From Apostichopus japonicus (lineage: Eukaryota > Echinodermata > Holothuroidea > Aspidochirotida > Stichopodidae): a stretch of 64,000 bases of DNA. Shown here piece by piece: positions 1 to 64,000 of the stretch. The stretch spans positions 21,102,303-21,166,302 of the forward strand of contig NC_092581.1 in the NCBI RefSeq assembly GCF_037975245.1, read 5' to 3'. A program made the position numbers and the translations under genes. Each line of letters begins with the position of its first letter. Position 1 is the first letter of the stretch. The notes under the pieces were generated by a model. It was given only the letters and a program-made list of their open reading frames with translations, was not told the DNA's origin and made no database searches.

Positions 1-1105
1 CCTTTCGGTCATTCAATCCAGATATACCAATCTTTCTGGATACAGTATACCATTCCTTCCGGATATGCCATACTTTCTGGATATACCATTCCTTCCGGAT
101 ATATATACCATTCCTTTCGGATATACCATTCAATCCAGATATACCAATCTTTCGGGATACAGTATACCATTCCTTCCGGATAAACCATTCCTTCCGGATA
201 TCCCATTCCTTCTGAATATACCATTCCTTCTGGATATACCATTTCTTCCGGATATACCATTCCTTCCGGATAAACCATTCCTTCCGGATATCCCATTCCT
301 TCTGAATATACCATTCCTTCCGGATATCCCATTCCTTCTGAATATACCATTCCTTCTGGATATACCATTTCTTCCGGATATACCATTCCTTCCGGATAAA
401 CCATTCCTTCCGGATATCCCATTCCTCCCGGATAAACCATTCCTTCCGGATATCCCATGCCTTCTGAATATACCATTCCTTCTGGATATACCATTTCTTC
501 CGGATATACCATTCCTTCCGGATATACCATTCCTTCCGGATATCCCATTCCTTCTGAATATACGTACCATTCCTTCTGGATAAATCATTTCTTCCGGATA
601 TACCATTCCTTCCAGATATCCCATTCCTTCTGAATATATACCATTCCTTCTGGATATACCATTCCTCCCGGATAAACCATTCCTTCCGGATATCCCATGC
701 CTTCTGAATATACCATTCCTTCCGGATATACCATTCCTTCTGGATATATCATTCCCTCTGGATATACCATTCCTTCTGAATATACCATTCCCTCTGGATA
801 TACCATTCCTTCTGAATATACCATTCCTTCTGGATATACCATTCCTCCCGGATAAACCATTCCTTCCGGATATACCATTCCTTCCGGATATCCCATTCCT
901 TCTGAATATACCATTCCTTCTGGATATACCATTCCTTCTGAATATACCATTCCTTCTGAATATACGTACCATTCCTTCTGGATATACCATTCCTTCCGGA
1001 TATACCATTCCTTCTGAATATACCATTCCTTCTGGATATATATACCATTTCTTCCGGATATACCATTCCTTCCGGATATACCATTCCTTCGGAATATATA
1101 CAGTA
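1..1105. repeat. 18-bp minisatellite (left edge)
   Basis: Tandem array with consensus unit close to ccattccttccggatata, about 60 copies with scattered substitutions and a few 1-4 bp insertions that shift phase. It runs off the left edge. Because 18 is divisible by three, several frames on both strands stay open and read as six-residue repeats; no splice context or start supports coding. It probably lies in the intron downstream of exon 2 of the mannosidase gene. Confidence 0.95.
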
Positions 1106-2133
1106 CCACTGAGAAAATCCCCAAAACTCACTGGTTTGGGGATTTACGAGCGACGATACTTACCTGTCTCCCACTCCACTATTGCACTTTCCTATCTACC
1201 TAACTACGCATTTGGAATATTTTAGCACTGCCCCCTTGCTCTCTAGGCACCGCCCACTAACTCCTCCTTCCGAATCTACCAGCCAGGAAGAAACACTACA
1301 TTTTTATGAACGAAATCTTTTCAATATTTCGAACAATTTTTGGACAAGTTTTGGGACTTTTTCACAGATCTGCGGAATATATACCACTGAGAAGTGAAAT
1401 TACACTGAGAACAATAAGTCATCCAGGATTAGAAAAGACAGAAGTCACGTGGAACTCAATTAACAGGCACTTTGGTTGGATAAAAAACAGTTTAGATGTG
1501 CATCCAAATAAGCTAGTAAGTGCTACCTCTTTACAGACTACATAACTCAAGAAACTTTCATTGCAAGTCCAGAAACTTTTGAAAAATTATGAAGTTACTA
1601 CATTCTGTATAGATTTAGACACAAAATCTCAAGCCAAAGTACCACAATAGTTCAAATCAACTGGTCATCTAAAACTTTGGATTAGATTTTTTTTCTTTTT
1701 GTATCTGATGTACCTGTTGGCCATACTGATGGCCCAAATATAAAACAAGGGACCAAAATTATTAAAAATGTAAACAGAAGTGTCACTAAAATTGACACAG
1801 GTGATTGACCCTCAGAAAGGAAGTGACCAGGATATATCCCAAACATGGAGAGGGGTGGCAAACCAAAAGTGGTGCCAAAAGTCAAATGAGGCTCATCGCT
1901 ATTATAATATTAATGTAAGATATATGTCCATGTAAATCTGCTTCACTTTGTATAATGCTGGCTTAGGATATTTGAATGTGAGATTGGGAGATCTCACAAT
2001 GAGACAATATAAAAAACCACTGTCTCACTTTAAAACCATGAGAGTTGGCTAGTACTATATGCCTAGCCCTCCCACCCTCCCATCTCCCTCCAATGCACTA
2101 TCTATAGTGGCTAAACATGTCAATGAAACTCAC
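1106..2133. other. Intronic spacer, no gene seen
   Basis: Between the 18-bp array and exon 2 of the minus-strand mannosidase. Short open frames here match nothing I recognise, and no further mannosidase exon with splice sites is visible, so the next exon is likely beyond the left edge. Confidence 0.5.
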
Positions 2134-3671
2134 CGGATTAAAGTTGAATTCATGAGCAATCCAATTCCTAGCTTTTTCATACTGATCATGAAGGCCCATG
2201 ATGTACAGTGTGTCCATGCCATCCACAATGGTTGCACCCATGGCACTTTTACCAAAGATACTGGCAGAATGACCTGTGTGTGCGATAGGTTTTAACTCAT
2301 TAGCACCCCAGGCGTATTTCTCATAGCCAGTCCAGGCATGCATCATCATCTGTAAGAAAACACAGATATTAGGAAAACTGTCATTTATTATAATCAAACT
2401 TTTACATGCGTAAATATCTCTTTTAATAATAATCCAATGTAACTGTTACATTGGATATTATTATTAACCACAAATTATCATACACTTGCCATTTTCCTGT
2501 GGCAGAGGTTGTACATAATGCCACTAGTACACATGTTTGGTGCATGGAAAATGTCACTGTAGATGCGAGGTGCAATGCTATACAAAGCAATGAAGTCCAT
2601 CTGTAAACTTTTGGGGTAGGCATATGAAAAAAGTTGTCGCTAGTGTAGGAAACCGCTCTCCAGGGTTAACTCAATGCTAGAGATGTTTGCGCAGCAAAAA
2701 TAATGCACTGTCTGATATTTAGTGGGTTGTACTGTAAGAAATGATTACATTGGGCTAGATTCTTACAAAATTGCTATGATAAACTATCCTACTGTAGGCT
2801 AGGTCAATAGAGGAAAGTCTGCATGGCAGGTGTATAGTCTTTCAATACTGGAAACTGTGGTCCTACAGTAGCTGACAGGAAAAATTGTTATAACTGTAAG
2901 TGTAATAGCCATTGTAATACAGTAATAAAAGCTATGACAAGCACTGGCCAAGTTTAAATAAAGCTTTGCTGAATAGTTGTTGACTTACATAAGAAAAATA
3001 ACGTTATCTTTTACCTCTCTTATTTTGTTGCGTCTTTCCGTTGCCTGGGCACTGGATGGTTCACCATCAGACTGTAAAATGTAATCATGTGACTCCATCT
3101 CAGCTCTCTGTCTGGCAGAATCTCTTTGAGCCTCCTTCTTTTCATTCTGAAGTTCATCACGTTCCTTCAAAAATTTTGCTTTATCTTCTTGAATTTCCTT
3201 CTTTATTTCTGCATGATCTTCCCCTTCCCCTCCCTTAATATTTCCACCATCATTAACAATATCATTACCATCATTTAATTGCTCCTTTTGTATGGAGTTT
3301 CTTGCTTTCATCAAAGCTTGGTCTTGCCTAATTTGTAAATCAATTTTTCTTCTATCATCCCGTAAATGAAAATCCTCATTGTATTCGTCATTTTCAATAT
3401 GACCTATACCAATGCCTGGCCTACCACCACCAATCTGTGGCCTAAAGAAATTTTCTGGACCATCCACGAATCCTAACTGAACGTTACTATTCACCTTACC
3501 TCGTAAATCTGGTAAAAGGAAAAAGGCTGAATAGCACAGTGTCATGAAGATGAAAAATATAAGATACACCATGTACCTTTCTATACTTTTTAATGTTTTC
3601 CTTTTCTGAAAGGGTGGAAACCCATTACTGTTCCGATTGTAAAGAGGTAACACGGTAGAGTTAGAAGCCAT
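2134..3671 (-). CDS. MAN1A: Golgi class I alpha-1,2-mannosidase (MAN1A-type), first two coding exons
   Basis: Glycosyl hydrolase family 47 enzyme trimming Man9 to Man5 N-glycans in the Golgi. Exon 1 is 3015-3671 (219 codons, starts MASNSTV); exon 2 is 2134-2349 (72 codons). The junction KIRE|MMMHAW is phase 0 with a GTAAAAG donor and TTACAG acceptor. A short cytosolic tail is followed by one membrane segment at residues about 34-53 (type II signal anchor), then a charged, coiled-coil-like stem (about 100-215). Exon 2 opens the catalytic (alpha/alpha)7 barrel: HAWTGYEKYAWGANELKP and GATIVDGMDTLYIMGL are GH47 hallmarks. The donor after FNFNP is GTGAGT. The remaining ~350 residues, including most catalytic acids, are outside the window. 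MAN1A1 versus MAN1A2 cannot be decided from this part. Confidence 0.9.
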
Positions 3672-4529
3672 GTTCTTAGGCAGTTGGAAACATCCAAGAA
3701 AAACGGTAACAGTCCCTGTTTGTCTAACGTTAGGTCTATTCTACATCGTATTCATAAGTGAATTCATTTAGGCACTAACGTACCGGCCGCGGTACGTTGG
3801 TAAGTACCTACACACTCAAAACCGTGCATTACAATCAACGACTGAGAATTCGTCATGTGTGCATTGCATTGTAACGTAGACAGAAATTGTATCGAAAACA
3901 ATCACACCAGAATAACATAATAAATAATTTGAAAAGTTTGAAAGAATTTTTACGGAATTTAACGGAGAAAACTACTGTTATAAATCAAATTATATGAATT
4001 TTTACAATATTTAAAATTAAAAATATTTGATTTTATTGCGATATCTTTCTTTTTGTGTATTTAGGTCCTCTAAAGAGTAGGATTTAGAAGCAACTCTCAA
4101 CACTTCGAACAGTGTTGTGATATTGGATAATATGCACACCTCTTCATCGTTAGTGTGATACAGAGCCATGTATATATACAGATAAACGGTGAGGTCTGGT
4201 GTGATGCACGTGGAAGTGATGGCGCAATTTAATCTTATACGCTTTGTTCATTCCATAGAAGGTTCATTTCCAGAGCCGTATATATATACAGCTCTGTTCG
4301 TTCCACACATTTAGAGTCAAGAAAGACTGACGCAAAGAGGAACACCATGTTGCCTGTGTGACTCGGAACTCTTTAGAAATTGTTTCGACTCGATCATCCA
4401 GAATTAAATATTAATCAATATTGATCGATTGCCTAATGCAATCCATCCGTATTTGTTGAAGGCTTTTGCACACCAGTTCAACATTCCACTCTCATTGCGT
4501 TTTTTTAGTAAATTTACGACTGAAGGTTA
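3672..4529. other. Upstream region of the mannosidase gene
   Basis: Contains the presumed promoter and 5' UTR of the minus-strand mannosidase. No TATA box or CpG island is obvious. Two short AT-core palindromic sequences related to cagagccgtatatatata occur at about 4163-4185 and 4271-4296. Confidence 0.4.
4271..4296. repeat. AT-core palindrome (cagagc...gctctg)
   Basis: Near-perfect inverted repeat with arms cagagc/gctctg around an alternating TA core. A longer relative at 9999-10028 has arms cagagccgtatat/atatacggctctg. A degenerate copy lies near 4163. Confidence 0.6.
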
Positions 4530-4895
4530 GCCTACGTTTCTCAGGACTGGAGATATGCTAATATTACTCATTTCAAGAAGGGTGATAAGTCTAATCCCTG
4601 TAATTACAGGTCTATTAGTCTCACTAGTGTTGTTTGTAAGGTCATGGCGTATATCGTTAAAAGTCTATGTTCAGTTAAGTAGTCAGTCTTTGATCAAAGA
4701 GTCTCAACATGGCTTCTGTCTAAAAAAAAGGTCTTGTCTTACTGATAGTCGTGAGTTTATGGAAGATGTAACAAGCTCACTGAATAGACAGAATACTGTA
4801 GATGTGGTGTTCCCGGATTTCAAAAAGGCATATGATAAAGTTCCCCACCAGCGCATTTTACTTAGGCTGGAGAGTCTATGGGAATTTACTGTATT
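4530..4895 (+). pseudogene. CR1-like LINE reverse transcriptase, fragment 1
   Basis: Two frames together read the N-terminal palm/finger part of a non-LTR reverse transcriptase: HFKKGDKSNPCNYRSISL then VVCKVM in one frame, and QHGFCLKKRSCL, DVVFPDFKKAYDKVPHQR in the next. A frameshift near 4670 joins them. The 5' part of the element (endonuclease) is missing. The fragment stops at 4895 where a DNA element beginning caggcacgtatccagg enters; the same RT continues at about 6727. Dead copy. Confidence 0.85.
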
Positions 4896-5094
4896 CAGGC
4901 ACGTATCCAGGGGTGTGTGTTGGGGGCACGCGCTCCCGGGTAAGAAAAGAGGAGAGAACAAAAAAGAGGAGGAAAAAAGAGGTGGAAGGAAGGAAAAAGA
5001 AAAGAAGAAAGAGAGAAAGAGGAGAAAAGCCTCCCCTTACACGGACAACTCCATTTATGAATTTTCCATTTTTCCTCTCTCACTTATGTATAGG

Positions 5095-5133
<39 letters not shown>

Positions 5134-5629
5134 TATGGTTTATCATAAAGCGTGTGTGTGTGTATGGGCGCCTTAACGGGTGTGCAGACTCGCGCTAAAG
5201 GAAACGTCTAATGCCGGTAATCTGACCTAGTTTCGAATGAGGTTTAACAGAAGTGTTAGACACCACCGTCGATCCTAGAAAATACGCACACAGCTTTCTA
5301 CCTTCGGTAATTATAGACACTAGTGTACAGTCAGTGCATACAGTTGCGGTCAATACCCACAGCACAGTTTACAAACGGTACAGCGGCGATGGATATCTCA
5401 GGTCCAGCTAAAGATAACAAGGTATCACATTTCATTACTGTCTGCATTTTGTAGCGACAAGCAGAAAACTTCACTTGCAAGCAACAGAAAGTTAACTTTT
5501 TCAGAGCGCGGCACGTGGTTGGGGCGAGTCTTCAATGTAAAGTAAACAGCAGATATCATATCATATCAGTGAGCATGAAAATGGCGTTCCGGGATGCATA
5601 GCCTCCAAACTGTCTATGTTTGTAGTCAA

Positions 5630-6095
5630 AGGCGTAGGAGCCGAATTTGATTTGGGGGAAGAGGGGGGCCTGCAACGACCTGCCCGAAAAATACAAGCAA
5701 ACTTTTTCGCGCTCCGCATATTAATGTGTGTATCATATTGGCAAGCATCGGTAATTACATTGCAAGCCATCGTTTACCGTACGGTCCGTGAAAGTGGCGC
5801 AGTATACCGCGGGATGCTCATGTAAACAACGAAATGTCTTATGTGCATAGAGAAAAGCATGGAGGTCCAATTACGTCAAAACTCTCTTTTACATTAGTAA
5901 TGGCGAATTAGTCTGGCAAGCTTAGAACTTTATTTTAATTACCAAGGAGATTTCCTCCAGCTGCATCATTGCAATTTATTTTTCTTTCAGTGCCCGAAAG
6001 AGAAAGTGAGTGCCCGAAAACTTCTCAGCATATTGCTCAAATTTCCCCATAAATATTTGGGGCTGCACCCCCCTCCTTCGCCTCCTACGCCTATA
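5630..6095 (+). mobile_element. Short DNA element, 'aggcgtaggagcc' ends
   Basis: Ends aggcgtaggagcc and ggcgaaggaggcgtagg-like in inverted order, with a G-run near the left end and the internal segment cctgcccgaaaaata. A diverged second copy lies at about 7851-8190 (same internal segments in the same order, for example cagcatattacccgaattt versus cagcatattgctcaaattt). Target duplication not resolved. Confidence 0.5.
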
Positions 6096-6656
6096 TGTGT
6101 GTATAGTGTTCGGTTCGGAAATATCTGGTATTTTTTCATTTCCTTCAACGAAGTTTTATAGTAGCCGTTATATGAGATTTGTTCACCAATAAATTAACTG
6201 TGTCGAAAATTCCCTGACCAACATTCTTCATCATACTTCCCTCTACTCGTGCAATTTGACCGGTCTGTTATAGGGGTTGAATGACGTTTTTCTATATTGG
6301 TTGTCCATAGATGACATTTTGTGCCACATTATGGGTATGTTTAAAAGTGATTTTATTCACGAGAAATGTGAATTTTCAAATTCTCAACAAATAATGGGCT
6401 TAAAACCTTGAAAAGTGGGGCTTTCGGATATTGTGGGCCGTGACGTAGTTTAACCTACAAAAGCAATGATCCATAGGACATGCAATGAGGTCGAACATGA
6501 TGTGTGACTGGTGACAGACAATCTTAAAAAAGGTTACGGATGAAAAAAACTATTGAGAAAAATTTGGTTCTCAGGCAAAAGTGTACATCTGGTTCAGGTC
6601 ATCTTCAAGCCCGAGAAGTGTCATTTCCGGTGATATGTGGAGTATCAAAACCAGAA

Positions 6657-6707
6657 TTTTCTTGTACGCTGTGCGCCAAATGATGGTGGCGCTCCGCTCA
6701 GATAGTA
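6657..6707 (+). repeat. Conserved hairpin core, copy 1
   Basis: Core of the form cttgtacgct...gcgcca...tggtggcgctccgct..agatagt. The halves gcgcca and tggcgc can pair. Other copies: 9945-9994, 12212-12265, 15341-15387, 15667-15718, 36612-36662, 37208-37257 and 61157-61205. Confidence 0.85.
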
Positions 6708-6726
6708 ACTCCCCCCCCCCCCGGGA

Positions 6727-7030
6727 TTAGATGGCAGGACGTTACTAGTGGGGTTCCACAAGGGTCTGTTTGGGTCACTTGTTGTTTGTAGCTTATAAAT
6801 GACATTGATGGAGATATTTTGTGTACAGTTAAGAAGTTTACTGATGAAATCACACTGTATTCCCAGGTCTCTTCCAAAAGCGATTCTGAGAAATTTCAAA
6901 TGGATTTTTGATAAGGTTTTTTCCTGGTTCAGGTAATGGCAAATGCTTTTTTATATTGGTAAATGCAAGGTGATGCATATTGGCGCGTCGTATACAGTAA
7001 CCAAGAGTACGTATACTTACTCTCTGGTGA
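6727..7030 (+). pseudogene. CR1-like LINE reverse transcriptase, fragment 2
   Basis: Continues fragment 1: WQDVTSGVPQGSV (RT motif B region), then FTDEITLYS where an active enzyme has the F/YADD box, then GKCKVMHIG. The catalytic aspartate pair is lost and stops interrupt the frame, so it is inactive. It ends exactly at 7030, the left target-site duplication (tctggtga) of the hAT element that follows. Confidence 0.85.
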
Positions 7031-7207
7031 CATTGGCGTCAATCCAGGGGGGGGGGCGGGGGGACACGCCCCCACATTTCGATGGATGGGGGAAACAATA
7101 TCAAATGTCCCCCCCCCCCCCACACACATTTGGAAAAAGAGTAGTGTCGTGGCTCTATTTGGTAACGGCTTACACATCTCAGGATTCATAACCTCGAATA
7201 TCACTCA

Positions 7208-7540
7208 ATGTTGCTGAATGGAGAATTCCACCCAGGTCTCGTGAGTTGGTACCCTGAGCTCTCCAACAATCTTAAGCTTAGTCTGCTATTCTTTCGAGGC
7301 CAGTTCTATTCCTCGTCGGTTGAAGGGTATAGACAAATTTTCAAGTCGATGAATCCAGCGGTACGGGCTATGTTTGGTGAAGTCGAAGCTCTCTTGCGGT
7401 TGCTCCTCGTCTCCTCCGCCAGTTCGACGGAAGCCGCTCGATCTTTTAGTGCTTTGAGGCGTTTGAAGACAAGGCTACGGAGCACCATGACTCTACAGAG
7501 GCTGAACCACGTGATCGTGTTCCATGTTCACCGCCCAGGG
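7208..7540 (+). pseudogene. hAT transposase C-terminal (dimerisation) domain remnant
   Basis: The frame reads VRAMFGEVEALLRLLLVSS, then SSTEAARSFSALRRLKTRLR and LQRLNHVIVFHVHRP. This is the hATC dimerisation domain: the RSFSALRRLKT..LR.TM core is typical of hAT transposases and of ZMYM1/52KD-like relatives. Only the last ~110 residues are present, without the DDE catalytic core or BED finger, and a poly-G tract follows. The family is inferred from the motif. Confidence 0.85.
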
Positions 7541-7850
7541 ACGTTGTTAAGGGGGGGGGGTGGGGGTGTCTCACCCCCCAACTTGGTAAAACTGACGCTA
7601 GTTGGAAAATTGGAGTGCGACAGTCGGAATTTCCGACTGTCGCACTCTAGTTTATCTAGGCCTATTCATTTATCCCTGTGATTGTGCATGATATAAAAAA
7701 AAAGAAAAATTCGGTCAAAATTGACCTTTAACCTGTCATATTTACCACGTTTTCCTTGCACTTTGGGAAATTGTATCTCGCGATTCTGTACAAAACTTCG
7801 TATGATTTTGAATACTACAAAAAGAATGCGTAATAGAACTACCGTCATAG

Positions 7851-8190
7851 GCGTAGGAGCCCAATTTGATTTGTGGGGGGGGGGGGGGGTTGTAAAGACT
7901 TGCCCGAAAAATATAACCACAATTTTTCGCGCTACGCGCTCATTCCACATGATAATGTGCATATCATGGCATGCATCGGTTTTTACATCGCATGCAAATA
8001 GCATACAATCATTTTCGTTTGATAACCCTTCCGTATATTGGTGAGAATTGTTGGGTAGTAATAATATCAGTTTAACCACTGAAAAACACTTTGTAAATTA
8101 TCTTTCTTTCAGTAGGTGCTCAAAAGCTATCAGCATATTACCCGAATTTCACAAAAATATTTGGTTGGGGTGAGGGGGGGGGGCAATAAG
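7851..8190 (+). mobile_element. Second copy of the 'aggcgtaggagcc' repeat
   Basis: Diverged relative of 5630-6095, starting cataggcgtaggagccc, with the G-run expanded to 16. Shared inner segments are cttgcccgaaaaatata, tttttcgcgctacgc and tttctttcagta. The right end is less clear. Confidence 0.5.
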
Positions 8191-8942
8191 TTTGTGAAAT
8201 GAGTGCCAGTGGGTACAAATGTACAAATGTATCGCAACAAGTTCGTCATTGAAGTGCAGTCGCGAAAGATTGGGTTTTCTGACTGACACTGACCGTATCG
8301 TTGACGAGTAGCGCGATGGTGGGGGGGGGGGGGACAAAGCAGCAGTCGGAATTTTCTGGCTTCAAAACCGATTTTCAGCCACTGCAACCCCCCCCCCCCC
8401 GCCCGTCCAATCATCAGGCCTTAGCTACGTCCCTGGGTACAAGGTGGTTACATAGTACGCTCCGACCAGAATTCACCCGATAACCAGATGCAGATCGACC
8501 TAGCAACCGAGGTAACTTGCTTGAGGACTCCAACGAACAACCACTGATTTATTTTCATGCCTTCATCACTTTAGCCACCACTCACATGGGACCTATTCTA
8601 AGTCTGACGATACATGCGCATGTGTGAGGTCCTGAAAACATAATAAAAGTGGTTTGTCTTGTTATCTTGTTTTCAAATTTCATATAAATGTATTCTCGTA
8701 GACCTAGCAACCTGGTTTAACATGCTGGCGCCAAATTTGCGCTAAGCTCGCTATACGAACTCGGATATGGGCTGTGCCTTATTAGTTAGTTATTTAAATT
8801 ATTAATAATGGCGTATGAGGAAATGCACCATTTTGTGGTATGACTCCCAGGACGGAAAGTCGAGAAACTCACATGCAGTCGCGGCGGATAGCTTCCTTCG
8901 CCTATATGTCCGGGGAAATTTTGGGACATCGTTCCTATAGAC

Positions 8943-9304
8943 CAGGGGTGGGCAACCTGCGGGCCACATGCGGCCCGCCAGTGATTTTTTTGCGGCCCGT
9001 GAGATGTCTCAAGAAAAAGAAAAAATCAATCTATTTTGCATCATCACCAAAAACGAGCTAGCTGCTTAGAATTAATCTGCACTAATGATGCTGTCAGGTT
9101 GGCTTATAATCACCATTAATTATCAACTGGACTGTATCGACATTATGGTTTTGTGAATACAGATTAAGTACACATATCTATTGCTTGAACGTCCTCGGAA
9201 TCAAAGGTTTGAAATCAACAGCAGGTCTTTGGTTATAGGTGCGACCCTGTAAATCTTTCACTCCTAAAATCTGGCCCATCCATTCAAAAGGTTGCCCACC
9301 CATG
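8943..9304. mobile_element. hAT-like MITE, caggggtgggcaacc ends
   Basis: Inverted ends caggggtgggcaacc and catgggtgggcaacc, 362 bp, with candidate 8-bp duplications ctatagac / caataggc (6 of 8). The caggggtgggcaac terminus followed by a gcggcccgc-rich segment is a known hAT-type end. Nested inside 7031-10104. Confidence 0.65.
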
Positions 9305-9944
9305 CAATAGGCATATATCTGAGGCCATGGGATCAGTGGCGTCGTGCCCTTTGGGGCCCGAAGGGCACAGGCCCCCCCCAAAAAAATTTTGTCAAAGGTG
9401 TCATAAAATTTTGTCATAATTTTAAAAAAAAGTGTTTTCGAAATCGAAAAGTAGACTAAATATTCAATTGCTCTTTGATGGTCGTTGCGGATTTTCCACA
9501 CACCTCAAAGACGACATATCGGGATTAGTAATGCCATTACCTTTGAATATGTTTGTCCTAAGCTCGCGTTTGATACAGTCTCAATTAACCTGGAAAATAA
9601 TCACTTCGTTATCGCGCGTTTTACCTTTGGTTTCGCTACTTTCGCTTTTTCTGCCCATGTTTTCAAACGGCATAGCTTTTTATTCACCTAGTCACCACTT
9701 CTCACGGGCATGGGCGGTGATCAGGGATCAGCCAAAACAAAAATGTTGCGATATCTTAAATTTTGGGGGCTTCTGGGAGACGAGGAATTGGTAAACTGAG
9801 GAATATATGGCGATCACTTACTTCGAGAATATTTCCCAAAATAACAAATTGCCGGAAATTGTTATCAATTTTAGGGGTGAAGTTACTGCCATAATGCACG
9901 GGAAATGCAGTTTCCTGCAATCTGAGGGGTCTGCCAGAAGAAAA

Positions 9945-9994
9945 ATTTTCTTGTATGCTGCGCGCCAACCGATGGTGGCGCTCCGCTTAGATAG
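9945..9994 (+). repeat. Conserved hairpin core, copy 2
   Basis: cttgtatgctgcgcgccaa followed by the tggtggcgctccgctt half and agatagt. It lies near the right end of the 7031-10104 element and is followed by an AT-core palindrome. Confidence 0.85.
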
Positions 9995-9998
9995 TACT

Positions 9999-10028
9999 CA
10001 GAGCCGTATATCTCTATATACGGCTCTG
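9999..10028. repeat. 30-bp hairpin inside the hAT element
   Basis: Inverted repeat cagagccgtatat / atatacggctctg with a 4-base loop (ctct), inserted just after the agatagt end of the core; the flanking word gatagtact appears on both sides, as expected for a small insertion. Relative of 4271-4296. Confidence 0.7.
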
Positions 10029-10104
10029 ATAGTACTTACGGCCGGAATACTCGAATCGATCATGCCCCCCCCCCCCCACGTTTCAAATCGGATTGACGCC
10101 CCTG

Positions 10105-10620
10105 TCTGATGAGGAGTTGCAGGAGGTCTTTGTTGAAAGAGACCTACGTGTCTACGTTGACTCTTCTCTGCAACCTTGTGGACATTGTTGTAAGGCTTTA
10201 TAAGCAGCTGGTTAGGCGCCTCATCTGAAGTATGCTGTGCAGTCTCGGAACCCATATTTTGCTAAGGATAAGGAATTACTCGAGAAGCTAGGTCCAGAGG
10301 AGGGCTACTAGCTAGGATGATTACTGTCGTGTTCCTTATTACAGCTGGCGGTTACAGCTGCCTTATCTCACCACACTGGAGCTTAGGAGGTTACGTGACG
10401 TTGACTTGATTCAGATTCAATATTGTGTATGGTTTTGACGAGTTATCCTTCACTGACCTTCACAATTTTTGCCAATAGTAGTTGAACGTACCAGAAGTTC
10501 CAAAGCCTGTACTTCTAATATGGTTGTGAATGGAAAGGTTTTCCTGATAGAAGGTTGTTCTTGCAAGTAGTGTGAATCGGTTTAAGAATGCTTTGGGCAA
10601 GTACTTTAAGCATTGTAATC
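10105..10620 (+). pseudogene. CR1-like LINE reverse transcriptase, fragment 3 (C-terminus)
   Basis: Resumes after the hAT insertion: DEELQEVFVERDLRVYVDSS, then LKYAVQSRNPYFAKDKELLE and, after frameshifts, SVNRFKNALGKYFK near 10565-10610. This order (ERDLGV-like, HLEYAVQ-like, FKNRLDKYW-like) is the thumb and C-terminal end of CR1-type elements. Many stops. Confidence 0.8.
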
Positions 10621-12127
10621 GGGTCTGATTTTTATAGTTTTCGGGGGTGGGGGGTTCTGTCCCTCCCATATGTTTCTTAGTTGATGGGGACTTGATTGTT
10701 CCGGCCCCTGATCCCTTTTCTTCTAAACTAAACTATATAAGTTGATCGGTAACGTTGATTATAAATTGTGCTAATCTGATCGATTCTGCCAACGGCACCT
10801 TGAAAACATTAAATTAGCCTATTGCCACGGCTTTTCCGCTGTAAACGGTCGTATCGGCAAAAGGGAAACCTATCAGATTGTCAGTGTTCTTATTTCGGTT
10901 ACTCTCTTTTGCTGAATTGCCAGTTTTGTATAAAATTTCGCTTATTCCTCAAGGTTAATTTGTACTGTTTAATGTATGACAATTTTGGCTTCTTATAGGC
11001 CTCCAAGTATCGACTCTATGTCAACTCTTCTCTGAAATTAACAATTATTTCGAAAAAAATGACTTCCTTATGCTTGGCATTCTGTAATACAAAGATCCAT
11101 GCAGCTATGGGCGGCCATTTGGAGAAAAAAATACAAGAATGAAACAAGACTATGGTTGGACAGAAGTGTCGTGCATATAACTACATTTCGTAATATAACA
11201 CGGTCAAGGATCGAAAACCACAACAGCGGCATCTGTCCTTTTAGTTCATAGGCGTTCGTTCGTTTCGCGTGACGTTCGTATTGATTCGTGCGAAAGTACT
11301 TAGATTATATATGTTACATCTTCGTTTTCATGGTGGCGATTGATCTCTTTGTTCTGTGGGTCAATTTTAACTTCCCGGTGCTCCTTGTTTATTCTTCGGT
11401 TGCACGTGTTTTAATAGACTTGGCCAAGTCGTTTGTTATCCTCTTTTTCTCGTGTGCAACTGTAACGTGCCTCAAATCCGTTTCTGCCCACCACGAATGT
11501 ACTTGTTCACTTTGTTTTACATACCAGAGGATCTGTCCGGTACAAACGTCTTGGACATTTCTCTAAAGAGGGGCGTGAACTTATACAAACCACAAACTCT
11601 GTATTTATATTATTATTATTACGAAATTGGGTGTCATGTGAGATCATATGTTTCGTCCACAGTAATTATAGTGTCCGTCTCGCAGTGTATTAACCAATCT
11701 AATGCCAAGTGATTGTTCACTGCGGGAGGCAGGGCTTGAAAATAAACATATTTGGGGAAGTGGGCCCAATTGGCAAACCTGATTGGCTTCTTCTCTTTTA
11801 CGAAGCAAATCTTCCAAAATCAAAGGACAACATAAGATAGCTTGGGAGAAATGTGCAAGACCCTAGTATCAATCGCAGCGTTGCCGCGGGCGTTCTCTGG
11901 GCAGAAAAGGCCTACAGCAAATTAATTGATACGGGAAAATAGCAAGACTAGTGTTTGCTATGTTTCGATACATCGTATTGTCTTTTCTTTATTTCTCTTT
12001 TTAAATGTGCCTTTCACAATTCTTTTAATTGGTTTTACATATGTTTGTTTCATTTTGCATATATCTTCTTTTTCAATTTTCTTTCTTGTTTATTTGTTTC
12101 ATCGTTGTTGTTTTTTTTGCCCAAATG
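10621..12127. other. Intergenic, no gene recognised
   Basis: No convincing coding sequence. Small open frames here (for example 11288-11566) are T-rich and lack recognisable domains. It may hold LINE 3' untranslated sequence at the left. Confidence 0.4.
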
Positions 12128-12211
12128 TCCGGCCACAGCGACGTAGCCAGGAATTTGAAAGGGGGGGGGGCACTTTTTGCGATTGATATGGATTTTCAAG
12201 GTTGTAAGTTG

Positions 12212-12265
12212 ACTATCTGAGCGGAGCACCACCATCGGTTGGCGCGGAGCGTACAAGAAAATTTT
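12212..12265 (-). repeat. Conserved hairpin core, copy 3
   Basis: Reverse orientation: actatctgagcggagc then ccatcggttggcgcggagc and gtacaagaaaattt. Near the left end of the outer element. Confidence 0.85.
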
Positions 12266-12429
12266 TGGTTTTACAAACCCCCCAGATAGCCGGAAACGGC
12301 CCTTCCTGAATGTTCATTCTGGTTCCCTGGCCTCTTGCTAACTTGAGACACCTCATTCAATATCACTTTTAAACCCCAAAAACAAACGAGTTAAAATAGT
12401 ACGTAATGTATTAAAATTAGCAAGGTACA

Positions 12430-13313
12430 CAAGGGCGGCGGAAGCACTTTTAATCTGGGGGGGGGGGGCACCGACGTCAAAGGGCACTTTGCAGATATTC
12501 GATTGGACTGATGCATCCTGATATTTAGTACCCTTTATAAATCTTATTGTATTATCATATTTGCGTATACACATCACTCCATCAACGCCCCCCCCCCCGT
12601 CTTAGTAGTCTTACTTTTTAACTTCTGATACTTGTAGATACAAAGATAGGCCAGAAATGTCTTTGATACAACCATAGCCAGTAATTTTCTTTGATACAAC
12701 TGTAGCTAGTAAATGTTTAAAGAAAAGGCTGTTTTGGAACTTGGAACGCCGATCGTGACAACAACAGGCAACAAAGTGCTGAAGCTCTATACATATAAAG
12801 TCTGTTAATCAACGATATGCTTATTTGACTGTGGAATGTTCTCAACTGAAATTTTATCTGCGTAAACGGGTTCTTAAGTAGATGTTAAAAAACTGACAAG
12901 ATCGTATCCTAGTCTTTTTCGGCGGGTAGAGTATTGAATGAAACGGCACGCGATATGAATGACAGCTTAGATGACAGAAGAATAGGTCACCTAATTTAGC
13001 CATAATCTTGCTACGTTCATTTCAATAGTTTTTCCTGTCTAGGCTCTTAAACTCGTTCAGCAAGCTTATGGATTTGAATTATGGGTGTTTCAATAAAAAA
13101 GATAACTTGGCCAAAAAAAGTGTAGGCCCGGGCCTACAGTGCTACATACTGGCTACGCCCCTGATAGTTCTAAATTAGGATTAGATCTCTTACTGAAATA
13201 TCGCTGACCTAAGGTGATCAAGAGTACAAGTTTTATGTAGAAAAAGGGCACATTTTTAACCTGAGGAAAAGTGGGGGGCACTTGCCCCCTGTGCCCCGGT
13301 TCCGCCGCCCTTG
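12430..13313. mobile_element. Nested hAT-type element, caagggcggcggaa ends
   Basis: Inverted ends caagggcggcggaagc and caagggcggcggaacc, flanked by exact 8-bp duplication aaggtaca (12422-12429, 13314-13321). 884 bp. G/C runs lie just inside both ends. An internal end-like sequence at about 13140-13162 (ggctacgcccctg) suggests another fragment inside. Confidence 0.9.
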
Positions 13314-13899
13314 AAGGTACATGTACAGAGTAGTCTTACTTTTCAACTTCTGATACTTGTGGATACAAAGTTAGTCCAGAAATGTCTTTGATACAACTGT
13401 ATAGCTAGTAAATGTTTAAGTTAGCCTAATAAGAGAAGGCGAGAGCTATCCGACGATTGCCATCTGATGAAAATTTCTCAAGTGTTTTCTCAACTGAAAT
13501 ATTATCTGCGTAAACGGGTTCTTAACTACATGTTAAAAAACTGACAAGATCGGATCCTATAGTCTTTTTCGGCGGGTAGAGTGTTGAATGAAACTATCGT
13601 GCTACATACTGGCTACGCCCTGATCATATGATATCATTATCAGCAGATTTTGTTTCCTGTTTAAATTCTTTTACATGTTCTTTTACATAATATATCAGAA
13701 AGACAAAGATAGTGCTCTTTTACAAGTTTTCCAGTAGGATGATTCTTGTTTATTGTCCAATGTCTGGACTTTAATACATTTGACGAACCAGTAACTGATG
13801 GACAATATAAACTTTCATATTTTGTAATACAGCCAGATATGCAGTGGCCTAAAAACAAATATCGTTATCGCAGTGTATTAGCAGTGTAATAATTATTTA

Positions 13900-14268
13900 C
13901 AGTGGCGTAGGAAGGTACTTTTGAGTGGGGGGGCTGAAGACTGATGGCCGGCCTGGGGGAGGGGTCTAAGGGGAGGGGGTGTCCCCCTCCCCTTTGGATT
14001 TTTTTTGCATTTCCAGGTGGCCTCAGATGCAATTTGGTGCAATATAGCACACTTCAACAACCACTCCATTTTGTGAACTTAATTTTGTATTTTCACCTGG
14101 CCTTAGATGCAATTTGGTGCTCCAAATGAGATTTTTTTCTCATTTGGAAATGAAAAAGGGGTTTTCTGACTTGCGAACCGGGGGGGGGGGCGGAATGATA
14201 CTTCCGCCCCTCCACATTTTTCACTGGGGGGCTGGCGCCCCCCCAGCCCCCCGGTTCCTACGCCCTTG
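13900..14268. mobile_element. Nested hAT-type MITE, cagtggcgtaggaa ends
   Basis: 369 bp, ends cagtggcgtaggaagg and caagggcgtaggaacc, exact 8-bp duplication attattta (13892-13899, 14269-14276). The inner sequence contains two copies of agatgcaatttggtgc. A closely similar copy in the opposite orientation is at 57209-57575. Confidence 0.93.
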
Positions 14269-15042
14269 ATTATTTATAGGAAGTGCGTATCACGTACGAT
14301 TGCTAGTTTAGCTTCATAACATGCTGTTCGTGCAACAACTTAGGACGACTCATTGAACGAACGTTGTCGACGTTGTTGTGCATACAGTTCGTGACATTCC
14401 ATAGAGTGCGGTTAGGTAGGCAATATGTATTTTATTACGCAGTGGCCAACTGTAGGCTTGTAATTGGCTATAAGCTAAATTTAGCTAATTGCATCTGCCA
14501 AACTAAGTATAAGTAGTTGAATCAGTAGGCGTGAATGTTACTACGATTACAATCGAGTTAACGGAGCTGACGAGTATTCAAGATCAAAAGAGCACTGGCA
14601 AAATACCATGCTGGAAAAACGACAGTTTAAAAAAAAAAAAATCGACACTGAAAGGGGGGAGCGGTCCAGTGGCGGCGGAACCGGGGGGACTTGGGGGGGG
14701 ACTTGGGGGCTCAGCCCCCCACTAAAAAAGTTGAGGGGGCAAATGCATGATAAGCCCCCCCAATATTTACCAAGGCTCCGAAACGTACATCTGCCCATTT
14801 TTCAATGCATACTTGTCGATCTGTCCGATGCACACGTATACTCTATAGGTGTAATAATTTTAGTAATTGCTGGGGGACCCTCGGCCTGTCCTTTGGCTAT
14901 AGACCACATTGTCACCCAAACCGCGTCTTCACGCCCCGTGAAAAGTGGAAGCAGTGAGTGTGAGTACCGGTGAGCGAAACACAACTTCGTCTTAGGCCAA
15001 TGACTTGCCTCATTTCAGCCAGTTCTCCAACATCCCCTTATT

Positions 15043-15449
15043 TAGTGGCGGATCGAGCGTCCATATATACAGTCAGGGCGGATGCCCCCCCCCCCCCCCC
15101 CCTGACAGACTCAAATGGACTGCTGGCGCCCTTTTCAGCTTTTCACTACTTTTTACTTATTCGCGATTTTTGACTATTTTATTGCGCTCTCATATACCTA
15201 TTGACGTTTGTCATATTCTGTCGGTGTATTTTCCGACAAAATGGCGACGACACCTATTTATTCTCCGTTTATCTGCAAATTAGCAAGGCCCCGGAAAGGG
15301 TCATTTCCTGCAATCTCGGGAGTATCTTTTCTCAAAAATTGTCTGTACGCTCCGCGCCAACCTGTGGTGGCGCTCCGCTTAGATAGTGTCGAAAGCGCCC
15401 CTACAGACCATTCTTGCCCCCCCGACCAATACCCCTAGCCCCGCCACTG
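15043..15449. mobile_element. Innermost hAT-type element
   Basis: Ends tagtggcggatcgagc and, inverted, cagtggcggggctagg; flanks cccttatt (15035-15042) and cccttact (15450-15457), 7 of 8. Contains a hairpin core (15341-15387). Third level of nesting. Confidence 0.75.
15341..15387 (+). repeat. Conserved hairpin core, copy 4
   Basis: gtctgtacgctccgcgccaa, then ctgtggtggcgctccgctt and agatagt, near the right end of the 15043-15449 element. Confidence 0.85.
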
Positions 15450-15666
15450 CCCTTACTACACTCAAAAACGTCTTTGCGAGTACACTACGAGTAATAGCAA
15501 CTCTCTTAAAACACCATCGAATATACAAATTACAATGTTTTTACAGACTTAACGTGCAATCTGAGAAATTGCAGGCTTGAGACACATATTTTAGGGCCAG
15601 GTATTCGCAGCATAAAACACTCGGGAAGTGCCGTTTCCGGCCATCTGGGGGTTTGAAAAAACCCAA

Positions 15667-15718
15667 AATTTTCTTGTACGCTCCGCGCCAACCGATGGTG
15701 GCGCTCCGCTTAGATAGT
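15667..15718 (+). repeat. Conserved hairpin core, copy 5
   Basis: aattttcttgtacgctccg, then gccaaccgatggtggcgctc and cgcttagatagt. It lies near the right end of 14667-15770, 280 bp from copy 4 in a different element family. Confidence 0.9.
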
Positions 15719-15818
15719 ATCCACACATTAGCCCCCCCCCCCCAATAATTTTTCCGTTCCGCCGCGCCTGGAGCGGTCGCTCCCCCTGCTCCCCCCTGGC
15801 TACGTCCCTGTCCGGCCA

Positions 15819-18502
15819 TATGCATCTGGATGATTTAGGTGGAGTGCATTCTTAGATGAAAATGTGATTGAAAAGTAAGGAGGAAATATACTTATTCCCC
15901 TGTCATATGTTTCTACGCGTATGGTCAGATCAGGGAGCTAGCAGCTCTCTGGTCAGATAAGCAATTTACGGTCAAACAGTTACCGCCCTACTCAAGTATA
16001 CAGAAGACCAAACTCCACTTTGTACAATACATATAAACTGTGTCGTAATTTTTAATCAGCAAGTTTCATGCGCGTGCGTATAATGACTCCATCTAAATCT
16101 GCAGTAAACAATCGTGGCAAATTTCGATTTGTTATTGAGGTGCACAGTTGCCCTGCTAAGACTAGACATCCATTGGATAACTTGTCTTGCATCGTGTTTC
16201 TATTGCTTTCTTTCGACCAGGCGATCTTTCATATTTTTTAACAGGTAAGTAATAAAACATATGTTGTAACTGAAGGTATATTTGATATCGGAGTCAAAAC
16301 TTGATATTGACAGTTTTCTACCGTCTCACAGAAGTGTATTGGTAACAGTTACACGAAATGCTTTATATGTGTATCGCTTTTTCCTTTCCTAGCGTAACAA
16401 TAACAGTTAGGGTACGTCCAACTTAGGCTATTGTATGACTGGGGTAACGATTAAAGAGAAATATCATGATTTGTATGTATTTATGTATATTAGATCCTAC
16501 TGCAAGCAGGAACTTGCGAAGCAGCCTCATTGGCTTATCAAAGCCGCAAGCTGACCGAAGTCAGTCTCTTCATACCTTCATATTGAACGTCAATGATTAT
16601 GAATTGTTTGTCAACAACTCTGTAACTGGACGACATACATTAATCTGGAAGTGACCTTATGATTGAAAGGCACCTGCGTTAACCACTGAGCTAATACTCC
16701 TATTATTGGCGCAACTTTGTGTGCATTCCAATGCTGCATTGATCATCTAAGAAAAGCTGCATTCATTACTAGAACAGTGTAACTTAGAGTTAATTTTTGA
16801 GTGGCAGTAGTTTTGAGTATATATAAAAAAATCCATACATTTTTCATTACCATAGTCCTACTGTAGTTTGCAATTTTTCATCGTAGGATTCAAGAGAAGT
16901 GAATTTTTAAATGTTGCACCAACTTAATCTAATATACTTTCATTTCGGGGGCTGCAAGGAGGCTATCATTAATTAGCAAGCTACACTGTAGCGAGGAATG
17001 TTTAAATTTCTGAAAGTAAATAGCAATTTAGATGGAAATTTCTCAGTGAAGTTGCCAGTTAGCAATATTTTGGAAAGTTAAAATGTTTCAGAATTCTTAA
17101 ACTTGGAACATAGTGTGTTGTTAAGGTAATTGTTATAAATTTGTGTGATTTTTTTGAATCACAGCCGTATGCAAAGCCTGTACACATCCTGTGTATTGTA
17201 TGAGCCAAGCTGAGAGTGAGATAATTTGTATTCACAGCAGTACAAAAAGTCTGTACACATTCCTGTGTATCATAACAAGGCCAAGCTTAGAGTGAGATTG
17301 GATCGATTTCTGATCAATGTGTAGAGACCGACTGGGAAAACTCAAAGAACAAAAAAGACACCTGCACACTCTGGGGTTCTGTGCTACTCTGCTGTATTTT
17401 CTATAACACTATTTGCAAGAACCTGATGACAAGTCTGACACAGGCTGGTCATCAGTGTTTAAACCAATCAAAATGATAATACATCAACAGTAACCAATCG
17501 AACATTTGAGACCTTTAAATGCAGGAAGGTCCACCCTAGAAACAACTATAAAGAAAACAATACCTAAGGCATTTATACAGGACTGTAGGGTATTTACCTA
17601 CAGGTAAATAACAATGACACTATTCTACTGTAGAATATATATGCAAGGTATGTGTTTACAGGTAAGTACTTAACATATCACTAATTAATTACTATGATTG
17701 GAATGTACTGGTATGCAACACATGTGAAAGGGTTGAATGGTGGAAACTACAGTAGAGAGAACTAGACTATGATCTCTAAAAATGTGCCGCACTGACGTCA
17801 CATCTCGACGTAAGTCAGTGTTAGATTCAAATTTTCTGGCAGGACGGGCCAACATCTCAAACACTCTATCATGGAAACTTCATCAAAGGGCAAGGCTTAG
17901 GGCAATACAGAGACAAAAAAAAGTATGTCCAAAAGGACTGGATCCCTTTTATCACTAAACAATTCCTTTAAGCTAATTGTTTGTCTAACTTCTTAACATA
18001 AATACTGTGTAGCATAGTTTGGGAGTGTCTGTGGACTAGCCTACAGTAGGTGCTTTGACTTTAAACTTTCAATTTACATTAAGACTATTTAAAGACAATT
18101 GCTACAGGAGGCCTAGGTGGATATATTTTATTAAACAAAAATATTAATCTCCAAGAAATAATATTGGGACACACTAAGCCATTCATACACATCCCTTTAG
18201 TTGGATGGATAATATATTTCCCAAACAAGTCCTGCATAATTCATCAAATTTTGAGATTCAGTTGATGAACTTGGTTTATAATATTTGATTATCGTGCTTT
18301 CGCATATCTTGCACAATTTTGTTTTAATAAATTTTATTTCATTGATGTATCAATTTTATGCTTTATGAAATGCTTCGAGATCATATTTTGATGTAAGGTC
18401 CTATATAAGTTTTCTAAATTTATTGTTATTAGCATTAATTTTAGCATTTTTCAGATACTGTACAAGTTTATAGTAATGACGGGGCACTAAAAGGAGGTAA
18501 CA
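15819..18502. other. Intergenic region upstream of the YccV-like gene
   Basis: No protein-coding exon recognised. A tRNA-derived SINE fragment is at about 16640-16710 (minus). A candidate 3' splice site (tttttcag at about 18450) lies shortly before the start codon at 18503 and could join a non-coding first exon. Confidence 0.4.
16640..16710 (-). repeat. tRNA-derived SINE fragment (A-box only)
   Basis: On the minus strand it reads ttagctcagtggttaacgca, which matches the polymerase III A-box region of tRNA-derived SINEs. The expected B-box is not intact. Confidence 0.45.
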
Positions 18503-21500
18503 ATGCCACAAGTCAACAGGGCTTTGATGATCCAACTGGGAATTATTTTGCTAATTGTACCAGTTCAGTATTTCATAACCCAACGCTGGAAACCTGCTTC
18601 CCGTACAACACAGCAACAAAGTTTGAAAGAGTAAGTATCTGTTTTAGTTACCTTATAGCTTAGCTTCTAAAATATAGATTATGTAACTGATAGGTATCTC
18701 AGGGGATATCCTATTTGTCTGAAGTCTCTTTAGTTTTAATATCCTTGCATGTAAAATGCATAATAAAAAATGATAAACTATCATAGTTAAGTGTGCATGT
18801 AATTGCCTGCTGGGTAAACTCAAATTGCAAGCACAACAATGTTTTCTTAAGGCAGGTAAAGAAGGAGACCTATAATACTGCTTGAATTATTGTATATTAG
18901 CCTTAGAATTTGTGTCACCCAATAAAGAATTTATTGGACCTTTACATAAGTTGGAAAATATCTGATAAGTTCTATTTTATTTCAGTAATCACATTTGCCT
19001 ATATATGCTCTGTTATCCTAGGCACTTCTTTTACCACTACACAGACAAGATATATATTTATTTAAAGCTTTACACTGTGCAATGTTCATCTCTTGCTTTA
19101 TGCAGACTTATAAAGCAGCTAAAATCTTGGAAGGACAGTATTTTCTCAAAAGCAACGTGGCAAAAGTGGTTTAAGGATGCACAGAGCTATATAGTGAGTT
19201 ATAAAGATAGCGCAGTAGAGAAAGCAAGGCAATATGCAACAACGTCACCTGCACACGCGTATGAAGAGGGAGCAGAGGCAACATTGGAAGAAGCAGTTAA
19301 AAAAATTCTGAAAGAAAGAGATCCTACAGGAAATTTTGGAGGTAAACTACAGTAATCATTATCAGTAGCTCACTTTGTCTCCAGTTAATGCAAAGTATTA
19401 TTGTAACATAAATATAAAGTTTAATATAGTTTAAAGATGAAAAATCAAATTAACATAGTACAGTTATGGAAGGTACAAAACTTGTACATCTCTTTGTCGT
19501 AGCTACAACAATTGTATGTCCTGTAACTTCACTTTTTAACCCGAGGTTATGGTGTCAGAAGTGGGATGAAGACGAATGACTTAAACTATTACATATTTCC
19601 ATATTTTACCTGCTTGTAGTCGTTTGAATGACCTTCCGTGGTCAGATCCCTGTTGATACTCAGGTTACCCCAAAATTCACTTTACAATAATAAATCAAAA
19701 GCAAGGAGTATGTAAAGAGGATAAAATTCTTAATGTACATTTGAAGTTTAAAAAAATGGAGTGGTAGTTAATTCTTACAGTATGTTAAGCATGATTTACA
19801 AAATTTTACACTAATTACTGATAAAGATACAGTAGCTTCATTACAGGTTATGGAAATCTTATATTTAGAGAAAATAAAAAAACAAAAAATTCTACTAATA
19901 ACTTTTTCTTCTAGCTCAATATGACACATGTGATAAGTTTAATATATAATTACCCTAATTGTAGTGTAGATTTGAATGAAGTTCAAACTTAGAAGTATTT
20001 AGAACATTTTACATTGTACTTAGAACATTTTCTATTGTATTGTAATCCACACTTTTGGAATAATTTCCAAGGGGCCTATTTTGTGACCAAGTTTATGTCT
20101 TGTTTACTAACCAATCCATGTAGGAATTTACTTTTTTCCTTATTTACAATGTCTCTGTGTAACTTGACTGGACCATACCATGTGATAAATATACCTTTTT
20201 AAGTTGTCTGCAGGCTGTATAAAATTATAGCTGTGTACAGCTTATTAGAATGTTAACAAATATAAAATTAATGTCACCAATAAATTCCTATTTTCTGATC
20301 ACAGCTTCAGCAATCCCTAGGAATCCAAGACCAGGACACATCAAATATCGAATTGGTCAAGTCATCCGTCATAAACAGTATGGATATAGGGGAGTCATTG
20401 TAGGATGGGATGCCACTGCAAAGGTACCTTGCAAGAAATGAAAAATTGATTGAACTTCTCTCTTGCCTATCTGCACTAAAAAGCCTCGTTCGGACTGTGA
20501 TGATAAATTAACTTAAAAGTTTTGTTTTTAATTTGTTCTTTGTTTCAGTCTGTTTGAAATTGGGGAATACATTTTAATTTCGGTGATTTCTCAATCGGGT
20601 TTGTTTCCTTGGCTTTGCTAGTCTCTGCTTTTGTAAAATGTAATTGGTTTAATGTCAAAGGAACATGTCAACTGTTTCTGTTTTTATTTTGTTTTTTGGA
20701 CAATGGCATTAGTTTTCACATTTTCATAATTTAGCAAAGAATACAACCTAAGTTCAAGTTTCTAACACTATCTAACATTTGTTTTAGACATTTTCTTTTA
20801 AAAATAAAAAAACCCAACGTGTTTCTAAATCATTTGGAAGCCATAACATATGGAGGCGAAACTAATCTCAACGATTCATACTTACCTATACCAACTTTTA
20901 TTAATGCGGTGGGTTGTGAATTATGATTAGGATATTCAACCAGCTTCACTACCTTGGATAAAGGATTCATACTTAGCTATACTAACTTTTATTAATGCGG
21001 TGGGTTGTGAATTATGATTAGGATATTCAACCAGCTTCTCTACCTTGGATTAAGGATTCATACTTAGCTATACTAACTTTTATGAATGGGGTGGGTTGTG
21101 AATTACGATTAGGATATTCAACCAGCTTCTCTACCTTGGATTAAGGATTCATACTTAGCTATACTAACTTTTATGAATGCGGTGGGCTGTGAATTACGAT
21201 TAGGATATTCAACCAGCTTCTCTACCTTGGATTAAGGATTCATACTTAGCTATACTAACTTTTATTAATGCGGTGGGCTGTGAATTACGATTAGGATATT
21301 CAACCAGCTTCTCTACCTTGGATTAAGGATTCATACTTAGCTATACTAACTTTTATTAATGCGGTGGGCTGTGAATTACGATTAGGATATTCAACCAGCT
21401 TCTCTACCTTGGATTAAGGATTCATACTTAGCTATACTAACTTTTATTAATGCGGTGGGCTGTGAATTATGATAACGATATTCAACCAGCTTCTCTACCT

Positions 21501-24500
21501 TGGATTAAGGATTCATACTTAGCTATACTTACTTTTATGAATGGGGTGGGCTGTGAATTATGATAAGGATAATCAACCAGCTTCTCTACCTTGGATTAAG
21601 GATTCATACTTAGCTATACTAACTTTTATGAATGGGGTGGGTTGTGAATTATGATTAGGATATTCAACCAGCTTCTCTACCTTGGATTTCAAAACATTTT
21701 ATTGTTATTTGTTTTTCTTTTAGGCTCCGGCAAGTTGGTTGGATAAAATGCATGGGGAGCATAAACTGGTGAGATTTTGTATGTTTGAATTTTCCAAATG
21801 AGCTTTAGTAGAGTATTAATGTTAAGTACAAAATATTGTAATCTCTTTAAGATGAATTAAAGATAATATGTTCAACTCCAAAGAGGAAGCCCAATTGATG
21901 TCAGCCCTGAAACAATGCTGTCTTCTATAAATAAAAAACGTTTCCAAAACACCAGTATTTTACCAGTATTTTTCCTGTGCAAGTTGCTTCTACTTAAGAA
22001 TATTGCAGTCTGAAAGTGACTGATTTACTTCCAATATTACTGACTATTTATTACCCTTTTTACATCAGTTGAGTAGTTCTCTCTGTATCTCTGAAGTTGT
22101 TTCCTATAAGTAATTTATATATTTAATATGAAACCATGACATCAAAACTATATCGTGCAATTGGCCTTAAATATGAATCATTAATGTAGAAAACTATGGA
22201 CATTGATTTATTTGGTTTATATATTTTGTGTTTTTATTATTTATTTTGGTGGAGGAGTTCATACTCTATTGTATACTTCTTCTTCTATTAATATGTTGCC
22301 ATTTTCTTTGACATTTAAAATCCTCTTTTTCTTGCTTTATACTAATTTCCTGTTTATAAATTAATCTTTGAGTTTTGAAATTGAACCCAACAATACTTTC
22401 AGCAGAATATTCTTCCTAAAAATTCTCAATTTGCAAGCATTGCCTCCTTTGTCCGGTGTAACATTTCAATTTGGATATTGAAAGCATACACAGTCTTACA
22501 ATGGATTGTGTATTTTTGTATACATGTATGAATACTTCATTAATACTTACTAAATACTAATTTTGTAACAGCTTAAAGATACAGTCAAAGTTACTGTTCA
22601 CCTGACAAAAATATATTATATTAACAAACAATAAATAGACATAAACTAGGCAAAGATCTTAAAACATACAGTGTAAAAAAGTTTGGGGTTGTAGAAAATG
22701 AAAACGTTAAACCATATCTCCATATAATATATTGAATGTTAGAAGATACTGTAGTACGAAAGAAAATGACTGTAGAAGCAGTATATAGCTTTATAATTGT
22801 ACTGTTACAACAACCTTGAATGTGCATAGTAGTTGAAGACACTGAAGTACAATGAAAGAAAATGACTGTAGAAGCAGTATATAGCTTTATAATTGTACTG
22901 TTACAACAACCTTGAATGTGCATAGTAGTTGAAGACACTGAAGTACAATGAAAGAAAATGACTGTAGAAGCAGTATATAGCTTTATAATTGTACTGTTAC
23001 ATCAACCTTGAATGTGCATAGTACAGTAGTTGGCGGTTATGACAAAGACTGCACTAGATTTGTGTTCATACCAGGATTGGCAACATTGCTCAATCAGAGA
23101 CTGCACTAGATTTATGTTCATACCAGGATTGGCAACGTTGCTCAATCAAAGACTGCACTAGATTTGTGTTCATACCAGGATTGGCAACATTGCTCAATCA
23201 GAGACTGCACTAGATTTGTGTTCATACCAGGATTGGCAATGTTGCTCAATCAGAGACTGCACTAGATTTGTGTTCATACCAGGATTGGTGACATTGCTCA
23301 ATCAAAGACTGCACTAGATTTATGTTCATACCAGGATTGCCGACATTGCTCAATCAAAGACTGCACTAGATTTGTGTTCATACCAGGATTGGCGACGTTG
23401 ATATCAATATCATATATATCAGATATCAATGCAGTTATTCAATCAAATTGTTTTGTCATGGTGGCATTAATAGTTAGTATGCATGTTTTGATACTCTCTG
23501 ACCAGTTTTGGTCATCCTAGCATGTTTGCGTTAATTCTGATGATCTCTTAACCTGCTATTTTTACTAACCATTCTGTCTTCTACCTCTGCTCCTCTTTCT
23601 TTACTAACACTGCCTGCCAGCCTGCTGACATGCCTTATTACACTGTGCTTGTAGATATTAGTTATGAGTTTTATGAGGATGGCGCGACTGTGTATGTACC
23701 TGAAGATATGATTTCAGTTGTTACGGCGGATACCACGGTGAGTCCAAACCTGCATCATGAAATCCAGCGACCGGCTACCATGCATATTTATGCATACATT
23801 CATCATGTGAATAGTGAAACCACCATGAATTAACTCAAATAAATAGCAAACAAAACATCAAATGTTCCTTCAGCCAAAATGGTCATCTGGTGGTTCCTTC
23901 CAAGGATTGAACTAGATTATTAAATTGTTGGCCAAAGTATAAACCAATATTGGTGATATTTAGAGAGTTGTTCACAGTGGTTTCACTATAAATTGAAAGG
24001 CGGCACAAACCCAACCGTTATCTTTTGCTTATATGACAGAAGTGATTACGTAGAACAACTCCCTCCAACAGCTAAGAAAATCTGGTGCATTTTCACTATA
24101 ACTATAATTTTGTAAATCTATGATGTCATATTGCCACTATGATCAGAGACCTATTTACCTGTGTTTTTCATATAAACAGCGTTGACTCTGAAACCATTGG
24201 TCATGTTATACCTGGGTTCAATATGATGCATTCAGCAGTTTGCAAAACCTCCATTTTCAGAAACTAAACAAACATGAATAAAGTCAACCATGCAGAAAAT
24301 GAAGCGCACATGTCAAATTATTTTAGACTTGTGCAAGTCTGCTGCCTTGTGAGGTGTCAGGAACATTATAGTCTGTGATATCTCCTGAATGGATCAGATT
24401 TTCTTTGCAGTTTTGGGGTAGTTGTTCCAAACAGTAATCTCTTCTATCACATAGATCAATAATGATGGTTGGGTTCTCTCCTTTTAACATAAAATTCATC

Positions 24501-25324
24501 CGTTTCCTGTTGGTTATTTCTATCTTTAAATTAGCATTTAAGAAATCTGCCAAACTATTCTGTCCTGGTTGATGTCAGAGACCGACAGAGAGGCCAAATC
24601 ACTTATGTGGTGGAGGAAAATATAGAAATAATTGAAGATCACGAGGTAAATGAATATCAATCTATGTGTATGACATGTTGCTGTAGGAGTGATTTCTTAT
24701 CAGTGCTTCATTTGCATAACTTCTATCAACATGCTCATGAACATGATCTAAACATTTGGAGGAACCAAGGAAAATGGACAGCCAAATTACATGTTGTAAA
24801 AATGGTTTTCCCATGAGTATATTGAATATCAGGGGCACAACCACTTTACACCTCTGAATAAAATCATTGTTTCTCTTTTGTAATTATGCTATAAGATACA
24901 GTATATTGGTTTGTGTGCATCTATATTGATTAAAATTTTTAACAATCTGCCCCTCCATACCCCATTTCCACCATCCCACACCATCCACCACTTCACTGAC
25001 ATGTGCAGTATGCTATATCCCCTAGAAATAAGTTTAATTTCTCTGATTATCCCACCCTAATCTAAGCCAAAATTTTTACTGATGACCCAACTTGAATATT
25101 TTCGAAGACACAAACAGACAAAGCATTGTTTTAGTATTTGTCTACATCTAATGAGAAATATAAAATTTTAAAACTTGAAAAAATGTGATAAATCAACAAT
25201 GTCTCCATTTTTGTCTCTCATCTAGGTAAACCACCCACATGTGAAAGAGTACTTCAACGGCTTTGATGGAGTTCAGTATATAGCCAAACAGTGGTTGAAA
25301 AAAATCTATCCAAATGACCAATGA
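18503..25324 (+). CDS. Membrane-anchored YccV/HspQ-like domain protein with duplicated exon
   Basis: Exons 18503-18630, 19106-19341, 20305-20423, 21724-21768, then 23621-23737 (5a) or 24535-24645 (5b), then 25226-25324; all GT-AG, phases 2,1,0,0,0. Isoforms are 247 aa (5a) or 245 aa (5b). An in-frame TAA at 18488 precedes the ATG. Residues 9-25 are hydrophobic (IQLGIILLIVPVQYFI), a likely signal anchor or N-terminal membrane helix. Residues 44-121 are amphipathic and charged (KDSIFSKATWQKWFKDAQ). From about 133 comes a YccV/HspQ fold: HIKYRIGQVIRHKQYGYRGV, IVGWDATAKAP, then P-Y-x-VLVD, and a tail HPHVKEYFNGFDG. The domain is the one at the C-terminus of FBXO21 and in bacterial HspQ, but no F-box is present. 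Function is unknown; the domain call is from motifs. The 3' UTR probably reaches an AATAAA near 26007. Confidence 0.82.
20873..21688. repeat. 91-bp tandem repeat in intron 3
   Basis: About nine copies of a 91-bp unit beginning gattcatacttagctatact and containing aattatgattaggatattc, only 35 bp upstream of exon 4 of the YccV-like gene. Copies differ at a few positions. Confidence 0.95.
22740..23026. repeat. 96-bp tandem repeat in intron 4
   Basis: Three copies of a 96-bp unit containing aaagaaaatgactgtagaag and acaaccttgaatgtgcatag; copies 2 and 3 are almost identical. Confidence 0.93.
23045..23399. repeat. 52-bp tandem repeat in intron 4
   Basis: About seven copies of a 52-bp unit containing gactgcactagatttgtg and cataccaggattgg, directly after the 96-bp array and 220 bp before exon 5a. 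Confidence 0.95.
23621..23737 (+). CDS. Alternative exon 5a of the YccV-like gene
   Basis: 39 codons, phase 0 at both ends, acceptor tgcctgccag, donor GTGAGT. It encodes PADMPYYTVLVD, then EFYEDGATVYVPEDMISVV. It aligns with exon 5b (P-Y-x-VLVD ... TYVVEENIE). Either exon joins exon 4 and exon 7 in frame. It supplies a middle strand and loop of the domain, so including both would put two copies of that element into one domain. Confidence 0.8.
24535..24645 (+). CDS. Alternative exon 5b of the YccV-like gene
   Basis: 37 codons, phase 0 at both ends, acceptor ctttaaattag, donor GTAAAT. It encodes LRNLPNYSVLVDVRD and ITYVVEENIEIIEDHE. The TYVxEEN motif is closer than exon 5a to the usual YccV/HspQ and FBXO21 sequence, so 5b may be the ancestral form. 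The intron between 5a and 5b is 797 bp. Confidence 0.8.
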
Positions 25325-28300
25325 CCCAGAATTCATCTCAGAGCACCTCCTTTATCATTCAGCAGTTAGGAAAAATAATAAAAATAACAAATGTTGTATG
25401 ATTAATAGCTTTTGGTTTTTGAAAGTATTATTTTCATGTATTTGTTTCAGTAAATGGGAGCTCAAGTGGTACCAGTGTTGTTATGATTACCATAACCATT
25501 AACATCATTTCTTCCTTTTGGTTCGTCGTATTCATTTCAAGGTAAAAGGATTTGCTAAAGCAGACTTGATAGCCTAGACTAGGACAATTTTATGGGTTTT
25601 ATTTATTTTGGTTTTGCTTTCAATTCATAACAACATGTGGGGAAGTGAGGCACTGGCCACTGTAAGAAAAGATTATCTGAAGGTAAAATTTGATTAAAAA
25701 AAGACAGCGGATGGTGGTAATGAAATCAACCATCATGGGAGACTTTGAAAGTTGGCATCACAATAAACAATCTGTGATTTTCTTTGAAGCAGGTTGGTGC
25801 ATTTGGTCATCAGTTTTATGAAGACTACAGAGTACTGTTCCAAAAAAGATTGTCATTGATGAAACTAGGATTCCCTTGTAGCTTTTAAGAACCTTAAGTT
25901 TTAATTCAGAATTTTTATATTATTCTCATAGTAGTAAAAATTATAAAGAGTAAATCACAAATTGGCAATTTTTCTTGAAACATTTTGACATCAATCTTGT
26001 TATTTGAAATAAAACAAGAAATTTAGCTAATGACCTAAATTATTATGGTAGTTTGCTACGGAATGATAAAACTGGTCAAATCTTCTGAAAATTGCTATTT
26101 AAATATTATTATGTGAATGCACTTTTGAGCTGTATTTGAATTTGGGAATCATAAGTGCCTTTATTAATGATAGAAGGTAAGAGTGTCATAAATTGAAGTT
26201 TTGCAAACTTAAAATGATAAGTAGAACATCAATATTTTAAATGTGCTCTTTGAGCATTTGAAAACTGTGATTATATAGTCTGTCAATTGTACATCTGTGA
26301 TGTTTTAAATTCATAGACTGAAAAACTGAGAAATTCCAATGAATATGTATTGGCTGAATTGCAAGCTATTATTTAGTTTTGTGAATAATATGGCTTTGAT
26401 ATGATTTTAAAGCATCAAAGTGAAATATGTGCTGATTCTGGTTTCATGATGTGAAAGAGTGAAGGTGCAAAATATTCCGTTCATTATAAGTACTAAAGTT
26501 TATCTTAAAGCACATCTCAAAGGATTTTAGAGGAATAATGAGTGTGTATCTTTCACACTGATCATTTTAGTTTCATGTTCCGCTGTGATAGAATGTGCGA
26601 CTTGTAAGAAAATGAGACAACCAAATCCTGTTGTTGAAATGAACTGAAACTCTGTGAACTGTGTGTGAACAATCCTTGCCTGTACTGTAGCAGCTTTAGA
26701 ATTACCAGAAATCAATATATGTTGTGCAATATGATTCATAAGGTATTGTAATTTATGCAAATAATTGCTAGACAGTTGTCTGAACAGCATAAGAACAAAC
26801 ATTTTGGAAGGGTCGATGTATTAAATACATCATGACAGCAGATCTGCCATAACTGAGTGCTATGGAAATATTAAATATCTGTTCCCCTCACCCATCTGTC
26901 CAAAAGAAAATAAATGAGGAAAGGAAAGCTAAAATATATTGATGTTGAAGTATACAATTTCATGCAACATGGAACAAATCAATCAATGTTAACTTGATCA
27001 AAGTAAAAATTAGACTTTAAGGTTTTAGTGCTAAAAATTCTTGAAAAAAAATTGTAAGATATTCTTACATTGGAAATGAAGAGCTTGGCATCTGTTATGT
27101 CTTTTATGATATCCACATACTCCCCTGCCCCACCCCAAATATAAAAGCCAAAGTCAAAGGTCAACTTGTTGAGAGCAAAGTTGAGCCAGGACCTTAGCCT
27201 ATACTGTACCTTAGAACATAACTGATGTGGATGTTACCCTTGTACCAATGTGTGAATGATTTAATACAATTGGGAATGAGAGTGATCCTGTGCTTGAATA
27301 TCTAGCTATATCAAATGAAGGGATAGTGAAACAGAAAGATATTTTAATCATTATTACTATTATTATATTTAATCTGGTTTATAGGTTTTACATTGTACTT
27401 CCATCCAACTGTTTGAATATTTTGCAGTTTGGTTTGTAACTGACATTCCTAACTGTTTTCCAGGCTATTATTGTTTATATCATTATTCTGACTGAGTAGT
27501 TGTTACTAGGGGTTGTCTGCACCATCAGACTTTCAAATGTTTTAATACATGTTTGCTGATGAATTTTCGAACAAACTTCCGAAGCAGATTCAATGTTTCT
27601 TATTGTAAATGCACTCTGACCAGGTGGGTTTAATGGAGAAAAGTTGTCACAATCGAAAGAAATTTATTTTTTGTTGCCCTTATGGCGTGAACAATTTACC
27701 GTAAAATCATTGCGACCGCCCATATCAGCATGTTCATTACACAAATGTTACCTATTGTATATATACTCCTATCGTCCACTTGTTTACCCAGTTTCACAGA
27801 GGAAATGTCTGAAAACACCTGTTTAGTCCTTGCAATGGAAGGAAATGACACAATTTTGCAAGCTACATTGGTAAGACCGGAATAAAGATACTAGCCTATT
27901 CAAGAGAATGGACCTAACACAGGCTAGCACATAAGCCTATAACGGTCGTAAACAAAACGGAGAGATTTGATTGGCGTCTGATCTGCTGGGCGGGGCTTGC
28001 ATATTTGATTGAAGTTTGTAGAATCTACGGACTTGTTAAAAATCTGGCGAATTTTATTCAGCTCAAAATGTTTCACAGATATCTCAATAAAAATAATGAT
28101 TACTAATATGAAACTTGCATACAACGTTGTTATTTACACTGAGCTTTAAGGGCAGTAAGCTGGATAGGTTGAAGATAAAATTTGGCAAACCTTCATTGAG
28201 ACTTTAATATTAGATGAAGCATTATCATTTGTATGTCATTGAAGTTTAAACATCATTCAATATTTCAGTACAGGAATGCATATCTGTGGAAGTGTGGATG

Positions 28301-29410
28301 TATGGTAGTGGGGATTACTGGGGTTTTGTCCATACTCTACATATTTAATCATTCCAATATTAATAATGTTCAAAACGTTCCGGATGATCTCTAGGGTCAT
28401 GTTGGGAATTGTACCTTATATCTGGAAAATGGTTGTATTTTCCTTGTTACTTAGACATCTTGATGTAATACATGTATGTGATCACTAGTAACCAACTGAC
28501 AAACCTTTAACACCTTAATCATTTATTGATTTGTTTTATAAGTGCTTACTAAATACCATTTCCTTTAAAGTAAACTTTCTTTAAAAGGAATAAAATCACT
28601 GGCAAATTACTCTTTTTAATCAATCTTAAAATTCTGAAGAGAATTATAAAATTTCCATAAGTCAGAGCTTGAAAACAGGCTTAGAAAATGGTGGAAATCT
28701 GGGTTTTTCTGGCCGTGTATTTTCTTTTTATTAAAATTCTGCCTTTAGTTATACTTTAACCTTCTGTTGATTACGTATAATGCATAAAGCCTCAAAGGTC
28801 ACCTGCGTTGCTCCAAAATTGTCGAAGAGGTAAGAACAGTTACCCCATAAAATCAAACTGCAACATTCATTTGCAACAAAGATGTTTCCACAACTCCTGG
28901 GAAATATTTGGAAGATGCATCAATATAAAAACTTTTATTAAATTTAATTAAGAGTTTAATTTATGAAACTGTGAGATATTTTAGTCAGTAAATGTGGATG
29001 GGGAGAGGTGGGTGATTAGTAACTCTTTCAACAGTAATTCTTTATTGCAGAGCTGAGTATAAAGAATGCTAACTTTTGTTCTCTTTGTTATTGGGTTCTT
29101 AATGGTGTAAAGTTTACATATTCTATTTTGGCTGGTGTACATAAACAGAATAAAAGACAGAAAAACAAAATAATGGCACACCTTTGTATCTTGTTTTTGT
29201 GTGTATGTGTGTGTATGTGTGAATGATAGCAAAGGGGTATTTGAAGGGTGGAGAAGTCAGAGATTAGGATGACTCCAGAACCCTGAGACAATGATGAGGA
29301 CTTGGAAAATGCAGGGAGACCTGAGAAAACATGCGACAATGAACTGTAGTTTCATGAAAAAGTGAAGAGTGCAAAGAAGGGGACCCAGAAACAATTATCC
29401 CCGGGAAGAC
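25325..29410. other. 3' UTR and intergenic region
   Basis: Probable 3' UTR of the YccV-like gene to an AATAAA at about 26007, then AT-rich sequence with no recognised gene. A dispersed repeat lies at 27928-28068. Open frames here are short and without domains. Confidence 0.4.
27928..28068 (+). repeat. Dispersed repeat, copy A
   Basis: About 140 bp beginning cataagcctataacggtcg and containing gtaaacaaaac, gatttgattggcg and gtttgtagaatct. It matches the reverse complement of 63174-63316 at roughly 85% by eye. No tRNA boxes or coding seen. Confidence 0.8.
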
Positions 29411-30249
29411 CTCTGTACATGTCAATAAAATACCCTCTGTACATGTCAATAAAATACCCTCTGTACATGTCAATAAAATACCCTCTGTACATGTCAATAA
29501 AATACCCTCTGTACATGTCAATAAAATACCCTCTGTACATGTCAATAAAATACCCTCTGTACATGTCAATAAAATACCCTCTGTACATGTCAATAAAATA
29601 CCCTATGTATATGTCAATAAAATACCCTCTGTACATGTCAATAAAATACCCTCTGTACATGTCAATAAAATACCCTCTGTACATGTCAATAAAATACCCT
29701 CTGTACATGTCAATAAAAATACCCTATGTATATGTCAATAAAATACCCTCTGTACATGTCAATAAAATACCCTATGTACATGTCAATAAAATACCCTCTG
29801 TACATGTCAATAAAATACCCTCTGTACATGTCAATAAAATACCCTCTGTACATGTCAATAAAATACCCTCTGTACATGTCAATAAAATACCCTCTGTACA
29901 TGTCAATAAAATACCCTCTCTACATGTCAATAAAATACCCTCTGTACATGTCAATAAAATACCCTCTGTACATGTCAATAAAATACCCTCTGTACATGTC
30001 AATAAAATACCCTCTGTACATGTCAATAAAATACCCTCTGTACATGTCAATAAAATACCCTCTCTACATGTCAATAAAATACCCTCTGTACATGTCAATA
30101 AAATACCCTCTGTACATGTCAATAAAATACCCTCTGTACATGTCAATAAAATACCCTCTGTACATGTCAATAAAATACCCTCTGTACATGTCAATAAAAT
30201 ACCCTCTGTACATGTCAATAAAATACCCTCTGTAAATGTCAATAAAATA
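29411..30249. repeat. 24-bp minisatellite
   Basis: About 35 copies of a 24-bp unit (ctctgtacatgtcaata followed by aaatacc), very homogeneous, with rare variants (ctatgtatatg, ctctctacatg) and one extra A near 29717. Each unit contains the palindrome acatgt within tgtacatgt. Long open frames on both strands reflect the unit length (24 = 8 codons). Confidence 0.97.
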
Positions 30250-31368
30250 TTCAGTTGGTGATGACAGGTATTTTGTAATGAAGACAAAATAGATATGATC
30301 CTTCATACTAATGACACACACTGGGTAAATCAATTGTTTGTATACTGCAACAACTATTCTGTAAATATTAGATTAAATTTCAAGTTTAAATTATTCTTTG
30401 CTTTTAACAGGAAACTTTAGGCTGCTAATGTCTGTGAAATTACAATGAAGGTTTGTCCCTATAAATTGCACATTTTTTAACAATCATTTTGCTAATATAA
30501 ACAAAATGATTATGTCGTCTTGACTTTCACATTTTATTAAATAGTACTTCAAGTTTTACTTTGAGTAGATTGTAAAAGGAAGACGATATGAGCAAGATGT
30601 ACAAACAAATTGTGCACTTTTATTCATGACCAATCTTTAAACAGATAGCCTGCATACATATTAACCGTCCACATGTAAGACTAAAGCACAACAGTTTAAA
30701 TTGGGAATATCTCTAAAACATGAACTGCAAGGAGTGTTAAGGCAACACTTGTCTGGTGTCTGGTCAAAAATATTTATAAAATATTTTGGAATCTTGAAAA
30801 TACATCTTTGTCTTCCATCATAACAATTACATTAACCAAATGTGGTAGTAATGCTCAAAGTTCACTAAAGCTTTATACTGCCACCTTCAAAATCTTACCT
30901 TCCTGAAGTCAATTAATTGTTAAGGTTAATAAGTTAACCCTCCTTAATCTCTGGAAATTTGATAGCATCAAGATAATAACATTTGATTCATTTAACCATT
31001 CTGTTCATGTAAGAAAATGGGTGAGGGGATGAGAGGAGCGGTTTGGGAGAACATTCCTTTGACTGTCATACAAAGAGAACATAAATTTAAGCAACCCAAT
31101 TTATTAGATGGTACTAAAATGGAAAAAAATATTTATCAACATTTATTACAGCCTGGAAGAACCTCTCCTCTCCAATTTCAGAACATAAACTTGCATATGG
31201 TAGCCTTGTGAGGCCATTTGTCTTGGTCCACAATTCTGTCATTGACATCGACAAGATTTTTTGCAGCCGATTAATCAATCGTTTACACAATCCAAAGATA
31301 ATTCCTGCACTTACCAATAGTTAATAACTTTTTCACAAACTAGCTCATCGTTTAGGTCACCTACAGTA
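30250..31368. other. Region downstream of NSUN4
   Basis: No gene seen. On the minus strand a candidate poly(A) signal AATAAA lies at 31142-31147, about 220 bp after the NSUN4 stop codon. Confidence 0.4.
31142..31147 (-). terminator. Candidate NSUN4 poly(A) signal
   Basis: Canonical AATAAA on the minus strand, the nearest one downstream of the stop at 31369. Confidence 0.45.
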
Positions 31369-38138
<6,770 letters not shown>

Positions 38139-38378
38139 TTTTGCTGATTTCAAACTAAGTCAAAACAGTTAACTGCAGTCTTTGGAGTGGGTCGATACCT
38201 GTTCACGTGCGTTTGTTTACATCGTTTGTACTTCACTTCCGGGTCAGTGTAAAGACACGTCTAGTTTAATGTAATGGTATGCAGCTGAATACAACTAGAA
38301 GTAGAACTTGGAAGGTCGTGGGGTTCGAAATTTGCAACTAAAAAACGCCATCTAATCGAAAGTTAAACTTTACCAAAA
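38139..38378. promoter_or_regulatory. Divergent promoter, NSUN4 / UBE2J1
   Basis: Only 240 bp separate the two start codons. The interval has a CACGTG E-box (38204-38209) and an ETS-type site CACTTCCGGG (38234-38243) but no TATA box. Both motifs are common in housekeeping bidirectional promoters. Transcription start sites are unknown. Confidence 0.7.
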
Positions 38379-41300
38379 ATGAATCGAGAATATTCAAAAC
38401 GAAGTCCAGGTAATAAACAAATAGAAGAATTAAACCTTACATACCTTTTGTTAATCTGAATTTGTAAACAGTAGTATCGGTACGTAACTTGTTGTATATA
38501 AAAAGCGTACACTACTACAGTGATCTCTAGGCCTAGCCTAAGTTACAGACAGGCTATTATGTACAGTGATTTGTACAGTTGAGCAAGAACCAGGTCAGGC
38601 AACTACATATTACTACCCAGTAAGTATGAATCCATTGCACATATACTGCAATTACTGTAATACGGTACAATACATGCAGTTACTGGCTGGTTAAGACACG
38701 TTTTGGTTATCTTACCAAGATAAAGTTACCAAATCATTATCGTCTTTACTTTTGCCGAAGCGGAATTTCCTAGATCTACAAAAAGCAGTTTGATGAATTC
38801 ATCACCATACAGTTACATGACATAGCCTAAATACTTTCCTCAGGTTTTTTTTGGCCATATACGAAGTGTAACAAAACATGATGCCCATTCATCGGTCAAC
38901 GAAAGGTCGGCATACACTCAAAGCCCGTAACCCGCAAAAGTATGCAGAGTACCTACAAAGGCAAAAGAAAAGAGCGAAAGAAAGTCGGGACAGGTTGAAG
39001 GTTGAACTGAAGAGAGAGAATCCTCATCATTCGGTGATTGAACGGAAAGAAAGAGAAAGACTGCTAAATAAAGAACGACAACAGCGACACAGAGATAAAC
39101 AAAAATTTCCAACCGTGGTAAAACCTAACAAAAATATCGCACAGACAAAGAAAAAATATATTCTCAGAATAAAATTAAATCCCACAGCAAATACAAAGGT
39201 CAAACAAGTGAACTCCCAAAGTACTAGTAAAAAAATAAAATGAGTCCTGGAGGAAGAAAGAGGTCAAGTAACATTCAAGTCAGAAGTTTCCGAAAGAAAG
39301 ATGCATTTTGGAAGAGAAATAGCGAAAGGAAAAACTGTACATAACATTAAAACAATTGTCGCAAATGTGAACTGTTTATTTCAGCTTTGACCTTGAATAT
39401 ATACTAAGTACTTTGTGTTGACATTTTCCAGGTGAGGTTGGTTCAGCCAGCCATTGAGAGCCAATCAGCTAGAACGTTTAAGCTACTGTTTATTCAGTAC
39501 AAGCTGTTAGAGGAATGACTGCACAAGTTTCATTTCCTACAGTCTGGGATGGACTCCTTCTCCCCACAATCTGTTGAAACATGGGAAATACGATAGTTAA
39601 GAACATATCGCATATTTTATAATTAATTGCATATTTCATACTGTACTTTAATGTACCACTATTATAGAAAGTTATCGAAAACTCTGTCAGACAAAAGGAT
39701 GTTTCCTGTTTTCATTGATCAAGTTATATGCAGAATGCAGAACATCTGTGCCATATTTCTCCATCAAACACTGCAGACTATATATGGTTATTACAGCAAA
39801 CAGATCACATTCATTAACCAAGTAGTCACAAACCTTAATTCAAAGGTCACCAACTGTATTAATTGATTTGTTAGTCCCTAATCCAACTGTATGGGGGCCA
39901 TGAAAGTAGGCACAGCAAAAAGAAAGCATTCTAAGCATGTTGTGTTCATAATGATATGTTTAGATAATGTCAAAAGTACTGTTACAGTATTTCATATTGA
40001 GAATGTAGTAAAGAAGAAAAGGAAGCTAAGAATAACTTAGACAAATATACTGTGGTAGACCAGCGTTGAATAAGCATGTGCTATGTAACAATTCATTGCA
40101 AGGGTAATAATATTCAAGTATCTTTAAATCATTGTACACATGGTATTATCATGGCTAAGAAAAATGGTCGTCTGAGTTTGTATAAATTTCATTTAAATTC
40201 AAGTCTTGTTTTACATAATTTGTAATTGGTCATTAGTTCAATATCATGGTGTATCACTACTGAACTGCAATCATAACTGCTTGATAATTTTTTTGTAATA
40301 AAACTAAAAATATAACAACCAAGTTGTAATAGAATGTGGTGTCAATTTTGGGTTCTTTACTCATCTGTTATGACTTGGTTTAATGCAGAGTTGTAGAGAG
40401 TCACTTCACATTTAGGTTGAGTCGAGTCATTACCAGTGATTTTTCCTGACATTGTGCCATTACCAGTGATTTTTCCTGACATTGTGTCATTACCAGTGAT
40501 TTTACCTGACTTCAAGTCATTACCAGTGATTTTTCCTGACATTGTGTCATTACCAGTGATTTTTCCTGTCTTCAAGTCTCTACCAGTGATTTTTCCTGAC
40601 TTTTAGTCATTGCCAGTGATTTTACCTGACTTCAAGTCACTACCAGTGATTTTTCCTGACATTGTGCCATTGCCAGTGATTTTTCCTGACTTCAAGTCAC
40701 TACCAGTGATTTTTTCTGACTTCAAGTCACTACCAGTGATTTTTCCTGACATTGTGTCATTGCCAGTGATTTTTCCTGACTTCAAGTCATTACCAGTGAT
40801 TTTTCCTGACATTGTGCCATTACCAGTGATTTTTCCTGTCTTCAAGTCTCTACCAGTGATTTTTCCTGACTTTTAGTCATTGCCAGTGATTTTACCTGAC
40901 TTCAAGTCACTACCAGTGATTTTTCCTGACATTGTGCCATTGCCAGTGATTTTTCCTGACTTCAAGTCATTACCAGTGATTTTTCCTGACTTCAAGTCAC
41001 TACCAGTGATTTTTCCTGACTTTTAGTCATTGCCAGTGATTTTACCTGACTTCAAGTCACTACCAGTGATTTTTCCTGACATTGTGCCATTGCCAGTGAT
41101 TTTTCCTGACTTCCAAGTCATTACCAGTGATTTTTCCTGACATTGTGCCATTGCCAGTGATTTTTCCTGACTTCAAGTCACTACCAGTGATTTTTCCTGA
41201 CATTGTGCCATTACCAGTGATTTTTCCTGACATTGTGTCATTACCAGTGATTTTACCTGACTTCAAGTCATTACCAGTGATTTTTCCTGACATTGTGTCA

Positions 41301-44300
41301 TTACCAGTGATTTTTCCTGACTTCAAGTCACTACCAGTGATTTTTCCTGACATTGTGCCATTACCAGTGATTTTTCCTGACATTGTGTCATTACCAGTGA
41401 TTTTACCTGACTTCAAGTCATTACCAGTGATTTTTCCTGACATTGTGTCATTACCAGTGATTTTTCCTGTCTTCAAGTCTCTACCAGTGATTTTTCCTGA
41501 CTTTTAGTCATTGCCAGTGATTTTACCTGACTTCAAGTCACTACCAGTGATTTTTCCTGACATTGTGCCATTGCCAGTGATTTTTCCTGACTTCAAGTCA
41601 CTACCAGTGATTTTTTCTGACTTCAAGTCACTACCAGTGATTTTTCCTGACATTGTGTCATTGCCAGTGATTTTTCCTGACTTCAAGTCATTACCAGTGA
41701 TTTTTCCTGACATTGTGCCATTACCAGTGATTTTTCCTGTCTTCAAGTCTCTACCAGTGATTTTTCCTGACTTTTAGTCATTGCCAGTGATTTTACCTGA
41801 CTTCAAGTCACTACCAGTGATTTTTCCTGACATTGTGCCATTGCCAGTGATTTTTCCTGACTTCAAGTCATTACCAGTGATTTTTCCTGACTTCAAGTCA
41901 CTACCAGTGATTTTTCCTGACTTTTAGTCATTGCCAGTGATTTTACCTGACTTCAAGTCACTACCAGTGATTTTTCCTGACATTGTGCCATTGCCAGTGA
42001 TTTTTCCTGACTTCCAAGTCATTACCAGTGATTTTTCCTGACATTGTGCCATTGCCAGTGATTTTTCCTGACTTCAAGTCACTACCAGTGATTTTTCCTG
42101 ACATTGTGCCATTACCAGTGATTTTTCCTGACATTGTGTCATTACCAGTGATTTTACCTGACTTCAAGTCATTACCAGTGATTTTTCCTGACATTGTGTC
42201 ATTACCAGTGATTTTTCCTGTCTTCAAGTCTCTACCAGTGATTTTTCCTGACTTTTAGTCATTGCCAGTGATTTTACCTGACTTCAAGTCACTACCAGTG
42301 ATTTTTCCTGACATTGTGTCATTGCCAGTGATTTTTCCTGACTTCAAGTCATTACCAGTGATTTTTCCTGACATTGTGCCATTACCAGTGATTTTTCCTG
42401 TCTTCAAGTCTCTACCAGTGATTTTTCCTGACTTTTAGTCATTGCCAGTGATTTTACCTGACTTCAAGTCACTACCAGTGATTTTTCCTGACATTGTGCC
42501 ATTGCCAGTGATTTTTCCTGACTTCAAGTCATTACCAGTGATTTTTCCTGACTTCAAGTCACTACCAGTGATTTTTCCTGACTTTTAGTCATTGCCAGTG
42601 ATTTTACCTGACTTCAAGTCACTACCAGTGATTTTTCCTGACATTGTGCCATTGCCAGTGATTTTTCCTGACTTCCAAGTCATTACCAGTGATTTTTCCT
42701 GACATTGTGCCATTGCCAGTGATTTTTCCTGACTTCAAGTCATTACCAGTGATTTTTCCTGACTTCAAGTCACTACCAGTGATTTTTCCTGACTTTTAGT
42801 CATTGCCAGTGATTTTACCTGACTTCAAGTCACTACCAGTGATTTTTCCTGACATTGTGTCATTACCAGTGATTTTTCCTGACTTCCAAGTCATTACCAG
42901 TGATTTTTCCTGACATTGTGCCATTGCCAGTGATTTTTCCTGACTTCAAGTCATTACCAGTGATTTTTCCTGACTTCAAGTCACTACCAGTGATTTTTCC
43001 TGACTTTTAGTCATTGCCAGTGATTTTACCTGACTTCAAGTCACTACCAGTGATTTTTCCTGACTTTTAGTCATTGCCAGTGATTTTTCCTGTCTTCAAG
43101 TCTCTACCAGTGATTTTTCCTGACTTTTAGTCATTGCCAGTGATTTTACCTGACTTCAAGTCACTACCAGTGATTTTTCCTGACATTGTGCCATTGCCAG
43201 TGATTTTTCCTGACTTCAAGTCATTACCAGTGATTTTTCCTGACTTCAAGTCACTACCAGTGATTTTTCCTGACTTTTAGTCATTGCCAGTGATTTTACC
43301 TGACTTCAAGTCACTACCAGTGATTTTTCCTGACATTGTGCCATTGCCAGTGATTTTTCCTGACTTCCAAGTCATTACCAGTGATTTTTCCTGACATTGT
43401 GCCATTGCCAGTGATTTTTCCTGACTTCAAGTCATTACCAGTGATTTTTCCTGACTTCAAGTCACTACCAGTGATTTTTCCTGACTTTTAGTCATTGCCA
43501 GTGATTTTACCTGACTTCAAGTCACTACCAGTGATTTTTCCTGACATTGTGTCATTACCAGTGATTTTTCCTGACTTCCAAGTCATTACCAGTGATTTTT
43601 CCTGACATTGTGCCATTGCCAGTGATTTTTCCTGACTTCAAGTCATTACCAGTGATTTTTCCTGACTTCAAGTCACTACCAGTGATTTTTCCTGACTTTT
43701 AGTCATTGCCAGTGATTTTACCTGACTTCAAGTCACTACCAGTGATTTTTCCTGACTTTTAGTCATTGCCAGTGATTTTTCCTGACTTCAAGTCACTACC
43801 AGTGATTTTTCCTGACTTTTAGTCATTACCAGTGATTTTTCCTGACTTTTAGTCATTGCCAGTGATTTTTCCTGACTTAACGCAGTGTTAGTATCATTTT
43901 GAAAGAGTCACACTGGCTCCCTGTGAAAGATCCGATCTACTCTACTTAAAAGTCCTGTTGTTTGTCCATAAATGTGTTCACAATGCTGTTCCTGGTTACT
44001 TAAAGAACCTTATGATTGTTTCTCGCCCTGCTACCCTGTTGCTTTTTGTACCACGGGTACTCAGCAGATTTGGTACAAGAGCCATCGCCTTTTGTGGGCT
44101 GAAGCTTTGCAACTCTGTTCCTATCCCTATCTCCATGATCGACAACATTGATAGATTCAAAGGTCAATTCAAGCACATGTTCTTTTCTATTATCATTGGA
44201 TTTTATACTTTAAGATTAATATGTGAGTTTTTGTCATGTTTGTTTTCAGTATATCTTGTTTCGCACTAGCCCTCTTGTGCATGTCTATGTATTGCGGCAT

Positions 44301-47300
44301 AGATAGAAGCTGGGCTGTATAAATACCTTATTTCATCTATCATCTATCTATCTCTACAGGAAAAATAATTCACAAACTTGTTAGAGTTGAATTACTTTAA
44401 ACATTTAAACTTCTCATTACAACATTTTGTTAAGCTAAGAACATCTTGAAGTAGCCAGTTGATTTTTGGTCTCTGATGATCTAAATGCCCGAGTCAAATC
44501 AGCAACCAATTGATATGATAGTAGATAATACTCTCATTTCATGAATGACAGTAGCAACAGTTTTGATCTTTTTGTAAGAGAAACAGCAAGTATATTTCAA
44601 GCCATTCATACTGTTCATACGAATGCCTTGAAGGGTGACATGAAGATACCGGGCTATAAAAAACTTGCTGATACCAAGACCTCATCAGTTCTTTCATTTT
44701 GTTCCCAATAAAAGGACATTTGTTCAAAAAGGGTCAGTGCAAAACATTCTTTCCAAACCAATGATTGATGCTGATTACACCATAGCCTAAAATACAAACC
44801 AATGATTGATGCTAATTAAACCGTGCATAAAATACAAACCAATGATTGATGCTAATTAAACCGTAGCATAAAATACAAACCAATGATTGATGCTAATTAC
44901 ACCATAGCATAAAATACAAACCAATGATTGATGCTAATTAAACCGTAGCATAAAATACAAACCAATGATTGATGCTAATTAAACCGTAGCATAAAATACA
45001 AACCAATGATTGATGCTAATTAAACCGTAGCATAAAATACAAACCAATGATTGATGCTAATTAAACCGTAGCATAAAATACAAACCAATGATTGATGCTA
45101 ATTACACCATAGCATAAAATACAAACCAATGATTGATGCTAATTACACCAAAGGATTGATGCTAATTACACTGTAGCATAAAATACTCCACATTTGGCTC
45201 TTGCACTGTTTTGTTCCACATTTTTGGCTGGACACAAATTGTCTACAAAACTGAACATATCCAAATTTGTGATGATTTTTCTTACAAGTTTAATTGGAAC
45301 ATGATCACTTGTGTTGAATTTTTTACGTTAGAATATTCAGTACTGTACTCTGCTTTATTGAGATGAATTAAAGAAAATCCTGGTACTTAAATTATATACC
45401 TTGACGAGTTCCATTACGATTTCTTTGTACAGTAATGCTGTGGCCGAGTGGATAAAGGCAGTGGCATTCAAAGCAATAAGGCTCAGCAATCGGGAGGTTC
45501 CGGGTTCAAAATCTGGCCTGGTCATAGTAAGGTGGGATTTTCATCCAAGAGCAATCTATGGTTTTCCCATCTGAAATGACTTTCCAAATTGAAAACATTC
45601 CAAATTTTGAGTTAAAAGTGTTGAATTGGAAGCCACCCAACGTGTTAGTTGTAATCCATAAGCCCTTATGGGTTTAGCTAAAATTGTGATAGCTTAACCG
45701 TAGAAATAAATGCTGATTATTATTATTGTATAAAAGAATTTTGTTTGGGCAAAGAATCATGGAAAAGTTTGTAACTTTCATCACCAAACCAAATCAATTT
45801 TATAGCAATGACAAAATATAAGACAAAAACATGTATTTCTTTTCGTTTGTAGCGGTAAAACGTCTGATGAAAGAAGCCCAAGAGTTGCATGAACCAACAG
45901 AACAGTACTATGCCCAACCATTGGAGGTGAGTTGAACAAACTGTTGTTCAAACTGGGATGAGATAAATGTTCATGATAAAGTTTAACAGCAATCTGTCTT
46001 CAGTTACAGCATTATTGAAATGTTACAGTTTGGAATATATATAGTCAACTAACAGCTCTTGGGGGTTTGGGGTGGAAAGAGGGAGGGGACGAGTGGCGGT
46101 GCAAAGAAAGTTGATTCTTATCTATGGAGGCTACTACTGGGCATTTTCTAGGGTAATCTAGTTCTTGTTCACAGAGAACACTGCAATGTAATGATAACAC
46201 AGTAAGGAAGATAAATTCTGTACTTGAGACCATCAATTAGAATCACACAGTAGTTGAAGGAGGTGAAACGGAAAGACCATGAACCTTATCTTATAGACAC
46301 ATTTGGTAATTTTAACATCAGAAATGTAAAATGCAATAACCATACATTAAAACTACAGTGGATGGCACTACTGTAGAGGCTAGCATAAACCTGCCCATTC
46401 CCCTCCAACCCCCTCCCCACCCCCACCCTCTCTTCCATGGTGTTCTGAGTATAAAAATATCAAGATTGATTACCTCAGTCTGAGAACACTTTTAAACTCT
46501 TTTGCAGGACAATTTATTTGAGTGGCATTTCACAGTTCGTGGACCACCAGACTCTGACTTTGATGGTGGATTCTACCATGGTAGGATAGTATTACCCCCA
46601 GAGTACCCAATGAGGCCACCAAGTATAATGTTATTGACAGTAAGTTTTATCTCTTAGATGGCTATTGGCTTACCAACTTTTTATTAGTCAATTATTTGGA
46701 GCAAAACAGCAAACTAGAAAGCATTATTGGCAACTTACTATACTGTTATATAATGTAAACTGTTGATTGTTCTGGTGCAGCTGCTGGTTGTTTAGAGTGT
46801 GAAGGTCACCTTGCAATTGGATTTTGTCCCATTGTCGAAAATATTTATCTTTAATGAATGATCTTATGAGCAGTTTATTTTAGGAAGTGAACATTCTAGC
46901 AAGAGGCATTCACATACTATAACTAGCAAAGATCAGTCTAAACAAGTTAATTTGTAATAAAACAAAATGAAATATTTCAGCCTTTTTCATAACAACTAAA
47001 TGGCTCATGAATCTACAAATGGGTACCATGACTTGCATATCAAAGTATTGTAGACACACAGTTGTGGTATGTGCAGCAACAGGAAATGCTCAAGCTGTAT
47101 TTATGTTATTCCATTTATGTTATATATAAGTTATTTTGATGTTCACAGCCAACAGGGAGATTTGAAGTGGGAACAAAAATATGTCTGTCTATATCAGGAC
47201 ACCACCCAGAAACATGGCAACCATCGTGGAGCAGTAAGTACACATGAAACAATACCCTGCAGGTGTAGGTAACAATACCCTGCAGTTGTAGGTTACAATA

Positions 47301-50300
47301 CCCTGTAGGTGTAGGTAACAATACCCTGCAGGTGTAGGTAACAATACCCTGCAGGTGTAGGTAACAATACCCTGCAGGTGTAGGTAACAATACCCTGCAG
47401 GTGTAGGACGTATTCCCTTCCATAGATTTGTATTTAGTATTCCAGAGATTCAGCATATTTTACAGGTGAAAACCTTGAAAACTGAATTAGCTAGAGAAAT
47501 ACTGCTTGGACTATATCAAGACTAAAAATGTGTCTAAAGTCATCTATGTCTGTAATACACAAATTGTAGTCAGTTCTCATTGACTACAGATTTATACAGA
47601 TGGTGATGAACAAAAGAGCAATGGCAGTTTCTACCAGAACCTGCAACCTTTTCTTCTGTTTGGGGTCATCGTGTCTTTAAATTTCATTCACCGATCTACA
47701 AGAATTTCCAAGGAATGCAATTATTTTAAAACAGTTCAAACTTTCTACAAGACTTCATACAAAGTGTTTTGGTACTTGAGAATCATGGACTACCTTTAGA
47801 GAGCTGCTATCCCATTAAGAAGATGTTCCCAATCTTTCTGTTGGGCCTTTGTGTAGAGACTTGAGATTCCAAACAGCCAGGAGCCAGTATGAAACATTCT
47901 ATGCATGTATACAATTTCTCAATCAGTTTTCCATTATTCATTTACTTAGATAATTATATATCATAACTCCGCTCCTCGCTTACCTGTCTCTCCACAACCT
48001 TAACACCCTTGTTCTTCCTTGCCTAGAATGAACTGGTAACCTTTTAATACTGGGTGCCTTCTATGACCGGCTCCTCCGGTCAATGCCCTTCTCATTCTTC
48101 ATCCAACAGCAGTATTTCTCATGAAATCTCTTCCCTGCCACTTTCTTGGTTGCATCGCATGAAACCGGGACATGATCCTTGGTGCAAAGTACTGTGGCTT
48201 CTGACTGGTGCCTCAAGTAAAGAAATGGCTATATATAGGAATCACCAGTAACTGAGGACTGGATAGATCAGTCGGTATTTAGCTCTGGGTTTGTAACTGT
48301 CGCTGGTTCAAAACCTGTTTTAGCCATTCATTTCTTTGCCCTTTTGAGGCACCTCAGTGTCCGCACCCCTCTTCTTACCAAATGGGCTAACATAGCAATT
48401 TTTGGTTCCTTGCTTTAGCAAAAGGAACCTATGTAGTCAACTTGGCATGTATGTGTGTCTGTAACACTTGAGTGGGTACACTGTAACTCAACAAGGAAAA
48501 GTTGAACGTAACTCAAACTTGGTATTTAGATCCGCCATAGTGTGCCCTATTGTTTTCGGTGCTTGTAAAGGTCACCAAAGGTCAGTTAGTGGCCAAAAAC
48601 CAAAATAATAAACAAACCAATAACTCCCATTGATAGGGTCTGACATGTTTTGTTATTTTGGAGTAGTTATAAATGGGGTAGGTGATCGTTTTCAAACTTA
48701 ACAGTCGTGTGATTCAAGGTCAACAAAAATTAGGGGTCAAAAACTAGTATTTTTGCGATAACTTGAGAACAAAATGTCCGTCAAGGTTGGGAGTTACGCT
48801 ATTGTAATTCATTAGTAGACCCCCATCTTTGTGACCTTTGACCTTAGGTTGACCTCCGGTGACCTGTATTAGTTTCTTTGGTTATTTGAATTTTTGTGGC
48901 CATATTCAGTTCTCAAATGGTCTTCCGATCAAAATTGTCCATGAGTTGACCCCTGTGTGACCGTCGGGTGCAAAGTTTTCAGAGGTTAACTTTTTATTTA
49001 TAAATGTGCTCATTTTAAGAAATACAGGGCAAAGAAGAAAAAAGTTTGTCAATATTTTAATATATGATACAGCTCTGTGTGCTCTATAGATGAAACTAAC
49101 TCCCGCTTCGATCTGACACCTGGATCTTAAGTTATTAGGTGCCAAAGGTTGGATTTGATACTTTTTTAGCAATAACATTGTGTGTGTACATTGGAGTGCA
49201 TAACAATTTTATGATGGAGTGCACATCATCGTAGGGAACATTTTTCATAAAAACCGTCATGCCACCCAGGGTCGCTTATGGGCAAAAAACTGTCCACTTA
49301 TGCTAATTTTTGCAACAACTTCCAGTAACAAAGTCTGACATGGCTGATATATTGGGACAAGTTGTAAATGAAGTAGGTGCACGTTTTTCTATATAACCGT
49401 TATGTAATCCAAGGTCACCAAAGGTCAATTATTGCTCAAAATATGTTTTTTGGGTGCAATAACTTGTGAAACTCCAACTGATGGGGTCTGACATGGTTGA
49501 CATTTTGGGACTTGTTATGAATAGGTTAAGCGATTGTTTCCAAACATAAGGGTCATGTGATCCAAGGTCAACAAAAGTCAATTATGGGTAAAAAACTCAA
49601 CCTCCAAACTGATCAAATTGTCCATAGTTGACCCCTGTGCGACCTTCATGCACAAAGTTATCAGAGTTCAAGGTTTTGTTTGGTTTTGAGAGGTGGACCT
49701 CTGTTGACCTCACATGACATTGGAATAGTGCCTCCAGTGACCTGTATTAGTTTTTTTTAAGTTAAATATTTGAATTTTTGTGGCCAAATTTTAATTTTCC
49801 ATGGGTTGACTCCTGTGCACCCAAAGTTATTAGTACAGTTCGGATGATTCTGCAAGCTCTTATAAACAAATCTAACAAAAGTCAACAGATTCTCAAAAGG
49901 ACCATCATTGATTTGTGATATTTATGGCAATAATATTGTGTGTGTACATTAAACCCGGAAATATCAATTTTAGGATAGTGCTTAGTCGTTATAAGCAAGG
50001 AACCATAGTGCCCTTGGGCTTTTGTTTTGCTATGGAGTGCCATTCAGATTCAATCACAGCACCTTTGGCTATTGTGTCATTTTAAGTTCATAATTGTGGC
50101 CAAATTTGATCTCAACTATACCTATGTTCTTATTTTTTGTTTCTTTTTCGCACTCATCTTTCATCAGTTCGTACAGTCTTACTGGCCATTATCGGATTTA
50201 TGCCCACCAAGGGTGAGGGCGCCATAGGGGCTCTGGATTACACTACTGAGGAACGAAAAGTGCTGGCTAGAAAGTAAGATGCGGTTAAAATGTCTAGTTG

Positions 50301-52323
50301 AAATATAAATTATAATAAGTTATAAACATGTCTACAATATATACATGTAGAGCAGATATTTTTAGTGAAGAGGGTAAATTTAACTGCTGGTATGACCAAG
50401 GGTGGTTCATTCATGGGAAATTGAAATTACAAGTTTCGCTTCTCTTCTGTGTTGTGATAACTTGGTGTAGGTTTGTTCTCATAAAAAGTAGTCCCTTCAA
50501 TTTTGTGCAGTTCATTCAAATCACATAACAATCTTCATACCACCAACAACCCTTGAGCCATCTACAACCTGCTTTAGCAAAGCTTATATACAGGTATTGT
50601 GAAAAATTCAAAGGAAGCCTGAAACTTAAATTGGGGGGGGGGGGGGAGGGTTGGAAGGAGGGGTTCTGTTTCTCAGACAGGGAAGCAATCAAACTAAGAT
50701 CCTGGTGTTTTGCAAATACTCTGTTGAAATTACCAGGGAAGTTTCTTCTACTTATAGGGAAGGGCAGCCCCTTTTTTAGTAAGGAGAATTAAGTGCATTA
50801 TTTATTTATATTTAAGGTCACAAGAGTGGAAATGCAGTATTTGCCAGGTGCCGAATAAAACTGTTTTACCTAAAGTCACGTCTTCTGAGAAATCTGAGGC
50901 GACACAGCGAGAAGCAAGAGAAATTGCTGCCCAGATATCTTTTAAGGTGAGAATTCAGAATGGAGAGGAATTGTGTATTACTGAAACACAGTCTGACATA
51001 CTAGTCCAGCTAACATTAAAAGGATTATTCCACACTGCTAGTTGAAATAGGTAATATCTTACTTCTTACCTCCTAACAGATATCGTTGCTTGATTGTCAG
51101 TGTTCATGTTTACAATTACAATCATCTGTTGTATCTAAATATTCAGAAACTGTGGAAAGAACATCAAAGGATGGTGAAAACTGATTAAGAAAATATATTT
51201 ACTTATGACACAATATTCAGTTTTGCTTAACAACAGAATGCTGAACACTGTATTACTCAAAAACATCATCAAAACATTGCATGTAGACTGTATTACTCAA
51301 AAACATCATCAAAACATTGCATGTAGACTGTATTACTCAAAAACATCATCAAAACATTGCATGTAGAGTTTTTATCACAAGAAGAATTAGGTATTTTCAA
51401 CATAATTGATCTTGGTATCTTTATAGAGTTGGAAAGTTGCTTTGTTTGGATAAACCTAGAATTGAACATATGATTTTTATTGTTCACCATTTCCCTGATT
51501 TGATAGAATCTGTCACAGGTTTTGAACTATAGAAGAATTTAATTTCAGAAATTAAAAATAGTTCTTCGAAAAAATGCTCATACGTATTCAAAATTTAGAC
51601 CAACATTCTCAAGTAATTGACCCTCTATTTGACATTGTCTAATTAAAACTCCCGATTGGTAGTGCATAATGTGAAAGCTTGGAAGCACCAGGAGAAGACT
51701 TTCAAAACGTAGGTGCTAATTTTTGCAATATTTTACAGAAAGAGGACAAGTCTGCTTCCAAAGAGTCACCAGAAGACAACACAGACGGTCCTGCAGCTGG
51801 ACCAGCCCAACCTGGACCAGCCCAACCCGGACCAGCCCAACCCGGACCAGCAAATGCAGGTGCAATGGCTCAAAATCCATTTGCAATGTTCCAGAACCCC
51901 CAGTTTCCATTTCAACCAGGACTATTTCAATTCCCTCCTAATTATATGAACCAAGGTCAGATGCCCTTCAATACTCCTAATGTAAATCAAATGGACCAAT
52001 CACAGGCTAGTACTCCTCCATCGTCAACCAATCAGCAGTCATCCAGCACACCAAATGAACAATCCAATGTACCCAATAATGGAGCAAACAGTTCACAACC
52101 AGGAACGGAGCTTCGTCAGAGGTCCACTCCTAACGCCATAACCAGTGAAACAACTTCAAGAGGGTCTAATGAAAGCAGGACACCAGAAAACAACCAGCCA
52201 GTGACAGGGGACATGTGGGCTATTGTTCTCATCCTGCTTATATCTCTTGTCATATCATCATTAATAGCTCGAAGAATGTACGTTACATATGAATACAAAT
52301 TTGATGACTCGTCTATGCTGTGA
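38379..52323 (+). CDS. UBE2J1: UBE2J1, ER tail-anchored ubiquitin-conjugating enzyme E2
   Basis: Seven exons: 38379-38409, 45853-45926, 46508-46639, 47149-47233, 50168-50273, 50817-50946, 51739-52323; phases 1,0,0,1,2,0; 380 aa. The tiny first exon MNREYSKRSP joins AVKRLMKEAQELHEP across a 7.4-kb intron. UBC fold: DNLFEWHFTVRGPPDSDFDG, YHGRIVLPPEYP, KICLSISGHHPETWQPSWS with the catalytic cysteine at residue 91, the same number as in human UBE2J1, then GFMPTKGEGAIGALDY. The linker (about 187-340) is Pro/Gln/Asn/Ser-rich with AQPGP repeats. A C-terminal hydrophobic segment (about 345-363, WAIVLILLISLVISSLIA) is the tail anchor. The family acts in ER-associated degradation with HRD1-type ligases on the cytosolic ER face. 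The protein is ~60 residues longer than human because of the linker. Confidence 0.95.
38878..39243 (+). CDS. Intronic 121-aa basic ORF, unrecognised
   Basis: Uninterrupted frame inside UBE2J1 intron 1, same strand, with an in-frame TAA 9 bases before the first of two ATGs. The product is strongly basic: KARNPQKYAEYLQRQKKRAK, then IERKERERLLNKERQQRHRD, predicted helical or coiled coil, with a lysine-rich end. Arg/Lys/Glu-rich N-terminal modules like this occur in transposon-linked invertebrate proteins, which is only a suggestion. No splice partner makes it part of UBE2J1. It may be a nested gene, a TE fragment or chance. Confidence 0.35.
   Translation: MMPIHRSTKGRHTLKARNPQKYAEYLQRQKKRAKESRDRLKVELKRENPHHSVIERKERERLLNKERQQRHRDKQKFPTVVKPNKNIAQTKKKYILRIKLNPTANTKVKQVNSQSTSKKIK
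40424..43877. repeat. 30-bp minisatellite with higher-order structure (UBE2J1 intron 1)
   Basis: About 115 copies of a 30-bp unit: constant taccagtgatttttcctgac followed by a variable 10-mer (attgtgccat, attgtgtcat, ttcaagtcac, ttttagtcat). A 31-bp variant with ttccaagtca recurs (near 41111, 42011, 42670, 42885, 43370 and 43576). The block at 40603-40845 is repeated with identical translation at 41504-41746, a 901-bp period. The open frames on both strands are due to the 30-bp unit. Confidence 0.97.
43878..44290 (+). pseudogene. LINE 3' end, reverse transcriptase C-terminus
   Basis: Reads LLFVHKCVHNAVPGYLKNL, then VPRVLSRFGTRAIAFCGLKL, CNSVPIPIS and FKGQFKHMFF. This is the conserved C-terminal tail of CR1/L2/Jockey-type non-LTR elements (LVFKCLNGLAP.YL, RTYGDRAFS..AP.LWN.LP). 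An upstream frameshift hides SHWLPVKD in another frame. A (ATCT)n tail follows at about 44330-44355. It abuts the 30-bp array; 5' truncated. Confidence 0.8.
44755..45186. repeat. 41-bp tandem repeat in UBE2J1 intron 1
   Basis: About ten copies of a 41-bp unit (aaccaatgattgatgctaat, taaaccgtagcataaaatac), with two alternating variants (taaaccgt / tacaccat). Confidence 0.95.
45437..45730 (+). repeat. tRNA-derived SINE
   Basis: The head gctgtggccgagtggataaa has a polymerase III A-box (tggccgagtgg, 45441-45451) and a B-box ggttcaaaatc (45503-45513); the leader resembles a class II (Ser/Leu-like) tRNA. It is followed by a ~200-bp body and a short attattattattg tail. Acceptor-stem pairing and CCA-end context are absent, so it is not a working tRNA gene. 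It ends ~120 bp before UBE2J1 exon 2. Confidence 0.7.
47247..47408. repeat. 23-bp tandem repeat in UBE2J1 intron 4
   Basis: Seven copies of aacaataccctgcaggtgta + ggt, beginning 14 bp after the donor of exon 4 (47233), so it lies almost on the 5' splice site. Confidence 0.93.
48255..48330 (+). repeat. tRNA-like SINE head (Thr-like)
   Basis: ggatagatcagtcggtattt then a gtttgtaac anticodon-loop-like segment (TGT position) and B-box ggttcaaaacc (48305-48315). It keeps the A and B box order but the stems are imperfect. Confidence 0.5.
48400..50015 (+). repeat. Intronic block of degenerate ~170-300 bp repeats rich in AGGTCA
   Basis: The block starts ggttccttgctttagcaaaa and ends with an inverted echo, aagcaaggaacc, so the ends are partly inverted. 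Inside are several diverged copies of a segment running gggtctgacatg ... gtgatccaaggtcaacaaaa ... ggtcaattatgggcaaaaaac. Many copies contain aggtca half-sites; 48831-48844 (tgacctttgacctt) is a perfect direct repeat spaced by one. In UBE2J1 intron 4. Probably a transposable element or an old satellite; no coding seen. Confidence 0.6.
51247..51366. repeat. 40-bp repeat, three exact copies (UBE2J1 intron 6)
   Basis: Unit actgtattactcaaaaacat + catcaaaacattgcatgtag, three consecutive copies without differences, implying a recent expansion. Confidence 0.95.
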
Positions 52324-52915
52324 CAATTGCTGTCTTATCGTGCCAGTGAAAGAGATAATTGTAAAGAGGAGTTGGGTAGGGGAATGGGATGCATAGAGAA
52401 CACTAAATAATGGCTGGTAGGACTTAATAATTACAATACATCAAATATTACAATGCATAAAACAACATGCTTGAAAAACATCAGTTTGCTGTTCTTTATT
52501 ATAGTAGCTTTATGAAAGCCTAGGTAGCTGTTAGTGTCCGCCACACAACCATTAGGATCACAGTTCCAATCCTGACCCGGAACTAGATTCTCTTAACCTA
52601 TTCAAAATTGCCCTTTGCAGTGTTGTTTGCAGAGAGGAAGTGGCATCTCTGGTTTGTGAAATGTGGTTTGGTTTAGGTTTGTTAACCACAGCTACAAAGC
52701 AATGATTCCTTCAATTTGGCAAGCAGTTACTTCAGGTACTTGCCTTTTTCAGAAGTTGTTTATAGTGAATGTTCCACTTCATTGTTGTATTTATTCCTAT
52801 GACAACCAGTTACATTGTCATCTTTCACGTAAACTTGGTATTTTGGGTGTAATAAATGATGGCATTAACTTTACAGAGGATTCCAATCTTAAAGAATGAC
52901 ATTTAAGCAAATAAA
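52324..52915 (+). other. UBE2J1 3' UTR with SINE-like insert and poly(A) signal
   Basis: From the stop codon to the AATAAA at 52910-52915. A tRNA-like segment (taggtagctgttagtg ... agttccaatcctg, about 52521-52578) looks like the A- and B-box head of a SINE. Extent of the UTR is inferred. Confidence 0.5.
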
Positions 52916-53866
52916 TATTTTACTGAAAACATGTATTTACGTCATAAGATGGCAGAAAAGTACAAAACTAAATATCTATGATATTAGAAAAGACATAAAC
53001 AGACAAATACCAAATTGACTTTGTTTTTCTTGTGTGTGTGTGTATGTGCGTGTATGTGTGTGTGTGTGTGTAATGGTAGTCAAAAGGACTTCAAACTGTC
53101 ATACAAATCAAGAAATGTTAAAGCTTACATACATATCTGCTATTCTGGTAATATGCTGCACAAATTTTGACATTCCTTAAATTTCATCATAACAACACTT
53201 GCTGATGTTTGAGGTACTATGTCCCATGTGTTCCTTAATGGTGATTGAGGGTCAAAATGTGCAGTCGTTTACTCTCTTGGTTCCCCAGACTTGTGTCTTC
53301 ATTTGACATTGTGGGTCTGTCTTTACACACTACCTATGCAAGGACTGCAGACCCAGGTTTTCATTAGCAGCCATAGGATAAAACTAATGAAGTTTATACT
53401 GGACTACAGAATAAGACTTAAAATGTAATAACACCTATTCTGACTCTGTGATGTGGACGAGTGAATCTTCTAGTAAATTTGTAAAAATGATTTGACCCAT
53501 GACCTGACATAAATGGTGTAACCCTACTACTGCCAAACGAGAGAGAGAAACACCCAGGCTAAAGAGTGTCTGGCATAAAAGCAGGAAGGTCATTAATAGT
53601 CTGACTTCGTTAATTTAACGGTTTTTATTAAGTCTTGGAAGATCAATAACTGTTGTGTTAACCAACAAATCGTTTTAACGTCAGACATCTTTAGTCCTGC
53701 TAAGATAGAATGGAGGTCAACAATTTTACCATACAAACAATTGCTATGGATGGAGAAATGCAGTAGGCAGCGTCCACTACAACACATGACACCACTCTAC
53801 ATGGGCTCCAGAATAGCTACTATTAGTTTGAATCTTTCTGAGCTCTGATGAATAAACCTCAAATTT
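52916..53866. other. Convergent intergenic region
   Basis: Lies between UBE2J1 and the minus-strand coiled-coil gene. It holds a (TG)n microsatellite at 53029-53070 and, for the minus-strand gene, an AATAAA at 53624-53629. No gene seen. Confidence 0.5.
53624..53629 (-). terminator. Candidate poly(A) signal of the coiled-coil gene
   Basis: AATAAA on the minus strand, 238 bp beyond the stop codon at 53867-53869. Confidence 0.45.
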
Positions 53867-56800
53867 TCACAAAGTTGCAGTACCAAATTTATGGTTGGAG
53901 CTGAGTAGCTCACTACGATAGTTCAGAAGATCTTGCCAGTCTCTCTCACTCCTAAGTAGCTTGTTGTTCTTAGAGTGCTCATATGTAAATTTCGGCGTCT
54001 TCAACTCGTACCTTTGAAAAGAGATAAAAAGGGGGAAAAGTTTAACTCATCAGAATCCCCAGATGGTTCTGAATTTGTATATATGACTCTCTGAAACCCT
54101 CCACATTTTCAGAGATATTTGGACATTTTACATTCAGAAGCAGCTAATTGATCAAGTCTATTCTGATAATATGATGGAATCAATTGAAACTTCTGTAGAT
54201 ATTGAGACATAAATATTGTATGAAATACAGTATCTGAATTTGTCCAACAGCTGCTTATATAGTTGACATAAACATTAAAACTTAAAGCTAGCATCTGCTA
54301 TTGGAGTTTACACTATGGGACTGTAGGGAAGAAACACATGCGATACTATGTAATTATAAATGGAGGGATCCTCGGTTTCCTAACTCGGAATGGGTCCAGA
54401 TAATCAAGGTTCATTGCACATGTATACATTACCAACCCAAAAAACACTCAGAACATACTTAATAACTTAATGTCATAAATAAATACAGCTCACTTTAGTT
54501 TTTGAGACTGCCAGATGTAGAAACGTTTGACACACGATTTATCTACAGCAGGATCACAATGAAGACATCACATTTCATCCAATTAAATAGATGTAAACTT
54601 TATACAACAACTCAAATTTTAGAGGGTAAACTTAAAGTTACTCTAGCTTTAACAGGGTGAGAAATGAGTCACAGTTTAGCTCCTAAGTTGTGAAATTAAA
54701 CTTCTAGTTTATGCTGTCATGCTTTATACAAGTTTACAGAGCTTGCAACAATAAATTATTACCATGATCGTTTGGTATTTTGAGTATACTGTCTTTAGAT
54801 ATCCTGCCCATAAATATTGTATTCATTGAGCATATTCTATCATAGCAATTTTTAACCATGATATTACAACCCAAAATGTCTAACAAATTGCCAGTTTTCC
54901 ACAGGTGGTCTCTGATTATAGACATAAAAATTACTACCTCCACTTGGCAATGAAATAACAATGATCATAATACAAAAGACAGTGATAATAACAACTCCAC
55001 TCACAAAAGACTTAATGTTCTTAAAACATCTTTTCAAAGAAAAGAAAAATACACACCATTTGGGTTGAGGACCCCTTATCCTCTCAAGTTCGTTTTCTCT
55101 TTTCATTTTTAGAAGTCTCTGTTCTTCTAGTCGCAATCTCTCCATTTTGAGTTTTGCAAGTTCATACTGGTAAGGTGTGGCAACCACTGCTTGGTCGAGA
55201 AAAGGTTGCGTTGCCTTTAAATAATTATAGTCACTTGCTGCTTGTAGCGTAAGAGTATCATTCTTACTAGAAGATGCAGAAAGTGTCTGTGAAGTTCTCT
55301 TTTGAGTTATAGAATTGCTGCCTGGAGGTAAGGAAGGCGTTATGGACTTCATAATGGAGGGGACTTCTCCTAACGTTACAGGAAAATAGTCCCGCACCTG
55401 CTCTGAGAGAGAACAATTTGATGCAACAGTCCTTTGCGCTAATTCGATCCCTGCCATACCAGCAGGTCTCCTCACAGAAAAAACAGGTTGCTCTTTGATG
55501 CCTAACCTCTCAAACACAGGGAACTCTGTGCTTTTGGTGAGATGGAGAGGCTCGGTAAACCAACCTGATTCATTCGGAGGCAATGCCTTACCAGCAACAT
55601 ATTCATCTCTTACTTTTTCGGCATCTATAATTTCGCTATCTATCAACCTCTGCAGTTCTTCTGCAAACTCCTCTTGAAGATTAGCTTCATCATCGTCATC
55701 TTCTACTTTGGATGCACCTAGCTTGTTATTGAAACTAACACTCTTATTAAAGCTCTTATTGTAACTACTGTTTAAACTTCCAAGGTCGAGGCTCAATTCA
55801 CTATTCTCTGTATTTTCCAACGAGTGGTCATCATTTGAATGAATGCCACTTTCAGTATTGAATTCATTGTTGTATTTAGTTGACTCTGAAAGTACACTGC
55901 TGTTACTTCTGCGACTTGACAACTGAATGTGAGAAAGATTTCTACTTGTGCTTGTCTTTAATGAATTGCTGAGAAACTCTTGTGGTTTTGTCCTGCAACA
56001 ATGAAAAAGGAGAAGAAATCATTTGCAAATTGATGAACCATTTCAATGGTAAAATAAATTGATATAAGAGGAAGCCTTGACAAGTTTTAACAGCAATTAA
56101 ATCTACATCCAGTAGCCAAATTTGTGATCTAATGACATTGTTGTTTAACTGTTACTGAGAATGTTTTTCCAATTTTAGTACTGTAGCAAGTGATCTTCTG
56201 TGCATTAAAGGTGACATGATACACTGAAAAAGATAACATGCATACCAAACATGCGACCTAGTTGATGTGGTATCCTAGACTCAACTCAAAGGAATGTGCA
56301 AGGGCGCTTTGATTGGTAGACCATACAGTCACTTTGCATACTATATGTGCTAAATATGAATACTGTGTTGTAACTGCAGATGTACTGATAGAAGCTGTGT
56401 ATATATGAATGGTTTAGCCTGGGTAAATTGTGAGGGCATTAACTTTTTGAAAAGATAACAGTGATGACATTCTTGCTGAGTTTGCTCAATAGGTTAGATC
56501 TATCAAGTATCATTCAGCTATGTGATTTCATTGATGTTTGACCAGGTTGCACTCACTCGTATTTTAGATTAGAAGGAAATATAACAGTTGAAGTTGTAAA
56601 TGTAAAGGTGCTGAGTCAAACTAGTACTCGAAGCATGGCAAAATGTCCCTAACTTCTCACTCAAAGTGGTTACAACTTGACTTACGAACACGGCACCTAC
56701 AGACTCTCTCACAATGGTTGCATGGTCACTTCGAAGTTTGGACACCTAAGCCTTAAAACACCCTAAAACTAAATCTTCTGGTATAAATCACCTGTAAATA

Positions 56801-58711
56801 TACTTGATTTTGCAGGAGAAATTTGTTATAGTACGATACACGGCCAAATTTCTTTCCTGCAAACTGTTTTCACGCTGTACTCCAAGAAGATTCTTCGTGA
56901 TTGTGGAACTGGTATTTTTTTGCTAGAGTATTGCGAAGTTCGGACACCCAACCCACAGTGTGGCGCTGGTGATAAAATTGGTGGGGCAGTTGCTCTTTCA
57001 GTAATTATAACAGACTTAATAGATCTCCGTCATTTTATTGACAAATATCTAAGTACTTTCTTGCACACGGGTCATTTTGGAGAGGAAATAACTGTAGCTT
57101 CGTACTTTTTGGTGAAATTTGGCTCTTCCTGTAGGTTGTCATGGTGAAATCGTGTATTTCTTAGGGTGTCCGAACTTCGAAGTGTTCTGAACTTCACAAT
57201 ACTGACTACAAGGGCGTAGGAACCGGGGGGGCTGGGGGGGCGCCAGCCCCCCCAGTGAAAAATGTGGAGGAGCGGAAGTATCATTCCGCCCCCCCGCTTC
57301 GCAAGTCAGAAAACCCCTTTTTCATTTCCAAATGAGAAAAAAGATCTCATTTGGAGCACCAAATTGCACCTAAGGCCAGGTGAAAATACAAAATTAAGTT
57401 TACAAAATGGAGTGGGTGTTGAAGTGTGCTATATTGCACCAAATTGCATCTGAGGCCACCTGGAAATGCAAAAAAATCCAAAGGGGAGGGGGACACCCCC
57501 TCCCCTTAGACCCCTCCCCCAGGCCGGCCATCAGTCTTCAGCCCCCCCACTCAAAAGTACCTTCCTACGCCACTGACTGACTATACTGCTTGTTACTATT
57601 TGTTACATAGTAATTAGTATAGTCAGTATTGCGAAGTTCTGGCACCCGTAAGAAATACACAATTTCACCATGACAACCTACAGCAAGAGCCAATTTCACG
57701 AAAAACTACGAAGCTACAGTTGTTTTCTCTGCAAAATGACCCATCATATCAAGTATATTTTCAGGTGATTTATACCATAAGATATAGTTTTTGGGTGTTT
57801 TAAGGCTTAGGTGTCCGAACTTCGAAGTGTCCATGCTACGTGAAATTAGGAGACACGCGAAGTTACCGTACAGTAGCATGGTGGGCTCATAATTGATGCA
57901 CTTAAGGATTTGATCAACGATGTCTATCAAGGAAAAATCCAAATCACTTAACTGTGTGTGTTTTTCATATGTGTAGTTCCTCCCCAATGTTATGATCTCA
58001 AAATATTTAAGGTTCTGTGCATATGCACCGTACAATTGAGCAGAATTTGACCACAAAATGTCTGCCGTGTCAAGTTCTTTCATACCCCTAAATTGACACA
58101 TTCGATTATAAGCTACAGTAACTGTAGTGTAGGTCTAAGTATACATCAATTGACTTTGGATGCTGTTTGCTATGCTCTGAACCTCTAAGCTCAGACAGGT
58201 CAGGTCCGAGAGAGTAGTGGTATAATACTGAGGTAATTTTGGTTATTTTTACGGAGCAAGATTTCCAAATGTCCAAAAATGTGCAAAACTGAGGGGGAGG
58301 GTGCTAAAAGCTTAAAAAATACCACAATTTGGTCAGCAAATAGCTGAAATGGATTCAAACTAATGAAATATGTAATTTTGCTTGACTGCAAAAAGTTTAG
58401 GTGGCCTGCTGTATCGTTGCTAGTAATTATTGAAGGTGCGTCAATTACGGGGGTGCGTCAATTATGAAGCCTTTACTATATATATAACATATAATAATAG
58501 AACTAGGCCAGCCTAAGCTGCTAGACTAGCTTCAGCCTCGCAAGAAATGTGTGCGTCCTTAGTAACACTTATGAGTGACTGCCGGATGTTTAAAATATAA
58601 ATCAACAAATTATCACAGAAAAGGTACATGGAGAGCGGAAAGACGCTTGGAAATTTACCTGAGAGGTGTTTTACGTCCATGCAGGACAAACTCATAATCG
58701 GGATTGGGCAT
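53867..58711 (-). CDS. Conserved-looking coiled-coil protein, family not recognised
   Basis: Three exons: 58659-58711, 55057-55992, 53867-54011 (phases 2, 2), 377 aa. Exon 1 gives MPNPDYEFVLHGRKTPL; the junction codon AG|G continues TKPQEFLSNSLK. The second junction AAATG|G restores PKWYELKTPKF. The N-terminal half is Ser/Asn-rich and disordered-looking with an acidic patch (EDDDDEANLQEEFAEEL). A middle segment has FLDQAVVATPYQYELAKLKM running into a charged helix (ERLRLEEQRLLKMKRENELE), then RGPQPKWYELK and a C-terminal helix (NNKLLRSERDWQDLLNYRSE). The regular, phase-matched structure and the patterned C-terminus argue for a real conserved gene. I could not place it in a family. Intron 1 holds an inverted-repeat element and a MITE. 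Confidence 0.75.
56721..57837. mobile_element. Long inverted-repeat (fold-back) element
   Basis: The sequence from catggtcacttcgaag (56721) to tactgacta (57208) reappears inverted from 57598 to 57837, with shared blocks ggacacctaagccttaaaac, aactgtagcttcgta and gtaggttgtcatggtgaaat. The left arm has about 215 extra bases. The loop holds a hAT MITE (57209-57575). In intron 1 of the coiled-coil gene. Confidence 0.8.
57209..57575. mobile_element. hAT-type MITE, opposite-orientation copy of 13900-14268
   Basis: 367 bp, ends caagggcgtaggaacc and cagtggcgtaggaagg, exact 8-bp duplication actgacta (57201-57208, 57576-57583). The inner sequence matches the reverse complement of 13900-14268 closely throughout, so both insertions are fairly recent. 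Confidence 0.95.
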
Positions 58712-59300
58712 CCCAGGGTTCTTTTCTAGCAGGGAATAACAACACTGAGCGAAGAGCAGAGCCAAAAAACAAGAACACCCCTAATATAACAGATAAAGGG
58801 ACTTCGAAAACAGTATGGAACGCCAAAAGGGAAGTGTTGACAGCAAACGTAGAAATACAAATTTATGACGTTCTGTTCATGATCGATAAAAGCGACAGTT
58901 TTAAATGACAGCAATGTAATGTTAATTCATAACTGTCCGATCTGAAATCACAGAAACTTTATTGTAATTATAACAGCTTAAATTAAAGTAAGAGCAGCGT
59001 ATCTTGAAAGTTCTATTGGTGTCGTTAGTTAATTCGAGCCCTGTACTTGGATGCTAATATACTCATACTCATACTCAATTTATAATTCTTCGTACTCAAT
59101 CAGGACCAGTTATTTACAAGAACTACTTAAGAAAAGCTCTGTAAAACAGACAATGTGTAGACGCACACTTTATAAATCATTTTGTCTTACTCAGAAAAGT
59201 AGTGCTACTTTTTAAGAAAAGTCATCCAAGAACGAACCTGACCCGAACGACCCCAGCCTCCCGTTGTATCGTACTTTAACTGTGTGATCATCGTCAGGTG
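58712..59300. other. Upstream region of the coiled-coil gene
   Basis: Presumed promoter and 5' UTR of the minus-strand gene. No recognisable core-promoter motif; no other gene seen. Confidence 0.4.
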
Positions 59301-59324
59301 TGTATCACGATTCCCTTAGAACAG

Positions 59325-59371
59325 GAACAAAATGCTACACATGATCTTAGCCAAAAGGCCGAGAAACGAAG
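59325..59371 (-). ncRNA. U2 snRNA-like 5' end, probably a pseudogene
   Basis: On the minus strand ttcgtttctcggcc, ttttggctaagatca and tgtgtagcatttt follow the first ~45 nt of U2 snRNA (stem-loop I and the branch-point-binding region). The branch-pairing GTAGTA is GTAGCA here, and the following ~140 nt does not match U2; no Sm site (AATTTTTGG) is seen. Truncated retropseudogene is most likely. Confidence 0.65.
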
Positions 59372-59918
59372 AAGTGTATAAGTAGTGCTACTGACGCGCA
59401 TTTCTACACTCCAGTATAGCACATGTATGTTTCACTGCGTAAAGGCTGAAGGAAGATGAGTGCATATTCTCTTACATATTAAGTACAATATATAACTTAT
59501 TAAGAAACAACGTGTGAGAAAAATAATTTCAACTAATGTGGGAGTTCACTTAACACATTTGGAGAAATGTTAAAATTTAAAAATAACGTTCATTAACACA
59601 TCAGACAATCTTTGGTTGGTTTTTGTAATGCCAAACTTCACCTATATGTAATATGATTGATTTCCTACGTTACAAGAACCAATCATGGCACAGCCATACT
59701 TTAAACAGAGCCAACCGTCTTGTCTAATGCCAGATGATTGTCAATATATAGAATTAACTTGTTTTCGAATCATGTATTTATTCATATTATGTCAACACTA
59801 GATGCGTACGAGTTGAGTCAGCTTAAAGTCTTAGTACTTGTTTGCCAAATTTAAAATTCGACCTTTCCAGTTTACTTCACTAAAGCTCAGTGTAAATTAC
59901 ATCGTTCTATGCAAAACT

Positions 59919-59920
<2 letters not shown>

Positions 59921-59979
<59 letters not shown>
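59921..59979. repeat. (AT)n microsatellite
   Basis: About 58 bases of pure alternating AT immediately before the truncated 5' end of the LINE at 59980. Confidence 0.95.
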
Positions 59980-59980
<1 letters not shown>

Positions 59981-61082
59981 ATAGAACTTATAATAACAAA
60001 GTCCACCCACTACATATTATCAATGCTTATGCCCCTACATCAGTAATAACTTATAAGAATCCTGAAGAAACCGAACAATTTAACCAAAATCTTAAAATCA
60101 ATAAAAAAGAACTAATTATATGTGGTGAATTCAATGCAAAATTTGGCTCATCAAATCCTTTCTTTCCTAAGCATATTGGAAAATACACCACTGGCAATAC
60201 TAATACTAATGGTGAATTCTTAACATACCTAATTGTGCGTAACGATCTATACTTATGTAATACATTCTACAAACACAAACTTGAGCATATCAACACTTAT
60301 ACGAGTAATTTTTTACCTAATAATCACAGAAACCCTATCAGAAGCCAAATTGACTATATAATAGCCCCATTGAACTTCAAATCTATTAATATCGATGCTC
60401 GAGCTTATAATAGTCTTCATATTAACACTGATCACAAAGTCATTATAAGTAGTTTCAACCTAAATAACTCAAAAAGAAGAAAAATTTATCCAGGCAATAA
60501 AACTGTTGAAAGTAGTAATTCCTTCCATCTTAAATCAAACAAAATTGACTTTAATGAAAACGTAAATAAGACATTAAACAAAACCAATTTTTCCCAATTA
60601 CCAGCTACTTATTGGAATGAACTGTCAACAATTTGTTAAGACAATGCCCAAAACTTAAATCCACCCACAAAAAAGTAACGTTTTAATAATAATAAAATAG
60701 CAAACTTATCCAAGAAACAAACAGACCTTAGACTCCAAATTGACAACTGTAAAGATATTGATCAAAAGAGAAATTTAAAAACTAAAAGGAACAAAATAAT
60801 TAAACAACAACATTTTTTTAGTGAAAACTGCCAATGAACAAAAAGATTTGACAAAATTTCCGAAATTGAAAATTGTAAGGATGACTCCCACCGTTTCTTT
60901 AAGGAAATAAAAGTAGTACAACAAAATAAGAGAGACCCCATTACAGTTAAAATTGGCGATAAACACATAGGAGATACTGACGCAAAATTTAAAGAAATCA
61001 GCAAACATTTCGAAAAGACTTTAACTGCAATATCCCAGTTCCAAAACCAAACCCCAGACTGTGACAAGGTCACAGCCGAACA

Positions 61083-61663
61083 CAGCGACGTAACCAGGAA
61101 TAGAAAGGGGGGGGGGCACTTTTTGCGATTAATATGGATTTTCAAGTTGTAGGCACGACTATCTGAGCGGAGCGGCACCATCGGTTGGCGCGGAGCGTAC
61201 AAGACTCTACAACCTCCCCCCCCCCCCCCCCGATGGCCGGAAATGGCCCTTCCCGAGTGTTCATTCTGGTTCCCTGGCCTCTTGCTAACTTGAGACACCT
61301 CATTCAATATCACTTTTACTGACCCCAAAAAAACAAACGAGTTAAAATAGTACGTAATTCAATACTACATAATGTATTTAAAATTAGCAAGGCACATGAA
61401 CAGAGTATTCTTACTTTTCAACTTCTGATACTTGTAGATACAAAGATAGGCCAGAAATGTCTTTGATACAACTATAGCCAGTAATTGTCTTTGATACAAC
61501 TGTAGCTAGTAAATGTTTAAGTTATCATAATAAGAGAAGGCGAGAGCTATCCACTGACAAAATACCATGCTAAAAAAACGACAGTTTTTAAACATTTTTT
61601 TCGACACTGAAAGGGGGGAACAGTCGCTCCCCTTGTCCCCCCCCCCCTCTGGCTACGTCCCTG
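61083..61663. mobile_element. hAT-type MITE inside the second LINE
   Basis: 581 bp, ends cagcgacgtaaccagg and, inverted, cagggacgtagccaga, exact 8-bp duplication gccgaaca (61075-61082, 61664-61671). Same family as the outer element 12136-15810, including gaacactcgggaagg-like and ttgagacacctcattcaata-like inner segments. Contains hairpin core copy 8. Confidence 0.95.
61157..61205 (-). repeat. Conserved hairpin core, copy 8
   Basis: gactatctgagcggagcggc, accatcggttggcgcgg, agcgtacaag; nearly identical to copy 3 at 12212-12265. Confidence 0.88.
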
Positions 61664-63105
61664 GCCGAACATCTCAAATATACCCCATGCACACACAAAC
61701 ACATAGCATATCTTAAATAGTATAGCCGAATCAGGAGATTTCCCAATTGAAATTAAACAAGGAATCCTATAACTCCTATCCAAAAACCGGGAAAGACTAA
61801 AGGTCGCACAAGACCAGTCATTTGATTATCAACACTAAGAAAAGTTCTTGCGGTTTGTGTGGCCAGGAGGATTCGTCCGTTAATTGATGAGCATATCCTC
61901 CCCATTACCCAGACTGCCTACTACACTTCAGGACGTTGCACAGCTGAACTAGTCTTCGCTTTTAAAGTGCTAGCAGAAAAAGCTATAACAGCCGTAGGTT
62001 ACACTATAAATCTATTGATGCTAGATATGAGCAAGGCGTTCGACACAAGTCAAAGAGGATCCTTACTTAATAATGACCTAGAACAGGTTCTTGACAACGA
62101 CGAACTTCACCTGATATCACTGCTAATCGATACTACGTCTCCTACACCGTCAAACTATAGAGGGCAAACTCGGACTTCCTTTTAACACTAACATTGGTTC
62201 ACCACAAGGAGATAGTGCAAGCGCAGTATATTTTATAACTTATCTAGCCAACTCTATGCATCAGACGATAATGATATCGATGCAGTTATCCTGCCATCTC
62301 AGTTAGCTGATCATGATTACAGCACAACCACCATTTTTTTTTCCACAGTAGACCAACAATACGCTGATGATATCTCTTGGGCATCAACTGGTCAGCATAT
62401 ACTGCAATATATCGAAAAACGAGTTTCTGAGAAACTGGCAGGAAGGAATCCGAAAATCAATTGCACAAAAACTGAGAAATTTTCAATCACAAGAAAAGGA
62501 AATGAAAGTTGGAAGAAGTGTAAATATGTTGGAAGCTTGCTGGGGACCGAAGAAGATATTAACCGAAGAATTGGTATAACCAACGGTGCTTTCAACACAC
62601 TGACAAGTATTTTCAAAAGCAAAAACATAAGGAGAAACATTAACCTTAGGATTTTTGATACTTTATTAAAGAGTATTTTTTTGTACAATTGCGAACTGTG
62701 GGGCACAACGAAGGATCTTGATCGCAAAATTGACACTTTTCAAAGGAGACTAGGCTACTTCATAATATTCTCAACATTAGATGGACCAATAACAATTGGT
62801 TATCAAACGATGAGCTCTACAATGAAACCAACCAAACACCTTGGTCATCCATAGTCGCACATAGAAGATTGAGAGTTTTCGGTCATGTAGCAAGACTCCA
62901 GGAGGACCCTCCAACAAAGGTTGCTTTAAGAGAAGCATTGAGACATACTGCTAAACCAGTAGGAAGGCCCGTGACTACCTTGCTTGGAAAAATAAAGTCG
63001 CAATTTAAGGACGTTAACATTTACAATTTCGAGGAAGCAATAAACCTTGCGCAAGATCGTGATACGTGGCGGAGGTTAATCACTGAGCATGTCCAATAGA
63101 CGAGA

Positions 63106-63900
63106 CTCAACTTACTACTACTACTGTACTACTATGCAATATCCACATCAATTTTTTTTTTTATTAAGTTATCTGTCGAGCTGAATATATTCGCCAGATT
63201 TATTAACGAGACCGCAGATTCTACAAACTGCAATCAAAATTTGCAAGCCTCGCCCAACAGATCATGCGCCAATCAAATATCTCTGTTTTGTTTACGACCG
63301 TTAGGCTTATGACTACGTTGGTGAGTTGAATTGAATTGTGCACATGTATATTGGCGCACAGCAAGCCTAAAACTTTCTTCTCATTTTACGTATCATTCAA
63401 CGGCAATACCAAGGAATAGAGGTTATATTACGTGAAATAGAAGTGAAGTTAACATTCTTACTATGTTCATTTTCAAACAAATAATTTAAAAACGTCCAAA
63501 ATTTGGGACTAAAGCAATTCGTCTTCGACTTTTTTTCACATTGCCCGCGGCTTTTCCACACAGTCATTTTTATGTATGGATGGGGTTACTGCATATACTT
63601 GTTCAAAATAAATATAACAGGGGTTTTAATATAATGTCAAGTTAATTATCACTGACAGTGATTCTTCAGCAGCAGTGTTTGTGCAGATTTGGTACAAAAT
63701 TATTTTAATCTTATTGAAATATACGATTCTTACACATTCCATATAAATGTAAAATACGGTACAATGCACTTCACCAGACATGATTTCGATCAACTTTAGG
63801 GGAATTTCCGATTATGAAATAGTGTTAAAATGTTTATGGTCGTTTTGAGTCAAGAAATAAGTTGGTAAACGATATGCAGGGATAGAAGTAAGGTGCGAAC
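63106..63900. other. Intergenic, dispersed repeat only
   Basis: AT-rich sequence without recognised genes. The segment 63174-63316 is the inverted counterpart of the dispersed repeat at 27928-28068. Confidence 0.45.
63174..63316 (-). repeat. Dispersed repeat, copy B
   Basis: On the minus strand it follows 27928-28068: cataagcctaacggtcg, gtaaacaaaacagagata, tgattggcgcatgatctg, tttgtagaatctgcgg. Opposite orientation to copy A. Confidence 0.8.
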
Positions 63901-63909
63901 AATGAAAGG

Positions 63910-64000
63910 GATGGTGGTCTGTGTGTGAGGGGGGTGGTGGTCTGTGTGTGAGGGGGGGGGGGGTGGTGGTCTGTGTGTGAGGGGGGGGGTGGTGGTCTGT
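63910..64000. repeat. G-rich tandem repeat (right edge)
   Basis: Units of ggtggtctgtgtgtgag followed by a G-run of 6 to 12; four units visible, cut by the window edge. G-run length varies between units. Confidence 0.85.

What the first reader, a model, noticed from the sequence alone, without database searches (positions are those of the whole stretch)
23621..24645. Two homologous, phase-matched exons in a YccV/HspQ-like gene: mutually exclusive splicing inside a single domain
Exons 5a (39 codons) and 5b (37 codons) both start and end in phase 0, both have good splice sites, and both encode the same structural element (P-Y-x-VLVD ... TYV/VYV-x-E-x-x-I/M). Each alone completes the domain with exon 7; both together would duplicate an internal strand. 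Exon choice would swap the surface built by the VLVD strand and the E-rich loop in a membrane-anchored protein. I know of no described alternative-exon system for this domain, but that is my own knowledge, not a search.
Basis: partly seen in the sequence, partly recalled or inferred. Interest (0 to 1): 0.78.

Follow-up and report, generated by a model that had tools for sequence, protein, structure and literature searches.

The report
Swappable twin exons in YccV gene
A gene of an unnamed, probably animal genome carries two old, related, interchangeable exons for the same piece of a small YccV/HspQ-type domain, so the cell can probably make two versions of one protein; this is a well-known kind of gene arrangement, here in a domain for which I found no earlier report.

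Summary
Exons 5a (23621-23737, 39 codons) and 5b (24535-24645, 37 codons) are AG/GT-bounded, phase 0/0 and homologous (11 of 30 aligned residues; 0 of 20,000 shuffles as good). Either alone completes a YccV-like domain: PF08755 scores 59.4 bits with neither, 90.0 with 5a, 109.2 with 5b; in a domain-only construct 5a gives 92.0 and 8 decoys 60.8-73.3. Third codon positions agree only as often as chance, second positions 22 of 30: an old duplication kept by selection on protein. Mutually exclusive use is the likeliest reading (about 0.7) but is not shown: no transcripts or related animal genomes were available. I found nothing in the DNA that enforces exclusivity: both exons are multiples of three, the intron between them is 797 nt and holds a transposon-like element, sites look U2-type, and the intron pairings tested did not beat shuffles. 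The 5a acceptor is unusual (98-nt AG-free zone, two TACTAAC motifs, 37-nt pyrimidine tract), which may mean control by RNA-binding proteins. The exons swap a beta-hairpin whose loop is acidic/aromatic in 5a and basic in 5b. Mutually exclusive tandem exons are a known class; this is a probable new instance.

The parts
18503..18630 (+). coding exon 1: start codon and a hydrophobic segment (residues 7-25), probable membrane anchor
   Evidence: open frame and donor gtaagt; top 19-residue hydropathy window 2.23 at residue 7; start codon and anchor are inferences
19106..19341 (+). coding exon 2: charged linker
   Evidence: DNA match in the genome only at this locus
20305..20423 (+). coding exon 3: first strands of the YccV-like domain
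   Evidence: PF08755 positions 1-29, 42.8 bits
21724..21768 (+). coding exon 4, phase 0/0, 45 nt
23563..23620 (+). unusual acceptor region of 5a: TACTAAC at 23563-23569 and 23602-23608, a 37-nt pyrimidine-rich tract beginning 52 nt before the exon, within a 98-nt zone free of AG
23621..23737 (+). alternative exon 5a (39 codons): hairpin with acidic/aromatic loop, net charge of the exon -8
23998..24496 (+). inverted-repeat (MITE-like) element in the intron between 5a and 5b; ends approximate
   Evidence: dispersed matches across the genome to this stretch; inverted arms 24008-24049/24434-24475 and 24067-24091/24388-24412
24535..24645 (+). alternative exon 5b (37 codons): hairpin with basic loop, net charge of the exon -4

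Best explanation
An old tandem duplication of one internal exon gave two interchangeable versions of a beta-hairpin of a YccV/HspQ-type domain, in a gene that also encodes a probable N-terminal membrane anchor. Each mature mRNA most likely contains one of the two, giving isoforms of 247 (5a) and 245 (5b) residues that share the core strands and differ in the loop between them (acidic and aromatic in 5a, basic in 5b), hence perhaps in partner choice. Shown: the exons, their phase, homology, fit to the domain, and past selection on protein. Inferred: that one and only one is used; that the choice is made by RNA-binding proteins acting on the acceptors (the long pyrimidine tract and two branch-point-like motifs of 5a against the low-scoring acceptor of 5b); and that folding failure removes both-in and both-out products.
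For: PF08755: 59.4 bits with neither exon, 90.0 with 5a, 109.2 with 5b, each as one stretch; domain-only constructs 92.0 and 111.2 against 60.8-66.6 for 6 intron decoys and 72.0-73.3 for 2 shuffles of 5a. NCBIfam yccV model: 56.2 with neither, 84.2 with 5a, 100.5 with 5b. Codon positions: 22 of 30 identical at position 2 (shuffled mean 9.3, 0 of 10,000 as high), 8 of 30 at position 3 (shuffled mean 8.0); simulated drift without selection reached both at once in at most 0.1% of runs at any of 7 distances. Two exon candidates (open, multiple of three, 60-200 nt, sites at least as good as theirs) in 21769-25225 and 8 on the whole + strand (thresholds were set from the pair, so this shows mainly that there is no third). 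Skipping both would drop about 33 profile positions and two strands of a barrel of five or six strands as described for POLDIP2 (PMC8138528, PMC7647994, passages). Human tandem duplicated exon substitutions are mostly ancient and keep key structural residues (PMC9741552, abstract and parts).
Against: No transcripts. Double inclusion and double skipping both stay in frame, so decay of frameshifted mRNA cannot police them. The intervening intron (797 nt) is too long for steric blocking and carries an inserted element. Tested intron pairings did not exceed shuffles. In human only 1,399 of 6,541 such candidates were validated as mutually exclusive, 1,741 remained open, and many similar neighbouring exons are not spliced this way (PMC5740500). 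Both acceptors score low. 5a alone is under the Pfam cut-off (13.2 of 22.8 bits), was not reported in the genome search, and the 5a form matched HspQ among solved structures only up to the first strand of the exon (E 0.058).
Confidence: 0.7

Rival explanations
1. Two independent cassette exons, or both constitutively included: the protein (284 residues) carries a duplicated hairpin, the extra copy being an extension of the domain.
For: Both exons are multiples of three in the same phase; the 5a donor is the best-scoring of the gene's six (top 0.23% of GT); I found nothing that prevents 5a-5b joining; PF08755 gives two stretches on the joined protein, 115.8 bits in sum.
Against: Each exon separately completes the domain in one match over positions 1-99; both acceptors score below those of the other four exons scored. 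That a second hairpin would not fit a small barrel is inference.
Confidence: 0.17
2. One exon is the working one (5b is closer to the family) and the other is a relic that is no longer, or hardly ever, spliced.
For: 5b alone passes the Pfam cut-off (31.8 bits), 5a alone does not (13.2). With recent loss of selection an exon can stay open: 75% of runs at distance 0.1. The 5a acceptor scores low in the last 20 nt.
Against: 5a adds about 30 bits in context and beats all 8 decoys by at least 18 bits, has the best donor score of the gene and a long pyrimidine tract; drift without selection since the duplication is very unlikely under the model, though recent decay is not excluded.
Confidence: 0.11
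3. Mutually exclusive splicing enforced by competing intronic RNA pairings (docker/selector), a special case of the best explanation.
For: Such mechanisms exist in other genes (PMC5740500 section and PMC9013439 passages); a strong hairpin forms between the arms of the inserted element (window 23990-24680, z -3.3, 0 of 20 shuffles as stable).
Against: Five pairs of intron stretches: 4, 39, 55, 55 and 32 of 60 shuffles paired as well (a crude full-length duplex fold; of intron 4 only the last 300 nt were tested). The exon 5b and 5a neighbourhoods fold no better than shuffles (z -0.66 and +1.43). The strong hairpin is explained by the element's inverted arms.
Confidence: 0.08

Closest known systems
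Mutually exclusive tandem duplicated exons (human catalogues PMC5740500 and PMC9741552; single cases such as OGDH, SNAP25, ketohexokinase, Dscam, seen in listings)
   Same: Adjacent homologous internal exons of similar length and equal phase, within a folded domain; core kept, loop changed; old duplication.
   Different: FBXO21 and POLDIP2, the YccV genes asked for, occur 0 times in the main text of both catalogues (supplements not readable). Splicing pattern untested here.
YccV/HspQ domain family (PF08755, TIGR02097): bacterial HspQ, POLDIP2, FBXO21
   Same: Domain match well over cut-off for either isoform. Nearest solved structures by sequence, all weak: HspQ 5ycq (E 0.024 with 5b, 0.058 with 5a) and, with 5b only, POLDIP2 6zlx and 6z9c (E 0.093, 0.11).
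   Different: No other Pfam family over its cut-off in the full protein (DUF3139 at 18 bits is under its 27.3), so no DUF525; probable N-terminal membrane anchor; two exon versions of one hairpin.
OGDH exons 4a/4b with distant branch points (PMC7969005, abstract and one section read)
   Same: A branch-point-like motif well upstream of an acceptor with a pyrimidine tract after it, here before 5a.
   Different: In OGDH the distant branch points lie near the donor of the intervening intron and keep it short and free of transposons; here the intervening intron is 797 nt and holds an inserted element.

Membership tests
YccV-like domain (PF08755) | profile score over the curated cut-off (22.8) across the domain | tested here: met
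   90.0 (5a) and 109.2 bits (5b), positions 1-99 of 101
YccV-like domain (PF08755) | SH3-like barrel fold | not tested
POLDIP2 | C-terminal DUF525 domain | tested here: not met
   no DUF525 match at E up to 1 in the four isoforms scanned
FBXO21 | F-box and Transglut_core2 domains (recalled) | tested here: not met
   neither matched at E up to 1 in the four isoforms scanned; Transglut_core2 also not found in the genome (exon-split matches can be missed)
Mutually exclusive exons | adjacent, homologous, similar length, same phase, compatible sites | tested here: met
Mutually exclusive exons | junction reads bridging each exon, none joining the two | not testable with these tools
   no RNA-seq available
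Exclusivity by frameshift | joint inclusion shifts the frame | tested here: not met
   117 and 111 nt, both multiples of three
Exclusivity by steric blocking | donor to branch point under about 50 nt | tested here: not met
   intron 23738-24534 is 797 nt; the only YTRAY motif in the AG-free zone of 5b is 48 nt before the exon; branch points not mapped
Exclusivity by U2/U12 mixture | one minor-type intron | tested here: not met
   donors GTGAGA, GTGAGT, GTAAAT by reading; minor consensus recalled, no profile run
Exclusivity by docker/selector RNA pairing | strong competing intron pairings | tested here: inconclusive
   none above shuffles, but most of intron 4 was not tested and conservation could not be used

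The most novel reading that the evidence does not exclude
A membrane-anchored relative of the YccV protease-adaptor proteins switches partner or client by exchanging, through mutually exclusive splicing, the hairpin whose loop corresponds to the POLDIP2 beta4-beta5 loop (which carries a putative PCNA-binding motif): an acidic/aromatic version and a basic version. It would be the first splice-switched YccV domain that I could find.
Probability: 0.3. Interest if true: 0.55.

Novelty: new member of a known kind. Interest (0 to 1): 0.4.

Why it matters
If true, it offers a natural two-version experiment on a domain whose role in animals is poorly understood: comparing the two forms would show which surface of a YccV domain picks its partners. 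The locus is also a test of how exclusivity is kept when frame, intron length and spliceosome type do not enforce it.

Tried and rejected
Third exon copy: none (which replaces, whose two-row profile was off by one column; the codon counts used the register and stand). Second YccV gene or retrocopy that would record a spliced form: PF08755 reported only this locus (2 matches, exons 3 and 5b); a protein search with the 5a form gave 6 matches here and 2 weak ones on C17 (E 2.55 and 3.44); the spliced 5b coding sequence matched only its own 6 exons. Relatives in bacterial/archaeal genomes (5b form) and viral contigs (5a form): 32 and 5 candidate stretches, none confirmed, so no dating by orthologues. 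RNA pairing: no signal in what was tested. A nested pairing around 5b (inverted pairs 24448-24466/24650-24668 and 24514-24527/24618-24631) looked tempting, but 24440-24680 folds ordinarily (z -0.66, 50 of 200 shuffles as stable). A zebrafish gene name that I recalled as a possible orthologue gave no paper and is not used. A search for mutually exclusive exons in echinoderms and amphioxus matched 4,834 papers on any two terms; none of the 12 shown holds the exon term, so it tells nothing. Searches on YccV, HspQ, POLDIP2 and FBXO21 listed 4 and 7 papers; of these I opened two (PMC8138528, PMC7647994). PMC5224494 was seen as abstract only and not used. dN/dS could not be computed: the synonymous distance was undefined. 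No fold prediction was run.

Full report
What is there. On the + strand lies a gene with seven coding exons (18503-18630, 19106-19341, 20305-20423, 21724-21768, 23621-23737, 24535-24645, 25226-25324). With one of the two middle exons it encodes 247 (5a) or 245 (5b) residues: a hydrophobic N-terminal segment (best 19-residue window 2.23 at residue 7), a charged linker, and a C-terminal YccV-like domain. The window lies in an unnamed 671.6-Mb genome of 35 contigs; I did not identify the organism, and 'animal' is inferred.

The observation. Exons 5a and 5b have the stated coordinates, are open in phase 0 at both ends, and have AG/GT borders. Their translations align over 30 residue pairs with 11 identities and a 2-residue gap; the score (49) exceeded all 20,000 shuffles (maximum 47). 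Pairwise the similarity is modest: among 2,783 six-frame segments of the window each exon finds the other as its best match after itself, at E 0.20 and 0.16. With PF08755 the protein scores 59.4 bits with neither exon, 90.0 with 5a and 109.2 with 5b; alone, 5b scores 31.8 (cut-off 22.8) and 5a 13.2, and 5a was not reported in the whole-genome search. As a control, six open intron stretches put in place of 5a gave 60.8 to 66.6 bits and two shuffles of 5a 72.0 and 73.3, against 92.0 for 5a and 111.2 for 5b in the same domain construct. The NCBIfam yccV model agrees: 56.2 with neither, 84.2 and 100.5. So 5a is a real, more diverged version of the element, and 5b the more conservative one. No third copy was found in the window (one search had used a profile off by one column).

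Age and selection. Codon position 3 agrees at 8 of 30 (shuffled mean 8.0), position 2 at 22 of 30 (shuffled mean 9.3; none of 10,000 shuffles as high), position 1 at 15 of 30. Of 11 identical residues 3 use the same codon. Synonymous change looks saturated while the protein pattern is kept. A simple simulation of a copy drifting without selection reached at least 11 identical residues together with at most 8 identical third positions in no more than 0.1% of runs at any of seven distances. It does not exclude a recent loss of selection in one copy. The date is unknown: scans of prokaryote genomes and viral contigs confirmed no relative, and no related animal genome was available.

Splice signals. 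With human-like matrices that I wrote from recall, the donors rank in the top 0.23% (5a) and 1.80% (5b) of 3,835 GT in the window; the acceptors rank at 8.0% and 19.5% of 3,611 AG, while exons 2, 3, 4 and 7 rank at 0.55-0.86%. Six acceptors are too few for a firm test. The acceptor of 5a is unusual rather than merely weak: 98 nt without AG (the longest of the six; 5b 78, the others 36-68), a 37-nt pyrimidine-rich tract that begins 52 nt before the exon, and two TACTAAC motifs whose sixth base, A, lies 53 and 14 nt before the exon. TACTAAC is not over-represented in the window as a whole (12 matches on both strands, shuffled mean 9.8, 26 of 100 shuffles with at least 12), and 7 of the 10 + strand copies lie in a minisatellite of intron 3, so two copies around this one tract are suggestive only. 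Long tracts with distant branch points regulate exclusive exons in OGDH (PMC7969005, abstract and one section read), with a different layout.

How exclusivity could be kept. [quoted passage not shown] Here both exons are multiples of three, the intervening intron is 797 nt, and the donors look of the major type, so the first three do not apply. The intervening intron contains a dispersed inverted-repeat element at about 23998-24496; a related copy sits in an intron-like stretch of another gene (L002). It argues against any mechanism that needs a short intron. Full-length duplex folds between five pairs of intron stretches were matched or bettered by 4, 39, 55, 55 and 32 of 60 shuffles; of intron 4 only the last 300 nt were included. 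The exon neighbourhoods fold ordinarily (z -0.66 and +1.43); the one strong fold (z -3.3) is mainly the element's own hairpin. What remains is control by RNA-binding proteins at the acceptors plus loss of misfolded products; that is inference.

What the switch would change. The residues shared by 5a and 5b lie mostly in two predicted strands (Y-x-VLVD and YV-x-E-x-x-I); the loop between them differs: ISYEFYEDGAT (net -3) in 5a, VRDRQRGQI (net +2) in 5b (loop limits chosen by me). A weak phmmer alignment places the 5b strand on the POLDIP2 strand that ends in ARDC (E 0.093); the 5a form gave no POLDIP2 match. By the strand numbering of PMC8138528 (passages) I take this to be beta4, so the swapped loop corresponds to the POLDIP2 beta4-beta5 loop, which is longer than in HspQ, missing from the crystal structure, and contains one of three putative PCNA-binding motifs. 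That correspondence is my reading, not a structural alignment. YccV-like domains of POLDIP2, HspQ and plant ClpF are linked to regulated proteolysis (PMC7647994, passages), so an adaptor role at a membrane is a reasonable guess, no more.

How sure. In human, 1,399 of 6,541 candidate exons passed RNA-seq validation, 1,741 stayed undecided, and 29 of 158 annotated cases proved not to be exclusive. That base rate is low. I raise it to about 0.7 because the pair completes a single compact domain, not a repeat, and both copies bear marks of selection. Full-text searches for YccV with mutually exclusive exons (0 papers), with alternative splicing (4 papers: three on POLDIP proteins and one on a fish virus, by title), and a combined search (129 papers with at least two of four terms; none of the 10 listed contains YccV) found no earlier report; the library holds open-licence papers only. 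The result is a probable new instance of a known class, of moderate interest.

Noticed in passing
window 20873-21688: A 91-bp minisatellite (9.0 copies, 96% matches) ends 35 nt before exon 4; it contains 7 copies of TACTAAC, a branch-point-like motif.
   Followed up: no
window 22758-23023 and 23043-23400: Two further minisatellites (96-bp and 52-bp units) lie in the intron before exon 5a.
   Followed up: no
window 23998-24496; L002 about 1480-2030: Dispersed inverted-repeat element of roughly 0.5 kb with diverged copies on many contigs; the L002 copy lies near an exon that reads, by eye, like a DHHC palmitoyltransferase.
   Followed up: partly
G000 C8:12834688-12836228 and C4:7684185-7686214: About 50-60 bp from near the element's right end recurs in tandem (spacing about 82 and 104 bp), apparently satellite arrays that share this segment.
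   Followed up: no
window 31372-31686 and 35179-36072, - strand: Two open frames match opposite ends of the RsmB/F methyltransferase family just under its cut-off (25.4 and 26.2 against 27 bits): probably one NSUN-type gene on the minus strand (10 of the 127 long open frames scanned).
   Followed up: no
window 7166-7678: Open frame with a sub-threshold match to the hAT transposase dimerisation domain (17 bits, cut-off 21.4).
   Followed up: no
G000 C1:15352496-15354108 and 15384601-15386046: Two DUF525 (ApaG) gene copies about 32 kb apart, and a further, best-scoring match on C15.
   Followed up: no
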